Shown: positions 1-64,000 of the stretch, one piece after another
Numbering within the stretch: the first letter of the stretch is position 1
Layout of the letters: every line of letters starts with the position of its first letter
Assembly: GCA_014359885.1 (NCBI GenBank)
Contig: JACIYN010000059.1
Location: 1 to 64,000 of the forward strand
Direction of reading: 5' to 3'
DNA: 64,000 nt
Origin: Desulfacinum sp.
GTDB lineage: Bacteria > Desulfobacterota > Syntrophobacteria > Syntrophobacterales > DSM-9756
Program-made: the position numbers and the translations under genes
The notes under the pieces: model-generated
What the model was told of the DNA's origin: nothing
Database searches by the model: none
Seen by the model: the letters and a program-made list of their open reading frames with translations, nothing else

Positions 1-66
1 CTCTTGCCGGCTCTCGACGAGCTGAACGTATTGATAGGGTCCTGATTTTTTAATGCGAGCAAACAT
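1..66 (-). mobile_element. IS1634-like family transposase, 5' end only (runs off left edge of window)
   Basis: Reverse-strand translation from ATG at 66: MFARIKKSGPYQYVQLVESRQE, matching the typical N-terminus of IS1634-family transposases (M-x-R-I-K-K-S-G-x-Y-x-Y-x-Q-x-V-E). Only 22 codons visible. Confidence 0.65.
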
Positions 67-451
67 GGGCGCCTCCACTACAAGGTGTAGCCCCCATGTT
101 ACAGAACATGCAATCTACTATCAAGGATAGAACGACTCTTATTTGGCACTACATTTTCGGCCGCTCGAAATCAGCCTCCTAGATTTCATGCGGGTTTGCG
201 GGCGCAAAAAGCCGATTTTGGCCAAATCACTGTAAAAGAAAAGCCAAAGAACGTCGCCGATCAGATCCGCAGCGTGTGGGGTCGCGCGGCGTCGGCACGG
301 CTCTGCTGGTGGATTTTGACGAGCTGCGGTGAACACAATACATAGAGGGTCCGAAGCTCGGCCCTGCCGGACGCGTAACCTCCCGGAAAATGGTTGCGGA
401 TAGGTTGCGGATTGGCGCGATCAGGGCGGAATTTCCAAGGACCCTGTATAC

Positions 452-1041
452 CTAAAACCAATGACTTAGAAAACCAAGGGCATCCTCATAAGTCAGCGCA
501 AAAACCGTATCGGTCAGCCACCGACGGAAGCCCTCGTTGTCGGTGAACTGCTTGAACAGTTCGGTATCGTCTTGCAGCAGCGCGGTCATGACCCGCACGA
601 GGGCTTTGTCGTGTTCGATGCGGGCGTTTTGTCTGTCGGAATTCCTTACGGCGTTTTGATAGGCTGTGTCGGCCGCCACACGGGCTGGAATCTCCTCGGT
701 GATGAGCCGATGCACCCGGTCCCGATCCGTCCATTCGATGTTCCCGAACTGGTCGTTAAAGCTCTTGATGATGTTCGACAGGCGGTCGAGTTCGGGCTCC
801 GGCTTGCGGGCGCCACCCGCCGTTGGAATCGGCTCGATCGCACCCTCCTCGTCGGCGAGCGCGACGATCACCTGGTACCGGCTCTTGCGCTCCCGCAGAT
901 AGTCGCGGAAGGCGCGGACGTACTGGATCGCGCGCTCAATGCCGCTGGTGACGACCATGGCCCGGATCGCAGGGGCTGCCGGTAAGCGCCGTGCAGATCA
1001 GGCGCTCGAGGCCGCGTTCGCTGGTGTCGGTTGGTCTCATG
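452..1041 (-). pseudogene. hsdR: Type I restriction endonuclease HsdR remnant (5' tip, short middle piece and C-terminus; internal deletions and frameshift)
   Basis: From 1041: MRPTDTSERGLERLICTALTGSPCDPG (HsdR N-terminus). From 958 in another frame: VVTSGIERAIQYVRAFRDYLRERKSRYQVIVAL...PEPELDRLSNIIKSFNDQFGNIEW (HsdR C-terminal region). Confidence 0.75.
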
Positions 1042-2071
1042 GCTCCCCTTTCGATAGACGGTTGAGCAAAGCCACAACAAGCCGCGTGAGCGCCTCTTTG
1101 TCTTTGGCACGGCTCTGCGCAAGCAACAACGTCAGTGCCACGAGGGTCTCATTCGAAATTCGCCGCATGCCATCGGCGGCATAGAGCAATCGGTTCTTGT
1201 CCAAAAAACGCAGAAACAGCGCCGCGCCGATGCGCTTGTTCCCGTCAGCAAAGGGATGATCCTTGACCACGAAGTACAAGAGGTGGGCGGCCTTCTCCTC
1301 CAGCGTCGGGTACACATCCTTTCCAGAGGCCGTTTGGAACACCGCGGCGAGGATGCCATCGAGTCTGCCGGGGTGTTATTCCCGGCCAAAAAGCTCGCCG
1401 GCGCCAAGCTCGGCTCGAAGGGTCCGGATCAACCGTTGAACCTCGTCCGACGTCAGCGGCTGCGCCTGGCCCGTGCGCCCCGCAACCGCTGCCAACCGGC
1501 CGTGATCGTAGTCGTCCAGAAGCACCAGCGAGTCGGCATAATCGCGCACCAACCGCAGAAGGGCTGCCGCTTCGTCGCCGGCAAGCGCCTGGGCTTCCGC
1601 CACCTGCGACACCAGCCGGATGGTCTGCCGAAGCTCGGCAAGGCGCCGGGCATTGACCGTATAGCCGCGCACCAGGTGCTCGCGCAGCACCTGCGTCGTC
1701 CAGATGCGGAATTGTGTGCCCCGCTTGGAGTTCACCCGGTAGCCGACGGAGATGATGGCGTCGAGGTTGTAGAACTGCGTTCGATACGTTTTACCATCCT
1801 CCGCAGTATGTGCAAAAAATGCACATACTGAATTCTTATCCAGCTCGCCGCTTGTGAAGATGTTTCGCAGGTGCTTGGTTATGACGCTGCGCTCGGTCTG
1901 GAACAACTGTGCCATTTGCTTTTGGGTGAGCCAAACGGTCTCCTGCTCCAGCCGCACATCCACGCGCATGCGGCGTTCGGGGTCCTCGTAGATCACCACC
2001 TCTCCGCCCCGCCCCGCAGCGATGGTGCGTGGTTGTCTCGGCTCGGTGGGATCGGTTTTCGCCCTAGCCAT
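1037..2071 (-). pseudogene. RhuM-type protein with C-terminal Fic domain, interrupted by an in-frame TAA
   Basis: ORF 1376-2107 (start likely MARAKTDP at 2071) ends GELFGRE-TAA; the same frame continues HPGRLDGILAAVFQTASGKDVYPTLEEKAAHLLYFVVKDHPFADGNKRIGA, containing Fic motif HPFADGNKR (ORF 1037-1342). Confidence 0.8.
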
Positions 2072-2255
2072 CGGAATCCTCCTCGCCAGGAGGGACGCTA
2101 CCATCATCCGCGTCGGCGGTTTCGGGAACGTCCTTGAGATCGGACCATTGCGGCTCCTCTTCCGGCGGCTCCTCCGGCAGCCGCGCCGCCACCTCGCCCA
2201 GCCACTCGACGTCGGAGTCCTTGTAGGAGGGGTAGGGTTTCAGGTCGCGGATCAT
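2064..2255 (-). pseudogene. HsdS-like N-terminal fragment (63 aa) with acidic tail
   Basis: MIRDLKPYPSYKDSDVEWLGEV is the typical start of type I specificity subunits; the target recognition domains are absent. ATGA overlap with the end of the upstream fic gene. Confidence 0.55.
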
Positions 2256-3436
2256 GAAACATCCTCTCGATCGTCGCGGAAGACTTGGATGTAAGGTTGG
2301 TAAGCGAATCGGCGATGCCGGCGGTAGCCGGTGACTTCGGTCAGGATGCCCAGATCCGTCAGTCGCTGAACCAGTTGGTTGGCTGCGGCGTAGGTGGTTC
2401 CGGTGATCTCCAGGACCTCCTTGACCGAGACGATGGGACGCTCGTAAAGCTGGTCCAGAATCTTATGACCATTTCCGGCAGCGCGGCCCAGGTGTTCGGT
2501 GATGGCTAGGCGGTGTTGTTCCCGTAACTGCAAAATCTGGCGGGCCGTTTCGGTGGCCTGGTTGCTGACTTCGGCCACGCCTTGCAGGAAAAATTCCAGC
2601 CAGGATTCCCAGTCGCCAGTGTCGCGAATCTTCTGGAGGTAGTCGTAATAGGCTTGCCGGTGACGTTTGAAGTAATGGGAAAGATAGAGCACCGGTTTTT
2701 GCAGTACGCCCCGTTCGGTCAGCAGGAAGGTGATGAGCAGCCGGCCGAGGCGGCCATTGCCGTCCAAGAAGGGATGAATGGTTTCAAATTGGGCATGGGC
2801 CAGACCAATCTTGATCAGCAAGGGCGTGTCATCGGCCGTGTGCAGAAACTGCTCCCACTGAGAGAGGGCCTCCGGGACTACGTCCGGCGGAGGCGGCACG
2901 AAGGTTGCCTCGACAAGCGTGCATCCGGCAGGGCCGATCCAGTTTTGGCTTCGGCGCAACTCCCCCGGAGTGGCATGCTGGCCGCGCACGTTCCGAAGGA
3001 GTTCCGCGTGGATCTCGCGGATCAGTCGAACCGATACCGGTAACTCGCGCAACCGGGCCAGTCCTCGGTTCATGGCGCGCACGTAATTGATGACTTCTTC
3101 CACATCCCGCGGAGTGGTATCGGAGAAGAGCTGAGCTTCCGCTGCCAGCAAGTCTTGCAGAGAACTCTGCGTACCCTCGATTTGGCTGGAGAGTACTGCT
3201 TCCTTGCGGACGTACATCATGACGAATAGATCAGGCTTGGGCAGCGTCGTGATCGAGCCGTCCAGCCGGCCCAAGGCAATGTCCGCTTGGGAAAGGAGGG
3301 TTTGCAGGCGGCCCGCCAACCGAATCGGGGGATCCGGAGGGAGTGGAGCGGGCAGGAACGCCCGGTAGCCCGTCGGCTGACGGACGTAGCGACCGGCACG
3401 CTCGGTGAGCGACTTGTTGCTGTCAGCCTTCATCAT
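2252..3436 (-). CDS. Fic family protein (putative AMPylase), class II-like inhibitory motif, C-terminal winged-helix-like region
   Basis: Fic motif HPFLDGNGRLGR; N-terminal SSQIEGTQSS ([S/T]xxxEG inhibitory motif); C-terminal IVSVKEVLEITGTTYAAANQLVQRLTDLGILTEVTGYRRHRRFAY resembles a wHTH. Confidence 0.9.
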   Translation of the reverse strand: MMKADSNKSLTERAGRYVRQPTGYRAFLPAPLPPDPPIRLAGRLQTLLSQADIALGRLDGSITTLPKPDLFVMMYVRKEAVLSSQIEGTQSSLQDLLAAEAQLFSDTTPRDVEEVINYVRAMNRGLARLRELPVSVRLIREIHAELLRNVRGQHATPGELRRSQNWIGPAGCTLVEATFVPPPPDVVPEALSQWEQFLHTADDTPLLIKIGLAHAQFETIHPFLDGNGRLGRLLITFLLTERGVLQKPVLYLSHYFKRHRQAYYDYLQKIRDTGDWESWLEFFLQGVAEVSNQATETARQILQLREQHRLAITEHLGRAAGNGHKILDQLYERPIVSVKEVLEITGTTYAAANQLVQRLTDLGILTEVTGYRRHRRFAYQPYIQVFRDDREDVS

Positions 3437-3456
3437 AGCCAGAACGGACCTCTATA

Positions 3457-3678
3457 TTATAGTCTATGTTTAACATAGGTAGCCCGGTGACTTTTGTGAA
3501 AGGCAGAGAAGAATATGACGCTCAGCGCCTGTGAACCGGGCTCGGCGGTGGCAGTGTGTTCGACAACATTTGTGACGGACGGCTCGAACCGCACCCCCTC
3601 CCAGTGAGCCGGCACCTGGCCCAGCCACTCGGCGCCGGAATCCTTGTACGCGGGGTGGGGCTTCAGCTCGTCGATCAC
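3457..3678 (-). pseudogene. HsdS-like N-terminal fragment (second copy)
   Basis: MIDELKPHPAYKDSGAEWLGQVPAHWEG, canonical HsdS N-terminus, then non-HsdS sequence and a stop. Confidence 0.6.
3464..3478. promoter_or_regulatory. Perfect palindrome CTATGTT-T-AACATAG next to a minus-strand TATAAT upstream of fic
   Basis: 7-bp perfect arms with 1-nt centre; minus-strand TATAAT at 3461-3456; fic ATG at 3436. Confidence 0.45.
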
Positions 3679-4093
3679 ATGTCCGGGTGAGCTGGAAATT
3701 CCTCATAGGAACCGTTCTTCTGGGTAATCTTTCAGGTGGACCCCGTTGTCAAGACAAGGTTCGAAGAAACATAGTGTGCTACCTCGGTTCTTGACAATCC
3801 CGCTTCCGGCTCCCCTTCTTCCTCTGACCCTCCTTTGAGTACCCGGCTTTTCCATATGCCCCAAAGGACGTCCCCTTGCCGGAAAACCGGGTCCCGGAGG
3901 GGAGCCGAGAATGGGCCAAGTCATGGCTCGTCGGAGGCGCCCCTCCCGCCCGAAAGCGCGCAGGGATGCGGCGCGGTGAACACCTGTGCCCTCCCATGGG
4001 GCGCCCCATGCCTGCTCGGCATGGAAGTGGATTTGGGGACGCCGGATGCTCTGCACCCTGCGCTCAGGGACGACATCCTGAGGGAGGCCGTTC

Positions 4094-4405
4094 ATGTCGT
4101 CTGGAAAGTGGCGGTTTCGCATCGAGGACATGCTGAACGCGGCGAGGAAAATAGTCGCTTACGTCGAGGGGTTGACATTCGAGGATTTTGCCCGGGATGA
4201 GAAAACCTTTGACGCTGTCCTCCGCCGGTTGACCCTATTGGGTGCGGCGGCGACCCATGTGCCGGAGGAAATCGTCTCCCGGACGTCGGATATCCCGTGG
4301 TTTGAAATGCGCGGGAGCTCAATGCGGTTTGGCCGAGTGCGGAAGGTCATCCACGAGAGGCAACAGGATGGGACCGCCAGGGCCGGCTCGGCGGGATACC
4401 GGTGA
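4094..4405 (+). pseudogene. HepT-like (DUF86) ORF, C-terminus apparently degraded
   Basis: KWRFRIEDMLNAARKIVAYVEGLTFEDFARDEKTFDAVLRRLTLLGAAATHVPEEIVSRTSDIPWFEMRG matches HepT/DUF86; expected MRNxxIHxYFGVD tail not recognisable; no MntA partner seen. Confidence 0.6.
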
Positions 4406-4558
4406 GGCTACCGGACGACCTTTTCGGCGCCCGCCTTGTCGAGTCCCATGGCCAAGGAGGGATCCTGCGCCGGGAGGGAGGCGGGTTGCCCCATGGTCGG
4501 GAATGTGATAGAGCCCGCCATTCAAAGGGGAAACGACCGGGCATCCGGAAGGGAGAAG

Positions 4559-5755
4559 ATGAAGGCGGCCGCCGCAGTCCACAGGAAGGATCGATTCCAC
4601 ACGGGGCAGGTTTTGGCCCTGTCCGTGTGCCATTTCATTCACGACGTCTATTCCAGTTTCTTGTCCCCGCTTCTGCCCCTGCTCATCGAGAAACTGTCCC
4701 TCAGCTTGACCCAGGCGGGTTTTCTTTCCACCGTCATGCAGATCCCCGCGCTCCTCAATCCCCACATCGGGTCCCTGGCCGACCGGATCAGCGTTCGCCT
4801 TTTCGTGGTGCTGGCCCCGGCCCTGACCGCGGTCCCCATGAGCCTCATCGGGGTGGCGCCCAGCTACGGGGTGTTGCTGTTGCTCCTTTTCACCGCCGGG
4901 ATCAGCGTGGCCCTCTTCCATGTGCCCGCTCCGGTGATGATCGCCCAACTGGCAGGCCCGTACAAGGGACGGGGCATGAGCTTTTTCATGACCGGCGGGG
5001 AATTCGCCCGGACGGTGGGCCCCTTGGCCGCCGTGGGGGCCGTTTCCGTGTTCGGCCTGGAGGGGTTCTACCCGGTGATGATGGTGGGCATCCTGGCGTC
5101 GGTATGGCTTTATGGGACCGTGCGGGAGGTGCGGCCGCCGGACCGGGGGCCGCAGCGTCGCAAGGTGCGGGAAACCTGGAAGCAATTGCGGTATCTGCTG
5201 GGACCGCTTACGGGCATCCTGGTCGCCCGCGGCTTCATGCACGCGGCCATGGCCACCTTCCTGCCCACCTTCGTCCGGATGGAAACGGGGAACCTGTGGC
5301 TCGCCGGAATCTCCCTCACGGTCTATGAAGCCGCGGGCGTCGTGGGCGTCCTGAGCGCCGGCGCCCTGAGCGACCGGCTCGGGCGAAGGCGCATGTTGCT
5401 GGCGGCCCTGGTGGGAGCCCCCGTGTCCGTGACCTTGTTCGCCGTCCTTCCCGGCTGGTTCCGCCTGGCGGCTCTGGTGTTGGTGGGGCTCACGGTGCTT
5501 TCCACCACGCCCGTCATGCTGGCCATGGTCCAGGAACATGCCCAGGAGAGCCCGGCCGCGGCCAACGGGCTCTTCATGATGATCTCGTTTCTCGCCCGGT
5601 CCGGAATCGTCGTGGCCGTGGGGTTCATCGCCGACCACATCGGCCTCAGGGGAACCTATCTTTTGAGCGCCGTCCTGGGACTGGCCGGCATCGCCTTCGT
5701 ACTCAAGCTGCCCGCCCCCGGGCCCTCACAACCTCCGCCGAGTGCGGACGGCTAG
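4559..5755 (+). CDS. MFS transporter (Fsr-like)
   Basis: Multi-TM MFS protein; motif SDRLGRRRMLL; SD gggagaag before ATG at 4559. Confidence 0.8.
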   Translation: MKAAAAVHRKDRFHTGQVLALSVCHFIHDVYSSFLSPLLPLLIEKLSLSLTQAGFLSTVMQIPALLNPHIGSLADRISVRLFVVLAPALTAVPMSLIGVAPSYGVLLLLLFTAGISVALFHVPAPVMIAQLAGPYKGRGMSFFMTGGEFARTVGPLAAVGAVSVFGLEGFYPVMMVGILASVWLYGTVREVRPPDRGPQRRKVRETWKQLRYLLGPLTGILVARGFMHAAMATFLPTFVRMETGNLWLAGISLTVYEAAGVVGVLSAGALSDRLGRRRMLLAALVGAPVSVTLFAVLPGWFRLAALVLVGLTVLSTTPVMLAMVQEHAQESPAAANGLFMMISFLARSGIVVAVGFIADHIGLRGTYLLSAVLGLAGIAFVLKLPAPGPSQPPPSADG

Positions 5756-5949
5756 CTGTGTTGGGAGCGACAATGTGCTACGTTTTCCCTTGCTTGGCTG
5801 CGCAGAGCTTAGAAACGAGGTTGTGTGTTCCAAGTTCTGCGGATTGATCTCGGCATTGGGTTCGTCACTTCGAGCACCCGAGGGACTGGGGGTGCAGGGT
5901 CGCCGAAGTGCTGGAGCCGCCTGACGCATCCATGCCAGCGAGGTGCCTC

Positions 5950-7110
5950 ATGTTCAAGCTGATTCGCGGTGCCCGGGTGTTTGCACCCGAGCCCCTGGGC
6001 ATCCGGGATGTCTTGACGGCCGCGGGCAAGATCGCCGCGATGGCCGGGCGGCTGCCCGCTCCGGAAGGGCTCCGGGTGGAGACCATCGACGCCCGCGGAA
6101 AATACCTGGTTCCCGGTTTCGTGGATCTCCACGTCCATCTTCTGGGAGGAGGCGGGGAAGGCGGGTTCCGGACCCGCACGCCCGAAATCCAATTGTCTTC
6201 CATCGTTCGCGCGGGAGTGACCACGGTGGTGGGCTGTCTGGGAACCGATGACGTGACCCGACGGCCCGAGTCTCTCCTGGCCAAGGCCATGCAACTGGAC
6301 GAAGAGGGGGTTTCCACCTACATCTACACGGGGTCGTACCAGTTCCCGCCGCCCACCATCACCGGCAGTGTTCGCAAAGACATTGCGCTCATCCCCAAGG
6401 TGATCGGCGTCGGTGAAGTGGCCCTCTCGGACCACCGCTCGTCCCAGCCCACCTACGAGGAGCTGTGCCGGCTGGCCGCCGAAGCCCGCGTGGGCGGGAT
6501 GATCGGCGGCAAGGCGGGCCTGGTGCATCTGCACATGGGGGACGGCCCCCGCGGGCTGGAGACGGTGCTGCGCATGGTGGAAGAAACCGAGATTCCCATC
6601 GATCAGTTCCTGCCGACCCATGTGAGCCGCAGCGAGAGGTTGCTGGGGCAGGCCATCGAATTCGCCCGGCGCGGAGGAAACATCGACTTCACGGCGGCAC
6701 CCAAGTCCCTCGGCTTTGCATCGGATGTGGAGAGCGCCCTGCGCCGGGCCCTGGACGCCGGAGTGCCCCTGGAACGGATCACCCTGAGTTCCGACTCCAA
6801 CGGTTCCCTGCCCCTTTTCGACGAACACGGAAGACTGCTGCGCCTTGCCGTGGCCGACATCGGCAGCCTGCATCAGGAAATCCGAGATCTGGTTGGCAGC
6901 GGCTTCCGCCTGGAACACATCCTCCCGTTGGTCACCGCCCATCCGGCTCGACGCCTCGGCATCGACCGGATCAAGGGACGCATCGAGGTGGGCCTGGATG
7001 CGGATCTCGTGCTGCTGGACGAGGAACTGAACGTGGATTGGGTCATGGCGCGTGGGCGGGTCATGGTGGCCGACGGCCGGGTGCGGGTCAAGGGAACCTT
7101 CGAAATCTGA
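5950..7110 (+). CDS. iadA: Beta-aspartyl (isoaspartyl) dipeptidase
   Basis: [55 protein letters not shown]; amidohydrolase metal-binding HVH. Confidence 0.85.
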
Positions 7111-7208
7111 AATCATGGAGAGGCCATGCGCCCCGCCGCCTTGTGATCCGGGCTCGGAAATGCTATAGAGACGCGCCTTTGCCGCAAACTCTTTCCATGG
7201 GACAAGCG

Positions 7209-8198
7209 ATGACGGAAAGCCCACACCTGCTGGAGATCCAACATCTCAAGACCTATTTCACCACCTTTGAGGGGGTGGCGCGGGCGGTGGACGACGTCTC
7301 CTTTCACCTGGACCGCGGGGAAGTGCTGGGCGTGGTGGGCGAAAGCGGCTGCGGAAAGAGCGTTACGGCCCAATCGATCATGCGCCTCATACCCGACCCG
7401 CCCGGAAGGATCGTCGGCGGCCACATCTGGTTCGACGGCATGGACCTGACGACCCTGCCGCCCTCGGCCATGCGCCGCATCCGCGGGGACCGCATCGCCA
7501 TGATCTTCCAGGAACCCATGACCTCGCTCAACCCCGTCTATACCGTGGGGGATCAGATCGCGGAGATGTTTCAACTGCATCGCGGCATGGGGCGGCGCGA
7601 GGCCTGGCGACACGCGGTGGCCATGCTGGAAAAGGTGCAGATTCCCGCGCCGCACAAACGCGCGTCCGAATACCCGCATCAGCTTTCCGGCGGCATGCGC
7701 CAGCGGGCCATGATCGCCATGGCCCTTGCGTGCGACCCCGAAATCCTCATTGCCGACGAGCCCACCACGGCCCTGGATGTCACCGTTCAGGCCCAGATCC
7801 TGGACCTTATGCTGCAGCTCAAAGAGGACTTTCAGACCGCGGTCATGATGATCACCCACGACCTGGGCGTCATTGCCGAGATCGCCCAGCGGGTGGTGGT
7901 GATGTACGCGGGAAAGGTGGTGGAACAGGCCGCCACCCTGCCGCTTTTTGAAGACCCGAAACATCCCTACACCCGGGGACTCCTCCGCTCCATTCCCAAG
8001 CTGGGGGAGCGTTCGAAAAAAGGGCGCCGGCGCCTGGAGGAGATCCCCGGGATGGTCCCCGGCCTGCTGGATCTGCCGCCCGGTTGCCGCTTTGAGCCCC
8101 GATGTCCCCAAGCCATGGCCGTTTGCCGTGAGCGCGAACCGGAATTGCAGGATCTGGGCTCCGGCCGCCTGGTCCGCTGCTTCCTGTACGGGACCTGA
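7209..8198 (+). CDS. Di/oligopeptide ABC transporter ATP-binding protein (DppD/OppD)
   Basis: Walker [17 protein letters not shown] signature, Walker [13 protein letters not shown], OppD/F C-terminal CRFEPRCP. Confidence 0.92.
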
Positions 8199-8213
8199 CC
8201 ATCGAGGAACACT

Positions 8214-9179
8214 GTGAAGACGCTGCTTCAGGTTGACGAACTAAAGGTCCATTTCCCCATCAAAAAGGGCCTCCTGGGCCGCACGGTGGGCCATGTGTAC
8301 GCCGTGGACGGCGTGTCCTTCACCCTGAGGAAAGGGGAAACCCTCGGCCTCGTGGGCGAAAGCGGCTGCGGGAAAACGACCACCGGGCTGGGCGTCCTGC
8401 GGCTCATCCCCGCCACCTCCGGTCGCATCCTTTACAACGGGGAAGACATCGCGCAAACTAAGGCGCAGCGCATGCGCCAACTGCGCCGGGAAATGCAGAT
8501 CATTTTCCAGGACCCCTATTCATCGCTCAATCCGCGCATGACCGTAAACCAGATCCTGGGCGACCCCATGGACACCTTCGGCCTGTACCCGGGGCGCCAA
8601 CGCAGTGAACGCATCGCGTTTCTCCTGGAAAAGGTGGGCCTTTCGCCCGAACACGGCCGCCGCTACCCCCATGAATTTTCCGGCGGTCAACGGCAGCGCA
8701 TCGGCATCGCACGGGCCCTCGCCCTGGACCCCAAGATCGTCATCGGAGACGAGCCGGTGTCCGCTTTGGACGTTTCCATCCAGGCCCAGATCATCAATTT
8801 GCTTCTCGACTTGCAGCGGGAGTTCGGACTTTCCTACCTCTTGATCGCCCACGACCTGGCCGTGGTGGAATACATCTGCGACCGGGTGGCGGTCATGTAT
8901 CTCGGGAAGATCGTGGAGATGGGCACCTACGAGCAGATCTACAACGCCCCCAAGCATCCTTACACGGAAGCCCTGCTTTCCGCCGTCCCCGTTCCGGACC
9001 CGAAGGCCACGCGCCGGCGGATCCTGCTCCAGGGCGACGTGCCCAGTCCGATCCATCCACCGGCGGGCTGCCACTTTCATCCCCGCTGCCCGAAGCGCAT
9101 GGATATCTGCGACAAGGAGCGCCCGCCATTGACGTCGCTGGCCGGCGAACATCAGGTGAGATGCTTTCTCCATGCCTGA
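8214..9179 (+). CDS. Di/oligopeptide ABC transporter ATP-binding protein (DppF/OppF)
   Basis: GESGCGKTT, FSGGQRQRIGIARAL, CHFHPRCPKRMDIC. Confidence 0.92.
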   Translation: MKTLLQVDELKVHFPIKKGLLGRTVGHVYAVDGVSFTLRKGETLGLVGESGCGKTTTGLGVLRLIPATSGRILYNGEDIAQTKAQRMRQLRREMQIIFQDPYSSLNPRMTVNQILGDPMDTFGLYPGRQRSERIAFLLEKVGLSPEHGRRYPHEFSGGQRQRIGIARALALDPKIVIGDEPVSALDVSIQAQIINLLLDLQREFGLSYLLIAHDLAVVEYICDRVAVMYLGKIVEMGTYEQIYNAPKHPYTEALLSAVPVPDPKATRRRILLQGDVPSPIHPPAGCHFHPRCPKRMDICDKERPPLTSLAGEHQVRCFLHA

Positions 9180-9275
9180 TGAGTCCTTGGAGGGTGAGGC
9201 CGCGGCCGGGGGAATCGGCTACCGGCCGCGTAAAACAACTGGGTCAACTCAAGAAAAAGGAAAGGGGGAGCGACG

Positions 9276-10808
9276 ATGAGAAGCAAACTGGCGATCCTGT
9301 TGGTGGGCCTTCTGACCCTGGGGTTTCTCTCGGCGGGTTCGGCCGCGGCGGAAACCTCCCTGGTGGTGGCGGTGGACACGCCACCGCGCATGATGAACCC
9401 GCACGGGGACGACTCCGATGCCGGCCTGTCGTTCATGGCCAACTTCTTCGACGGCCTCCTGCAGCGCAAGGGCCCCGATGGGAAGCTTGTTCCGGCCCTG
9501 GCGGAACGCTGGGAACATCCGGATCTGCTGACCTGGAGGTTATACCTGCGAAAGGGCGTGACCTTCCACAACGGCAACCCTTTCAACGCCGAAGACGTGA
9601 AATTCAGCTTCGAGCGGCTGAGCAACCCGGAAGTCTCCGAATTCCTGAACACCGGCAAGTCCATCGATTCCATCACCATCATCGATGATTACACCGTGGA
9701 GATCAAAACCAAGACCCCCATTCCCTGGTTCGCCAACAACCTGCACCAGATCTTCATCATGGACAAGGAGTCCACCGAACAGCGCGACCCGGGTGACGTC
9801 ATGGTCCGCCCCATCGGCACCGGAGCCTACAAGCTGGTGGAATGGGTCAAGGGCTCCTATGTGCGCATGGAAGCCAACGAGGACTACTGGGAAGGCGCTC
9901 CCGCCATCAAGAAGGTGGAAGTGCGCCCGATCACGGAGTCGTCCACCCGCTTCGCCGCCCTCGTATCGGGCCAGGCGGACATCATGACCGGCGTTCCGGT
10001 GGAATTGTTTGAAAAGGTGAAAGCCAACCCTAAAGTCGAAGTGGTCAGCCGCCCGGCTCGCCGATCCATCTTCCTGGCTCTGGGCAACAAGCCGGGGGAT
10101 CCCTGGGCGGATATCCGGGTGCGGAAGGCCATGTACATGGCCATCAACGAAGACGAAATCATCGAAAAGGTGATGCGCGGACACGCCACGCCGGCGGCCC
10201 AGATTCCGGATCCTCCCACCATCGGCTACAACCCCGCCATCAAGCGGCTGCCCTACGATCCGGAAGGTGCCAGGAAGCTGCTCAAGGAGGCGGGCTACGA
10301 GAACGGCTTCGAAATCACCCTGACGGGCCCCAACGACCGCTACGTCCAGGACGAAAAGATCGCCGAAGCCGTGGCCAAGTACCTGGCCAAGGTGGGCATC
10401 AAGGTGAAACTGGACGTGAAGCCCAAGTCCATTTTCTTCCCCGAAGTGAGCGAAGGCAGCCTTCAGTTCTACCTGATCGGCTGGTTCGACGGGACCTTCG
10501 ACATGGGCCGCACCTACTTCAAGCTGGCTCACACTCGGGATGATGCAAAGGGCTACGGAGGCCTCAACGGCGCTTCCTACAGCGATCCCAAGCTGGACGA
10601 GATGCTCGAGGCCACCGCCGACATGGTGGATCCGGCCCAGCGCAAGAAGGCCCTGGAAGAGCTGAACCGGTACGCCATGGAAGAAAAGATCGTCTGGATT
10701 CCGCTCCATTACCAGGAAGATCTGTATGCCATGCAGAAGGGCAAGGGCATCGTCTTCCAGCCGCGGCCGGACCGCTGGATGGTGTACAAGGAAATCGGGG
10801 TGAAATAG
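9276..10808 (+). CDS. ABC transporter substrate-binding protein, family 5 (peptide)
   Basis: Signal peptide; LAERWEHPDLLTWRLYLRKGVTFHNGNPFNAEDVKFSFERL typical of SBP_bac_5. Confidence 0.9.
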   Translation: MRSKLAILLVGLLTLGFLSAGSAAAETSLVVAVDTPPRMMNPHGDDSDAGLSFMANFFDGLLQRKGPDGKLVPALAERWEHPDLLTWRLYLRKGVTFHNGNPFNAEDVKFSFERLSNPEVSEFLNTGKSIDSITIIDDYTVEIKTKTPIPWFANNLHQIFIMDKESTEQRDPGDVMVRPIGTGAYKLVEWVKGSYVRMEANEDYWEGAPAIKKVEVRPITESSTRFAALVSGQADIMTGVPVELFEKVKANPKVEVVSRPARRSIFLALGNKPGDPWADIRVRKAMYMAINEDEIIEKVMRGHATPAAQIPDPPTIGYNPAIKRLPYDPEGARKLLKEAGYENGFEITLTGPNDRYVQDEKIAEAVAKYLAKVGIKVKLDVKPKSIFFPEVSEGSLQFYLIGWFDGTFDMGRTYFKLAHTRDDAKGYGGLNGASYSDPKLDEMLEATADMVDPAQRKKALEELNRYAMEEKIVWIPLHYQEDLYAMQKGKGIVFQPRPDRWMVYKEIGVK

Positions 10809-10866
10809 CCCTCGGCTGAAACCATGAAGACGGCTCCCGCTTGCGGGAGCCTGCAGCCAAAAGCCT

Positions 10867-11832
10867 ATGACCACTTACATTCTCAGACGGTTGCTCCAGG
10901 GCGTGGTGGTTCTGCTCGCCGTCTCCATGATCTGCTTTATCATCTTCCGCTACCTGGGCGATCCGGTCTTGACCATGGCCGGCAAATACGCCACCCAGCA
11001 GGAAATTGAGGAAGTGCGGCGCGCTTTCGGCCTGGATCAACCCACGCACGTGCAGTACGGACGCTTCATCTGGAATGCCCTGCACGGCAACTTCGGCAAA
11101 TCGTACGTCAGCCGGGTACCGGCCTTGGGCCTGATCCTGGAACGCTTCCCGGCCACCTTTGAGCTGGCCTTTACGGCCATGCTCATCGCCCTGACCCTGG
11201 GGGTCGGCCTGGGCGTCCTGGTGAGCCTCAATCCCTCTTCCTGGCCCAGCCGCCTCGTCATGGCCGGCTCTCTCGGCGGCATCTCGGTCCCCACGTTCCT
11301 CACGGGCGTGCTGCTCATCATGATCTTTGCCGTCTACATGGGCATCCTACCGCCTTTCGGACGCGGAGAAACCGTGCAGATCGGCTTCTGGCGCACCGGC
11401 CTGCTCACGGCGGACGGCCTGAAACACCTGGTGCTTCCGGCCACCACCCTGGCCATGTACCAGTTGGCCGTGCTCCTTCGGCTCACCCGCGCCGGCATGC
11501 GCGAGGTGTTGGCGGAAGAATACATCAAGACCGCCTGGGCCAAGGGCCTGCCGCCGGGCAAGGTGATCGTCAAGCATGCCTTGCGAAACGTGCTCATCCC
11601 CGTGGTCACCATGGCCGGTCTCCAGTTCGGCGAACTCATCGCCTTTTCCATCGTCACGGAAACCATCTTCCAGTGGCCGGGCATGGGCAACCTGCTGCTC
11701 CAGTCCATCTACGAGACGGACCAGCCGGTGATCGTCACCTACATCATGCTGGCGGCGTTTCTCATCATCACCATCAACATGCTGGTCGATATCCTCTACG
11801 CCGTGTTGAACCCGAAGATACGCTATGACTAA
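10867..11832 (+). CDS. Peptide ABC transporter permease (DppB-like)
   Basis: MTTYILRRLLQGVVVLLAVSMICFIIFRYLGDPV; EYIKTAWAKGLPPGKVIVKHALRNVLIPVVT. Confidence 0.92.
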   Translation: MTTYILRRLLQGVVVLLAVSMICFIIFRYLGDPVLTMAGKYATQQEIEEVRRAFGLDQPTHVQYGRFIWNALHGNFGKSYVSRVPALGLILERFPATFELAFTAMLIALTLGVGLGVLVSLNPSSWPSRLVMAGSLGGISVPTFLTGVLLIMIFAVYMGILPPFGRGETVQIGFWRTGLLTADGLKHLVLPATTLAMYQLAVLLRLTRAGMREVLAEEYIKTAWAKGLPPGKVIVKHALRNVLIPVVTMAGLQFGELIAFSIVTETIFQWPGMGNLLLQSIYETDQPVIVTYIMLAAFLIITINMLVDILYAVLNPKIRYD

Positions 11833-12706
11833 ACCGCGAACCCGATCCAAGATGCTCCACAGCTTTCTGCACGATCCGCCCGCCATGGCGGGCAGCGCGA
11901 TCCTGTTGATCTTTGTCCTGGCGGCCCTGTGCGCCCCCTGGATCACCCCGCAAAATCCCTACGATCTGGAGCAGGTGAGTCTGGAGCACTTCCTCACGCC
12001 TCCCATCTGGATGGAGGGAGGCGAAGCCCCCTTTGTGCTGGGAACCGACGACCAGGGCCGCGACATCCTGAGCACCATCATCTACGGCTGCCGCACGTCG
12101 CTCATCGTCGGATTCAGCGTGGTGCTCATCGCCGGAACCTTCGGCGTGCTCATGGGCCTCCTGGCCGGCTACTACGGGGGCTGGATCGACGTGTTCGCCA
12201 TGCGCATGGCGGACACGGTCTTTTCCTTTTCCACCACGCTCCTGGCCATCCTTTTGCTGGGCGTCTTCAAAAAGACCGGCATCGTCACCGTCATCGCCGC
12301 CATCTCCATCGCCGACTGGGTGCGCTATGCCCGCACCATGCGCGGCAGCGTGCTGGAAGTCAAAGAAGAGGCCTATGTGATGGCCGCCAAGGCGACCGGA
12401 GCCCGGGATTTCCGGCTGCTGGTGCGCCACATCCTGCCCAACGCCATCCCGCCCATCCTGGTGGTCGTGGCCGTGGATCTGGCCGTGGTCATCATGCTCG
12501 AAGCCACCCTGAGCTTCCTCGGCGTCGGCGTGCCCCTCACCGAACCCAGCCTGGGCATGATGATCTCCATCGGCAAGAATTACATCTACGCCGGCATGTG
12601 GTGGATGGTCGTCTTTCCCGGCGCCGCGCTCATCCTGCTCGTCGTCGGCATCAACCTGTTCGCCGACTGGCTGCGGGAGGAACTCAACCCCAAGATCGGG
12701 CGCTAG
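11825..12706 (+). CDS. Peptide ABC transporter permease (DppC-like)
   Basis: FVLGTDDQGRDILSTIIYGCRTSLIVG; EEAYVMAAKATGARDFRLLVRHILPNAIPPILVV; overlaps the upstream gene by 8 bp. Confidence 0.92.
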   Translation: MTKPRTRSKMLHSFLHDPPAMAGSAILLIFVLAALCAPWITPQNPYDLEQVSLEHFLTPPIWMEGGEAPFVLGTDDQGRDILSTIIYGCRTSLIVGFSVVLIAGTFGVLMGLLAGYYGGWIDVFAMRMADTVFSFSTTLLAILLLGVFKKTGIVTVIAAISIADWVRYARTMRGSVLEVKEEAYVMAAKATGARDFRLLVRHILPNAIPPILVVVAVDLAVVIMLEATLSFLGVGVPLTEPSLGMMISIGKNYIYAGMWWMVVFPGAALILLVVGINLFADWLREELNPKIGR

Positions 12707-12750
12707 GATTTGTCGGGGAAAACCCTTTCCGGCCCAAGATGCCGGGGACT

Positions 12751-12810
12751 TTCCGTTCCTTTCGTAACCGCGGGGCCTCAGCCCCGCGGGAAGCGGCCAC
12801 CGAACCCCTT
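12751..12810 (+). repeat. Dispersed palindromic repeat CCGCGGGGCctcaGCCCCGCGG
   Basis: ttccgttcctttcgtaaccgcggggcctcagccccgcgggaagcgg. Confidence 0.75.
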
Positions 12811-12915
12811 GACGCTCATGGCACAGCGCGCCACCTCGAGCTTCTTGACACGGGCGGGGCGGGCGGCGATAGTTATTTATAATCGCTGGGAAAACTTTGT
12901 CGGAGGGACGGCGCC

Positions 12916-13479
12916 ATGTGGGAACCTGCCAAGAAACGGGCGGTGTACGAGGATCTCTACGACCTGCCGGAAAACGTGGTGGGCGAGATCATCGACGGGG
13001 AGCTGGTGACCGCGCCGCGGCCGTCCCGCAAGCACGCCGTGGCCGCCTCGCGCATGGGATATGAGATCGGCCCGACGTTCGATTTCGGGCGGGGAGGCGG
13101 TCCGGGAGGCTGGGTGATCATCCTGGAACCCGAAGTGGCCTTCGGGGAGAACATCCTGGTGCCGGACCTGGCCGGCTGGAAGAAGGAGCGGTTCCCCACG
13201 GACGAACCCCACAACTGGATTTCAGCCGCCCCCGACTGGATCTGCGAGGTGCTTTCGCCCGCCACGGCGCGCCGGGACCGGGCGGACAAGATGCCCATCT
13301 ACGCTCGGCACGAAGTCCAATACCTCTGGCTCCTGGACCCCGATCTTCAGACCCTGGAGGTCTTCGTCCTGGAGGCGGGTCGATGGGTGCTGGCGAGCGT
13401 CCATGCCGGCTCGGCCAAGGTCCGCGCCGAACCCTTTCAGGAGGTGGAACTGGACCTGGGAGTGCTCTGGTTGGAATAA
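12916..13479 (+). CDS. Uma2 family putative endonuclease (DUF820)
   Basis: YDLPENVVGEIIDGELVTAPRPSRKHA...EVAFGENILVPDLAGWKKER...PDWICEVLSPATARRDRADKMPIYARHEVQYLWLLDP. Confidence 0.85.
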   Translation: MWEPAKKRAVYEDLYDLPENVVGEIIDGELVTAPRPSRKHAVAASRMGYEIGPTFDFGRGGGPGGWVIILEPEVAFGENILVPDLAGWKKERFPTDEPHNWISAAPDWICEVLSPATARRDRADKMPIYARHEVQYLWLLDPDLQTLEVFVLEAGRWVLASVHAGSAKVRAEPFQEVELDLGVLWLE

Positions 13480-13736
13480 AGCCTTCCGGCCCCGCCGGTT
13501 CCATTCCGGTTGGATCCCGACGCCCTTATTGCTCCAGTCTTCCCTATTGTATTCTTCCCAGGGGATCCATGCACCCGCCTTGCATGCTTCCCCGACCCAA
13601 GGGGATTTAATGCACGCCTTGGCACCGAACCCGCTTTTCCACTTCTAGGTCTGCCTTTCTACCCGAGAAGAAATCTCAGGACTCTCCGCGTCCCCTTTCC
13701 TGCATCGGGGGTTTCGATTGGAATCGCTTGCCTCCA

Positions 13737-13757
13737 TTGAGAAAATGTATTTCTCAA
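13737..13757. promoter_or_regulatory. Perfect 8-bp inverted repeat TTGAGAAA-ATGTA-TTTCTCAA upstream of TudS-like gene
   Basis: Read directly; about 70 nt upstream of ATG 13828. Confidence 0.4.
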
Positions 13758-13827
13758 GAGCCCAGCCCACCCTTTAGATTGCCCCCGTCGGAATACGGTG
13801 AAATTCAAATCTCACCAGGAGTACATC

Positions 13828-14364
13828 ATGAAGAGATCCGGCTCTGTGCTTGTGGTCTGCCACTGTGTTCTCAATGCCAACACGAAGATCTACCCCCTGG
13901 CTCGTTATGCCGGAGTCTTTATAGAGGCGTTGGAAGATTATCTGAAAAGAGGCGTCGGCCTTATCCAGCTCCCATGCCCGGAGGTCACGTATCTCGGCAT
14001 GTACCGTTGGGGGATGACCCGCGAGCAATACGACCATCCCCGTTTTCGGCGTCATTGCCGAGAAATCTTTGAACCGATCCTGGATCATCTCGTTGCACTT
14101 GATAGAGCAGGATGTGACATCGAAGGAGTCGTAGGCATGGATGGCAGCCCCAACTGCGGAGTACATACCACGTGCGTAGGCTTTACGGGCGGCGAATTGG
14201 ACCACCGAAGAGTAAGGAGCTGTCTTGGTAATCTGCGCAAGATCGAGAGATTCGGAGTCTTTATGGCGATCGTGAGGGAAATGTTGATGCAGACGGGCTT
14301 ACAGGTGCGTTTCGGCGCTGTGGAGGAGCAAGGAGACAATAAGGGAAATGAAATCACTTGGTGA
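13828..14364 (+). CDS. TudS-related putative desulfidase (CD3072-type, DUF523-like)
   Basis: VLVVCHCVLNANTKIYPLARYAGVF...GVGLIQLPCPEVTYLGMYRWGMTREQYDHPRFRRHCREI; GVVGMDGSPNCGVHTT with conserved Cys residues. Confidence 0.7.
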   Translation: MKRSGSVLVVCHCVLNANTKIYPLARYAGVFIEALEDYLKRGVGLIQLPCPEVTYLGMYRWGMTREQYDHPRFRRHCREIFEPILDHLVALDRAGCDIEGVVGMDGSPNCGVHTTCVGFTGGELDHRRVRSCLGNLRKIERFGVFMAIVREMLMQTGLQVRFGAVEEQGDNKGNEITW

Positions 14365-14380
14365 ATTGGGAGGAAGAAGG

Positions 14381-15157
14381 ATGAAAAGATGTGCGGTACT
14401 GCTTAGTCTGGGATTTTGTATGATGTCGCTCCTCTTTTGCCGAGGAGCCCACGCGGATGATTCATGGGAACGTGTCCAGCGGAAAGGCGAAATCGTGATC
14501 GGACTGTGTGCTCAGTATCCTCCTTTCGAATCCAAAAACGAAAGAACCGGACAATTAGAGGGCTTTGATATCGATTTGGGAAAGGCTCTTGCGCAACATC
14601 TTGGGCTCACTCCCCGATTCATTGATGCGGAATGGCAGGGCCTTTTGGGAGGACTGAAGACCGGGGATTATGATGTTCTGATCACCTGCATGTCCAAATC
14701 GGAAACGAGAGGCGAGAACGTGAATTTCAGCGATGTTTATTACAAACTTCCGGATGTCATTGTTGTGAGGAAAGACGAGACGCGAATAAAGGGCAAGAGG
14801 GACCTGCCAGGGAAAATAGTCGGAGTTCAATTGGGATCTGGAAGCGAGCAACTGGCGGACCGGATGAAAGGCACCTTTAAGGATATCAAACGATATAATT
14901 ACAACCCCGAAGCCTTCACGGATCTTAAGTTCGGTCGCATTGATGCTATCATTGTCGGATATGCATATGCTGTGAACCAGATCAAAGTAGATCCCTCGTA
15001 CAAGGTGGTGGGAGAACCTCTTGCGGAGGCGGAGATTGTCATGGTGCTACCCAAGGGCCATGATCACCTGACGAGCAGACTCAATGAGGCCCTTGCGACT
15101 CTGCGTACCGATGGAACCTACGACAAGATCGTCGAGAAGTGGCTGAAACTAGAATAG
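14381..15157 (+). CDS. Amino acid-type ABC transporter substrate-binding protein (family 3)
   Basis: IVIGLCAQYPPFESKNERTGQLEGFDIDLGKALAQHLGLTPRFIDAEWQGLLGGLKTGDYDVLITCMSKSETR. Confidence 0.88.
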   Translation: MKRCAVLLSLGFCMMSLLFCRGAHADDSWERVQRKGEIVIGLCAQYPPFESKNERTGQLEGFDIDLGKALAQHLGLTPRFIDAEWQGLLGGLKTGDYDVLITCMSKSETRGENVNFSDVYYKLPDVIVVRKDETRIKGKRDLPGKIVGVQLGSGSEQLADRMKGTFKDIKRYNYNPEAFTDLKFGRIDAIIVGYAYAVNQIKVDPSYKVVGEPLAEAEIVMVLPKGHDHLTSRLNEALATLRTDGTYDKIVEKWLKLE

Positions 15158-15177
15158 AGCAAGACACAGGTCTTGTC

Positions 15178-15852
15178 ATGGATCCCCTGAGAAGTTTCCG
15201 GAGCGACATCCTAGTGGCCGCAGCCCCGCTGCTGCTGGAGGGTTTGCGGCACACGGTGGTCATTTCATTCATCTCCTTTGTCTTTGCGGTTTTGTTGGGG
15301 ATCTTTGTCGGCATCGGCCGGGCCCAAGCCACATGGGCCCGGCGACTTCTCGCACCGTATGTGGAAATATTCCGGGGTACACCGCTTCTCATTCAGCTCT
15401 TTTTTCTCTACTACGGTCTACCCTCCGTCGGTATCAAGCTGGACAGCGGAATGGCGTCCATCATAGGGCTTGGCCTCAACGGCGCAGCCTATATTTCGGA
15501 AATCATACGTGGAGCCTTGGCATCCGTAGAAAAGGGACAACTGGATGCCGCGCGAGCCTTGGGATTTTCTTGGATGCAAGGCATGATACACGTTGTACTT
15601 CCTCAGGCACTGCGAGTGGCCCTCCCCCCTCTGGTCAATGCTTTCTCCTCATTGCTTAAAGATTCCTCACTCGTATCGATTCTGGCGATTACCGAACTGA
15701 CGAGGATGAGCCAATTGATCTACACACGAACTTTTCGGGCGTTTGAGGTCTACCTGGCTGTGGGGATTCTCTATTTCCTTCTAACAGCGGCGGTATCCGC
15801 CACGTCCCGTCGACTAGAAAGGCGTTTCCACGTGGGGGGACGTGTGGGATGA
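15178..15852 (+). CDS. Amino acid ABC transporter permease (HisM/GlnP-like)
   Basis: APYVEIFRGTPLLIQLFFLYYGLPSVGIKL; AAYISEIIRGALASVEKGQLDAARALGFSW; PQALRVALPPLVNAFSSLLKDSSLVSI. Confidence 0.9.
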   Translation: MDPLRSFRSDILVAAAPLLLEGLRHTVVISFISFVFAVLLGIFVGIGRAQATWARRLLAPYVEIFRGTPLLIQLFFLYYGLPSVGIKLDSGMASIIGLGLNGAAYISEIIRGALASVEKGQLDAARALGFSWMQGMIHVVLPQALRVALPPLVNAFSSLLKDSSLVSILAITELTRMSQLIYTRTFRAFEVYLAVGILYFLLTAAVSATSRRLERRFHVGGRVG

Positions 15853-16063
15853 AAGTTCGTAGGGATTCGACGAGTTGGAAAGGACCTCCTCGTGGGTGGC
15901 CGGGCCCTCCGAAGAAGACAGGGATACCATGGTGGGCCGGGAGCATTTCGCCCGTCTGTTCGGGCCATTGCGGAGATAGCTCAAGCCTCTTTGTCTTCCG
16001 CATGCAAAGGATATCCCGTCCTGCCGGATGTCGGGCCCTTTCCCCCTTCCCAGTGGCGAACAC

Positions 16064-16561
16064 CTAGCACACGACATAAGTGCGAACCAACTTGTCGTGC
16101 CATCCCTGATTTTCTCTATCAAAAAGAATCCACAGGAAGCCGAGACTCAGAAGCAGGCCGGATATCCATTTTCCGATCCATTCTCGAATCAGCATGACCC
16201 AAAACCCGGCGGTGCGGCCGTCTTCACGTATAACGCGCATCCCGAGAAGTTTCTTGCCCGGCGTGGTTCCCTGGGCAAAAAGAACCAGAGACCACCCCAC
16301 GTAGGCAACGAGCAGAGCAAAAATCAACACCCCCCCCATCCCTGCGCCGGAACCGTTGACCCCGACCGCGGACACAAAGGCGCCAAACACCACCACTCCC
16401 ATGACGAGCACCAACGAATCGAGAAGATAGGCCCCCAACCTCTTCCCCGGAGAAGCCAAGTGGCCCAGGTCCGGGTTGATAACGTTGCTATGACAGATGG
16501 AACACCAACGAACACCAGCCAGAACCTCGCTGTTGCATGACGGGCAAAGCGCCATATCCAT
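16064..16561 (-). CDS. RDD family membrane protein with N-terminal zinc ribbon
   Basis: MALCPSCNSEVLAGVRWCSICHSNV followed by RDD: KRLGAYLLDSLVL...GTTPGKKLLGMRVIREDG. Confidence 0.8.
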   Translation of the reverse strand: MDMALCPSCNSEVLAGVRWCSICHSNVINPDLGHLASPGKRLGAYLLDSLVLVMGVVVFGAFVSAVGVNGSGAGMGGVLIFALLVAYVGWSLVLFAQGTTPGKKLLGMRVIREDGRTAGFWVMLIREWIGKWISGLLLSLGFLWILFDRENQGWHDKLVRTYVVC

Positions 16562-16738
16562 CCTCCTTTCACAACAATCAGCCCACAAGCCGTCACACCC
16601 CCAGCATGGAATCATCAACCGCTGTTCGTCCGCATGACGTGGCTCATCCCAGGAAATGCTACTGCACTTCTTTCTTCTTATCGGCAGGATGGACCGAAAG
16701 CCCAAGTCAATTTTGCCGCTTTGGACCCCGCCGCGGAG

Positions 16739-16996
16739 TTATTCCACATCGATCTTGACGGCCTTCTTGCCCCGGTCCTTTTCGGATTTCTTCTTTTCCA
16801 GGTGATCGATCCGCTCGTCGATCAGGCTGCGCACAGCCCGAAGAACCTCGATGCGCGCGTTGGTCAGATGTTCCCAGAAAGGTCCGGTCCGCCCCTTGGC
16901 ACCGCCCAGGGCATGCATCATGCGGCACATGGGACAATCGCACCGACCGCCCTCGGAATGCTCCGATCTTTTTCCGTGTTCTTCATGCGGGCTCAT
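16739..16996 (-). CDS. Small conserved-looking protein with CDCPMC motif
   Basis: MSPHEEHGKRSEHSEGGRCDCPMCRMMHALGG...; charged helical C-terminus. Confidence 0.5.
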   Translation of the reverse strand: MSPHEEHGKRSEHSEGGRCDCPMCRMMHALGGAKGRTGPFWEHLTNARIEVLRAVRSLIDERIDHLEKKKSEKDRGKKAVKIDVE

Positions 16997-18185
16997 GATC
17001 CCCTCCAAAGCTTATGGTGAGGGTGTCCTCTTCCAGCCGGGCCTTCTCAGGCCTCAGCCGCGCGAAGGCTCGGGGAAGGACCAGATTTTTCTTGAAGGCT
17101 CCCATGCGGATGATCAACTCGTCGCCCACCTTGTGGAGTGAAATCTCGTCGCGGCTGACGAAAGGAAAGTGGACGAGAATCCTGTGATGTCCGTTTTCGG
17201 ACAGGAACTTCACGGGCTGATGGCGATAGAGGATCCCATGGGGCGGGGTGTCGCCGTAAAGGGCCCGGGCCAGTTTTTTCAGGCGCTCATAGCCCAGGGT
17301 TTCGTGCTCGAAATAGGGTGCCGTAAATACGGGGATAGGCCGAAAAGCCGAGGTGACCAGGTCAAGATAGGATTGCTGCTGGTGGATCAGGGCCCTGAGA
17401 AAAGCGCTTTCCGCTCCTTCGGTGAGCACCCGGTTGACGATGACGGCGTCGATGCCCAGCTGGTGCAGGGAAAAGAACATGAAGCTTCTCTGGGTTTCCC
17501 GAATGACCATCTTTTCCAGGTTCGTCACCAGTCGAACCGAGGTCGTTTCCGGGTCGGTCAAGATGGCCCCCACCCCCCGCAGCTTCTGAAAAAGTCTCTC
17601 GATGGAGGCGAAATAGGCATCCTCGGGGAGGGGAACGTCCGAGATACGGCGCACCACCGGCCGGGCCGCCCGGAAAAGGTTCCGCTCCATGCGGAAGATC
17701 TTTTCCATGTACCACTCCAACGCCTTGGGGACGCTGACGAAACGGATGGACTCGGCCGTGGGAGCGCAATCCAGGATCAGGACGTCGTACGCCTTTTCGC
17801 GGGCATACCGGTTCACATGGAGAAGCGCGCTCACTTCTTCCATGCCCGGAAGGACCGCCAGTTCCTCGGCCAGCACCTCATCGAGCCCCGACACGTTCAG
17901 CAGCAAGCTCAGATACCGATAGACCTCCCCCCAATGCTTTTGAATCTCCTCGTGTACGTCCAGTTCCTGAATCCATAGACGGTCAGCCACGGCAAACGGC
18001 CGACCCTTGTTCACATCCATGAGGCGCCGGTCCAGATCGAAGGCATCACTCAGACTGTGGGCGGGGTCCAGGGACATCACCAGCGTCTTCAGCCCCCTTT
18101 CCGCCAGGAGAATCCCTGTTCCGGCCGCCACGCTGGTCTTGCCCACGCCGCCCTTGCCTGCAAAAAGAAGAATCCGCATGCCCAT
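16983..18185 (-). CDS. ArsA/GET3-family ATPase
   Basis: MGMRILLFAGKGGVGKTSVAAGTGILLAERGLKTLVMSLDPAHSLSDAF (deviant Walker A). Confidence 0.88.
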   Translation of the reverse strand: MGMRILLFAGKGGVGKTSVAAGTGILLAERGLKTLVMSLDPAHSLSDAFDLDRRLMDVNKGRPFAVADRLWIQELDVHEEIQKHWGEVYRYLSLLLNVSGLDEVLAEELAVLPGMEEVSALLHVNRYAREKAYDVLILDCAPTAESIRFVSVPKALEWYMEKIFRMERNLFRAARPVVRRISDVPLPEDAYFASIERLFQKLRGVGAILTDPETTSVRLVTNLEKMVIRETQRSFMFFSLHQLGIDAVIVNRVLTEGAESAFLRALIHQQQSYLDLVTSAFRPIPVFTAPYFEHETLGYERLKKLARALYGDTPPHGILYRHQPVKFLSENGHHRILVHFPFVSRDEISLHKVGDELIIRMGAFKKNLVLPRAFARLRPEKARLEEDTLTISFGGDHEPA

Positions 18186-18193
18186 CGCCCAGC

Positions 18194-18598
18194 TCACCAG
18201 GCCTTGTTCTTGTTTTTGCGCCCCTTTTTCGTCTGGCCGGGAGGGTATTTTCGGACCACGTCCTTGTGATAAAGGTAGGGCTTGTCCACGTCCATCTCCA
18301 GAACCACGTACCGCCCCAGATCCACGGTGATTCCCCTGGGCAGGGAAGCCGCCACGGTCCACCGGCCGTTTTGCAAATAGAAATAGAGGCCTCTTCCCAC
18401 ATCCAGGTAAACGGCGGCGTCGGGATAGTAGCGGTAACGGTACTTGGCCCGATAGCCGTGGGCGGGTGCCCATGGAGGCGGCCCTCCACCCTTGCCCACG
18501 TTCACTTCGTCACCGACCACAACGCCCACCCGGCTGCCGCAGCCCGTCACGCCCGCCAGCAGGACACCACACAAGAAAAGGAAGACAAAACGTCGCAT
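18194..18598 (-). CDS. Putative lipoprotein
   Basis: MRRFVFLFLCGVLLAGVTGCGS: signal peptide with lipobox. Confidence 0.6.
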   Translation of the reverse strand: MRRFVFLFLCGVLLAGVTGCGSRVGVVVGDEVNVGKGGGPPPWAPAHGYRAKYRYRYYPDAAVYLDVGRGLYFYLQNGRWTVAASLPRGITVDLGRYVVLEMDVDKPYLYHKDVVRKYPPGQTKKGRKNKNKAW

Positions 18599-18626
18599 CG
18601 ATCCCTCCCTGGAACACACCGGACGC

Positions 18627-19556
18627 TCACTCGCCCGCCGAGTCGCGATTCCCGCCATCCCCTTTCCCTTCCAAGGCTTCTCGAAGCCGTTCCTCGCCCC
18701 GCTTGCTCAGGGACGTGACCAGCACCTTCACCCCGACCCCTTTCAGCTCCTCCAGGACGGGCCCGATCCTCACCTCCTTGGCCAGCACCAGCAAGGCCCA
18801 GGTGTCGGGAAGCACCGTACAGGCCAGTTCCTTTATGAAATCGTCCTCCAGCCCCGCATGCCGCAGGGAAAACTCTTCCTCCCCCGCAACGGCACCCGCC
18901 GCTGCTCCGATGGCGGCCCCCAGAACCGGGTGGAGCAGGAGAGAGCCCAGGAGAAATCCGGCCACGCCGCCCGCGGCGGCCTCCCGCACGCTCACATGGT
19001 GCACGTGCCGAACTTCCAGCACACCCGAAGAATCTCGACGGAGCACCGCCAGGGCCTCCAGTTCCAGGGCCTTCTCCCGGTGCAGGTGCATGAGGCGGTC
19101 CCGCAGTTCCTTGACGGCCTTTTCCGACGAAGCGCCGGCCACGAAGAGATGGGTTTCGTGGGTCCGTTCCCACAGGGACCGTGCCAGCTTGTGGGCCAGC
19201 CACTGGCGGAAGTGGGGTGCTTCGGGGCTCCTCTTGCCCAGCGAATCCACGCGGTGGACGCTGTCGTCGGTGACGTCCAGCGCCAGGTAGACGTCGATCT
19301 CCTCCCCGATCTTCTCGATGAGCTTCTTGCCCCCATAACCGATCACAATCCAAGGGGCGGGAAAATCCTCGAAAAGAGACCGGAACGTCTGGGTGGTCCC
19401 GATGGCGAAATCGGCGTTGCCGACGCCCGGAATCCAGCCGGGCTCCGTGAGGGGGTCCGGCGACAAGTGCTCATTATGATGCTTGAGCAACGCTTCATAG
19501 CAAGGAGAGATTCGGAGCCCGAGTTCCTTACGAAAGCGTTTGGCCAGATCCGTCAT
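18627..19556 (-). CDS. SMI1/KNR4 (SUKH)-like N-terminus fused to DUF1269 domain
   Basis: N-term FRKELGLRISPCYEALLKHHNEH...PWIVIGYGGKKLIEKIGEEIDVYLAL; C-term GGVAGFLLGSLLLHPVLGAAIGAAAGAVAG...GLEDDFIKELACTVLPDTWALLVLAKE...VLEELKGVGVKVLVTSLSKRGEERLREAL (DUF1269). Confidence 0.65.
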   Translation of the reverse strand: MTDLAKRFRKELGLRISPCYEALLKHHNEHLSPDPLTEPGWIPGVGNADFAIGTTQTFRSLFEDFPAPWIVIGYGGKKLIEKIGEEIDVYLALDVTDDSVHRVDSLGKRSPEAPHFRQWLAHKLARSLWERTHETHLFVAGASSEKAVKELRDRLMHLHREKALELEALAVLRRDSSGVLEVRHVHHVSVREAAAGGVAGFLLGSLLLHPVLGAAIGAAAGAVAGEEEFSLRHAGLEDDFIKELACTVLPDTWALLVLAKEVRIGPVLEELKGVGVKVLVTSLSKRGEERLREALEGKGDGGNRDSAGE

Positions 19557-19638
19557 CCCGATTCCCTCCTAACTGAGCGACTTCTTCATGGGGTTTCTCC
19601 TTGACCATGCGACGGGCGGGCCTAGGGCCCGACCCGAC

Positions 19639-22188
19639 TTATCCGCCACCCCCCTCCACCGCGCGTCGAAGGGCTTCCGTCAGCTTGTTTGCGGCGAAGG
19701 GTTTCCCGAGAACGGCGTGGATGCCCGCCCGCTTGAGGCGCTCCTGGTCCACCCGGTCTCCGAATCCGGTCATGAGCACCACCGGCAGGTCTCCCCGGAT
19801 CGACAAGGCCTTTTCGGCCAGGACCAGCCCGGTCATGCCCGGCATGGTGAGGTCGGTGAGCAGGACATCGCAGCAGCCCGGATCCTCCCGCAGGCGTTGC
19901 AAGACTTCTTCGGGCGATCCGGCCCCTTCCACTCTGTAGCCGAACCGCGAAAGCATGGTCTTGACCATCTGCACCAACGCCGGTTCGTCGTCCACCACCA
20001 GCACCCGTTCGTGCCCCCTCAACACGGCCCGTTTCGGATCGGATCGAACCTCCGTGGGCGGCGCCTCCACCCGGGGAAGATAGATCCGGAAGGTCGACCC
20101 CCGCCCGGGTGCACTCTCCACCTCGACACACCCTCCGGCGCTGCGAACGATGCCGTGGACCACGGCGAGTCCCAGGCCGGTTCCTTCGCCCACCGGCTTG
20201 GTGGTGAAGTAGGGATCGAAGATCCGCTCCCGGACCTCCGGCAGCATGCCTTCCCCCGTGTCCTGCACGGTGAGTTTCACGTAAGGCCCGGAAGGCACAT
20301 GGGGAGCGTCTCGCAAGGGTGGGGCGCTTGGGGTCGTCTCCAGGCGCACCGTGAGAACTCCCCCCGTATCCCGCATGGCGTAGGCGGCATTGGTGCCCAG
20401 GTTCAGGAGCACCTGGTGGATCTCGCCGGGATCGGCCCGCACCAGGGCGTCCGTATCGCACAGATCCTTTCGAATTTCGATGGTGCTGGGCAGGCTTGCC
20501 CGCAGGAACTTGAGGGTCTCCTTGAGGATGGGCTCCACCAGCACCGGCTCCCGTTCCGCCGGGCGCGCCCGGCTGAAGGTGAGGATCTGGCGCACCACGT
20601 CCCGGGCCCTTTTGCCGGAATGGATCACCTCCTCCAGGCATTCCCGCACCGGATGCCGGTCCGGCAGGTCCATGAGCCCCAGTTCGGCGTAACCGATGAT
20701 GGCCGAGAGGATGTTGTTGAAGTCATGGGCCACGCCGCCTGCCAGGGTCCCCAGGGCTTCCATCTTCTGGGCCTGACGCAGTTGGTCCTCCAACCGTCTG
20801 CGCTCCAGTTCCTCCCGGTGGCGGTGAACGGCCAGAGCGAAAAGGTCCCCCAACCAGCCGGCCACCCGAAGTTCCCGGTCGGTGTAGTCGCGGGGAGGGT
20901 TGGCCAGCATGAGTTGGCCGATGACATCTCCATTCAAGGAGATGGGGACCGAAAGAAAGCGCCGGACGTCCACGTGTCCTTGGGGCAGACCCTTCCACAG
21001 GGGATGCCCGGGCGGATCGTTGGTATAAAAAGGCTCGCCGATGTTGAGCCCGTGGCCGCACAGTGCCGCATAATCCCCGTCAGGGCCCAAACGGCACACG
21101 GTGAGGTCGCCTCCGCTCCACAACCGGCACTGCTCCAGCACGCTTTCGGTGGCATAGACCTGGTCCTGTTCCCGGGTATGGGGATTCACGGTGACGATCA
21201 TGCCCAGTTCGCTTTCGGTCAGATCCCGCGCCGCCCGCACCACCTTGCGGCCCACCGTCTCCGGATCCTTTTCCGCCACCAGGGTCCGGGCCAGGTCGGC
21301 CAGGTCGCGGTTTACGGACGCCTCCCAGCGGATGAGCCGCTCCGCCTCCTTCATCTGGGAAGCGTCCAGGAGCATGCCCTCCACCGCCGTCAGCCGCCCG
21401 TCCCGGCCCGTGATCCCCTGGAAGCGGTTGTGCACCCACCGGTAATCTCCGGATTTCGTCTTCATCCGGCAAAAGATTTCGCCGGGAACCCTGCCCTTCA
21501 AAGCCCTGTTGGACAGTTCCACGGACAGGGGGCGATCGTCGGGATGGATCAGCCGAAACACCTCCAACGCCTCCCAGCCCTGGACCTCTTGCGGCTCATA
21601 ACCCAGCAGATCCACGCTTCCTCGACTCACAAACACCAGCCGGTAGGCCCCGTCCGTCCCCACCTGCCAGCGGTAGGCCGCTCCGGGCAGGCTGTCCATG
21701 ATTCCCTGGAGGCGCCGCTCACTTTCCCGGAGCTCGCGGGTGCGGTCCACCAACTGGTCTTCCACCGATGCCATCTCGCGAAGAAGGGCATCCTCGGCCT
21801 TCTTGAGGCGCAGGGCCACCCGGACCTGGGCCACCAGCTCCGCCTGTTCCACGGGCTTGGTGAGAAAAGCGTCGGCTCCGCATTCCAGCCCGCGCACCTT
21901 GTCCCGAGTCTCGGTCATAACGGCGGTGACCATGACGACGGGGATTCGAGCCGTAGCCCGGTCCTCCTTGAGGCGCCGGCAGACCTCGTAGCCGTCCATC
22001 CCCGGCATGAAGACGTCCAAGAGGATCACGTCCGGCAGATGGTCCCTGGCCAGATCGATGGCCTGCCGGCCCGAAGAGGCCGCCAGCACTTCGCAGTCAG
22101 GCAAGTGGGTGTTGAGGATCGCCTGAAGGCTCACCAGATTGTCCGGCTCATCGTCCACAATGAGGATTCTGGCCATGGAAAGCGACAC
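19639..22188 (-). CDS. Hybrid histidine kinase (REC-PAS-GAF-HisKA-HATPase-REC)
   Basis: N-terminal REC (ILIVDDEPDNL), H-box GGVAHDFNNILSAIIGYAEL, DTGEGM, GEGTGLGLAVVHGIV, C-terminal REC (VLVVDDEPALV). Confidence 0.92.
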   Translation of the reverse strand: MSLSMARILIVDDEPDNLVSLQAILNTHLPDCEVLAASSGRQAIDLARDHLPDVILLDVFMPGMDGYEVCRRLKEDRATARIPVVMVTAVMTETRDKVRGLECGADAFLTKPVEQAELVAQVRVALRLKKAEDALLREMASVEDQLVDRTRELRESERRLQGIMDSLPGAAYRWQVGTDGAYRLVFVSRGSVDLLGYEPQEVQGWEALEVFRLIHPDDRPLSVELSNRALKGRVPGEIFCRMKTKSGDYRWVHNRFQGITGRDGRLTAVEGMLLDASQMKEAERLIRWEASVNRDLADLARTLVAEKDPETVGRKVVRAARDLTESELGMIVTVNPHTREQDQVYATESVLEQCRLWSGGDLTVCRLGPDGDYAALCGHGLNIGEPFYTNDPPGHPLWKGLPQGHVDVRRFLSVPISLNGDVIGQLMLANPPRDYTDRELRVAGWLGDLFALAVHRHREELERRRLEDQLRQAQKMEALGTLAGGVAHDFNNILSAIIGYAELGLMDLPDRHPVRECLEEVIHSGKRARDVVRQILTFSRARPAEREPVLVEPILKETLKFLRASLPSTIEIRKDLCDTDALVRADPGEIHQVLLNLGTNAAYAMRDTGGVLTVRLETTPSAPPLRDAPHVPSGPYVKLTVQDTGEGMLPEVRERIFDPYFTTKPVGEGTGLGLAVVHGIVRSAGGCVEVESAPGRGSTFRIYLPRVEAPPTEVRSDPKRAVLRGHERVLVVDDEPALVQMVKTMLSRFGYRVEGAGSPEEVLQRLREDPGCCDVLLTDLTMPGMTGLVLAEKALSIRGDLPVVLMTGFGDRVDQERLKRAGIHAVLGKPFAANKLTEALRRAVEGGGG

Positions 22189-22210
22189 CTCCTGAGAAGA
22201 AAACCAAAGC

Positions 22211-22292
22211 GATGAGCGGGCGGGGATAAACCCCGCCCCTACTCCACGGGCCCATCGGGTGTGGTACCGGCGGGCTTTGCGCCCGCCCGCCG
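22211..22292 (+). repeat. Dispersed repeat GATGAGCGGGCGGGGATAAACCCCGCCCCT (copy 1)
   Basis: See 39385-39462; diverged third copy at 56411-56490. Confidence 0.8.
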
Positions 22293-22360
22293 GAACCTCG
22301 CGATGTGGAAGAATCGCCCCATTCGGAGATAGCCACCCCGGAATGTCGTACCGGGACGTG

Positions 22361-25300
22361 TCAGCGCGGTTCTTGGTCGGCCCGGTCGATCCAACGCCGG
22401 ACGGTGGCCAAGAGATCCTCGACCCGGAACGGCTTGGACAGGTGGTCGTCGCACCCGGCCTCTTTGCTTCGGTTCCGGTCTCCCGCCATGGCGTGGGCCG
22501 TCACGGCGATGAGCGGGATGTGCCGGGTGGCCGGATCGGCCTTGGCCCGGCGGGCCACTTCCAGGCCGTCCATCTCCGGAAGCGACACGTCCAGCAGCAC
22601 CAGATCCGGACGCCAACGGCCGATGAGCTCCAGCCCCTCCCGGCCGTTGTCGGCATCGCGCACCTCGTAGTGGTCGTCCAGGATGGCGTGAAGGAGAACG
22701 CGGTTGTCGGGATTGTCTTCCACCACCAGGATCCGCGGGCGGCCTTCCCTGGATGCGGGCGTCTCCCGCGGGGTCTCCTCGGCCACCGGAAGCTCCTCCG
22801 TTTGCAACTCAGCAGAAAGCATGGCTCGAATCTTTTCCAACAGCTCCATTCGGTTCACGTCCCCCTTGTGAACCAGCTGGAAGATGTGGTTGCTGGCAAG
22901 CCGTTCCCGATCCCGGGCCGTCAGCTCCTTGGCCGTCAGCACCAGGACGGGCACCCGGTCCATGTCCCTCCGCTGCCGGATCTTTTCCAACACCGTCAGC
23001 CCGTCCACGTCGGGCATCATGAGATCCAGCAGGATGCCGTCGGGCCGGATGCGGTCCACATAATCCAGGGCCTCCGCCCCCGTGCGGGCCACATCGGGGC
23101 GGTAGCCCGCGCTTTCCAGGATGGAACGAATCTGCAGGATGGCCGCCTCGTTGTCTTCCACCACCAGCAGCCGTTTTCCGGCGGGATCAAAGTCCGGCTT
23201 CCGGCTTTCCAGGATCCGGCGAACCTGGCTGAGCAGGCGATCCCGGTTGACAGGTTTTCCCACAAAGCCTGCCGCGCCCAGCAGCCGGGCGGTGCCGTCG
23301 TCTCGGGCCGCCGACATGAGCACGACGGGAACGCCCTTCCATTCCGGCGTCTTTTTCAGACGGCGCAGGGCCTCGTAGCCGTCCATTCCGGGAAGGACCA
23401 CATCCAGGAGGATAGCCGCAGGTACCCGGCGGGTGCACTCCTCCATGGCCTCCTGAGCCGACCCGCACCCGCGCACCGAATAGCCCGCCTCCTCCAGCCA
23501 TCTGCAGATCTCTCGACGAACCTCTTCCTCGTCCTCCACCACCAGGATCACGGGACGCTTTCCGCCGTTGATCTTCAGGAAGGAAGCGGGAGCCATCACG
23601 CGCCCCTCTCCCTGCCAGGCCACAGGAAGCCGCAGAGTGAACACCGAGCCTCCCCCGGGGCGGCTTTCGGCGGACAGCTCTCCGCCCAGAAGCTCCGCCA
23701 GGCGCCGGGCGATGGCCAGCCCCAAGCCCGTACCTTCATAGCGCCGGGATGCGCCTCCGTCCACCTGCCGGAACTTGTCGAAAATGTGAGGCAGATCCTC
23801 GGCGGCGATGCCGATGCCCGTATCCCGAACGGTGATCACCACCCGATCGCCGTCCCGGCGCGCTCCGACCTCCACATGGCCCGACTCGGTGAATTTCACG
23901 GCGTTGCCCACCAGGTTCTGGAGGATCTGGTAGAGCCGCTTGCCGTCCGTTTCCAGCGCGGGCAGATCCCCGGAAAGGGCCGTCTTCACCGTCAGCCCCT
24001 TCTTGTCCGCCAGCGGTCGGATGTTTTCCACCACCGTATTGACCAAGGAAGGCAGGGAGACGACCTCGGGATAGACGTCCATGTTCCCCGATTCCACCTT
24101 GGAAAGATCCAGGATGTCGTTGATGAGATCCAAAAGAATCCGGCCGTTGCGCTCGATGATGTGCAGGAATCCCCGGTGCTCCTCCGAAAGCTCGGCGCCC
24201 AGGCGGTTGTCCAGCACACGGGACAGGGCCAGGATGGAGTTGAGCGGGGTCCGCAATTCGTGACTCATGTTGGAAAGGAACTCGTCCTTCAGCCGGTTGG
24301 CCTCATTGAGCTGGCGCTGCTGCTGCTCCAGCTCCACGTTCTGTTCCCGCAATTCTTCCGCCTGAAGCCTCAGTTCCTCGGCCTGCTCCATCAGCTCCTC
24401 CGATTGGGCCTGGAGCTCTTCCGCCTGGACTTCCAGCTCCTCCTTTTGGTTCCGGAGCTCTTCGTTGCGGGCGGAAAGAGTGTCCGTAAGATGCCGGATC
24501 TCCTGAACCGCCAGCAGTCGCGAACAGGCCGTATCGAAGGCGTGCCGCATGTCGTCCAGCAAGGCCCGCGTTTCCTCGGCGAAAGGCGCCGTGCGGGCCA
24601 GGGAAAAGACGAGATGGACCCGGCCGTTGCCGGAAACCGGCACCGTCAGCAGCTCCCGGGGCACCATGTCCCCGGCCACCGCCTTGTAGACGAACCGGGT
24701 CTCGGGGGACAGGCCCGTCACGTGCACCACGGCCCGGGAAGTGACGGCTCGGCCGATCTCGCCTTCTCCGGATTCGGCGTCGAAGGTTCCCAGGCGTTTC
24801 CCATCCATGCCCAGCCAGGACCGGGGCAGGAAACGCCCGGTTTCGGGATCCCGCACGTAGCAGGCTCCCGCATGGGCGCCGGTCACGCCCAAGAGCCGCT
24901 CCAGCACCGAACCGGCGAACTGTTCCAGGTCCACGGCCGCCACCATGGTTTCCTGGAGGGCGGCCATGTGTGCTTGCCGCCGCATGCGGCTGCTCAAGGA
25001 ATCCACCACCTGGTTGAAGGAGAGGGCCAGGACACCCAGCTCATCGGGCCGGCCCGCCTCACAGCGCGCCGAAAGATCCCCCGCCCGCAGACGACCGGTC
25101 ACCCGGACCATGGCTGCCACGGGCCGTGCGATCCGGCGGGCCAGCACGAACCCCGCCCCCAAGAGAAAGAGGACGCTCACCGCCGTCACGGCCAGCATGC
25201 GGGACCGAAACGCCTCCAGGGGGCCATCGATCCCGGCCGCGTCCGCCAGGGTGAAAAGCGCCCAGCCGGTGCCCGCGACGGGCGATTCCATCACATAGTA

Positions 25301-26044
25301 GGCCGCTCCTGCCACGTCCCGGCGTTTTGCCAGGGATCCGGACACAATCGCCCCGTCATCGGCCCAGACCGGAAGACGCGCGGGAAGACCCTCCACCAGG
25401 TCGTAGAATCGTTCCCCCATCCGCACATAGGAAACCACTCCCGCGGCCGGAGTCTTCCGGGTACCGGGAACATCGATGGGGGAGATAAACCCCGGGCGGA
25501 CCGTGGCCACCAGCACCGCGGAAGGGGTTTTTTCCGCAGAACCCTGCACGGGAACCGAGGCATCCAGGTGCAGTGAGTCTCCGAGATCGTCCCTGTGCCA
25601 GACTCCGATCACCGCCCTCCGGGCCTTCAGGGGCTCGACCACACACGGATCGCCGGACAAGTCCCGCCCCAGGCGTTTCGGGTTGGACGACACGAACACC
25701 AATCCGCTTGCCACATCCACCAGAAAGAGGTCTTCCACGGCGGGAAGGGTGCGGGCGTGCAGGGAAAGAAGGCGGGCGGCCATGGCCGGATTTGGAGGCT
25801 GGATCAACAGGGGGTCGTCGGCCAGAGCCGACAGGGAAGATGTCAGGGTGCGCACCCATCGATCCAGGGAAGCCAACCGATGGAAGTGGCCGTCGGCCAC
25901 GCGTTCCAACGCCTGGGCGCGGTACCGCGCGGCGTAAGAGTGAAACCAGACGGCTCCCAAGGCCAAGACCGGTATCACCCCCATCACCGCCAGCCAAAAG
26001 GCCACCCGGATTTTCATGCTTCGGAAGTGAAATGGGAAATTCAT
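22361..26044 (-). CDS. Large hybrid histidine kinase (periplasmic sensor, HAMP, GAF, coiled coil, HisKA, HATPase, three REC)
   Basis: H-box FLSNMSHELRTPLNSIL; GTGLGLAIARRLAELLGG; three REC domains (VILVVEDEEEV, LLVVEDNEAAI, ILVVEDNPDNR). Confidence 0.92.
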   Translation of the reverse strand: MNFPFHFRSMKIRVAFWLAVMGVIPVLALGAVWFHSYAARYRAQALERVADGHFHRLASLDRWVRTLTSSLSALADDPLLIQPPNPAMAARLLSLHARTLPAVEDLFLVDVASGLVFVSSNPKRLGRDLSGDPCVVEPLKARRAVIGVWHRDDLGDSLHLDASVPVQGSAEKTPSAVLVATVRPGFISPIDVPGTRKTPAAGVVSYVRMGERFYDLVEGLPARLPVWADDGAIVSGSLAKRRDVAGAAYYVMESPVAGTGWALFTLADAAGIDGPLEAFRSRMLAVTAVSVLFLLGAGFVLARRIARPVAAMVRVTGRLRAGDLSARCEAGRPDELGVLALSFNQVVDSLSSRMRRQAHMAALQETMVAAVDLEQFAGSVLERLLGVTGAHAGACYVRDPETGRFLPRSWLGMDGKRLGTFDAESGEGEIGRAVTSRAVVHVTGLSPETRFVYKAVAGDMVPRELLTVPVSGNGRVHLVFSLARTAPFAEETRALLDDMRHAFDTACSRLLAVQEIRHLTDTLSARNEELRNQKEELEVQAEELQAQSEELMEQAEELRLQAEELREQNVELEQQQRQLNEANRLKDEFLSNMSHELRTPLNSILALSRVLDNRLGAELSEEHRGFLHIIERNGRILLDLINDILDLSKVESGNMDVYPEVVSLPSLVNTVVENIRPLADKKGLTVKTALSGDLPALETDGKRLYQILQNLVGNAVKFTESGHVEVGARRDGDRVVITVRDTGIGIAAEDLPHIFDKFRQVDGGASRRYEGTGLGLAIARRLAELLGGELSAESRPGGGSVFTLRLPVAWQGEGRVMAPASFLKINGGKRPVILVVEDEEEVRREICRWLEEAGYSVRGCGSAQEAMEECTRRVPAAILLDVVLPGMDGYEALRRLKKTPEWKGVPVVLMSAARDDGTARLLGAAGFVGKPVNRDRLLSQVRRILESRKPDFDPAGKRLLVVEDNEAAILQIRSILESAGYRPDVARTGAEALDYVDRIRPDGILLDLMMPDVDGLTVLEKIRQRRDMDRVPVLVLTAKELTARDRERLASNHIFQLVHKGDVNRMELLEKIRAMLSAELQTEELPVAEETPRETPASREGRPRILVVEDNPDNRVLLHAILDDHYEVRDADNGREGLELIGRWRPDLVLLDVSLPEMDGLEVARRAKADPATRHIPLIAVTAHAMAGDRNRSKEAGCDDHLSKPFRVEDLLATVRRWIDRADQEPR

Positions 26045-26052
26045 GACGCCTC

Positions 26053-26868
26053 CTAGACGACTTTCATGTAGATGGGGCACCACGTGGTGAAACGCAGGAA
26101 ATATCTTGCGAAAGGACCGGGAAGGGTTTCCGCTTCCCCCAAAAGGAGAATGCCCCCCGGCATGAGCGCCCGATGGAGTTTGGCCGCGATCTTTTCCTGT
26201 GCCTCTCTTTCGTAATAGATAAGCACGTTGCGGCACGACACCAGGTCGAAGTCGCCGAAAACCGCCTCGGTCGGCACGTGCCGCCGTTCTTCACACAGAT
26301 CGTGCACGGCGAAGGTGACGCGCCGTTGCACGCCGTCCCGGACGCGATACCTCCCCTCTTCCATGGCGAAATATTTTTTGAGAATCCCCAGGCGAACATT
26401 CTGGACGCGGTTTTCCTCGTAAAGGGCCTTTCGGGCCGCATCCAGGGCCTTCACATCCAGATCCGTCGCCAAGACGAGGGGTTCCAGGTCCGTGTGCTCC
26501 ATGAGCAGGATCGCCAGGGAATAGGCCTCCTCTCCCGTGGAGCATCCGGCGGACCAGGCCCGAAACAGGCGTTCTCCGCGCTGCGCCTTCTCTTGCACCA
26601 CGCCCGGAAGGATCCGTTCCGCCAACAGTTCGAAAACCCAGGGATCGCGAAAGAAGGAAGTGACGTTGATGGTGAGGGCATCCAGCAGGGCGTCCACCTC
26701 TTCCGGCTGAGACAGCACGTGGGACACGTAGGCGCCCAGGTCGTCCAAGCCCAGCTTTTCGGCGCGACTGCGGCAACGCCTTTCAAAGGCCGCCGGCCGG
26801 TAGCCGCTGAAATCCAGACCGCGCCGGTCTTTCAGAAGCTCCACGAGCCTGGCGCACTGTGTGTTCAT
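26053..26868 (-). CDS. CheR-type protein-glutamate methyltransferase
   Basis: TINVTSFFRDPWVFELLAERILP; FRAWSAGCSTGEEAYSLAILL; FDLVSCRNVLIYYE. Confidence 0.9.
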   Translation of the reverse strand: MNTQCARLVELLKDRRGLDFSGYRPAAFERRCRSRAEKLGLDDLGAYVSHVLSQPEEVDALLDALTINVTSFFRDPWVFELLAERILPGVVQEKAQRGERLFRAWSAGCSTGEEAYSLAILLMEHTDLEPLVLATDLDVKALDAARKALYEENRVQNVRLGILKKYFAMEEGRYRVRDGVQRRVTFAVHDLCEERRHVPTEAVFGDFDLVSCRNVLIYYEREAQEKIAAKLHRALMPGGILLLGEAETLPGPFARYFLRFTTWCPIYMKVV

Positions 26869-27046
26869 TCTTCCCCGCCTCACCAGCCCCCCGTCACCAT
26901 CCACGGACCGGGCCGATTGGATGTGCACTAAGTGTTTTCTTATAGTGAATATGGATGGTAAAAGGAAGACTTAGGGTAAGGAATTCCTGGTGCGGGATCC
27001 AAGAGGCCCCAAGGGTTCGAAACCAACCCAAACGGCAGGGGGAACC

Positions 27047-27496
27047 ATGGCTCGAATGACGGTCAAAGCGGCGGCCAAGGCCTTGGGCGTTTCCTGTGAG
27101 GTTCTGGAAGACTATCTGGCCCGGACTGGAAAGCTGGAGGAGATCCGGCGGGGACGGCGCGTCTTCATCCCCGCCGAAGAGGTTCGGGCGCTCATGGAAC
27201 GCCACCGGCCCCCCGAAGAAGAAGCGCCGGATGCAGACGCCGCCCCACCCGAAGCCACGTCTCGGGCTCCTTCGCCCTCCCAGCCGCCCTCCGCCGCACC
27301 GGAACAGGACCCCCTCCTCATGGAGGAGCTGGGCCGCCTTCGATACCAGGCCGCCCTCCTGGAACGGGTTCGAGCCGAACTGGCGGAAAAGGACGCCCTC
27401 CTGATGGAAAAGGAAGCGCGGATCGCCCGGCTGGAGACCGAGCTGGAGTTTCTCAAAAGGCCGTGGTGGCGCCGGATGTTCCGAAGCCTGGCCTGA
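27047..27496 (+). CDS. MerR/excisionase-like HTH protein with C-terminal coiled coil
   Basis: MTVKAAAKALGVSCEVLEDYLARTGKLEEIRRGRRVFIPAEEVRALMER then Pro/Ala linker and heptad-rich C-terminus. Confidence 0.6.
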   Translation: MARMTVKAAAKALGVSCEVLEDYLARTGKLEEIRRGRRVFIPAEEVRALMERHRPPEEEAPDADAAPPEATSRAPSPSQPPSAAPEQDPLLMEELGRLRYQAALLERVRAELAEKDALLMEKEARIARLETELEFLKRPWWRRMFRSLA

Positions 27497-27513
27497 AGAA
27501 CCCCGTCCGTGTC

Positions 27514-27535
27514 GGATTATGGCGGGATTATGGCG
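27514..27535. repeat. Perfect tandem 11-bp repeat GGATTATGGCG x2
   Basis: ggattatggcg-ggattatggcg read directly; about 110 bp upstream of the sigma54-like element. Confidence 0.6.
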
Positions 27536-27643
27536 CGATCAAGGCCGCCGTGGCGGCATTCAGGGATGAGGGCGGGAAAGCCGGTGGGCATGGAAACGGG
27601 GGAAAGGCCCGTGGGTCGGGCGATCACACATTTTTTTCCTGGG

Positions 27644-27659
27644 TGGCACATCGATTGCT
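27644..27659 (+). promoter_or_regulatory. Sigma54 (RpoN) -24/-12 promoter, full consensus match
   Basis: TGGCAC-ATCGA-TTGCT; consensus TGGCAC-N5-TTGCW. Confidence 0.7.
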
Positions 27660-27669
27660 TGTGCATAGG

Positions 27670-27744
27670 GGGCAAGAGAAACCAACTCTTTCCTCCTCGA
27701 GAAGGCCGAACGGTACAGCCCCACCGTTTGGCCTTTTCCTTTTT
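27670..27744 (+). ncRNA. Candidate sigma54-dependent sRNA or attenuated leader
   Basis: Starts ~12 nt after the -12 element; 5' hairpin AAGAG/CTCTT (27674-27690), single-stranded TCCTCCTCGAG, terminator at the 3' end. Confidence 0.45.
27702..27744 (+). terminator. Intrinsic terminator
   Basis: AAGGCCGAACGG-(10 nt)-CCGTTTGGCCTT, 12-bp stem (one G-U), then TTTTCCTTTTT tract overlapping the stem end. Confidence 0.65.
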
Positions 27745-27798
27745 GTGCATCGGGCAGGGAGCAAAAACTTGACGTCAAAGGGGAAAGGGAGACCTTTC

Positions 27799-28656
27799 AT
27801 GGAAAGAGCGGCTCCTTTGGACACCGTCCTTTTCCGGACGGACGGCCCCCGCGTCACGCGGGTCGGGCTGGGCGGCGAAGGGATTTTGCGCACTTCCGGG
27901 CGCTCGCCCGAGGCCGTGGAGGTGATCGAGGCGGCCCTGTGGGAAGGAATCACCTATTTTGACAGTGCTCCCGCCTACGCCCAGTGCGAAGACTACCACG
28001 GCCGGGTGTGGCCCCGGCATCCCGAAGCACGCGGCCGCGTGGTAGTGGCCGGGAAATCGGCCAGCCGGGACCGGGAAGGCGCCCTGCGCGACTTGCATCG
28101 GAGCCTCCAGCGGATGGGCACCGACCGTCTGGACCTCTGGCAGATCCACGACCTGCGCACCCGGGAGGATCTGCGGGCCATCGAAGCGCCGGGGGGCGCT
28201 CTGGAAGCCTTCGTGGAGGCGCGGTCCTCAGGGAAGGTGGGAGCCATCGGCGTCACGGGCCACCACGATCCCCGGGTTCTCACCCATGCCGTGGCCCATT
28301 GGCCGGTGGACGCGGTACTGCTTCCCGTCAATCCTGTGGAAGCGATCCTGGGGGGCTTTCTGGATGTGACCCTCGAGGCGGCCCGGGACAAAGGCCTCGT
28401 GGTCCTCGGCATGAAGGTCCTGGGCGGCGGGGAATATCTGGCTCCCGGATCGGGGGTGACGGCGGAGGCTCTGATCCGTTTCGCCCTTTCGCAGCCCATC
28501 TCGGTCGCCGTGGTGGGCTGCGGAAATCCCCGGGAAGTCCGGGCACTGGCGTCCTGCGGGCGGGGCCACGTCCCCATGACCCGCGGCGAACAGGAGGCGC
28601 TCCTGGACATCTTTCGCCCCTACGCCCGGAAGCTTGCCTTTTACCGCGGTCGATAG
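27799..28656 (+). CDS. Aldo/keto reductase family protein
   Basis: VTRVGLGGEGILRTSGRSPEAVEVIEAALWEGITYFDSAPAYAQCE; DLHRSLQRMGTDRLDLWQIHDL. Confidence 0.85.
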   Translation: MERAAPLDTVLFRTDGPRVTRVGLGGEGILRTSGRSPEAVEVIEAALWEGITYFDSAPAYAQCEDYHGRVWPRHPEARGRVVVAGKSASRDREGALRDLHRSLQRMGTDRLDLWQIHDLRTREDLRAIEAPGGALEAFVEARSSGKVGAIGVTGHHDPRVLTHAVAHWPVDAVLLPVNPVEAILGGFLDVTLEAARDKGLVVLGMKVLGGGEYLAPGSGVTAEALIRFALSQPISVAVVGCGNPREVRALASCGRGHVPMTRGEQEALLDIFRPYARKLAFYRGR

Positions 28657-28672
28657 CCCCGCGCAGGGTGTT

Positions 28673-29035
28673 TCACGCCCCCAGTTGCTCTTTGAGCCAC
28701 TCCCGGATGGGATCCGTGATGGCATAAACCCCCACGCCCGGTTTCCTTCCGGCCTCCGAAACCGCCCGGCGCACCAAATCCGCCGGCACCGGCACCTTGG
28801 CGATTTCGTCCATGCCCTGGGAATCGCGGCGAACCAAGGTCACCTGCGGGGGCTCTTCCCAATCGTAAATGACGAAATAGAGGGATTCCTGTCCGGGCAC
28901 GGTGGCGGCCTCGCCCTTGCGGGACCAGCCGGTACCCCACTCGAGATAGGTCTCCACGGCCTTTTCCGGTGTCATGTCCCAGTCGATGTTGTCCACCAGA
29001 TCCCGCCTTTCCTTCAGTTGCTCCAGATCGAACAT
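28673..29035 (-). CDS. DVU0772-like protein of unknown function
   Basis: MFDLEQLKERRDLVDNIDWDMTPEKAVETYLEWGTGW, recalled family signature. Confidence 0.6.
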   Translation of the reverse strand: MFDLEQLKERRDLVDNIDWDMTPEKAVETYLEWGTGWSRKGEAATVPGQESLYFVIYDWEEPPQVTLVRRDSQGMDEIAKVPVPADLVRRAVSEAGRKPGVGVYAITDPIREWLKEQLGA

Positions 29036-29225
29036 GTGGCGACTCCCTTCACGCCCACCCCTTCGGTGGTTCGAAGCCCGTGGCCGCTGGCTGAAAAGTT
29101 TAGACAAATCCCGGAATGGCTTTAAGATAACCAGGGATTCGATGGGCGCAATCGGGCAGGCCCTTCAGAATTTTCTCATGTATCGAAGCAAATCGGCCGA
29201 AAAGATCAGGGGAGAGTGCTGATCG

Positions 29226-29705
29226 ATGGAAACTTTTGCATCCTATTACGGATCGGTCCTTCTGGACCCGTCGCGAAACAAGGAACTGGTGCCGTTCATT
29301 CGGTTTCTCCGCCAGACGGCCCAGTCTCTGGATGAATCCGATTCCCTCCAGGTGGTGGATTTTGAAGAGCATTCCGGCAAATTCCGCATCGACATGGAGG
29401 GAGTGCTCGATTCCCAGACCCACAAGAAGGTGGTGGCGGTCCTCCAGGCCCTGGGCCGTTTCGCCAAAGGCGTGGGCAGCTTCACCGTGGAGCAGGACGA
29501 CCGCTCCTATACCATCTGGATCGGCACCGAACACGATGTGCGGCGCACCAAGGTGGGCATCTATCTCCAGGCGGCCGTGCAGCTTCTGAAGAAAGCGAGA
29601 GATCTGGCGGATTCCCCCCAGGATGTGCAGAAAATCATCGAAGACCTGGAAGCACTGGAAGAAGCCCAGTATGGTAAGGGATTCAGTCTTCTGCCGCCGC
29701 TGTAG
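29226..29705 (+). CDS. Hypothetical protein
   Basis: 159-aa ORF co-oriented with and just upstream of the HDOD gene. Confidence 0.55.
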   Translation: METFASYYGSVLLDPSRNKELVPFIRFLRQTAQSLDESDSLQVVDFEEHSGKFRIDMEGVLDSQTHKKVVAVLQALGRFAKGVGSFTVEQDDRSYTIWIGTEHDVRRTKVGIYLQAAVQLLKKARDLADSPQDVQKIIEDLEALEEAQYGKGFSLLPPL

Positions 29706-29741
29706 GGGTTGTGCTTCGGTGGAGGGAGTTTGACAAGACCC

Positions 29742-30602
29742 ATGCCTGCTCTGATTACCAAGCCCGCATTGGATGATTTACTGAGAGCCGTGGACACGCT
29801 TCCCCCCTTTCCCAAGGTGGTCACGCGCGTCATCCCCATGCTGCGCCAGATGGCTCCGCTGGAAAAGATCGAGGCCGTCATCAAATACGACCAGGCCATC
29901 ACCGCCCGGGTGCTGGCCATCGCCCGCTCCCCCTTCTATGCCCGGCGGTACAAGATCCGGTCCCTGCGCGACGCCATCATCGTGCTGGGACAGCGCCAAC
30001 TGATCCAGATCCTGCTCATGGCCTGCTCCGCCCACTACTTCAAGGGCCGCAACCGCGCCTATGACCTGAGGGAAGGGGAACTTTGGGCCCATTCCGTGGC
30101 CGTGGCCATCGCTTCGGAGATCATCGCCGAGGACCTGGGACGGCACCGCGTGCTCGCCATCTACACGGCCGGACTGCTCCACGACATCGGCAAGACGCTC
30201 CTGGACCGCCAGGTGCCGGACTACTTCGATTCCATCTTCCTTCTGGTCCAGGAGCGCAGGATTTCCTTTCTCGAGGCGGAAAAGGAGGTTATCGGCATCA
30301 ACCACCAGGATCTGGGAGCCATTGTGGCTCACCGCTGGCATTTCCCACCCGAAGTCCAGACGGGCATCCGTCACCATCACGATCCCCTCAAAGCCAAACA
30401 TCACAAGGACGTGGCCGCCATTCTCTACGTGGCCAACCGGCTGGCAAACAGCATCGGCATCGGTGCCAGCGCCGGAGATTTTCTGCAGCCCGACTCGGAC
30501 GATGTGATCCGAAGACTCGGCATCACGCCCGCCATGTTGGACACCTACCTTGTGAAGATCATCGAGGCCATGGAAGACGCCCGGAGCTTCCTCACCGCCT
30601 GA
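29742..30602 (+). CDS. HDOD/HD domain protein
   Basis: LPPFPKVVTRVIPML...VLAIARSPFYARRYKIRSLRDAIIVLG; HDIGKTLLDR. Confidence 0.85.
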   Translation: MPALITKPALDDLLRAVDTLPPFPKVVTRVIPMLRQMAPLEKIEAVIKYDQAITARVLAIARSPFYARRYKIRSLRDAIIVLGQRQLIQILLMACSAHYFKGRNRAYDLREGELWAHSVAVAIASEIIAEDLGRHRVLAIYTAGLLHDIGKTLLDRQVPDYFDSIFLLVQERRISFLEAEKEVIGINHQDLGAIVAHRWHFPPEVQTGIRHHHDPLKAKHHKDVAAILYVANRLANSIGIGASAGDFLQPDSDDVIRRLGITPAMLDTYLVKIIEAMEDARSFLTA

Positions 30603-30604
30603 TC

Positions 30605-30690
30605 CGTGGTCCGTGATGAGTGAGGGGTGACGAGTGATGGGTGATGGGTGATATGTGAAGGGTAATGGGTGAGGGGTGAGGGGGGGAGAT
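30605..30690 (+). repeat. Degenerate tandem repeat (GTGATGGG-type 7-8-mers)
   Basis: gatgagtgaggggtgacgagtgatgggtgatgggtgatatgtgaagggtaatgggtgaggggtgagg; inverted relative at 39521-39568. Confidence 0.8.
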
Positions 30691-30730
30691 GTCTGTAAGC
30701 TCAGGAGGATAGCGGGTGACGGGGCGGGGG

Positions 30731-30781
30731 ATTCCTGTTCTTTCCGTAGTCGCGGGGCTTCAGCCCCGCGGGAGAAGCCCC
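30731..30781 (+). repeat. Dispersed palindromic repeat CGCGGGGCTtcAGCCCCGCG
   Basis: attcctgttctttccgtagtcgcggggcttcagccccgcgggagaagcccc; relatives at 12751-12810 and 45961-46010. Confidence 0.75.
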
Positions 30782-30903
30782 TTGTACCCCATGATGTCAT
30801 AAGGACATACCCGATGGCCCATCTGAGTCCCGCCACCCTTCCCCAGCCCGGAAGGGCTGCGCTACGGGAAAAGCGGTCGTCCATAGAACTTTCGCACCAG
30901 TCC

Positions 30904-31626
30904 TTAGAAAAGGAGCCGGCGGTGTCCCCGGCCGTCCACGATCACCAGGTCACCGGTGGGGCCGATGCGATCGGGCCCCAGCCTGGCGAGCCAGCGAAAG
31001 AGCGGCGGGATCCGCTCCCATGCCCCGTCGCCGGCGGCCGCGGCGGAAAGATCCCAAAGGGCACGGCACGCCTCGGCCAGATAACGCGCCGTTTCTTCCA
31101 CCCACGCCTCCCCTGGCGCATGGTCACCGGGAAAAAGGATGTGGCCCGGCCCCTCCTTCACCCGGGGAACAAATTGCTCCCGGCCGCAAAAGCGGACAAC
31201 ACAGGCCCCCTTTTCGGCATCGAATCGCGCCAGAACCCCTTCCTGACTTTCGCGCTTTAAGGCTTCCAGCGCCTCCTGCGGCCAGTGGTCCTCCCCCTCC
31301 CCCACCAGGCGTCCCCAGCAGTCGGCAAGGACGCGACCGCCTTCCAGGTGTTGGATCAGGATCCGGGCGGCGTCTTCCCCGGGCCCCACGCCCACGGCAA
31401 CACGGCCCTCCACCACTTCGCGCACACGCTGAAGGAAATCCGAAAGGCCCACGCCCGTCATCCACCACCCGCCGGGAACGGCATGGATTTTCCTCGCATC
31501 CGAAAGCACCACCTGCCGCAGGGCTGACGTTCGCCCCGGCTCTTCTCGCAACTCCAGGATGCGCCGCTTGTTGTCCGCCGCCAGCACCACACATCGGGAC
31601 AGGGTCAAGACGCAGTAGAAGCTCAT
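30904..31626 (-). CDS. Hypothetical protein
   Basis: 240-aa ORF, MSFYCVLTLSRCVVLAADNKRRILELREEPG; no recognised family. Confidence 0.55.
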   Translation of the reverse strand: MSFYCVLTLSRCVVLAADNKRRILELREEPGRTSALRQVVLSDARKIHAVPGGWWMTGVGLSDFLQRVREVVEGRVAVGVGPGEDAARILIQHLEGGRVLADCWGRLVGEGEDHWPQEALEALKRESQEGVLARFDAEKGACVVRFCGREQFVPRVKEGPGHILFPGDHAPGEAWVEETARYLAEACRALWDLSAAAAGDGAWERIPPLFRWLARLGPDRIGPTGDLVIVDGRGHRRLLF

Positions 31627-31663
31627 GGCCGATCCATCGCGCAGGGTTCCGCCGGTCTTCGAT

Positions 31664-31891
31664 TCAGCACTTGTCCCATACTCCCTCGTCCCAGATCTCG
31701 ATGGAAACCCGGGCCGGGTCCACTCCCAGGGCCGTGAGCTTTTCGCGGATCATCCGCAGCCCCTCCCCCCGGGAAGACGCGGCCCCCTCCGCCACCGGAT
31801 CGCCGGGGCGTTGAAAAACCCGCCAATGCCAGCCCCCTCCCCCCTCGGCCTCACTGCGCCAGTACACGATGGCCTGCCAGCGCGTGGTCAT
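31664..31891 (-). CDS. Hypothetical small protein
   Basis: 75-aa ORF whose start overlaps the end of the YkgJ-like gene (ATGA-type). Confidence 0.45.
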   Translation of the reverse strand: MTTRWQAIVYWRSEAEGGGGWHWRVFQRPGDPVAEGAASSRGEGLRMIREKLTALGVDPARVSIEIWDEGVWDKC

Positions 31892-32538
31892 TTCCCCACG
31901 GTGCGGTTGATCATCAAGTCATCCACCCTGAGGCGTTCCGCCAGCCGCTCGGGGCGAAAGCGCCCTTGTTCGTAGTCCTCCACGAAAGAGGAATCCTCGA
32001 ACAGTGCCAACACAGCGCTCAAGTGTCCGGAATAGCCCGCGTCGTCCAGCTTCTGGATGGAGCAGGTGGTTTGCTCCGCCAGCCGCCACAGGTCCTTGTG
32101 CACCACCGGGCCCCGGATCTCGCAACGTTCCACCGAATAGAGGCGCCGGCAGCTGAAGGGGCGGACGGCATAGACGGAGCACAGACCGTTCGGTTTCAGA
32201 AACGGACAGGGCAGAAGGACGGATCGTCTCTTCTCTTCCCGATTGATCTGGATTTTTCTTGTGATCGCCTGCCTTTCGAATACGGAAAGGCCGTCCAGGA
32301 AAAGGCGGATGCGGTAGGCCTCCAGGGTCGTGACCGAAATCTCCCCCACGTGGGTGCAGCATTCGGCGCATCCCGGCTCACAGACCGCCTGGGACACGTA
32401 GACGGCGGCTTTCTTTTCGAACGTGCGGTAGATCCTTTCCAACCGCTCGAGCTTGTCATCCAGGTCCACCGGCACTCCTCCCGTCCCCTTGCCTTCTTCA
32501 ACTTTCCTGTTTATCCAAGCTTTGAGCGCGGAGCGCAA
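31888..32538 (-). CDS. YkgJ family cysteine cluster protein
   Basis: CEPGCAECCTHVGEISVT...LLPCPFLKPNGLCSVYAVRPFSCRRLYSV. Confidence 0.8.
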   Translation of the reverse strand: MRSALKAWINRKVEEGKGTGGVPVDLDDKLERLERIYRTFEKKAAVYVSQAVCEPGCAECCTHVGEISVTTLEAYRIRLFLDGLSVFERQAITRKIQINREEKRRSVLLPCPFLKPNGLCSVYAVRPFSCRRLYSVERCEIRGPVVHKDLWRLAEQTTCSIQKLDDAGYSGHLSAVLALFEDSSFVEDYEQGRFRPERLAERLRVDDLMINRTVGK

Positions 32539-32631
32539 GGCCTTTTCCCGGATTCACGCAGACCCGCCCCTGCAGCGAAAAATTGACTGACAGGACAGGG
32601 AACTTGGAGCCTGCCTGAGAACTCCCCCAAC

Positions 32632-32713
32632 CGTCACTCCCGCGCAAGCGGGAGTCCATAATTTCTCGAAAATCCTGGATCCCCGCTTTCGCGGGGATGA
32701 CGAAAGGGCATCG
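32632..32713. repeat. dRS3-like double palindrome repeat
   Basis: GTCACTCCCGCGCAAGCGGGAGTCC ... GGATCCCCGCTTTCGCGGGGATGACGAAAGGG. Confidence 0.7.
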
Positions 32714-32899
32714 AGCGGGGCAAAACTGCCGTTCTCCGACAGGCTCCCAGGTTTCCATGCATCCCGGCCCTTTCAGACGGAGAAGGCCCTGCGAAAGGTT
32801 CCCGTTCCCGGGCTTGCCAGGACCCTCCGCTTTGGTCTCTAATGGGGGCGAAAAACAAAGAACCCGTGCAGACGGGAAGCGGGATGAAGAGGAGGGAAG

Positions 32900-33193
32900 G
32901 TGTTCACCAAACTGTTTTTGCTTCGGGTGGTGTTGCCGCTGGTGGTTTTGGTCTTGGCGCTGAAACGGCTCCGGCATCCCCGAATCGTTCGATTCAAGGA
33001 AAAGATCCGCTTCGACCTTTGGGTCAAACGAATCCTCATCGCCCTCGTCCTTCTCGTGGGGCTGGCCTACGGGACGGATGCCCTGCTGGATCGGATCGGA
33101 CCGGACAAGGAGGAGCTCACCGTCCAGAGGCAAGGAGGCCGGAAAAGCTCGCTGCCGCCTCCCATCCACGGACGGCCCTTCGGAAAGCCGTAA
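32900..33193 (+). CDS. Hypothetical membrane protein
   Basis: Two hydrophobic segments (LFLLRVVLPLVVLVLAL; ILIALVLLVGLAYG). Confidence 0.5.
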   Translation: MFTKLFLLRVVLPLVVLVLALKRLRHPRIVRFKEKIRFDLWVKRILIALVLLVGLAYGTDALLDRIGPDKEELTVQRQGGRKSSLPPPIHGRPFGKP

Positions 33194-33208
33194 CGACGGG
33201 GAACCGGT

Positions 33209-33874
33209 TCAGGCGGCCCTGCGAAGGCGCGGCTTCACCGAAGGGGAATCCGCCACCCGCCGGATCATGTCCATGGCGTCCAGGGAAACATGACACCCCC
33301 TTTCGACCCACACGGGCTTCCCGAAATCCACGCGAAAACGGCGGCGGCGAGCCAGGACCGGCTTCCATTCCTTTCGGAACCCTCCGTAAATCCCCTGAAT
33401 GAGAACGGGCAGGGCCACAAAGGACGTGTACTTGGCGAAGAAGCGCAGTGCCCCCTGGTCCTCCCCCATGCTTCCGTCGGGGGAGACCCTGCCTTCGGGG
33501 AAAAGAAAGACCACGTCTCCCTGCCGGAGCTGTCCGATGACCCTTCGCAGCGTGCTCCGCTGGCGCACGTCCACCGCCCCCAGCTTTTCCATGACAAGCC
33601 GCTTGAAGGGCTTGTCGAAGAGCTGCTTCTTGGCGAGAAAGGTGATCGTTCCCATCTCCCTCAGCGGCGAAAAGGGCATGGCGGCGCAGACGAAAAAAGG
33701 ATCCAGGGCGCTGATGTGGTTGGCCACGATCACCATCCCCGCCCCCTTTTGGCGGATCAGGGCCGCAGCCTCGTAAATGTTTTCCCCGCCCCGGACCTGG
33801 GGATCCAGGAAAAACCGGAAGGGATGCCGCACCACTTTCCACGCGGCGACTTGATAGGGGTTGAGCGATTTCAT
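33209..33874 (-). CDS. 1-acyl-sn-glycerol-3-phosphate acyltransferase (PlsC-like)
   Basis: VIVANHISALDPFF (NHx4D), FLFPEGRVSPDGSM. Confidence 0.85.
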   Translation of the reverse strand: MKSLNPYQVAAWKVVRHPFRFFLDPQVRGGENIYEAAALIRQKGAGMVIVANHISALDPFFVCAAMPFSPLREMGTITFLAKKQLFDKPFKRLVMEKLGAVDVRQRSTLRRVIGQLRQGDVVFLFPEGRVSPDGSMGEDQGALRFFAKYTSFVALPVLIQGIYGGFRKEWKPVLARRRRFRVDFGKPVWVERGCHVSLDAMDMIRRVADSPSVKPRLRRAA

Positions 33875-33982
33875 GGCCCACACCTCCTCGGGGCTTGATC
33901 TTCTCCCCCTTATAATCGGCAGGATGTGGGCCCGCCTTGAGCGCTCGTGGCACAATTGCCCCGCCCATTTATCGGGAAGCCT

Positions 33983-34417
33983 TCAGCGCAGGGCCTTCCG
34001 CCAGCCCTGGGCCTTCAGCTCCTCCACCCGGCGGCTTCGCCGCAGGCGTACTTCCTCCACATAGCGGCGGAGGTCCCCCTTCCTGAGCGACTCCAATTCC
34101 CGGTTCAGGCGCGCGCTCTCCTCCAGATCCCGGGGACTCAACCCGTACCAACTGCAATAATCGCCGTCGAAGATCACCTCCGGGCTTGCACCGACCAGTC
34201 CCTTGCCCCGGCCCAGGTAGAACCGCGCCGCCTCCATGTCGTATTCCAGGATCCACCCCGCGTCCCGGACCATGGTGGAGGGGTCGAAATCCACCTCCCG
34301 GGCGCAGACGGGGCAGTAGATGGCCAGCAGGACCTCTTCCGGGAGCACGTTGTCGCGGTGAAAGAGGAAGGCCTCTTCCCGACCGCAAACGCACGCTCTT
34401 TTCTGATGCAAACACAT
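33983..34417 (-). CDS. Hypothetical zinc-ribbon-like protein
   Basis: CLHQKRACVCG ... AIYCPVCAREVDF cysteine pairs. Confidence 0.5.
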   Translation of the reverse strand: MCLHQKRACVCGREEAFLFHRDNVLPEEVLLAIYCPVCAREVDFDPSTMVRDAGWILEYDMEAARFYLGRGKGLVGASPEVIFDGDYCSWYGLSPRDLEESARLNRELESLRKGDLRRYVEEVRLRRSRRVEELKAQGWRKALR

Positions 34418-34509
34418 GGGCCGCCTCCCCGTTTCATGGCTTCATGGCAACCATATCACGGAGGGGCGGCCCGGTTAAGGAGGCAGATGGGGCCTCGGGG
34501 GGGAGGGTT

Positions 34510-34938
34510 CTATGGTTTTTCCGTATGGCAGCCCTTGCAGGTGATGGGAGCCGCCTGCACGTTGTTTTCATGGTTGTAGGTGCGGTGACAGCCGATGCAG
34601 TTGCCGTGGTAGGCGAGCTTCAGGTTCAGCTTCTGCTTGGGCAGGGGCAGGCGTTTTTCGTTCTTGGTGGTGGGCTCGTTGTGGCATTCCTCACATTGGA
34701 CCGGATCGCTGTCGGGATCCGACCAGACGTTTTCGCCGCCCTTGTAGACGTGGTGACAATCGGTGCAGTCGTAGCCGTAGTCATCCATGTGGGCCAGGTG
34801 GTTGAAATAGACCAGGGGCATGGTGTGTTCGTAGATGCTCGATTCGATGACGAATTCGTCCTCCTGGGCCCTCACCCACTGGACGCCGCAGGCCAGTACC
34901 ACCGCCAGAACCAGAGACAAGACCAGTTGACTTCGCAT
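34510..34938 (-). CDS. Periplasmic tetraheme class III cytochrome c (cytochrome c3)
   Basis: Signal peptide plus four CxxCH motifs (CTDCH, CEECH, CIGCH, CKGCH). Confidence 0.9.
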   Translation of the reverse strand: MRSQLVLSLVLAVVLACGVQWVRAQEDEFVIESSIYEHTMPLVYFNHLAHMDDYGYDCTDCHHVYKGGENVWSDPDSDPVQCEECHNEPTTKNEKRLPLPKQKLNLKLAYHGNCIGCHRTYNHENNVQAAPITCKGCHTEKP

Positions 34939-35020
34939 TGTGTTTTCTCCCCCGCTGGATGTTCGCCATGGGCATCTTACGGGCCGTGCCCGTCGTGAGG
35001 GCGCATTCTAGTGAATATTT

Positions 35021-35443
35021 TCATTTGGTGTCAAGCTCCGACCGCAGCCTGTGCACAAAGGGAAGATCGGCAGGCGAAAAGGCGTAGCGGTCCAGTTCCC
35101 GGACGGGAACCCAGGCAACGGCCGCATGAACCCGCGGCCGCAACTGGCCTCCCGTCCATCGAACCCGGTAGGCCCACAGGTCGATCAAGGCGTGGTCGTA
35201 GCGATAAAGGCTCTTTCCGAAAAGGGAAAGCACCTCCACCCGGATGCCGAACTCCTCGTGCATCTCGCGCATGAGGCACGCCTCGGGCGTCTCGCCCTCT
35301 TCCACAGCCCCTCCGGGAAATTCCCACAGGAGCGCCAGGCGGTCTCCCGGGGGCCGCTGGGCGATGAAGACCTCCCGGCCCCGCATCAGGATGGCGGCCG
35401 TCACCCGCTTGGCTTGTTCCCTCTCTTCCCTATGCGACTGCAT
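35021..35443 (-). CDS. NUDIX hydrolase (MutT-like)
   Basis: WEFPGGAVEEGETPEACLMREMHEEFGI (NUDIX box). Confidence 0.88.
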   Translation of the reverse strand: MQSHREEREQAKRVTAAILMRGREVFIAQRPPGDRLALLWEFPGGAVEEGETPEACLMREMHEEFGIRVEVLSLFGKSLYRYDHALIDLWAYRVRWTGGQLRPRVHAAVAWVPVRELDRYAFSPADLPFVHRLRSELDTK

Positions 35444-35516
35444 GAGCGGATTTCCGTGATGGAGGCCCCCGACAACCGCGTTGTCGGGAACCGGAAACCG
35501 GTGAAACGCCCGATCG

Positions 35517-36152
35517 TCATTCCTTTTCCGGGTACGGGCACCAGGGGGACAACGCACAGGCCCCACAGGACGGCTTTCGGGCCTTGCAGACCCTTCGACC
35601 GTGGAGGATGAGGGCGTTGCTGAACCAGGTCCAATCGTCTTTGGGCAGGAGCCGCATGAGGTCCGCTTCGATCTTTTCGGGCGTTTTGGCCGATGTGAGC
35701 CCCAGGCGTTGAGCCACCCGCTGGACGTGGGTGTCCACGGCGATTCCTTCCTGGATGCCGAAGGCATTGCCAAGCACCATGGCCGCCGTCTTGCGCCCCA
35801 CACCCGGCAGTCGGACCAGTTCCTCCAGCGATTGCGGAACGCGCCCGCCGTAGCGTTCCACCAGTTCCCTGCAGCATCCCCGGATCGCCTTGGCCTTGTT
35901 ACGGAAGAACCCGGTGGGGCGCAGGATCTCCTCCAGTTCCTCCTGCGGCAGCGCCAGGATGTCTTGCGGGGTAGGACACTTGGAAAAAAGAAGGCGGGTC
36001 ACCTGGTTGACCCGCTCATCCGTGCACTGGGCGGAAAGGATCACGGCCATGAGGAGCTGAAAAGGGTTGTGGAAGACGAGCTCCAACGAGGCCTCCGGAT
36101 AGATCCGCCTCAGCGCCTCCACTACCTTTTCCACGGATCCGGATGCACCCAT
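35517..36152 (-). CDS. nth: Endonuclease III
   Basis: HhH-GPD region LPGVGRKTAAMVLGNAFGIQEGIAVDTHVQRVAQRLGL; C-terminal Cys cluster CKARKPSCGACALSPWC. Confidence 0.92.
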   Translation of the reverse strand: MGASGSVEKVVEALRRIYPEASLELVFHNPFQLLMAVILSAQCTDERVNQVTRLLFSKCPTPQDILALPQEELEEILRPTGFFRNKAKAIRGCCRELVERYGGRVPQSLEELVRLPGVGRKTAAMVLGNAFGIQEGIAVDTHVQRVAQRLGLTSAKTPEKIEADLMRLLPKDDWTWFSNALILHGRRVCKARKPSCGACALSPWCPYPEKE

Positions 36153-36207
36153 ACCATGCCCCCTGACTCTTCACCTCCATCCCTTGGAAAGCGACGGGAT
36201 TCGGAAG

Positions 36208-36669
36208 TTATTTTTTCTGCTTCCGCCGGGTTTCATGGTAGGCCTTGAGCTTTTCCGGGATCCCTCTCTTTTTGGCGGCCTGGCTGCGGGACTGGGTCAG
36301 CGCCTTGGCGGCCAGGGAATCCTTCAGCCGAAATCCCCACTTCTTCTTGTATTCTCGAGGCGTCAGGCCGTGACTGCGCAGGTGGTTGGCGGTGATCTGG
36401 CGAAATTCGGCCCCGCATTCCAGGCAGACCACACTGTTTTCTCCGATGGAGCTCCTGGGATCCATGGGAGCTGCAACGGCCGGCGCCTTCTCCCCGACCG
36501 CCGCCCGGCCCAAGGCGACCGCTTCCTCCGATTCCTCCACGGCCTGGAGCTCCTGCAGGGTCTGAAAGGTTTTCTTCAGGGCCTCTTCGATTTCTTCCGT
36601 AGACATAACGGCAGCCGAGGCCTGGGCCGTAACGATTTGAACGCACATTTCCAGGATCTTCTTAGCCAT
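36208..36669 (-). CDS. MucR/Ros family transcriptional regulator
   Basis: VVCLECGAEFRQITANHLRSHGLTPREYKKKWGF. Confidence 0.88.
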   Translation of the reverse strand: MAKKILEMCVQIVTAQASAAVMSTEEIEEALKKTFQTLQELQAVEESEEAVALGRAAVGEKAPAVAAPMDPRSSIGENSVVCLECGAEFRQITANHLRSHGLTPREYKKKWGFRLKDSLAAKALTQSRSQAAKKRGIPEKLKAYHETRRKQKK

Positions 36670-36924
36670 AACCTTTCCCTCCGAGATTTCATCGCAAATT
36701 GCTCAGACGTTCTTTTGCTTGTATATAACCTCAAATGGTTATTAACTCCAACACATTTTTGCTCTACGCCACGCTTTTCAGAACCGAGCGTCCGGCCTGC
36801 CACAGGTATGGCCAAAGGAAAGAAGAAGCACCTTTCCCCAAGGTGCCGGAGCTATTCTCCAGGTGAGCTTCAAGGAGCTCAAAGAAAGAGAAGCACCGCA
36901 AATATCCCGGGCGGCGGCGTGTCG

Positions 36925-36962
36925 GGCCTGCAAAAAGAAAATCCCCGCCGTTGCGGGGATCC
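36925..36962 (-). terminator. Intrinsic terminator for the minus-strand ORF 37005-37337
   Basis: ATCCCCGC-CGTT-GCGGGGAT followed on the minus strand by TTTTCTTTTTG. Confidence 0.65.
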
Positions 36963-37004
36963 ATACCTACAGGGGTTGAGGGAACTCCTCCCTGGTGCTC
37001 CCAC

Positions 37005-37337
37005 CTATACGTGTCCCAGGAGCTCCATCCTCTCTTGGGCCGCCTTCTCCCGTTCCTTTTCCAGCTCCCTCCGGAAGGCCTTCAGCTCTTCGAGCCGCTT
37101 TTCCAGTTGAGCCCTCAGGGGCTCATGCTCCTGGACGTCCGGAGACAGCTCCTTGAGCCGGGATTTCAATCGGCGGGCCTCTTCCTTCACGGCAAGGATC
37201 TTTTGGAGCACTTCCTGTTCCTTGACCGTCAGGACGGTTTTTCGCTCCTCACAGGTATAGGGATGGCCGTCGCTGTCCACGGGCGGCGTGCAGCCGTGGA
37301 GCGGAAGAAGTTCTTCTTTTTTCTGTTCGTCTTTCAT
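37005..37337 (-). CDS. Hypothetical coiled-coil protein
   Basis: MKDEQKKEELLPLHGCTPPVDSDGHPYTCEERKTVLTVKEQEVLQKILAVKEEARRLKSRLKEL. Confidence 0.55.
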   Translation of the reverse strand: MKDEQKKEELLPLHGCTPPVDSDGHPYTCEERKTVLTVKEQEVLQKILAVKEEARRLKSRLKELSPDVQEHEPLRAQLEKRLEELKAFRRELEKEREKAAQERMELLGHV

Positions 37338-37427
37338 GGGGCTCCTCCCCTCTGGCAATAGCCGTTGGCCTCTCTAGTCTCCCCCCTACTCTAATCACGG
37401 TGGAACCCCCATGCACCCGTCGGGCCG

Positions 37428-38258
37428 TCATTGCTGGAGGAGTTCTTCCGTTCGAGCCACGTGGTCCACGAGCATCCTCTGATCCTGGCGGCGCCACTGC
37501 TCGAGAAACCCGGACGTGACCACTCCCTCTTCTTCGGCCAACTGCCTCAGCCTGCGGATGACCAGGTGCCCCCGAACCTTTTGGCTGCAGGCCTCGCTGC
37601 AGCTTTGACACTGAATACACAGCCAGAGGGCCGGGGACCCGAGGAGCGACCGGGGATCTCCCAGCAGGGCGGATCGGAAGAGATGGAGGGGGTCGAAGAT
37701 CTTCCGATCGTAGCAGACGGGACAGGCACTGCTGCATTCGCCGCAGGCAAAGCAGGAAGTGAGGTTCGTCCGATAGCCGTCGAAGACGGAGGCTTTCTTC
37801 CAGAGGGGGAGGGCCGGGTCGTCCACCGCGGTTCCATCGCCCTTTCCCGATTCCTCCTTTTCCAGGAGCCGGGAAAAAGCGCGGTATCGCGCCTCGTGGA
37901 GTCCCACCTGCATCTCCCGCCAGCGGGCGGGAGATGAGGGGGGCACCACGCCCCGCCGAACCGCTTCCCACCGCAAATGGGCCAGAAGCATGGCCGGCTT
38001 GACCGTCATGGGGCAGACATGGGAGCACCTGCGGCATGCCAGGCAAAACCAGATATCCGGCAGGCTCACCAGCTCATCGGTCAGCCCCAGGTTGGCCATC
38101 CACACCAAGGCGCGGGGATGGAGCCGGTTGGTGGCCCGGTTGACGGGGCATTCGATGGCGCACGAGCCGCACGTGTAGCACAGGTTGATTTCGGCGCGAA
38201 CCGTCTGGTTGATGGCCTTTCGGTCGAGAGCACGCGGGAGGATGACGGCTGGCTTCAT
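37428..38258 (-). CDS. 4Fe-4S dicluster protein, internally duplicated HdrC-like
   Basis: Four clusters: CYTCGSCAIECP, CLACRRCSHVCP, CFACGECSSACP, CIQCQSCSEACS. Confidence 0.85.
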   Translation of the reverse strand: MKPAVILPRALDRKAINQTVRAEINLCYTCGSCAIECPVNRATNRLHPRALVWMANLGLTDELVSLPDIWFCLACRRCSHVCPMTVKPAMLLAHLRWEAVRRGVVPPSSPARWREMQVGLHEARYRAFSRLLEKEESGKGDGTAVDDPALPLWKKASVFDGYRTNLTSCFACGECSSACPVCYDRKIFDPLHLFRSALLGDPRSLLGSPALWLCIQCQSCSEACSQKVRGHLVIRRLRQLAEEEGVVTSGFLEQWRRQDQRMLVDHVARTEELLQQ

Positions 38259-38430
38259 GGCAACTCCTTTTTGTTGGAAGGACTCCGCTTACGCCCGTCT
38301 CTGAATCTGATTCATCCATAAACAGGACGTGCACATTTTTCAAGTGACTTTGCATCCTGTGTCACATGAACGATCATGGTCTCCCTTGCGCCACCCCGCC
38401 TGGATGGAAAATATCGTCAAAGGAGGGTTC

Positions 38431-38490
38431 TTTCTGTGGGAGCCGGCCTGCCGGCAATCCGAATCGCGGCCAAGGTCGCTCCTACAAGGG
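38431..38490. repeat. REP-like element TGTGGGAGC...GCTCCTAC
   Basis: tgtgggagccggcctgccggcaatccgaatcgcggccaaggtcgctcctaca; partial relative at 45387-45420. Confidence 0.55.
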
Positions 38491-38577
38491 ACCGAAAACG
38501 CTCTTCTTTCCTATAAACCCCATCACGGACGGCCCGTGATAACGAAGGATGAGACGCACCTTTGGAAACCAGGCTCC

Positions 38578-38635
38578 TGTAGGGGCGAATGATTATTCGC
38601 CCCTACAGGCCGCGCGCACGAACGGAACGAGGCCG
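38578..38635 (+). repeat. Inverted dispersed repeat with perfect 13-bp-arm palindrome (copy 1)
   Basis: TGTAGGGGCGAAT-GATT-ATTCGCCCCTACA then ggccgcgcgcacgaacgga. Confidence 0.85.
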
Positions 38636-38675
38636 CGTTTATATCAGGGTCGGAGCCCCCAGCCCCCGCTCCCGG

Positions 38676-39185
38676 TTAAATCTTTTCCAGAACCGCCTTC
38701 ATGAACGCGGGCAGGTCGTCGGGAGTGCGGGAGGTGATGAGGTTTCCATCCACCACCACCTCCTGATCCAGGTACTCGGCGCCCGCATGAACCAGGTCGT
38801 CGCGAATGGCGAAAAAGCAGGTGGCCTTTTTCCCCTTGAGGATGTCCGCCGAAGCCAGCATCCAACCCCCATGGCAAATGGCGGCCACCACCTTGCCCGC
38901 CTGGAAGGCCTCACGCACCAATCGCACCATGTGGGTGTGGCGGCGCATGAGATCCGGGGAATAGCCGCCCGGGATGATGACCGCATCCCACTCGGCGGCG
39001 GACACCTGGTGGGCCGCCAGGTCCGACGTCACGGGATAGCCGAGTTTGCTCTTGTAGGTCTTCCCCTTTTCCGGCGCCACGGTGGCCACCTGCACTCCCG
39101 CCTCCCGCAGCCTCAGCAAGGGATACCAAACCTCCAATTCCTGGTAGAGGTCTTCCACCAACACCAGCGCTTTCTTGCCTTCCAT
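38676..39185 (-). CDS. DJ-1/PfpI family protein
   Basis: WDAVIIPGGYSPDLMRRHTHMVRLVREAFQAGKVVAAICHGGWML. Confidence 0.88.
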   Translation of the reverse strand: MEGKKALVLVEDLYQELEVWYPLLRLREAGVQVATVAPEKGKTYKSKLGYPVTSDLAAHQVSAAEWDAVIIPGGYSPDLMRRHTHMVRLVREAFQAGKVVAAICHGGWMLASADILKGKKATCFFAIRDDLVHAGAEYLDQEVVVDGNLITSRTPDDLPAFMKAVLEKI

Positions 39186-39384
39186 TCTCTTCCTCCTTCT
39201 AAGCAAAGCCAAGTTCCCCGTGGATTGAAGCACCCATCCTTAACCCCTTGAAGTAACCTTGCGAAAAAGCCCGAGCCCCGCGGCATCCAACGGGCAACTC
39301 ATGGTCCGCATCCCCCCGACCTCCCCTTGAAAAAGGGGAACGCAAACTGAGCGATTTCTTCTTCGGGTGTCCCTTACACCGCAT

Positions 39385-39462
39385 GATGAGCGGGCGGGGA
39401 TAAACCCCGCCCCTGCCCGAGGAGTCCGTTCCTTTTTTTAGGGACGGGCTTTACGCCCACCC
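39385..39462 (+). repeat. Dispersed repeat GATGAGCGGGCGGGGATAAACCCCGCCCCT (copy 2)
   Basis: 30-nt identity with 22211-22240; both followed by a second cgggctt..gccc hairpin. Confidence 0.8.
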
Positions 39463-39520
39463 TTCAAGACCTGTCCCCGAAAAAGATTCGTCCAATCTAG
39501 GGGGGACAAGGAGAGAGGTC

Positions 39521-39568
39521 CCACCCATCACCCATCACCCATCACCCATCACTCGTCACTCATCACTG
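39521..39568 (-). repeat. Tandem CCCATCA repeat
   Basis: cccatcacccatcacccatcacccatcactcgtcactcatcac; reverse complement resembles 30605-30690. Confidence 0.85.
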
Positions 39569-39642
39569 CCCATGAGCCTTGACACCCTGCGCCGGGGGCC
39601 CTTACTTATGCCGTGACCCAAACCACAAGGAGCCTTTTTTTC

Positions 39643-41646
39643 ATGAGCCTTTTCCGATTGAAGGCCGACTGGGATCCCACCGGAGATCAACCTCGAGCCA
39701 TCGAGGCCCTGGCCCGGAACGCGGCCCGGGGAGTCCGGGATCAAACCCTGCTGGGGGTGACGGGATCGGGAAAGACGTTTACCATGGCGCACGTGATTCA
39801 GAAGCTCGGGCGCCCCACCCTGGTGATCGCCCCCAACAAGACCCTGGCCGCCCAGCTCTACGGCGAATTCAAGGCCTTCTTTCCCGAAAACGCCGTGGAG
39901 TATTTTGTCTCCTATTACGATTACTATCAACCGGAAGCGTACCTGCCCCAGACCGATACCTACATCGCCAAGGACGCCTCCATCAACGAAACCATCGACA
40001 AGATGCGCCACTCGGCCACACGGGCCTTGTTGGAACGGCGGGACGTGATCATTGTGGCCAGCGTTTCGTGCATCTATGGCCTGGGCGCGCCGGAAACCTA
40101 CCGGGACATGCTGTTGTGGCTCAAGACGGGCATGGAAGCGGACCGGGACGCCGTGCTGCGCAAGCTCGTGGAGATCCACTACGAGCGCAACGACGTGGAC
40201 TTCCATCGCGGCACCTTTCGGGTGAGGGGGGACGTGGTGGAGGTCTTCCCGGCCCATGAAGAGGATCGCGCCGTGCGCATCGAATTCTTCGGCGACGAGG
40301 TGGACGTGATCAAGGAGTTCGACCCCCTCACGGGCCGCACCCTCAGGACCCTGGAAGAGGTGGCCGTCTACCCGGGCAGCCACTACGTGACGGACCGGGC
40401 CACCCTGGAACGGGCCATCCAGTCCATCCAGGAGGAGCTTTCGGTGCGCCTGGATGAACTGCGGGCGGCGGGAAAGCTGGTGGAAGCCCAGCGGCTGGAG
40501 GAACGCACCCGCCTGGACCTGGAGATGCTCAAGGAGCTGGGTTACTGCCCGGGCATCGAAAACTACTCCCGGCACCTCACGGGCCGCCGCCCCGGGGAAC
40601 CGCCCCCGACCCTCCTCGAATACTTCCCGGACGACTTTCTGCTCTTCATCGACGAAAGCCACATCACCGTGCCCCAATTGAGGGGCATGTACCGCGGCGA
40701 CCGATCCCGAAAGGAAACGCTGGTCCGGTACGGATTCCGCCTGCCGTCCGCCTTGGACAACCGACCGCTCTCCTTCGAGGAGTTCGAAGCCAAGATCCAC
40801 CAGGTGATCTACGTGTCGGCCACACCGGGACCCTACGAACTGGAGCGTTCGGGCGACCATGTGGTGGAACAGATCATCCGCCCCACGGGGCTGGTGGATC
40901 CCAAGGTGGAGATCCGTCCGGCCGACCACCAGGTGGACGACCTGATCGGCGAGATCCGAAAACGGGTGGCCGCGGGGCAGCGGGTGCTGGTGACCACACT
41001 CACCAAGCGGATGGCGGAGGATCTCACCGAGTACCTGGCTGAACTCCACATCCGTGTCCGCTACATGCATTCGGACATCGACACCCTGGAGCGCATCGAA
41101 CTGGTGCGGGATCTCCGGCTGGGCGAATACGACGTTCTGGTGGGGATCAATCTGTTGCGGGAGGGGCTGGACATCCCCGAAGTGTCCTTGGTGGCCGTTC
41201 TGGACGCGGACAACGAGGGCTTTTTGCGCTCGGAACGCTCGCTCATCCAGACGGCCGGGCGGGCGGCCCGAAACGTGGACGGCACGGTGATCCTCTACGC
41301 GAACCACATCACCGATTCCATCCGCCGGGCCGTGGACGAAACGGAGCGGCGCCGGGCCATCCAGCTCGCCTACAACGAGGCCCACGGGATCACCCCCCAC
41401 ACGATCCGAAAGGAGATCCCCGACATTCTGGCGGAATACCGGCCCCGGGACGAGGCTTTCGTTTCCGAGGATCTGGCGGAAGAGGCCCGGGCGCTGTTCG
41501 AGAGCGCGGGGGATTCGCTGGACGAACGCATCGCGGCTCTCGAAAAGCACATGAAGGATGCGGCGGCGGCCCTGGAGTTCGAGAAGGCCGCCGCCCTGCG
41601 GGACCAGATCAAGGAGTTGCGCCGCCGCCAGCTCCTGACCCAGTAA
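39643..41646 (+). CDS. uvrB: Excinuclease ABC subunit B
   Basis: [64 protein letters not shown]-terminal UVR motif. Confidence 0.97.
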
Positions 41647-41690
41647 GCTTTGAGCATGCCCTTTAAAATAGAAGATCAAAGGCTCGCGGC

Positions 41691-42638
41691 TTACGATAGA
41701 GGCCCATCCAGCGGGCCGAAATGCGCCTCAAAGCGCCGGCGAAAATCCCGGGGGCTGAAGAAATGTTCCTGGGTGCCGTGGCACTCCACGGCGAAGGAAG
41801 CGGCCACGCTGCCCATCTGACAGCACGTCAGGGCATCCTTTCCCAGGGCCCATCCCTTCAGGAATCCCGCGCGGTAGGCGTCCCCGGCTCCCGTGGGATC
41901 CACCACCTTCTCGGGAGTCACCGCCGGAACGAAAGTATCCTCACCTTCCAGATGCAGCACGCTGCCTTCCGGCCCCCGGGTGGTGACCACCATGGACACC
42001 CGCCGGCGAAGCTCCTCCACGCGCCAGCCGGTCATTTTCAGAAAGTAGCTCAGTTCATACTCGTTGGAAATGAAGCAGAGGGCCCCCTGGACCGCCCGCG
42101 CGATTTCCTCCCCCGTCCAGATGTTGAGGCTCTGGCCGGGATCGAAGACAAAGGGCACCCGAGCCCGACGGCAGCGCTCGGCAAATCCCTGCATGTCGTT
42201 CTTGTTGCCGGGGCCGATGTGCACCAAAGCGGGCAGGGCGCCGTCGTCCAGGGCGGGAAGATCCGCTTCGAAGGCCATGGCCCCCGGATTGAAAGCCGTG
42301 ATCTGGTTGTCGTCCAGGTCGGTGGTGATGTAGGCCCCCGCGGTGAAGACGCCGGGAATCTTCTTGATCCACCGTTGGGGCAGGCCGTGCCGCTCCAGCC
42401 AGCTTTCGTAACGGCCGAAATCTTCCCCCGCAGTGGCCACGATGGCCGGCTTCTCGCCCAGAAGCGCCAGGGTGTAGGCGATGTTCCCGGCCGTCCCTCC
42501 GAACTTTTCCACCAACCCGTTGATGTTGAAGCACACGTTCAACATGTGGATCTTGCTGGGCAGGATGTGATCCGCAAAATGCCCCGGAAAGTCCATGATG
42601 CGATCGTAAGCCAAGGATCCGGAAATAAAGATGTTCAT
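41691..42638 (-). CDS. PfkB family carbohydrate/nucleoside kinase
   Basis: GGTAGNIAYTLALLGEKP; VDPTGAGDAYRAGFLKGW. Confidence 0.88.
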   Translation of the reverse strand: MNIFISGSLAYDRIMDFPGHFADHILPSKIHMLNVCFNINGLVEKFGGTAGNIAYTLALLGEKPAIVATAGEDFGRYESWLERHGLPQRWIKKIPGVFTAGAYITTDLDDNQITAFNPGAMAFEADLPALDDGALPALVHIGPGNKNDMQGFAERCRRARVPFVFDPGQSLNIWTGEEIARAVQGALCFISNEYELSYFLKMTGWRVEELRRRVSMVVTTRGPEGSVLHLEGEDTFVPAVTPEKVVDPTGAGDAYRAGFLKGWALGKDALTCCQMGSVAASFAVECHGTQEHFFSPRDFRRRFEAHFGPLDGPLS

Positions 42639-42652
42639 TGGTCCGCACCCTC

Positions 42653-44104
42653 TCATTGGCCGTCCTTGGCGGCCGGTTCCGTTTTGCGCTTCTTCTTGCG
42701 GGGTCGTCGCTTGCGCTTGGGAGCAGCCGGGGCATCCTTGTTCGCCCTGGCTTCCTGAGGCCGAGGACCGGGCTTTCTTTTCTGCGGCGGCCGCCGTGTT
42801 CGTTTCTTCTTGGCCTTGTCGGCGACGAACAGGTCATCCTCGGCCCACACCACCGGGATCTTGCTTCCCAGGAGCTTTTCCACGTTCTCCAGGGCGTACA
42901 CGTCGTCTTCAGAGCACAGCGTGATGGCCCGCCCTTCCTTGCCGGCTCGGGCCGTCCGCCCGATGCGGTGAACGAATTCCTCGGGATCCTGCGGCACGTC
43001 GTAGTTGAACACGTGGGTCACGTCCTCCACGTGCAGGCCCCGGGACGCCACGTCGGTGGCCACCAGGATCTGGATGTCGCCGGTCTTGAACCGTTCCAGC
43101 AGCTTGATGCGGCGGGCCTGCGGCAGATCCCCCGTGATGGCCCGCGCCCGGTAGCCGTTTCCCACCAGCCGGTCGGCCACCCAGCTGGTCTGCACCTTCG
43201 TGTTGCAGAAGACCAAGGCGCGTTCCGGTTTTTCCCTCTGGAGCAGCCCCAGGAAAAGAGAAAATTTTTCCGGCCGGCCCACGTGGTAAAGTTCCTGATG
43301 GATCGTTTCCACCACCAGCTGTTCCGGATTGACCACCACCTCCTCCGGAACGTTCATGTACTGATAGGTCAGCTCCAGCACCCGCAAAGAAAGGGTTGCA
43401 GAAAAAAGCATGGTCTGCCGACGACTATAGGGAGGGAGTTTGCTCATGATGTAGCGCAGATCTTTGACGAAGCCCATGTCCAGCATGCGGTCCGCCTCGT
43501 CGATCACCAGCAGGGAGACATCCTGGGGCCGAAAGAGCCCCTGCTTCATCAGGTCGATGAGCCGACCCGGAGTGGCGATCACCACATGGGCGCCGCGCTT
43601 GAGGGCGTCGATCTGGGCATTGTATCCCACGCCCCCATAGATGGCCACCGTGCGCAGGGGCAGGTACTTGCCCAGCAGCTCGGCATCCGCCTGGATCTGC
43701 AGGGCCAGTTCCCGCGTGGGCGCCAGGATCAGGGCGTGGCAGGCGTCTTTGAGCTTTTCTTGCTGGGAAAGCTTCTGAAAGATGGTCACCAGGAAGACCG
43801 CCGTCTTGCCGCTTCCCGTCTGGGCCTGGGCGGCAATGTCCTTGCCCTGCAAAGTGATGGGAAGCGACTTTTCCTGGATGGGGGTGCAGCGGACATACCC
43901 CGCTTCGTGCAAGCCCTTCAAGACGTCCGGCGCCAGCCCCAGATCGGCGAAGGGCATGCCCTGCCCCACATCCGTGCGGGCCTTTCGGGCTTCGGGCAAC
44001 ACCGGCGGGTCGGACGATTGGACGGGATCGGGCGGCTCGACGGCAACGTTCGGGGAAGGAGACTGGAACAGATCGCGGAAAAATTGGATGATTCTCTTCA
44101 GCAC
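42653..44104 (-). CDS. DEAD-box RNA helicase
   Basis: AQTGSGKTAVF, PTRELALQI, DEADRMLDMGF, SATL, HRIGRTARAG. Confidence 0.93.
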   Translation of the reverse strand: MLKRIIQFFRDLFQSPSPNVAVEPPDPVQSSDPPVLPEARKARTDVGQGMPFADLGLAPDVLKGLHEAGYVRCTPIQEKSLPITLQGKDIAAQAQTGSGKTAVFLVTIFQKLSQQEKLKDACHALILAPTRELALQIQADAELLGKYLPLRTVAIYGGVGYNAQIDALKRGAHVVIATPGRLIDLMKQGLFRPQDVSLLVIDEADRMLDMGFVKDLRYIMSKLPPYSRRQTMLFSATLSLRVLELTYQYMNVPEEVVVNPEQLVVETIHQELYHVGRPEKFSLFLGLLQREKPERALVFCNTKVQTSWVADRLVGNGYRARAITGDLPQARRIKLLERFKTGDIQILVATDVASRGLHVEDVTHVFNYDVPQDPEEFVHRIGRTARAGKEGRAITLCSEDDVYALENVEKLLGSKIPVVWAEDDLFVADKAKKKRTRRPPQKRKPGPRPQEARANKDAPAAPKRKRRPRKKKRKTEPAAKDGQ

Positions 44105-44335
44105 TCGTTTTTGTTCCTCCGTGAAGGTGAAAGGATGGTATCACATGGCCGGCTCCACATTGAGGTTGGCCTTTTGATCCGAATTTGGCACACTCAGGTG
44201 CATATTCGCAAAAGCCGAAACTGTCTATAGCAAATTAAGGACAGTACGGCAAACGGGCTCCCATGCCGCACGGCGGATGGCCCGAAATGGGGCCGGGAAG
44301 GACCGGTCCACGACCACGGGAAGGAGGCAGGATCC

Positions 44336-45085
44336 ATGAAGGGGTTGGGACGAACGGGGATGCTTTGGTTGCGCACATCTTGTTTGATCATGGCGCTTTG
44401 TCTCGCCGGGGCCGCGCATGCCGAGGCGGCCACCTTCCGCATCACCTTCAAGGACGGGAACCGGGTGGAAGTTCCGTACTGCTGGGAGAAGGGAGCCACA
44501 ATCTTTTTTGAGATCCCGGGGGGGGTTGCAGGGATTCCCAAAACCCAGATCGCCCGGATCGAGGAGGTCCTGGCAAGCCGGGAAATGTCCCTGGACCAGA
44601 CGGTCAACCGGGCGGACCTGTATGTGGATGGCGGGCCCAAGGAAGAAGAGGCGATGGTCCAGCTGATTCGCCAAGCCGTGCCCCAGGCCGACCTGGAGGC
44701 CCTCTCCCCTGAGGAAGCGGCGCTCCTTCTGGGCGGAACGGATCGTTCCCGGGCCGCACCCGCTTCGGTGCGCCTCTATCGGACCACGGTTCACCCCAAA
44801 GGCGACTTCTCCGAATGGATGCGCCTCAAGAACGACGGGGCCGTCCTGGTGGTCCAATACCTGCTGAGCGGCTCCGACGATCTCCTGAGCCGCCGCTTCC
44901 ATGTGCTGCTCTACGATGGAAGCGACCGGCTGCTTCGAAAGGAGCCCTGCCAGGTGCAGGAACTGGAGATCCCCAAGAAACTGGCGTCCAAGCTGGGCCT
45001 TCGGGACAAGCTCTTCCTGGTGGTGGCCACCCTGCAGCCGGATCCCAAGGTTCGCCGCTACGAACTGGCTTCCGCCACGCCGTGA
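44336..45085 (+). CDS. Hypothetical exported protein
   Basis: N-terminal signal peptide (LIMALCLAGAAHAEA); 249 aa. Confidence 0.6.
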   Translation: MKGLGRTGMLWLRTSCLIMALCLAGAAHAEAATFRITFKDGNRVEVPYCWEKGATIFFEIPGGVAGIPKTQIARIEEVLASREMSLDQTVNRADLYVDGGPKEEEAMVQLIRQAVPQADLEALSPEEAALLLGGTDRSRAAPASVRLYRTTVHPKGDFSEWMRLKNDGAVLVVQYLLSGSDDLLSRRFHVLLYDGSDRLLRKEPCQVQELEIPKKLASKLGLRDKLFLVVATLQPDPKVRRYELASATP

Positions 45086-45214
45086 CCCCCACGGCGGCCT
45101 GAACAGGGCCCGCCCCTTCCCAAAAAGCGATGCGCTTTGGGAGAGGTGGGGCCTGATGCCCGCATGTCAGGACCCCGCACTGACACGGCACCATCCGAAT
45201 TTGATGGGAAAGGC

Positions 45215-45272
45215 CAGCTCGCTCCGTACGTGCGCGCGGCCTGTAGGGGCGAATAATCATTCGCCCCTACAG
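45215..45272 (-). repeat. Inverted dispersed repeat (copy 2 of 38578-38635)
   Basis: gctccgtacgtgcgcgcggcctgtaggggcgaataatcattcgcccctacag; both copies give MIIRPYRPRARTER in opposite-strand ORFs of the track. Confidence 0.85.
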
Positions 45273-45436
45273 TGGCCTGCTTCCGAAGGGTGCGCGTCAC
45301 CCTTCGTTACCACGAGCCGTCCGTGATGGGGGTTCATCTGAAAAAACCGCGGATGAACGCGAACAGACGCAAAGGGGTCTTCTCCATTGTGGGAGCGGCC
45401 CTGGCCGCGATCCGGATCGCCGATGAACGGGCGCGA

Positions 45437-45883
45437 TCAAGGGATCCGGCCCTCCATCCACCGCGACAGCGCTTCCGCCAAGGCGTCGGGCAACGGCATG
45501 GGGCCGGACCTTCCCACACACACCAGGTGCAGCACCGCCCGGGTGGTCGTCTCCCGGCTCTCGTCATCATGAACCCGTTCAATGGTGTGGGCCAGGGAAA
45601 GGCTCCGCCGTCCCCTTCGCACAATGCCGGTGCCCACCTGGATCCGATCGTCATAGTGCAGTGGCTTGAGGTACCTGCATTGAACCTCCGCCACCGTGAG
45701 GTGCAGCCCTTCCTCCATGAGCCGCCTGTAAGGGAACCCCAACCGTCGGAAAAACGCCTCGCGGCCCAGCTCGAACAGGTGAAAGTAGTTTCCGTGATAG
45801 ACGCCCTGGCCCAGATCCACCTCGTATAGGGGAACCCGCAGGCAATGGTGAAACCAGGGCCCCTGCACCGTAAGCTCTTCCAT
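45437..45883 (-). CDS. Acyl-CoA thioesterase, 4HBT/YbgC-like
   Basis: VPLYEVDLGQGVYHGNYFHLFELGREAFFRRLGF. Confidence 0.85.
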   Translation of the reverse strand: MEELTVQGPWFHHCLRVPLYEVDLGQGVYHGNYFHLFELGREAFFRRLGFPYRRLMEEGLHLTVAEVQCRYLKPLHYDDRIQVGTGIVRRGRRSLSLAHTIERVHDDESRETTTRAVLHLVCVGRSGPMPLPDALAEALSRWMEGRIP

Positions 45884-46118
45884 GCGCGCCTCCGCTTTTT
45901 GACATCCCGCGATCTCTGGGAGCGTGTCCGAGTCTGGCCCTTCCATTCCAGGGGCCAAGAAACTTCCTGGTTTCGTAGCCGCGGGGCTTCCGCCCCCGTT
46001 CCTCGCCGCTTGAAGTCGCCGCCCCGGCGTGTTAGCCATACAACGGTGTGGACGACCGATTAGAACAGCATCTCATACCCAAGGAGTCAAACCCCACTTG
46101 AAGACTACGACGCGTGTG

Positions 46119-48812
46119 ATGCGCCGCCGACACAAGGGTCCTCGAAAGAAGGCCCCTCCCAAAGACCAGCCGAGACAGGACACATTCCGCCTCAAGATCA
46201 GCCCCAAGGTGCGAAAGGTCTTGGACCGCATCGGGGTTCCCGAACCCCGCCCGTTCGTGCCCGATCCCTTCCAGGTGGAAGCCGTCGAGAAGGTCCGCCG
46301 GCATGACGTCCTGGTGACCGCTCCCACCGGTGCGGGAAAGACCTATATCGCCATCGAGGCCATCCGGGAAGTCTTTCGCACGGGGGGCCGCAGCTGGTAC
46401 GCCTCGCCCCTCAAGGCCCTCTCCAACGCCAAGCTGGAAGAATTTTCCACCCTCTTCGGCCCCGAAAACGTGGGAATTCTGACGGGCGACCGGAAGGAAA
46501 ACCCTAACGCGCCCATCATCGTGGGCACCACGGAAATCCTGCGAAATCAGCTCTACGATGCCATGCACCGGGGAGAGGATCTGGCCGTGGATCTGGTGGT
46601 GATGGACGAGGCCCACTACCTGGGCGATCCGGATCGGGGGGTGGTCTGGGAGGAGGTGCTCATCTACCTTCCCGCACGCGTCCGGCTGCTCCTGTTGTCG
46701 GCCACCATCCGAAACGCCCGGCAGATCTGCGACTGGCTCCTCTGGCTGAGGCAATCCCCTTGCCTGTGGGTGGCCGCCACCGAAAGACCCGTTCCCCTCT
46801 ACCCGCTCTTTCTGTTCCCCCACGGGGATCTGACGCCGCTGGGCGGCAAAGGGGGCCTCTTCCGCCCCATCCGGGACTTGGATCCCCGTCAGTTTGCCCG
46901 GAGGGACTTTCCGGACATCGCTCGCATCCTGGAGGCCCTGCGCCAGGCGGACCTGCTCCCGGCCATCTTCTTTCTCAAGTCCAGGGCGGACTGCGAGCGG
47001 GCCATCGGCTTGTGCCCACCGGTGCCGAAATCGGCGGCCAAGAGGCGGGCCGATTTCGACCGACGCCTGCGGGAACTCCTGGACCAGTGGCCGTTTCTCA
47101 AGACCCACAAGCACCTTGCCATCCTGAAGAGGAGCCGCGTGGGCGCCCACCATGCCGGGCAGCTGCCCCATTGGAAGCTGCTGCTGGAAAAACTCATGCA
47201 GGAAGGCTACCTGGAGGCCATCTTCTCCACCTCCACCGTGGCCGCCGGGGTCAACTTTCCGGCCCGAACCGTGGTGGTTCCCCAGAGCGACCGTTTCAAC
47301 GGCCGGGAATTCGTGGATCTCTCCGCCACGGATCTCCTCCAGATGACGGGGCGGGCGGGGCGCCGGGGCATGGACGAGATCGGCTTCGTGCTGGTCGTTC
47401 CCGGGCGTTACCAGAAGGCCGAGCTGATCCACGATCTGCTCCGCTCCCCGCCGGACGCCATCCAGAGCCAGATCCGGGTGAATTTTTCCATGGTCCTGAA
47501 CCTGCTCTTGTCCCATGAGCCGGAAGAGATCCGAACTCTTTTCGCCCGCAGCCTGGCCACGTACCAGAACCTGAGCCGCGAGGAACACGTTCGGGATCTG
47601 GTCCGATCCTTTCAGCAAGAACTGGCCCGTTGGGAGCCCCACATGGCCTGCGGATCCATGGATGCCCTGGCCGAGGTGCGGCCCCGCTTCATGCGCCTGC
47701 AGGAAGAGCAGAGAAAGGCCAAGAAACTGGCCCGAAAGCAGGCCCTGGAATGGTCCACCCAGGGACTGCTCACCCCCGGGCGCCTTTTTCTCAACCGGCG
47801 CGGGAGTCTTTACGTGGTGGTCGAGCCGGCGGGAAGGGACGCCCCGGAGGTGGAGGCGGTCCGGCTCCAACCGCCGCTCCAGTGGTACCGGGGCACCGTG
47901 CGGACCCACGGAGTCCGCACCCGCCAGATCCGGGACATCGGCCGAAAGATCGCTTCCCTCCCGGACCTCCATGACAAGAACGGATGGCAGGCCCTGATGG
48001 AACACTGCGAACGGGAGGGCTACCGTTCCCTTTTCGGGGAAGGCTCCACGGGGGAAAGACCCGAAGCCCTTCAATCGGCCACCCGGTCCCTGGCCGAAAC
48101 CGCCCTGCGCAAGGCGCAGCTTCCCTGCACGGGCTGCGAACTCTTCGGCCCCTGCCACAAGGCGTCCAAGCATCCCTTTGCCCGGCTGGTGCAGCGCTAC
48201 TTCGCCCACCGCGTGGAGATCCAGTCGGTCCAGGAAGCCTTGTGGCGCTCTTTCCAGCACCACTTCCGGATTTTAGAGGAAGAGGGCTACGTGACCGAGG
48301 AAGGGCATCTCACGGCGGACGGCCTGTGGGCCTCCAAACTACGCCTGGACCAGCCGCTGCTCATCTCGGAAGGCATCCGCCGGCGCGTCTTTCCCGAAAA
48401 GGACCCGCCGCTCCTGGCGGCCCTCATCGCCCCGTTTGTCATGGACCGCGATCGCCCGGGCGAGTCGCAATTGTCGGCCCTTATCTGGAAATACCCGGAC
48501 CTGGCCGCGCCCTATTTCGCCATGATGCAAGCCCTTCACCGTCTCCGGGAGAAACTGAATCAGGAAGGGTTCGAAACTCCGGCTCTTCCCTTCTGGACGG
48601 TGGTGTCCGTCTACCACTGGGCCAAAGGGGAGTCCTGGGAGGTGGTCAAGAACCTGACGGGAATCGACGAAGGAGATCTGGCCATGGTGATGCTGCGAAC
48701 CGCGGACCACCTGCGCCAGGTGGAATCCCTGGGGGAAAGCCACCCGGAACTGGCCGCATCGGCCCGGGAGGCCATTGACCGCATCCTGCGGGAGCCGGTG
48801 CTGGTGGTGTGA
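46119..48812 (+). CDS. Superfamily II (Ski2-like) RNA/DNA helicase
   Basis: VTAPTGAGKTYIAIEAI, DEAHYLGDPDRG, LLSATIRNA, QMTGRAGRRGMDE; C-terminal CTGCELFGPC. Start uncertain. Confidence 0.85.
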   Translation: MRRRHKGPRKKAPPKDQPRQDTFRLKISPKVRKVLDRIGVPEPRPFVPDPFQVEAVEKVRRHDVLVTAPTGAGKTYIAIEAIREVFRTGGRSWYASPLKALSNAKLEEFSTLFGPENVGILTGDRKENPNAPIIVGTTEILRNQLYDAMHRGEDLAVDLVVMDEAHYLGDPDRGVVWEEVLIYLPARVRLLLLSATIRNARQICDWLLWLRQSPCLWVAATERPVPLYPLFLFPHGDLTPLGGKGGLFRPIRDLDPRQFARRDFPDIARILEALRQADLLPAIFFLKSRADCERAIGLCPPVPKSAAKRRADFDRRLRELLDQWPFLKTHKHLAILKRSRVGAHHAGQLPHWKLLLEKLMQEGYLEAIFSTSTVAAGVNFPARTVVVPQSDRFNGREFVDLSATDLLQMTGRAGRRGMDEIGFVLVVPGRYQKAELIHDLLRSPPDAIQSQIRVNFSMVLNLLLSHEPEEIRTLFARSLATYQNLSREEHVRDLVRSFQQELARWEPHMACGSMDALAEVRPRFMRLQEEQRKAKKLARKQALEWSTQGLLTPGRLFLNRRGSLYVVVEPAGRDAPEVEAVRLQPPLQWYRGTVRTHGVRTRQIRDIGRKIASLPDLHDKNGWQALMEHCEREGYRSLFGEGSTGERPEALQSATRSLAETALRKAQLPCTGCELFGPCHKASKHPFARLVQRYFAHRVEIQSVQEALWRSFQHHFRILEEEGYVTEEGHLTADGLWASKLRLDQPLLISEGIRRRVFPEKDPPLLAALIAPFVMDRDRPGESQLSALIWKYPDLAAPYFAMMQALHRLREKLNQEGFETPALPFWTVVSVYHWAKGESWEVVKNLTGIDEGDLAMVMLRTADHLRQVESLGESHPELAASAREAIDRILREPVLVV

Positions 48813-48824
48813 GGGGGCGGGATC

Positions 48825-49574
48825 GTGGCGAGAGCGGCCGTGCTTTCCGACATACACGGCAATATGGAGGCTCTGACGGCGGTCCTGGAGGCGGCGGCCC
48901 GGGAGGGGGTGGACGCCGTCTGGCACCTGGGCGACCTGGTGGGCTACAATGCCGATCCCGACCAGTGCATGGACGTGCTGAGAGACCGGAACGCCGTGGG
49001 CGTCCAGGGGAACCATGATCTGGCGGCCGTGGATCCGCAGATCGCCCAGTCCTTCAACGTCCTGGCCCACGAGGCCCTCCTTTACACCCTCACGCGGCTC
49101 CATTCCGCCCATGTGGCCCACCTGTACTCCCTGCCGCTCTACCAGGTGGTGGACCAACGCGTTCTCTTGTGCCACGGCACGCCCGAAACACCCCACTCCT
49201 ACATCCTCACCGTCTTTCAGGCCAAGCGAACCTTCAACCTGCTCCGGAAAAAATTCCCCCAGGTACACATCTGCTTTCACGGACACACCCACGTGCAAAG
49301 GCTGTGGGCGCGGGACCCGCGGGGCAAGGTGGCGGCCCAGGACATCTCCCCCCGGGAGATGAGGCTGGATCCGGAACTCCTATACCTCATCAATCCCGGC
49401 AGCGTGGGACAACCCCGCCAGAAGGACCGTCGGGCCCACTTCCTCATCTTCGATACGGAGCGCCTGTCCGTGACCTTCCGAGCAGTGGAATACGATGTGG
49501 CGGCTGCGCAGCGAAAGATCCGCCGCGCCGGCCTGCCCGAATATCTGGCCTTGCGCCTGGATGACGGGATCTAG
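48825..49574 (+). CDS. Metallophosphoesterase
   Basis: AVLSDIHGNMEALTAVL; WHLGDLVGYNADP; GNHDLA; CHGTP; FHGHTH. Confidence 0.9.
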   Translation: MARAAVLSDIHGNMEALTAVLEAAAREGVDAVWHLGDLVGYNADPDQCMDVLRDRNAVGVQGNHDLAAVDPQIAQSFNVLAHEALLYTLTRLHSAHVAHLYSLPLYQVVDQRVLLCHGTPETPHSYILTVFQAKRTFNLLRKKFPQVHICFHGHTHVQRLWARDPRGKVAAQDISPREMRLDPELLYLINPGSVGQPRQKDRRAHFLIFDTERLSVTFRAVEYDVAAAQRKIRRAGLPEYLALRLDDGI

Positions 49575-49625
49575 GGGCGTGCGGGAGAAAAGGCCTTTCA
49601 ACCGCTTACGGAGAAAGGAGCAGCC

Positions 49626-50189
49626 ATGTTCGGAAGCAAGGAAGCCCAGCTCAAGGACGGAACGCGGGTGACCATCCGCCCCATGACGGTGGAAGACGAG
49701 GCGGCCCTGTTCGCCTTCTTCCAAAGTCTCCCCGACGAACTGCTGCTTTATATCCGACACAACGTGCGCGACCCGGAGGTGGTCCACCACTGGGTGCAGG
49801 AACTGGACTACAGCCGGGTGATCCCCCTGCTGGCCTGGGCGGGCGAGGAGGTGGCCGCCGACGTGACCCTGCATCGCATTCCCTATGGCTGGAAGCGCCA
49901 CATCGGGGAAGTGCGCACCGTGGTGGCCCCCAAGTACCAGAACCGGGGACTGGCCACCATGATGCTCAACGAGGTGGTGGAGCTGGCATCGGAAATCGGC
50001 CTGGAAAAGCTCTGGGCCGAAATCCCCCTGGATTCGGTGGGGGCGATCCGGGCCTTCCGGAATGCGGGGTTCGGCTGCAAGGCGGTGATCGAAGGCCTCG
50101 TCAAGGACATCCGCCAACGCAACGTGGACATCCTCATCATGGTCTGCGACGTGACCGCCCACTACGATCCCCGGTGGTCGAAGGATTAA
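49626..50189 (+). CDS. GNAT family N-acetyltransferase
   Basis: GEVRTVVAPKYQNRGLATMMLNEVVELASEIGLEKLWAEIP. Confidence 0.85.
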   Translation: MFGSKEAQLKDGTRVTIRPMTVEDEAALFAFFQSLPDELLLYIRHNVRDPEVVHHWVQELDYSRVIPLLAWAGEEVAADVTLHRIPYGWKRHIGEVRTVVAPKYQNRGLATMMLNEVVELASEIGLEKLWAEIPLDSVGAIRAFRNAGFGCKAVIEGLVKDIRQRNVDILIMVCDVTAHYDPRWSKD

Positions 50190-50243
50190 AGGATTAAAGG
50201 ATTAGAGGATTAAGGGATTGAGGGATGAGAGGATTGGGGGGGT
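50186..50243 (+). repeat. Tandem ATTAAAGG-type octamer repeat
   Basis: attaaaggattaaaggattagaggattaagggattgagggatgagaggattgggg directly after the GNAT stop codon. Confidence 0.8.
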
Positions 50244-50264
50244 CCCGCCTCGCCGCCTCCCGCC

Positions 50265-51596
50265 TTACGACGGCGGCAGGACGCGGCCCGTCCCGAAATC
50301 AGGAAATGCCTCCATGAGGGCCCGGCGCAACTCCTCCGCATGGGCGTAGCGCTTCTGCCAGTCCTTTTCCAGGCAGCGCAGGATGATCTTTTCCAACTCC
50401 AAGGGAAGATCCGGCTCCAATTCCCGGGGCGGTTCCGGCGGGGATTCCAGGATCAGGTCCATGAGTTCCTTTTCGTTTTCCGAATAAAACGGCAGGTATT
50501 CGGTGGCCAGGGCATAGAGTACGACGCCCAGCGCCCACACATCGCTGGCCTGACGGCTCCGGCCCAGGATCTGCTCCGGGGCCATGTAGGGGCGGGAACC
50601 GATCACCGTGCTGCTGATGGACCGGCGGGTCACGTCCTTGGCGGTTCCGAAATCGAGGAGCTTCAAGGTGCCCGCCGGCGTCACCAGAATGTTTTCCGGC
50701 TTGATGTCCCGGTGCATCACCTGATGGCGATGGGCATAGGCCACCACATCCAGCAGTTGGACATACAAGCTTTCCTTGTCCAGAGGGTCCAGCCCGGCAT
50801 CCAGGAGCTCCTGCAGGGTGCTTCCTGAAACGTACTCCTGGATCAACACCACCTTTCCCCCCACCTTGATCACTTCCAGGGTCGCCACCGCGTTGGGATG
50901 CCCGGCCAGCCGTCTCAGGATGGCCGCCTCCATGAGAAACTTGCGGTTCATCTTCTCCTCATGGGGCACCTTGGCCACGGCCACCCGGGCCCCGTCCTTT
51001 TCCTGAACGAGCCAGACCTCCCCGAAGCTTCCAAACCCCAGCCGTCGCACCTTTTCCCACTTGCCCAGGTACCGGGCGGCTTCGGCCGCTTCGGGCCGCT
51101 GCACGTCCCGAGACCCGAAGAGGGACTCCCGGATTCGGCGGAACCCCCGGCGGCATGCCCGCAGCCAGTGCGGCTCGTCTTGGCAGGTGGTGGTCCGCCG
51201 GGTGCTTCCCCCCGAATCCTGCCAATCCAGAAGCAGTTGCAGCCGGGTGGCGAAGGGGGCGCCCTCCAGCGGGGGGATCCAATAGTCGTCGGCCCCCGCG
51301 CGAAGGATGTCCCGGACCCGGCGGAGCCGCCCTTCGGAGACGAGGGCCAAGAGGGGCGGTCCCGGTCCCAAAGCGTTTCGAAGGCGCCGGACCCCTATCT
51401 CCGGACGGCCTTCCCCTTCGGCCACCTTCAGGACCACCAGCCGGACGTCCTCCGGGGTGCACCGCAGGGCATCAACCACCGTGGCCGCCCGTTCCACGGC
51501 AAGATCGCCCTCTTCCCGCCGAACCAAGTCCGACAGGATCCGCTCCTCTTCCGGATCACAGCCGATGAGCAGTACGGTTCCGGACCTCAGCGCCAT
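50265..51596 (-). CDS. Receiver-like domain fused to Ser/Thr protein kinase (Hanks type)
   Basis: N-term LLIGCDPEEERILSDLV; kinase motifs GFGSFGEV, AVAKV, HRDIKPEN, DFG, APEQ. Confidence 0.88.
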   Translation of the reverse strand: MALRSGTVLLIGCDPEEERILSDLVRREEGDLAVERAATVVDALRCTPEDVRLVVLKVAEGEGRPEIGVRRLRNALGPGPPLLALVSEGRLRRVRDILRAGADDYWIPPLEGAPFATRLQLLLDWQDSGGSTRRTTTCQDEPHWLRACRRGFRRIRESLFGSRDVQRPEAAEAARYLGKWEKVRRLGFGSFGEVWLVQEKDGARVAVAKVPHEEKMNRKFLMEAAILRRLAGHPNAVATLEVIKVGGKVVLIQEYVSGSTLQELLDAGLDPLDKESLYVQLLDVVAYAHRHQVMHRDIKPENILVTPAGTLKLLDFGTAKDVTRRSISSTVIGSRPYMAPEQILGRSRQASDVWALGVVLYALATEYLPFYSENEKELMDLILESPPEPPRELEPDLPLELEKIILRCLEKDWQKRYAHAEELRRALMEAFPDFGTGRVLPPS

Positions 51597-51712
51597 GGTC
51601 GTCCTTTTCCAAACCCTGCGATCACGGGCCTTCCCGCATAGGGGGTCTCACCACCTCCACACTCCATGCGTGTCCCTTATCGTCCACTCGCGTTCATTCG
51701 CGGTTCCCAACA

Positions 51713-51750
51713 GAAAAGGAGCGGGAAGCACAGCTTCCCGCTCCTTCGTG
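51713..51750 (-). terminator. Intrinsic terminator downstream of the OFA antiporter gene
   Basis: AAGGAGCGGGAAGC-ACA-GCTTCCCGCTCCTT; minus strand continues TTTTC. Confidence 0.7.
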
Positions 51751-51786
51751 TTTCACCTCATCGCTCGATCATGGGATGGGGCGCCC

Positions 51787-53052
51787 TCACTCGGTGGAGT
51801 AGCGAGGCCGCTTGGTCACCAGGGCCAGGACGATTCCCACGATGAGCAGAATCCCTGCAATATAGAACGCGTAATCGTAGGATTGGTACTTGTCGTAGAT
51901 GCGGCCGGCCAGCTTGGGCATGAAGGCTCCCAGGCCCCAGCCGAGGAACACGAGGCCGTAGTTGAAGCCCAGGTTCTTGGGCCCGTAGAAGTCGGCCGTG
52001 AAGCTGGGAAAGAGGGACAGACCGCCGCCGTAACACCAGAAACCGATGGCGCAGGCCAGGAACAGAAGCGGGATGTTCTTCAGGGACAGGAGGTACGGCA
52101 GCAGGAACATGATGACCGCCGCGGCGATGTAGTTCACGATCAAACCGTTGGTTCGGCCGATCTTATCGGAGATGATACCCGTTCCGATACGGCCCACCGA
52201 GTTGAAGATGGCACCCCAGGAAACCAGCAGGTACCCCGCCGCCATGATGCCAGTGATCATCTTGGCTGCATGGCCGATGAGCAGAAGGCCCGCCTGGGTG
52301 TTGATGCAGAACATGATCACCAGGGCGTAGAACTGCCACGTCTTGAGCATTTCGCCGGCCGTCCAGTCCGCCCGGGTCTGGGATGCGGCACGGGCAGCCG
52401 TGGCCGCCGTGGCGGGCGGTTGCGGAGGCACATAGCCCGGTTCGGGCCAGGCCAACAATTGCGCCGCCACCAGGATCACGATCAGGTACGCCACGCCCAG
52501 CACGTAGAACGAGGCGCTCATGCTGTAGCTGGTGATCAGCCACTTGGCCACCGGGGCCACGTAAAAGGCTGCGAGACCATAGCCGCTCACCACCAAACCT
52601 GCGATGAGGCCGCGCTTGTGGGGGCCGAACCACTTGAGGGCCGCAGGGGTGGGCGCCGCGTAGCCGATGCCCATGCCGATGCCGCCTCCGATCCCGTAGC
52701 CCAGCAGGATCCCCGCATAGCTCTTCATGGCCCCCGCCACGATCAGTCCCAACCCGATGGCGATGCCGCCGATGGAAGCCGCCAAGGTGGGGCCGTACTT
52801 ATCCTGGATGCGGCCGCCGGGGATCATGAGGAGGGCAAAGACCAGGATACACAAGGACGCCGGGTTGGAAGCCTGCTCCGCCGTGAGCGGAGTCCAGCCC
52901 TGGCTCAACATGTATTCCTTGTCCGTAAGGTACTTGACCCACACGCTCCAGGCGTACAGACAGCCCAGGCACAAATTGATGACCGTTCCCGCAAAGACCA
53001 CGCGCCAAGCCTTGCCGGGAACCTGGTCCACCGCTTGTTGAGCACTTGCCAT
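51787..53052 (-). CDS. OFA-family oxalate/formate antiporter-like MFS protein
   Basis: CLGCLYAWSVWVKYL; GYGIGGGIGMGIGYAAPTPAALKWFGPHKRGLIAGLVVSGYG. Confidence 0.85.
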   Translation of the reverse strand: MASAQQAVDQVPGKAWRVVFAGTVINLCLGCLYAWSVWVKYLTDKEYMLSQGWTPLTAEQASNPASLCILVFALLMIPGGRIQDKYGPTLAASIGGIAIGLGLIVAGAMKSYAGILLGYGIGGGIGMGIGYAAPTPAALKWFGPHKRGLIAGLVVSGYGLAAFYVAPVAKWLITSYSMSASFYVLGVAYLIVILVAAQLLAWPEPGYVPPQPPATAATAARAASQTRADWTAGEMLKTWQFYALVIMFCINTQAGLLLIGHAAKMITGIMAAGYLLVSWGAIFNSVGRIGTGIISDKIGRTNGLIVNYIAAAVIMFLLPYLLSLKNIPLLFLACAIGFWCYGGGLSLFPSFTADFYGPKNLGFNYGLVFLGWGLGAFMPKLAGRIYDKYQSYDYAFYIAGILLIVGIVLALVTKRPRYSTE

Positions 53053-53582
53053 AACCGATCCTCCCACGTCTGAAATTCCGAACATACGTTCTTCGGGAAA
53101 TGAAAGACAAGACCAACGCCCCGAAGAAACGCCCTCATGGCCGATGGGAGCTAAGTTGAAATGTCTGAAATAATGCTCGAAATCGGTAGTTGTTGTTGAT
53201 GAAAGCCGGACGACGCCTTTACTGCCGGTGGTACTCGGTAGTACGGAGGGAAATCAGCGCGAGGAGCACGACTGCTGTGGAACCGATCAAGATGAGAAAA
53301 CGCTTTTGGATGCCCACGGGAGGCTGCGGAAACCGCGTTCCGTCGTCACAGGGGACGATCGCCGAAAGAGAAGCCGAGGTTGGTTGCACGGTTCAAAAAA
53401 GACCTGTTTTCTTCACACCTCCTTTCTTACGTGTTGATGGCACCTCCTTTCTTGACTGAGTTGCAGCTTCACCTTTACCACCTTCTCCTTTGCATATACG
53501 CCAGGGTCCAGAGGGGTGTCAAGGGGAATTCTCAACTGTTTTTAGATTGTTACATAATGCACAATGGCTGTCGCCGGGCCCG

Positions 53583-53993
53583 TCACGGGCCCTGGGGCTC
53601 CAGGTGCACATGCTCCACGCCCTCCTTCAGGAAAAAGCGGCTTTCCTCCACCTTCTTCCTGAGCCGGCCCGTGGTGAAGATCACCTTGCGGGGTGAATCG
53701 AAGGACGTGAGACTCCTGACGGCATAAAGGGTCACCACCTCGTCGAAGCAGACGGCGCCCGCGATCTTCCCATCCCCGTCCAGGACCAGGAGATCCACAG
53801 GGCGGTCGGCAACGCGCGGAGGCATGTAGTCGGCAAGGACCTGGTACCCCGCCCCCCGAAGGCAGGCGAAGAGGTGGCACTGGAGAGTTCGTTTCACCGT
53901 CGCGGGCGATTGAAAGGCCTTGGGGATGTCCGCCCACACCCGTTCCAATTCCCCTTTCCATTCCTCCCAATGCAAGGAATTTCTGTCCGACAC
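53583..53993 (-). CDS. Hypothetical protein
   Basis: GTG start with upstream SD-like AGGA; VDLLVLDGDGKIAGAVCFDEVVTLYAVRSL. Confidence 0.5.
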   Translation of the reverse strand: MSDRNSLHWEEWKGELERVWADIPKAFQSPATVKRTLQCHLFACLRGAGYQVLADYMPPRVADRPVDLLVLDGDGKIAGAVCFDEVVTLYAVRSLTSFDSPRKVIFTTGRLRKKVEESRFFLKEGVEHVHLEPQGP

Positions 53994-54030
53994 GATTCCT
54001 CCTTTTCCATCGGCCCCGGCGGAATCCCGT

Positions 54031-54309
54031 TTACGCCTGGGGGCCGCGCAAGATCTCAAATTCCCGGTTCAGCCAACCGCGTATCCACTGCCCCGCCAGG
54101 TTCCTCAAAAAGAAGGGAATCAGGAAGGCAAGCAAATACACATAGGTGGGCACCTGGAAGTAGAGACACAGGAGGGCGAAGCTCACCACCGCGAGACTCA
54201 TGCTCAGGTTTGTGATCAGTTCCGCCACGCTGTGGAGCTTACGGTCCAGATGCTCCCGGAATTCCTTTTCTTCGAAGACCAACCGGCCTCCCTCGCGTCT
54301 TCCCGGCAT
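54031..54309 (-). CDS. Hypothetical membrane protein
   Basis: Hydrophobic LSMSLAVVSFALLCLYFQVPTYVYLLAFLIPFFL. Confidence 0.55.
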   Translation of the reverse strand: MPGRREGGRLVFEEKEFREHLDRKLHSVAELITNLSMSLAVVSFALLCLYFQVPTYVYLLAFLIPFFLRNLAGQWIRGWLNREFEILRGPQA

Positions 54310-54449
54310 GGGACCTCCTTTTCGTTGCGTCTTCGAGCCCTCGTTTCTGTCGCCCATTTAAGCATAAAGGATGCCCCGACCGCAATTGACGGATGCGGGT
54401 CGGGTTGCTATGGTGGGCGCCGCCGATACGGAACCGGAAGGAGTTTGGC

Positions 54450-54707
54450 ATGCAGATGGATCGGGCCATCTTCCAACTGAAGGCCGGAGTGGAAGCCACG
54501 TCCCTCTACATCCTCATCTGCGCGCTGGTGGACGAGGGGAAGGCGGCCACCCTGGAAAACGTGCGCAATCAGTGGACGGGCTCGGACGAAGCCCTGTCCG
54601 CCGGCCTGGAAGAACTGATCCGGCTTGGGGTTCTTTCCCCGGCCCCGCCGGACGGGCAAACCCCGCTCAAGGTTCGACCGACGGAATCATGGAACTGGAA
54701 AGAGTAG
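54450..54707 (+). CDS. Hypothetical small winged-helix-like protein
   Basis: 85 aa; overlaps the start of the next ORF. Confidence 0.5.
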   Translation: MQMDRAIFQLKAGVEATSLYILICALVDEGKAATLENVRNQWTGSDEALSAGLEELIRLGVLSPAPPDGQTPLKVRPTESWNWKE

Positions 54708-55552
54708 CGAGCTCAGCGCCTCCCCGCCCCGCGTTCCCTATCCATTTATGCCAGCCCGACGCCGGAAAGTCGTGCGCCGCCTGCTGCGGCATTTACAATT
54801 TCAAGGACAATTCCCGGAGAGCCGTTTCGGAAAGGCTCCTTCGAAACACCGTCCTTTTGCAGGAAGACAAGGCCCAAGAAGATCTCCGTTGCCACAGCGA
54901 CTGCTACCGACCGCTGGACAACGGCCTGGCCAAGCGGTTTCAGACGGTCTTCAACTGCGAGTTCGTGGGCTTCCTGGATTCGGAGCGGCGCCGCGTGGGA
55001 TGCCTGCTCCATCCCGCGACCAACGGGGGCACGGATCTGCGCACCGTCTCGTTCTACGGCAGCGAGTTGTGCGACGGGCATTTTTGCCTGAGCTACTACT
55101 ATCTTTCGGAAGACGAGCAGCGCTTCGTGGTGGAATCCATCGACGACTGGTATCTCTACGGGCTGGTGGTCACGGACATCGACCTGGTGAAGGGGATCTA
55201 TCAAGCCCTTTCCGACAGGATCGGCGAAGGGGTGCGCCCTTCGGCGCTCCAGATGCCGGAGATTCGAAAGGCCACCCAATCCCTGTGGCGGTGGAAGCTG
55301 GACTGGCCGTTTCGCCATCCGGGCACCAACCAGTTCGGAAAATACCTCTTCGAGGGGGAAACCTACCGGGAGATCCGTATCCCCTACGACCATTGGGGGC
55401 GGGGCCCCTCCCCCTACGACCGCATTCTCAAGGCGCTGGGATCCCGGTTCCAATCGGTGGACGATCTGGAGGCCGCCGAACGAAAGATTGAGGGGGCGCT
55501 GGAATCTTACGCCCGCCTCTATGAGTCCAGCTTCAGCGAAGGAACCCTCTGA
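54689..55552 (+). CDS. Cysteine-rich conserved-looking hypothetical protein
   Basis: CQPDAGKSCAACCGIYNFKDNSR...CHSDCYRP. Confidence 0.6.
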   Translation: MELERVASSAPPRPAFPIHLCQPDAGKSCAACCGIYNFKDNSRRAVSERLLRNTVLLQEDKAQEDLRCHSDCYRPLDNGLAKRFQTVFNCEFVGFLDSERRRVGCLLHPATNGGTDLRTVSFYGSELCDGHFCLSYYYLSEDEQRFVVESIDDWYLYGLVVTDIDLVKGIYQALSDRIGEGVRPSALQMPEIRKATQSLWRWKLDWPFRHPGTNQFGKYLFEGETYREIRIPYDHWGRGPSPYDRILKALGSRFQSVDDLEAAERKIEGALESYARLYESSFSEGTL

Positions 55553-56099
55553 CGCGGATCGTCTCCTCCTGGGCCTCCGCCTCCAGGTAGCGCCGGGCCA
55601 TGCCCACGTAGTGCTCCGCCGTGACCCGGAGCCGCTCCTTTTCCTCCTCGTCCAGGTATTTCTTGACCTCCGCGGGCACCCCCATCACCACCGAGCCGGG
55701 AGGCACCTCCGCACCCGGGCTCACCACCGCTCCGGCGGCCACGATGGACCCCTTCCCCACCCGGGCCCCGTCCAGGACGATGGCCCCCATGCCGATGAGG
55801 CATTCGTCTTCCACCACGCAGCCGTGGACCACGGCCCGGTGGCCGATGGTCACCCGATCCCCGATAAAGAGCGGGTATTTCTTTCCGGTCACATGGAGGG
55901 TGGCGTTATCCTGGATGTTGGTTTCCCGGCCGATCCGGACGATGTTCACGTCGCCTCGGACCACCGTGTTGAACCACACGCTGGAGCGGTCGCCGATCTC
56001 AACGTCGCCCACGATCCAGGCCCCCGGGGCCACATAGACGTCGTCTCCCAACGTGGGAAAGATTCCCTTGTACGGGACGATGCCCGGCCGCGTTCGCAC
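55533..56099 (-). CDS. Gamma carbonic anhydrase-like hexapeptide protein
   Basis: VYVAPGAWIVGDVEIGDRSSVWFNTVVRGDVNIVRIGRETNIQDNATLHVT; VTIGHRAVVHGCVVED. Confidence 0.88.
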   Translation of the reverse strand: MRTRPGIVPYKGIFPTLGDDVYVAPGAWIVGDVEIGDRSSVWFNTVVRGDVNIVRIGRETNIQDNATLHVTGKKYPLFIGDRVTIGHRAVVHGCVVEDECLIGMGAIVLDGARVGKGSIVAAGAVVSPGAEVPPGSVVMGVPAEVKKYLDEEEKERLRVTAEHYVGMARRYLEAEAQEETIRVRGFLR

Positions 56100-56548
56100 G
56101 GCCCCGTGCCCGCTGGAAGGCGATGCCGACGTCCTCCCGCATCCGCCTTGTCCATCGACCGGCCCACAGCTTGTCCGATTCATCCTTGTCCATCTCCCCT
56201 TGAAAGAGTTTCAGAAAACCAGATGGGACGATTCTTTCTTTTGGTGCGGTCCTGAAGGCCGGGCAGAACGCCCGGTCCATCCGTTCCAGTCATTGGGCAT
56301 CTTCGATTGTGCCCCAAGGGATTCGCCTTATCAACCCCGTCGAAAGACCCGGCAGGGGGAGCCCCGGCCCGTTCCTTGCAAAATACGCGGAAAAGGGCGA
56401 CTCTGGTTAAGTGGGCGGGGGCGGGGAGAAACCCCGCCCCTACCACAAGGTGTCCATCGGTTCCTGCAAGGGCGGACCTTTTGCACGCCCGCCAAGACTT
56501 TTCCCGAACGCACAGGCGGGCCCAAGGCCACAAAAGGAGGAGGGGGAC

Positions 56549-58015
56549 ATGTTGAAGACCATTCGGGCACGGATCCTGGTCATGTCCGCCATCAGTCTGA
56601 TCTTCGTCTGCAGCCTCGGCATCCACTACTGGTGGTGGATGAAGACGGTCCAAGACAAGCTTTTTTTGAGCGAACAGTTCGAGGATCTCTTCAACGACAT
56701 CCTGGAAATCCGCCGCTACGAAAAGAACTTCCTGCTCTACTCCGACGCCAGGAGTCTTCAGGAAAGCCACGACTACCTGCAGCGGGCCGAACAGATCATC
56801 CAGACCCTTCGGCCGGACATCCAGCGGGTCATGGGCGAGGAGGCGCTGAAATCGTTCCTTGCGGAGTTTTCCGCTTACAAGGAACTCATCTACCGCTACA
56901 GCGAAGCCAACTCCACGGTATCCGAAGAAAGCGTCCGGGAAATCCGCAACCACGGCAAGCGGCTGGTGGACTTCACGCGGCATTTGCTGGAAAGGAAGCG
57001 CCAACGGATTCACAAGGCACTCGGCCAGTCCTACCGGTTCCCGGTGGCCATGCTGGCGGTGGTGACCCTGGTTCTCGTGGGGGTCTTTCGCTTCGTCAGC
57101 ACCCATCTTCTGACGCCCCTGGGTATCCTGCGTGAAACCATCTCCCGGGTCGCCCAGGGGGATTTTCGTCCCATCCCCTACGAATGCGACTCGGAGGACG
57201 AGATCTGTCTTCTCATCAAGGCCTTCAACCGAATGTCCGAGGAACTGGAGTCCAACCAAGAAGCCCTGATTCAGTCCCGGAAAATCGCCGCCCTGGGCAC
57301 CTTCACGGCCGGCATCGCCCATGAATTGAACAACCCCCTGAACAACATCTATCTCACGGCCGAGATGCTGCTGGAGGATCACGAGGAATCCCTGGAGCCG
57401 GAAGCCCGGGAGTTGGTGCTCGACATTCTCAACCAGGCCGACCGGGCCGCCGATATCGTCAAGAGCCTTCTCGATTTTTCCCGCAGCGATCGTCCGACCT
57501 TTGAGAAGGTGGACGTGCGCGAAGTCATCCGACAGACCCTGCGGCTGGTGAAGAACCAGCTCCTTTTGACGGGCACCCATCTGGAGGTGGAAACGGAAGA
57601 ACCCATCCCTCCCATCCGCGGCCACCGGCGGAACCTGGAGCAGGTCTTTCTCAACCTCTTCCTCAACGCGATCCAGGCCATGCCCCAGGGCGGCGAGATC
57701 ACGGTGCGACTTTCCTGCGACGGCAAGATGGTGCGCATCGACGTGGCCGACACCGGCATGGGCATCCGCCCGGAGGATCTGGAGCACATCTTCGAGCCCT
57801 TTTACACCACCAAGGGAGTGGGGCGAGGCACGGGGCTGGGCCTTTCGGTATCCTACTCCTTGATTCGAAAGCACGGGGGGCATATAGAGGTGCAGAGCCA
57901 GGTGGGGGCGGGGACGACCTTTTCCGTCTTCCTGCCCGTCCTGGACCCGGAAACCGAAACCAAGGCAGACGACGAGGGATCTCATGGAGAAGCCGTGGCG
58001 CCTGGCCGTCCTTGA
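56549..58015 (+). CDS. Sensor histidine kinase
   Basis: HAMP, H-box FTAGIAHELNNPLNNIYLTAEM, DTGMGI, GRGTGLGLSVSYSLI. Confidence 0.92.
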   Translation: MLKTIRARILVMSAISLIFVCSLGIHYWWWMKTVQDKLFLSEQFEDLFNDILEIRRYEKNFLLYSDARSLQESHDYLQRAEQIIQTLRPDIQRVMGEEALKSFLAEFSAYKELIYRYSEANSTVSEESVREIRNHGKRLVDFTRHLLERKRQRIHKALGQSYRFPVAMLAVVTLVLVGVFRFVSTHLLTPLGILRETISRVAQGDFRPIPYECDSEDEICLLIKAFNRMSEELESNQEALIQSRKIAALGTFTAGIAHELNNPLNNIYLTAEMLLEDHEESLEPEARELVLDILNQADRAADIVKSLLDFSRSDRPTFEKVDVREVIRQTLRLVKNQLLLTGTHLEVETEEPIPPIRGHRRNLEQVFLNLFLNAIQAMPQGGEITVRLSCDGKMVRIDVADTGMGIRPEDLEHIFEPFYTTKGVGRGTGLGLSVSYSLIRKHGGHIEVQSQVGAGTTFSVFLPVLDPETETKADDEGSHGEAVAPGRP

Positions 58016-59360
58016 TGATGAGCCTTTGGTTTGTAAACGGCTCACGCGCGCCCTGACCAAGGACGGCTACGACGTGGAATCCTTCCTTTCGGCCGCCCCG
58101 TTCCTTCAGGCCATGCAGCGGGACCCCTTCCACGTGGTCATCACGGATCTGCGGCTTCCCGACATGAACGGCCTCAGCGTTCTTACGAAGATCAAGGAAC
58201 GATGGGCCGGCACGGAAGTCATCGTCATCACGGGCTACGGCTCCGTGGAAAACGCCGTGACGGCCATGAAGGCCGGCGCCTACCATTACGTGTCCAAACC
58301 CGTGCGACTCGCCGAGATCCGTCACCTGGCCCGAGGCGCCGTGGAAAAGGTGGCCATGCGCCGGGAAAACGAGAGGCTCCGCGAAGCCCTGCGGGGCGGA
58401 GACCCCCTGGGCCGCATCGTGGGAAAAAGCCGAGTCGTGCAGGACGTCTTCGCCCTCATCCGCAAAGTGGCTCCCCTGGATTGCACGGTGCTCATCGAAG
58501 GCCAGAGCGGCACGGGAAAGGAGCTGGTGGCGCGAGCCATCCACGGCTTGAGTCCCCGGGCGCCCCGACCCTTCGTCTCCTTCAACTGCGGCGGATTCAC
58601 GGAAGAACTCATCACCAGCGAGCTGTTCGGTTATGAAAAGGGGGCCTTTACGGGGGCTACGGCCACCAAGGTGGGACTCATGGAATCGGCCGTGGGCGGC
58701 ACCGTCTTCCTGGACGAAATCGGGGAAATGCCCCTGCCCATGCAGGTCAAGCTGCTCCATGTACTCCAGGAAAAACGCATTCTCCGGGTGGGCGGCACCC
58801 GGCCCATCGCCCTGGACATCCGCATCCTCGCCGCCACCAACAAGGACCTGAAGCAGGAGGTCCTGGCCGGGCGTTTCCGGGAAGACCTGTTTTACCGGCT
58901 CAACGTGGTGCGCATCCCGCTGCCCACTCTGGCCGAACGCCGAGACGACATCCCTCTGCTGGTGGCCCATTTCATCGGCAAGTATCGCACCCTCTTCGGC
59001 AAACCCGTGGAAGGCATTCACCCGCAGGCCCTGGAGATCTTGAAAAACCACAACTTCCCGGGAAATGTGCGCGAACTGGAAAACATCATCGAACGGGCCG
59101 TGGCCCTCACCGAAAAGCCCCAGATCGGCGTGGACGATCTGCCGGAGGATCTGCGGCAGCTGGAAGTGGATGCCTATCCGGCGGAAGAACTGCTTCCCCT
59201 GGAAGAGGTGGAAAAACGCCATATCCTGCGGGTGCTGAACAAGACCGGCTACAACAAGAACCTGGCGGCCCAGATCCTGGAGATGCCGCGCACCACCCTG
59301 TGGCGCAAGATGAAGAAATACGGCATCCGCTCCGGCGCCCCTTCCGGCCCGTCCAACTAG
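57984..59360 (+). CDS. Sigma54-dependent response regulator (NtrC family)
   Basis: [26 protein letters not shown]-terminal Fis-type HTH ([25 protein letters not shown]). Confidence 0.95.
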
Positions 59361-59370
59361 CCGCCATCCA

Positions 59371-59424
59371 TTCCATTTTGAAACATCCCGCCGCCGCCAT
59401 CCGCCCTTTCTTTTCAATCTGAAA
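59371..59424. promoter_or_regulatory. Two 13-bp dyads, TTCCAtttTGAAA and TTTCAatcTGAAA (candidate activator sites)
   Basis: 59371-59383 and 59412-59424; centres 41 bp apart. Confidence 0.5.
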
Positions 59425-59428
59425 CACC

Positions 59429-59458
59429 CCAGGCCCCTCCTGGGGGCCTTTCCTTTCC
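59429..59458 (+). terminator. Intrinsic terminator after the NtrC-type regulator
   Basis: AGGCCCC-TCCT-GGGGGCCT-TTCCTTTCC. Confidence 0.6.
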
Positions 59459-59499
59459 TCCATCCCAACTATCCCTTTAGACCCGGCATGTTACAGATT

Positions 59500-59514
59500 G
59501 GGCACCCTTCTTGC
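59500..59514 (+). promoter_or_regulatory. Sigma54 -24/-12 promoter candidate
   Basis: GGGCAC-CCTTC-TTGC: one mismatch to TGGCAC-N5-TTGC; 25 bp upstream of the UspA ATG. Confidence 0.65.
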
Positions 59515-59538
59515 CTCAGCCGCTGGTGGGAGACGGCG

Positions 59539-59982
59539 ATGGAGAAGATCCTGGTTACGGTCACCAAGGGAAGCACGGAGGAACTGGGGGCGTTGGCCCG
59601 GGGCATCTCCCTGGCGCGGCGCATCGGCGGACGCCTCTATGTGCTCGGCCTCAAGCGGCCTGGAATACCGGGAAGCGAAGCTCCTGCTTGTCTGGTGCCG
59701 GCGGCGGACGAGGTGGCCGAGCGGATGCAGATGCTGATCGAGGGGGCCCGGGCGGACGGCGTTTTCGTGGACACGTACGTGGCGGAGGGCTGCGATGAGG
59801 AGCGGATTCTGGAGTTTTGCCGGGAACACCGGGTGACGCTGTGGGTCGTGGGAGTCCCCGGAAGGCACCGGCGGGAGCACCAACAGGCGGTCATGCGGGT
59901 CCACAAGATCCGGCATCGGTTGGGATGCCCGGTGGAGATGGTGTACCCGAAGAAGGAAATCGGACAACCGGAAGAGGACTGA
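59539..59982 (+). CDS. Universal stress protein-like
   Basis: KILVTVTKGSTEELGALARGISLARRIGGRLYVLGL; alternating alpha/beta Usp-like. Confidence 0.75.
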   Translation: MEKILVTVTKGSTEELGALARGISLARRIGGRLYVLGLKRPGIPGSEAPACLVPAADEVAERMQMLIEGARADGVFVDTYVAEGCDEERILEFCREHRVTLWVVGVPGRHRREHQQAVMRVHKIRHRLGCPVEMVYPKKEIGQPEED

Positions 59983-59986
59983 AGCG

Positions 59987-60931
59987 ATGCATCTACCCCT
60001 TCATCTCTATCTACCCATTGCGGGAAACAGCGTGAACATGTTTCTCATCCTGGGCCTGGGAGGCTTTGTGGGACTGCTGTCGGGGATTTTCGGTGTGGGC
60101 GGCGGCTTTCTCATGACGCCTCTTCTCATCATGATCGGGATCCCACCCACGGTGGCGGCGGCTTCCGACTCCAACCAGATCGTGGGGGCTTCCACGTCGG
60201 GGACCATCGCCCACTTCCGCATGGGCAACGTGGACTTCAAGATGGGACTGCTGTTGCTCCTGGGAGGTGTGACCGGCGGCACGGTGGGGGTGCAGATCAT
60301 CAAGATCCTGCGGCACCTGGGCAATGCGGACTTCCTGATCAGCGTCACCTATGTGCTCATGCTGGGGATCATCGGTTCCTACATGTTCCAGGAAAGCTAC
60401 CGATCCCTTCGGAGCAGCCGCGCGCCCCAGGCGGCTCCGGCTCCGGCCAACCCCGCCCGCCCTTCGGCCTATGCCCGGTTGGTGGCGTCCCTTCCCTTTC
60501 AGACGGAATTCCCTCGCTCGGGCGTCCGGATGTCGCTCCTCATGCCCCTGCTGCTGGGCATTCTGGTGGGCATCCTGGCGGCGATCATGGGGGTCGGAGG
60601 CGGCTTCATCATGGTGCCCGTCATGGTCTATTTGCTTCGCATGCCCATGCACGTGGTGGTGGGAACGAGTCTTTTTCAGATTCTTTTCACCTGCATCGAT
60701 GTGACCATCATGCAATCCTACACCAACCACACCGTCGATTTCGTGCTGGCCTTCCTGCTCCTTCTGGGGTCCACCGTGGGGGCCCAGGTGGGCGCCCGGA
60801 TCAGCAAGCGTCTCAAGGGCGATCAGCTGAAGATCATCCTGGCCGTCTTGGTGCTGGCGGTCATGGTCAAGATGTTGCTCGGGCTGTTGCTCACCCCCGA
60901 TGTCCTTGTGGCGGAAGCAGGAGGACACTGA
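59987..60931 (+). CDS. TSUP (TauE/SafE) family permease
   Basis: LGGFVGLLSGIFGVGGGFLMTPLLIMIGIPPTVAAASDSNQIV; second half ILAAIMGVGGGFIMVPVMVYLL. Confidence 0.92.
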   Translation: MHLPLHLYLPIAGNSVNMFLILGLGGFVGLLSGIFGVGGGFLMTPLLIMIGIPPTVAAASDSNQIVGASTSGTIAHFRMGNVDFKMGLLLLLGGVTGGTVGVQIIKILRHLGNADFLISVTYVLMLGIIGSYMFQESYRSLRSSRAPQAAPAPANPARPSAYARLVASLPFQTEFPRSGVRMSLLMPLLLGILVGILAAIMGVGGGFIMVPVMVYLLRMPMHVVVGTSLFQILFTCIDVTIMQSYTNHTVDFVLAFLLLLGSTVGAQVGARISKRLKGDQLKIILAVLVLAVMVKMLLGLLLTPDVLVAEAGGH

Positions 60932-61716
60932 TGCGGCGCACTCGGATGATCTTCTGGAGCATGGCGGTTATGGGATGTCTGATCCTGATGGGAACCTCCT
61001 TCGCGCGGGCGATGGACGTCACCGTCCGGCCTCAGGCCTTTGAGATCGGAACCTTCTACAACGGCACCACTTTGAATGTGGAAGGAAGGGTGGGGGCCGA
61101 TCAGGACGTGGTGGTGCGTTTCGTGGGCGTCCCCGCCGATCTTCATCTCAAGAAGAAGGGGAAGGTTTTGGGGTGCCTATGGATGAACCGGGGTTCCGTG
61201 GATTTTCAAGGGGTTCCCAACGTCTTGGTGGTCTGTCTGCCCAAACCCTGGGAAGCCTTGGGGCAGGCGGATTCCGGGGATGCGGAAAGCATCTGGCACC
61301 TGGGCCTGGAGGGTCTGGAATCCCGTGTGACCCTGGCGCCCCAAGGCGAGGACAAACATCTTCTTTTCCGTGAACTCCTCAAGCTAAAAAGAAAACAGAG
61401 GCTTTACCAGGAGGAGGTGGGATCGATCCATTACGGCTCGGAAGACCAAGGGCAGCGCACTTTTCAGGTCTCCTTGAAAATCCCGGCCCGCCTGACCGAA
61501 GGCGATTACCACCTGGAAGTCTACGCCGTCTCGAACGGTCGAGTGGCGGAATCGGCATCCGTGCCCATCCGGGCGCGTCTTGTGGGAGCCCCCGCCTTCA
61601 TCAAGAAGATGGCCTTTGAACACGCCCTTTGGCACGGCATGCTGGCCACCCTGGTGGCCATCTTCGGCGGGCTCCTCATGGGTTTTCTCTTCGGCGCCGG
61701 CAAGGGAGCCCACTGA
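60931..61716 (+). CDS. TIGR02186-like exported/membrane-anchored protein
   Basis: DVTVRPQAFEIGTFYNGTTLNVEGRV; C-terminal TM; overlaps the TauE stop codon. Confidence 0.75.
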   Translation: MRRTRMIFWSMAVMGCLILMGTSFARAMDVTVRPQAFEIGTFYNGTTLNVEGRVGADQDVVVRFVGVPADLHLKKKGKVLGCLWMNRGSVDFQGVPNVLVVCLPKPWEALGQADSGDAESIWHLGLEGLESRVTLAPQGEDKHLLFRELLKLKRKQRLYQEEVGSIHYGSEDQGQRTFQVSLKIPARLTEGDYHLEVYAVSNGRVAESASVPIRARLVGAPAFIKKMAFEHALWHGMLATLVAIFGGLLMGFLFGAGKGAH

Positions 61717-61729
61717 AAGGAAGGGGTTC

Positions 61730-64000
61730 ATGAAAACTTTAGGGGCCAGGATTCGAGAACTCTTCACCCGGTGGAGACGGCGGGAGCCCCCGCTCCCGTT
61801 TCCGGTGCTCCTGGAGCGCTTCCGCTCCATCCTGGCCCGAAACAACGAGATCCTGGAACTCATGGCCGAGATGGGCGACAAGCTGAGCGGTGACTACGTC
61901 TTCGACAGCCAGTATATCCGCTCCTCGTGCCGGAAGCTGATCGACCTGGCCCACCACCTGGTCCACGACCTGAACGTGCTGGGCAACCGGAAATATATGG
62001 ACCTCTACGCCGCCCTGGAGCGCATCCAGTGGCGTCTGGACGGGATCCTGGCCGGCCGGCCGGCCCTGGAAGACGTTCCCTACACGCTCTTTTACGAGGA
62101 CTGCAACCGGGACTGGGCCGAGGAGGTGGGCGGAAAGAACGCCAACCTGGGGGAAGTGCGCAACGTGTTGGAACTGACCACGCCGGAAGGCTTTGCCATC
62201 TCCACCCGGGTTTACCATGAATTCATGGCCGCCGCCGGGCTGACCGCCGAGACGGTCTCCCGGCGACTGGAGGAGGCCGGGCCGAGCGACCCTCAGGCCT
62301 TGGAACGGGCCCTTCGGGATATGCAAGAACAGATTCTGGCGGCGCCGGTCCCCGACGGGACGGCCCGGGAGATCCAACACCGCATCGAGACCCTGGCCCG
62401 CCGTCTGGGCCGGGAGCATCTCTTTTTCGCGGTGCGCAGCAGCGCCCCCGGGGAGGACACGGAGCACAGCTTTGCGGGCCTGCACCGGTCTTTTCTCAAT
62501 GTGCCGGAAACGGAGGTGCTGCAGGCCTATCGGCAGGTGGTGGCGGGGATTTTTTCCGTGGAGGCCTGGAAATACCGGGCAGACAAAGGGTTCTGGGAGC
62601 ACGAAACGGCCATGGCCGTGGGCTGCCAGCTCATGGTGGACGCCGTGGTGAGCGGGGTTCTCTACACCGTGGATCCGGTGGAGCCCCAATCGGAAACCCT
62701 CACCGTGGCGGCCACCTGGGGACTCGGCCCCCCCGTGGTGGAAGGGAGCCGGAAGGTGGACCGTTTCCGCATCAGCCGGGATCCTCCCCACGCCCTTCTG
62801 GAAATGCACGTGGTGCGAAAGGATGTGGCCTTGGCCCCCAATCCGGAAGGAGGTACCCGGTGGGCGGAGGTTCCCGAGCCGGACCAGTCCAGGGCTTGCC
62901 TCAACTCGTCTCAGCTCAGCCTGCTGGCCGCCACGGGACTGCTCCTGGAACGGTATTTCAAGAGGCCCCAGGACGTGGAGTGGGCCTTCGACACGTCCGG
63001 CCGGCTCGTCATCCTGCAGAGCCGCCCTTTGAGGGTCAAGCCCGCTGCGGACGCGGACACCTGCCGCATCGCCGACATCACCGCCAGCGCCCCGGTCCTG
63101 TGGTCCGGACGCGGTGACGTGGTCCAGCGGGGCATCGCGGTGGGACAAGTGTTCGTGGTGGAAAGCGACGAGGACCTCCAACGGGTTCCCCCGGGGGTCA
63201 TCCTGGTGGCCCGGGAAAGCTCTCCCAGGCTGGCCCGGGTCATTCGGCATGTGCGGGGAATCATCACCGACGTGGGATCCCCCATGGGCCACATGGCCAC
63301 CGTGGCCCGGGAATTCCGGGTACCCACCGTGGTCAACACGGAAACGGCCACGCGCCTTCTCCGCACCGGCGATGAAGTCACCCTGGACGCCACCGAAAAC
63401 GTCCTCTACCGCGGCCGCATCAACGAGCTATGCTACTATGAATTGACCCAGGAAGAGGTTTTCGAGGATTCTTATGAATACCGACTCCTCAGGCGCCTGC
63501 TCCGCCACGTCACCCCCCTCAACCTGGTGGACCCCAAGGGGGCGGATTTCAACCCCGCGGGGTGCCGCACCCTGCACGACATCACCCGGTTTGTCCACGA
63601 AAAGGCCGTGGCCGAACTGGCGGCCCTCAACATGGCCGGACCGCATCTGGCGGGCACGCGGCCCAGGCTGCTCAAGGCCCCCGTGCCCTTGGACCTGCGG
63701 GTCATCGATGCGGACGGCGGCACGCGCGCCGATTCGGACGCCCGCACCCTCCAGCCCGAGGACATTGTCTCCATACCCATGCAGGCCTTCCTTTCCGGCA
63801 TGGTGGAATCCGACCTGTGGGAAAGGACTCCGGTGGGCATGGACTTCAGCAGCTTCATGTCCAGCATGAGCCGAACCTTCGACGCCCACCGGGCGTCCCT
63901 GGAAGAGGTGGGACTCAACCTGGCGGTGCTGTCGGCCAATTACATGAACATCAGCCTTCGGATCGGCTACCATTTCAACATCATCGATTCTTACCTGAGC
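61730..64000 (+). CDS. PEP/pyruvate-binding (PpsA-like) protein, truncated by window end
   Basis: Open frame from ATG 61730 to the window end: VGGKNANLGEV, SSAPGEDTEHSFAGLHRSFLNV, swivelling domain IITDVGSPMGHMATVAREFRVPTVVN. Confidence 0.85.
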   Translation, partial: MKTLGARIRELFTRWRRREPPLPFPVLLERFRSILARNNEILELMAEMGDKLSGDYVFDSQYIRSSCRKLIDLAHHLVHDLNVLGNRKYMDLYAALERIQWRLDGILAGRPALEDVPYTLFYEDCNRDWAEEVGGKNANLGEVRNVLELTTPEGFAISTRVYHEFMAAAGLTAETVSRRLEEAGPSDPQALERALRDMQEQILAAPVPDGTAREIQHRIETLARRLGREHLFFAVRSSAPGEDTEHSFAGLHRSFLNVPETEVLQAYRQVVAGIFSVEAWKYRADKGFWEHETAMAVGCQLMVDAVVSGVLYTVDPVEPQSETLTVAATWGLGPPVVEGSRKVDRFRISRDPPHALLEMHVVRKDVALAPNPEGGTRWAEVPEPDQSRACLNSSQLSLLAATGLLLERYFKRPQDVEWAFDTSGRLVILQSRPLRVKPAADADTCRIADITASAPVLWSGRGDVVQRGIAVGQVFVVESDEDLQRVPPGVILVARESSPRLARVIRHVRGIITDVGSPMGHMATVAREFRVPTVVNTETATRLLRTGDEVTLDATENVLYRGRINELCYYELTQEEVFEDSYEYRLLRRLLRHVTPLNLVDPKGADFNPAGCRTLHDITRFVHEKAVAELAALNMAGPHLAGTRPRLLKAPVPLDLRVIDADGGTRADSDARTLQPEDIVSIPMQAFLSGMVESDLWERTPVGMDFSSFMSSMSRTFDAHRASLEEVGLNLAVLSANYMNISLRIGYHFNIIDSYLS

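Follow-up and report, generated by a model that had tools for sequence, protein, structure and literature searches.

Promoter, RNA and terminator at the locus

The window analyzed here is a 64,000-nucleotide stretch of Desulfacinum sp. DNA (contig JACIYN010000059.1). A sigma54 promoter, TGGCAC-N5-TTGCT (-24/-12 elements; sequence TGGCACATCGATTGCT), is located at 27644-27659 on the + strand. It is the sole zero-mismatch match to TGGCACN5TTGCW on both strands of the window, and also the sole match to TGGYAYN5WTGC. The predicted transcript is an sRNA of ~75 nt (27670-27744, + strand), its start placed 12 nt past the -12 element. The ATG of an aldo/keto reductase gene follows at 27799, leaving a gap of ~55 nt after the element. 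The window also encodes a large hybrid histidine kinase (22361-26236) with HAMP, GAF and three receiver domains, and a CheR methyltransferase gene (26053-26928) adjoins the kinase gene.

The RNA 27670-27750 had a folding energy of -33.3 kcal/mol (z = -5.1), which none of 200 shuffled sequences equalled. The predicted fold consists of two stem-loops only. The 5′ hairpin, AAGAG-AAACCAA-CUCUU (27674-27690, + strand), pairs AAGAG (27674-27678) with CUCUU (27686-27690). The intrinsic terminator (27699-27744, + strand) has a hairpin at 27699-27738 with 16 pairs and an 8-nt loop that includes GCCCC (27718-27722), followed by CTTTTT, and is the sole strong terminator hairpin within 3 kb. A seed, AACUCUUUCCUCCUC (27684-27698, + strand), is the complement of GAGGAGGAAAGAGUU, which comprises a Shine-Dalgarno sequence and spacer. 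The earlier note had described a fully consensus sigma54 promoter and a 5′ hairpin, and both were found as described. It had also described a terminator with a 12-bp stem and a single-stranded, anti-Shine-Dalgarno-like stretch. The terminator is strong and has a T tract, but its stem is 16 bp when the A/U flank is counted. The stretch is indeed anti-Shine-Dalgarno-like; however, the 3′ arm of the 5′ hairpin takes in part of the seed, which leaves only UCCUCCUC largely unpaired in the predicted structure.

Conservation of the RNA

With 27600-27800 as query, Blast returned 59 places, spread over 36 of 40 related genomes. Among the carriers that have a name are Desulfacinum infernum, D. hydrothermale, Desulforhabdus sp. 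TSK and Desulfoferrobacter suflitae. A covariance model built from 57 copies found 1-6 matches per genome in 37 of the order's 39 genomes. The window's own genome has one copy, to which covariance model R1 assigned 27669-27740 with 78 bits. A sigma54 promoter was present at 59/59 places, with strict consensus in 58 and TGGCACGAAAAGTGC in the remaining one, against a background rate for the strict consensus of 2 in 39,249 sequence windows (5e-5). The distance from promoter to core was near-constant (20-32 nt) across the 59 copies. In the 57 aligned copies there was almost no variation in the core AACUCUUUCCUCCUC or in the GCCCC loop of the terminator, and 9 of 12 consensus pairs of the terminator showed two-sided changes that preserve pairing. 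Loss of the element from close relatives had been named beforehand as grounds for giving it up, and a covariance search with relatives had been proposed; the element is kept across the order, and its terminator stem covaries.

The copies fall into subtype A, which has the 5′ hairpin and terminator GCUAACCGG..CCGGUUAGC, and subtype B (terminator GCCGAUCGG..), in which most copies are without the 5′ hairpin. An Rfam search of the element revealed no family above threshold, Qrr included. The best match, CC3664 of Caulobacter (RF01530), has a terminator with a similar C-rich loop, but membership was rejected at 25.7 bits, below the gathering score of 60. On the evidence of the aligned sequences, the element is a conserved, previously uncatalogued sRNA of sulfate-reducing and syntrophic bacteria.

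Several related RNAs were observed besides. The same seed recurs in a third class of paralogs (L236, L237, L240, L242, L245 and similar loci in genomes of the order), which carries GGAAAGnnAACUCUUUCCUCCUC and terminator GAGAGAGUCAGG..CCUCCU.. and has a sigma70-like TTGAC..TTATAAT promoter in place of the sigma54 promoter. In family f12 (L102, L103, L107) the RNAs begin with AACUCUUUCCUCCUC and lie behind CTTTTAATCTTCCTTTAAT repeats; since these resemble Pho boxes, the same seed is possibly under phosphate control there. Locus L269/L099 (G304:C49) carries two sRNA copies in tandem, separated by ~450 bp, and each copy has palindromes and a sigma54 promoter of its own.

Upstream activating sites and the candidate regulator

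Two 11-bp direct repeats, TTATGGCGGGA and TTATGGCGCGA, are located at 27517-27538 (+ strand), and TTATGGCGnGA occurs nowhere else in the window. Upstream of the sRNA promoters of relatives, 93 TGGCGYGATT-like half-sites were found on the + strand vs. 6 on the - strand. Almost all lie at -160 to -80 relative to the -24 element, with helically phased spacings of 11, 20, 21 or 30-32 bp. The family thus combines a promoter at fixed distance with positioned, phased upstream sites, the pattern of a sigma54-dependent sRNA, and the repeats at 27517-27538 are predicted to be the activator-binding site of the sRNA promoter. A strict search with the activating site for further regulon genes returned essentially sRNA loci only, plus one unexplained site, L319 (G035:C170:20496); this site has perfect tandem repeats (TGGCGCGATTATGGCGCGATT), and neither an sRNA nor a sigma54 promoter could be recognized immediately downstream.

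The NtrC-type response regulator that precedes the sRNA in f53 and f38 gave a single match (E < 1e-150) in each of 87 genomes, out of 297 of the phylum. An NtrC-like regulator gene stands directly 5′ of the sRNA in families f5, f10, f38, f41, f42, f53, f54, f71, f74 and f87; in the window's order it lies elsewhere. In f53 and f38, the response regulator gene is followed by GTACAAAATnTTGTAC palindromes and then by the sRNA; f53-like loci (e.g., L204) are labeled Desulfobacteraceae. Palindromes, sigma54 site and CU-rich sRNA are found 3′ of the regulator ortholog in f38, f53, f42, f74 and f71. The regulator is directly followed by a sigma54 site and a CU-rich, terminator-bearing RNA in f42, f74, f71, f41, f10, f54 and f87; f14 and f82 have the CU-rich RNA and terminator in this position, with a weaker promoter match. 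In f44 genomes, the regulator ortholog has no recognizable sigma54 site or CU-rich sRNA just downstream.

In the window's class (f1, f2, f3, f5), homology of the regulator stops past the AAA+ domain (~residue 388 of 454); a winged-helix-like end, ...FITNRDYSKLNEISERQALRELTEMVDLGVLVRIGKGRGCRYVF, to which Pfam matches are weak, stands in place of the HTH_8 Fis domain. Winged-helix and Fis-type regulators are about 62% identical across receiver and AAA+ domains. The activating sites are inverted repeats where the regulator is of Fis type, and direct repeats in the window's class. In the sister family f5, the winged-helix regulator, four 11-bp GGATTATGTCC repeats, a sigma54 site (TGGCAAGAAATTTGC) and the sRNA are contiguous. 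The window's repeat unit GGATTATGGCG has the same period as that of f5 and differs at two positions. Judged from these alignments, the activator apparently exchanged its DNA-binding domain, Fis for winged helix, and the binding sites of the sRNA were altered to match. Several winged-helix regulators (L327-L332) have GAFSGA, not GAFTGA, in the sigma54-contact loop.

The regulator of the window's genome is encoded at C39:39545-40.9k (G000), away from the sRNA, with a kinase gene just upstream. This one-per-genome response regulator is the likely activator of the window's sRNA. The f5 contiguity of winged-helix regulator, 11-bp repeats and sRNA links the two; in the window's genome the assignment is by analogy and motif, not by adjacency. 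The genome encodes ~41 sigma54 activators, and another of these enhancer-binding proteins might activate the sRNA instead. Such an alternative is favored by the genomes of the order that were examined, in which sRNA and regulator gene lie apart and no TGGCGYGATT motif turned up next to the regulator; however, the match between type of DNA-binding domain and geometry of the activating sites, together with the f5 arrangement, makes it unlikely, and we favor the winged-helix response regulator.

Predicted targets and mode of action

We searched 39 genomes for GAGGAGGAAAGAGT with ≤1 mismatch, using the reversed pattern as control. With the sRNA genes counted in, there were 246 sites vs. 143 for the control. 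Among 60 non-sRNA sites fetched, 37 stand before a possible start codon. Target prediction for the seed, another check suggested at the outset, gave recurrent complementary ribosome-binding sites in a few gene families: HU (8 genomes), Lpp-like alanine-zipper lipoproteins (11, of which 8 plus 3 from a further set of sites), porin-like proteins (4-5; predicted type DESULF_POR1) and LpxC (3), with the lipoprotein and some porin identifications falling below curated cut-offs. Porin-like and lipoprotein-like genes are also among the best sites in Desulfobacteraceae-type genomes.

In the window's own genome, 14 nt of the lpxC leader pair with the seed at -27.3 kcal/mol, stronger than all 360 background gene starts. 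Four rows were left out of the pairing results: L434, aligned at a wrong site; L428, which has no score; and L394 (G006) and L385 (G004), which had been paired with sRNAs from other genomes. The porin leader of D. suflitae (G027) pairs with the sRNA of its own genome over 28 continuous nt (G-U included) at -51.9 kcal/mol, and none of 2000 shuffles of the upstream segment did as well. Sites of the form AGGAGGAAAGA..ATG stood to the reversed control as 7:1 in genomes without detected sRNA, no lower than the 38:7 in genomes with it; because the reversed-pattern control scales alike, these counts do not discriminate carriers from non-carriers. An lpxC or lpp site is still present in G004 and G006, two genomes of the order in which no sRNA was detected. 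HU, Lpp and porin genes are highly expressed and may have strong Shine-Dalgarno sites in any case, which could explain part of the target signal.

We consider it quite probable that the element is a trans-acting sRNA, activated by a two-component system and sigma54, that pairs with ribosome-binding sites and blocks translation of envelope genes. The sequences themselves show the promoter, the terminator, their conservation and covariation, the activating-site repeats, the orthology of the regulator with its domain swap, and the complementarity to mRNAs; from these we infer the following course. A signal, perhaps of envelope stress, would pass from the histidine kinase to the NtrC-type response regulator (C39:39545-40.9k), which would bind the 11-bp direct repeats at 27517-27538 and activate RNA polymerase-sigma54 at 27644. 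The resulting ~75-nt RNA would end at its own terminator. Its CUCUUUCCUCCUC seed would then pair with certain mRNAs across the ribosome-binding site and spacer. In the window's genome this mRNA would be that of lpxC; in relatives, the mRNAs would be those of HU, a DESULF_POR1-type porin and an Lpp-like lipoprotein. Translation of the paired mRNAs would be blocked, and outer-membrane and envelope synthesis would decrease upon the kinase signal.

A genuine sRNA might instead act through a protein or the ribosome, for example by serving as a CU-rich decoy or by imitating the anti-Shine-Dalgarno tail of 16S rRNA in a general way and so damping translation globally. The seed includes CCUCCU, the anti-Shine-Dalgarno core; its conservation is extreme, and CU-rich seeds recur in other families, although they vary. 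However, the conserved stretch reaches well past CCUCC, complementary sites run into the spacer (13-14 nt, and 28 nt in the one porin), and the recurrent sites belong to a few orthologous envelope genes rather than to ribosomal or elongation-factor genes. We therefore regard global damping as improbable, a little more so than activation by a different enhancer-binding protein.

The earlier note had left a choice between an sRNA and an attenuated leader of the aldo/keto reductase gene. The former is strongly favored by its conservation and covariation, by the coupling to the promoter and by the recurrence of complementary targets. The leader, in which sigma54 transcription would halt at 27744 until a signal opens the terminator, fits the short distance to the reductase gene and the presence of that gene downstream of the element in D. 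infernum and three further genomes of the family, but is very hard to maintain: D. hydrothermale has an sRNA 96% identical and no aldo/keto reductase found in the flanks examined, neighbors in other families vary in identity and orientation (some are convergent), conservation at genus level ends at the terminator, and the invariant part is the seed, with no alternative antiterminator seen. A conserved RNA with its own terminator, independent of neighboring genes, is what a trans-acting intergenic sRNA presents, and the comparisons support that reading.

Discussion

Pxr of Myxococcus xanthus, controlled by PxrK/PxrR, is a sigma54-dependent sRNA with paralogs, and its gene immediately follows those of an NtrC-like response regulator and its paired kinase (PMC5684412, PMC5568312). 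Here, a regulator directly before the sRNA is found in the ten families f5 to f87 listed above, and not in the window's order. Pxr is 108 nt long, has three stem-loops and is reported from myxobacteria only, whereas the window RNA has ~75 nt and two stem-loops; the Pxr probe sequence (CCCCCCACCCCUUCAGCACUUCCGGU in RNA) is without the seed of the window's sRNA. Membership in the Pxr family by sequence was rejected, the complement of the published SL1 probe being absent from the two-stem-loop window RNA (PMC5568312).

In Desulfovibrio vulgaris, Dv_sRNA2 and an ncRNA downstream of DVU0653 are targets of sigma54-dependent regulators encoded just upstream (PMC3333781, PMC4641369); their likeness to the present module lies in the gene arrangement as described. 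Escherichia coli GlmY has a sigma54 promoter with upstream sites bound by the NtrC-type regulator of QseE/QseF, and functions in envelope homeostasis (PMC6075780). With GlmY the present sRNA shares the sigma54 promoter and, by prediction, upstream sites for an NtrC-type regulator and an envelope role. GlmY is longer and lacks the anti-Shine-Dalgarno seed, and it works by protein titration, acting on glmS. The Qrr sRNAs of Vibrio, activated by LuxO, are multi-copy and near-identical, each with its own sigma54 promoter; apart from this likeness, their sequence is unrelated, their targets belong to quorum sensing and the regulator architecture is different. RybB, MicA and MicL of Enterobacteria are trans sRNAs that repress porins and Lpp. 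They resemble the present sRNA in predicted function, but are sigmaE-dependent and have unrelated sequences and regulators. The closest systems in arrangement are Pxr/PxrR, the D. vulgaris response regulator/ncRNA pairs and GlmY/QseF. By sequence the present sRNA is, as far as tested, a member of none of the systems compared. It represents a new family of an already known kind (Pxr/PxrR, GlmY/QseF), in which the regulator swap is unusual. The predicted activating site, the likely activator with its domain swap and the recurrent envelope targets go beyond the first reading of the locus.

A wider reading, which we put forward tentatively and with somewhat more doubt than conviction, is that of an ancient, Desulfobacterota-wide outer-membrane module of two-component system, sigma54 and sRNA, a deep relative of the PxrK-PxrR-Pxr developmental switch of myxobacteria. 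In Syntrophobacteria, the Fis HTH would have given way to a winged helix and inverted repeats to 11-bp direct repeats, and the sRNA would have left its regulator and multiplied. If this is true, the module would correspond, under sigma54, to the sRNAs that depend on sigmaE. Pxr, an orphan sRNA of myxobacteria, may find its place in a wider family. The coupled swap of DNA-binding domain and enhancer sites would be a rare, testable case of transcriptional rewiring in which the output RNA is kept, with family f5 as a contiguous intermediate in the exchange. For a large phylum rich in uncultured members, the findings delimit an sRNA family well and predict its regulator and targets, and they suggest a sigma54 route to envelope control, for which the known models are sigmaE-dependent.
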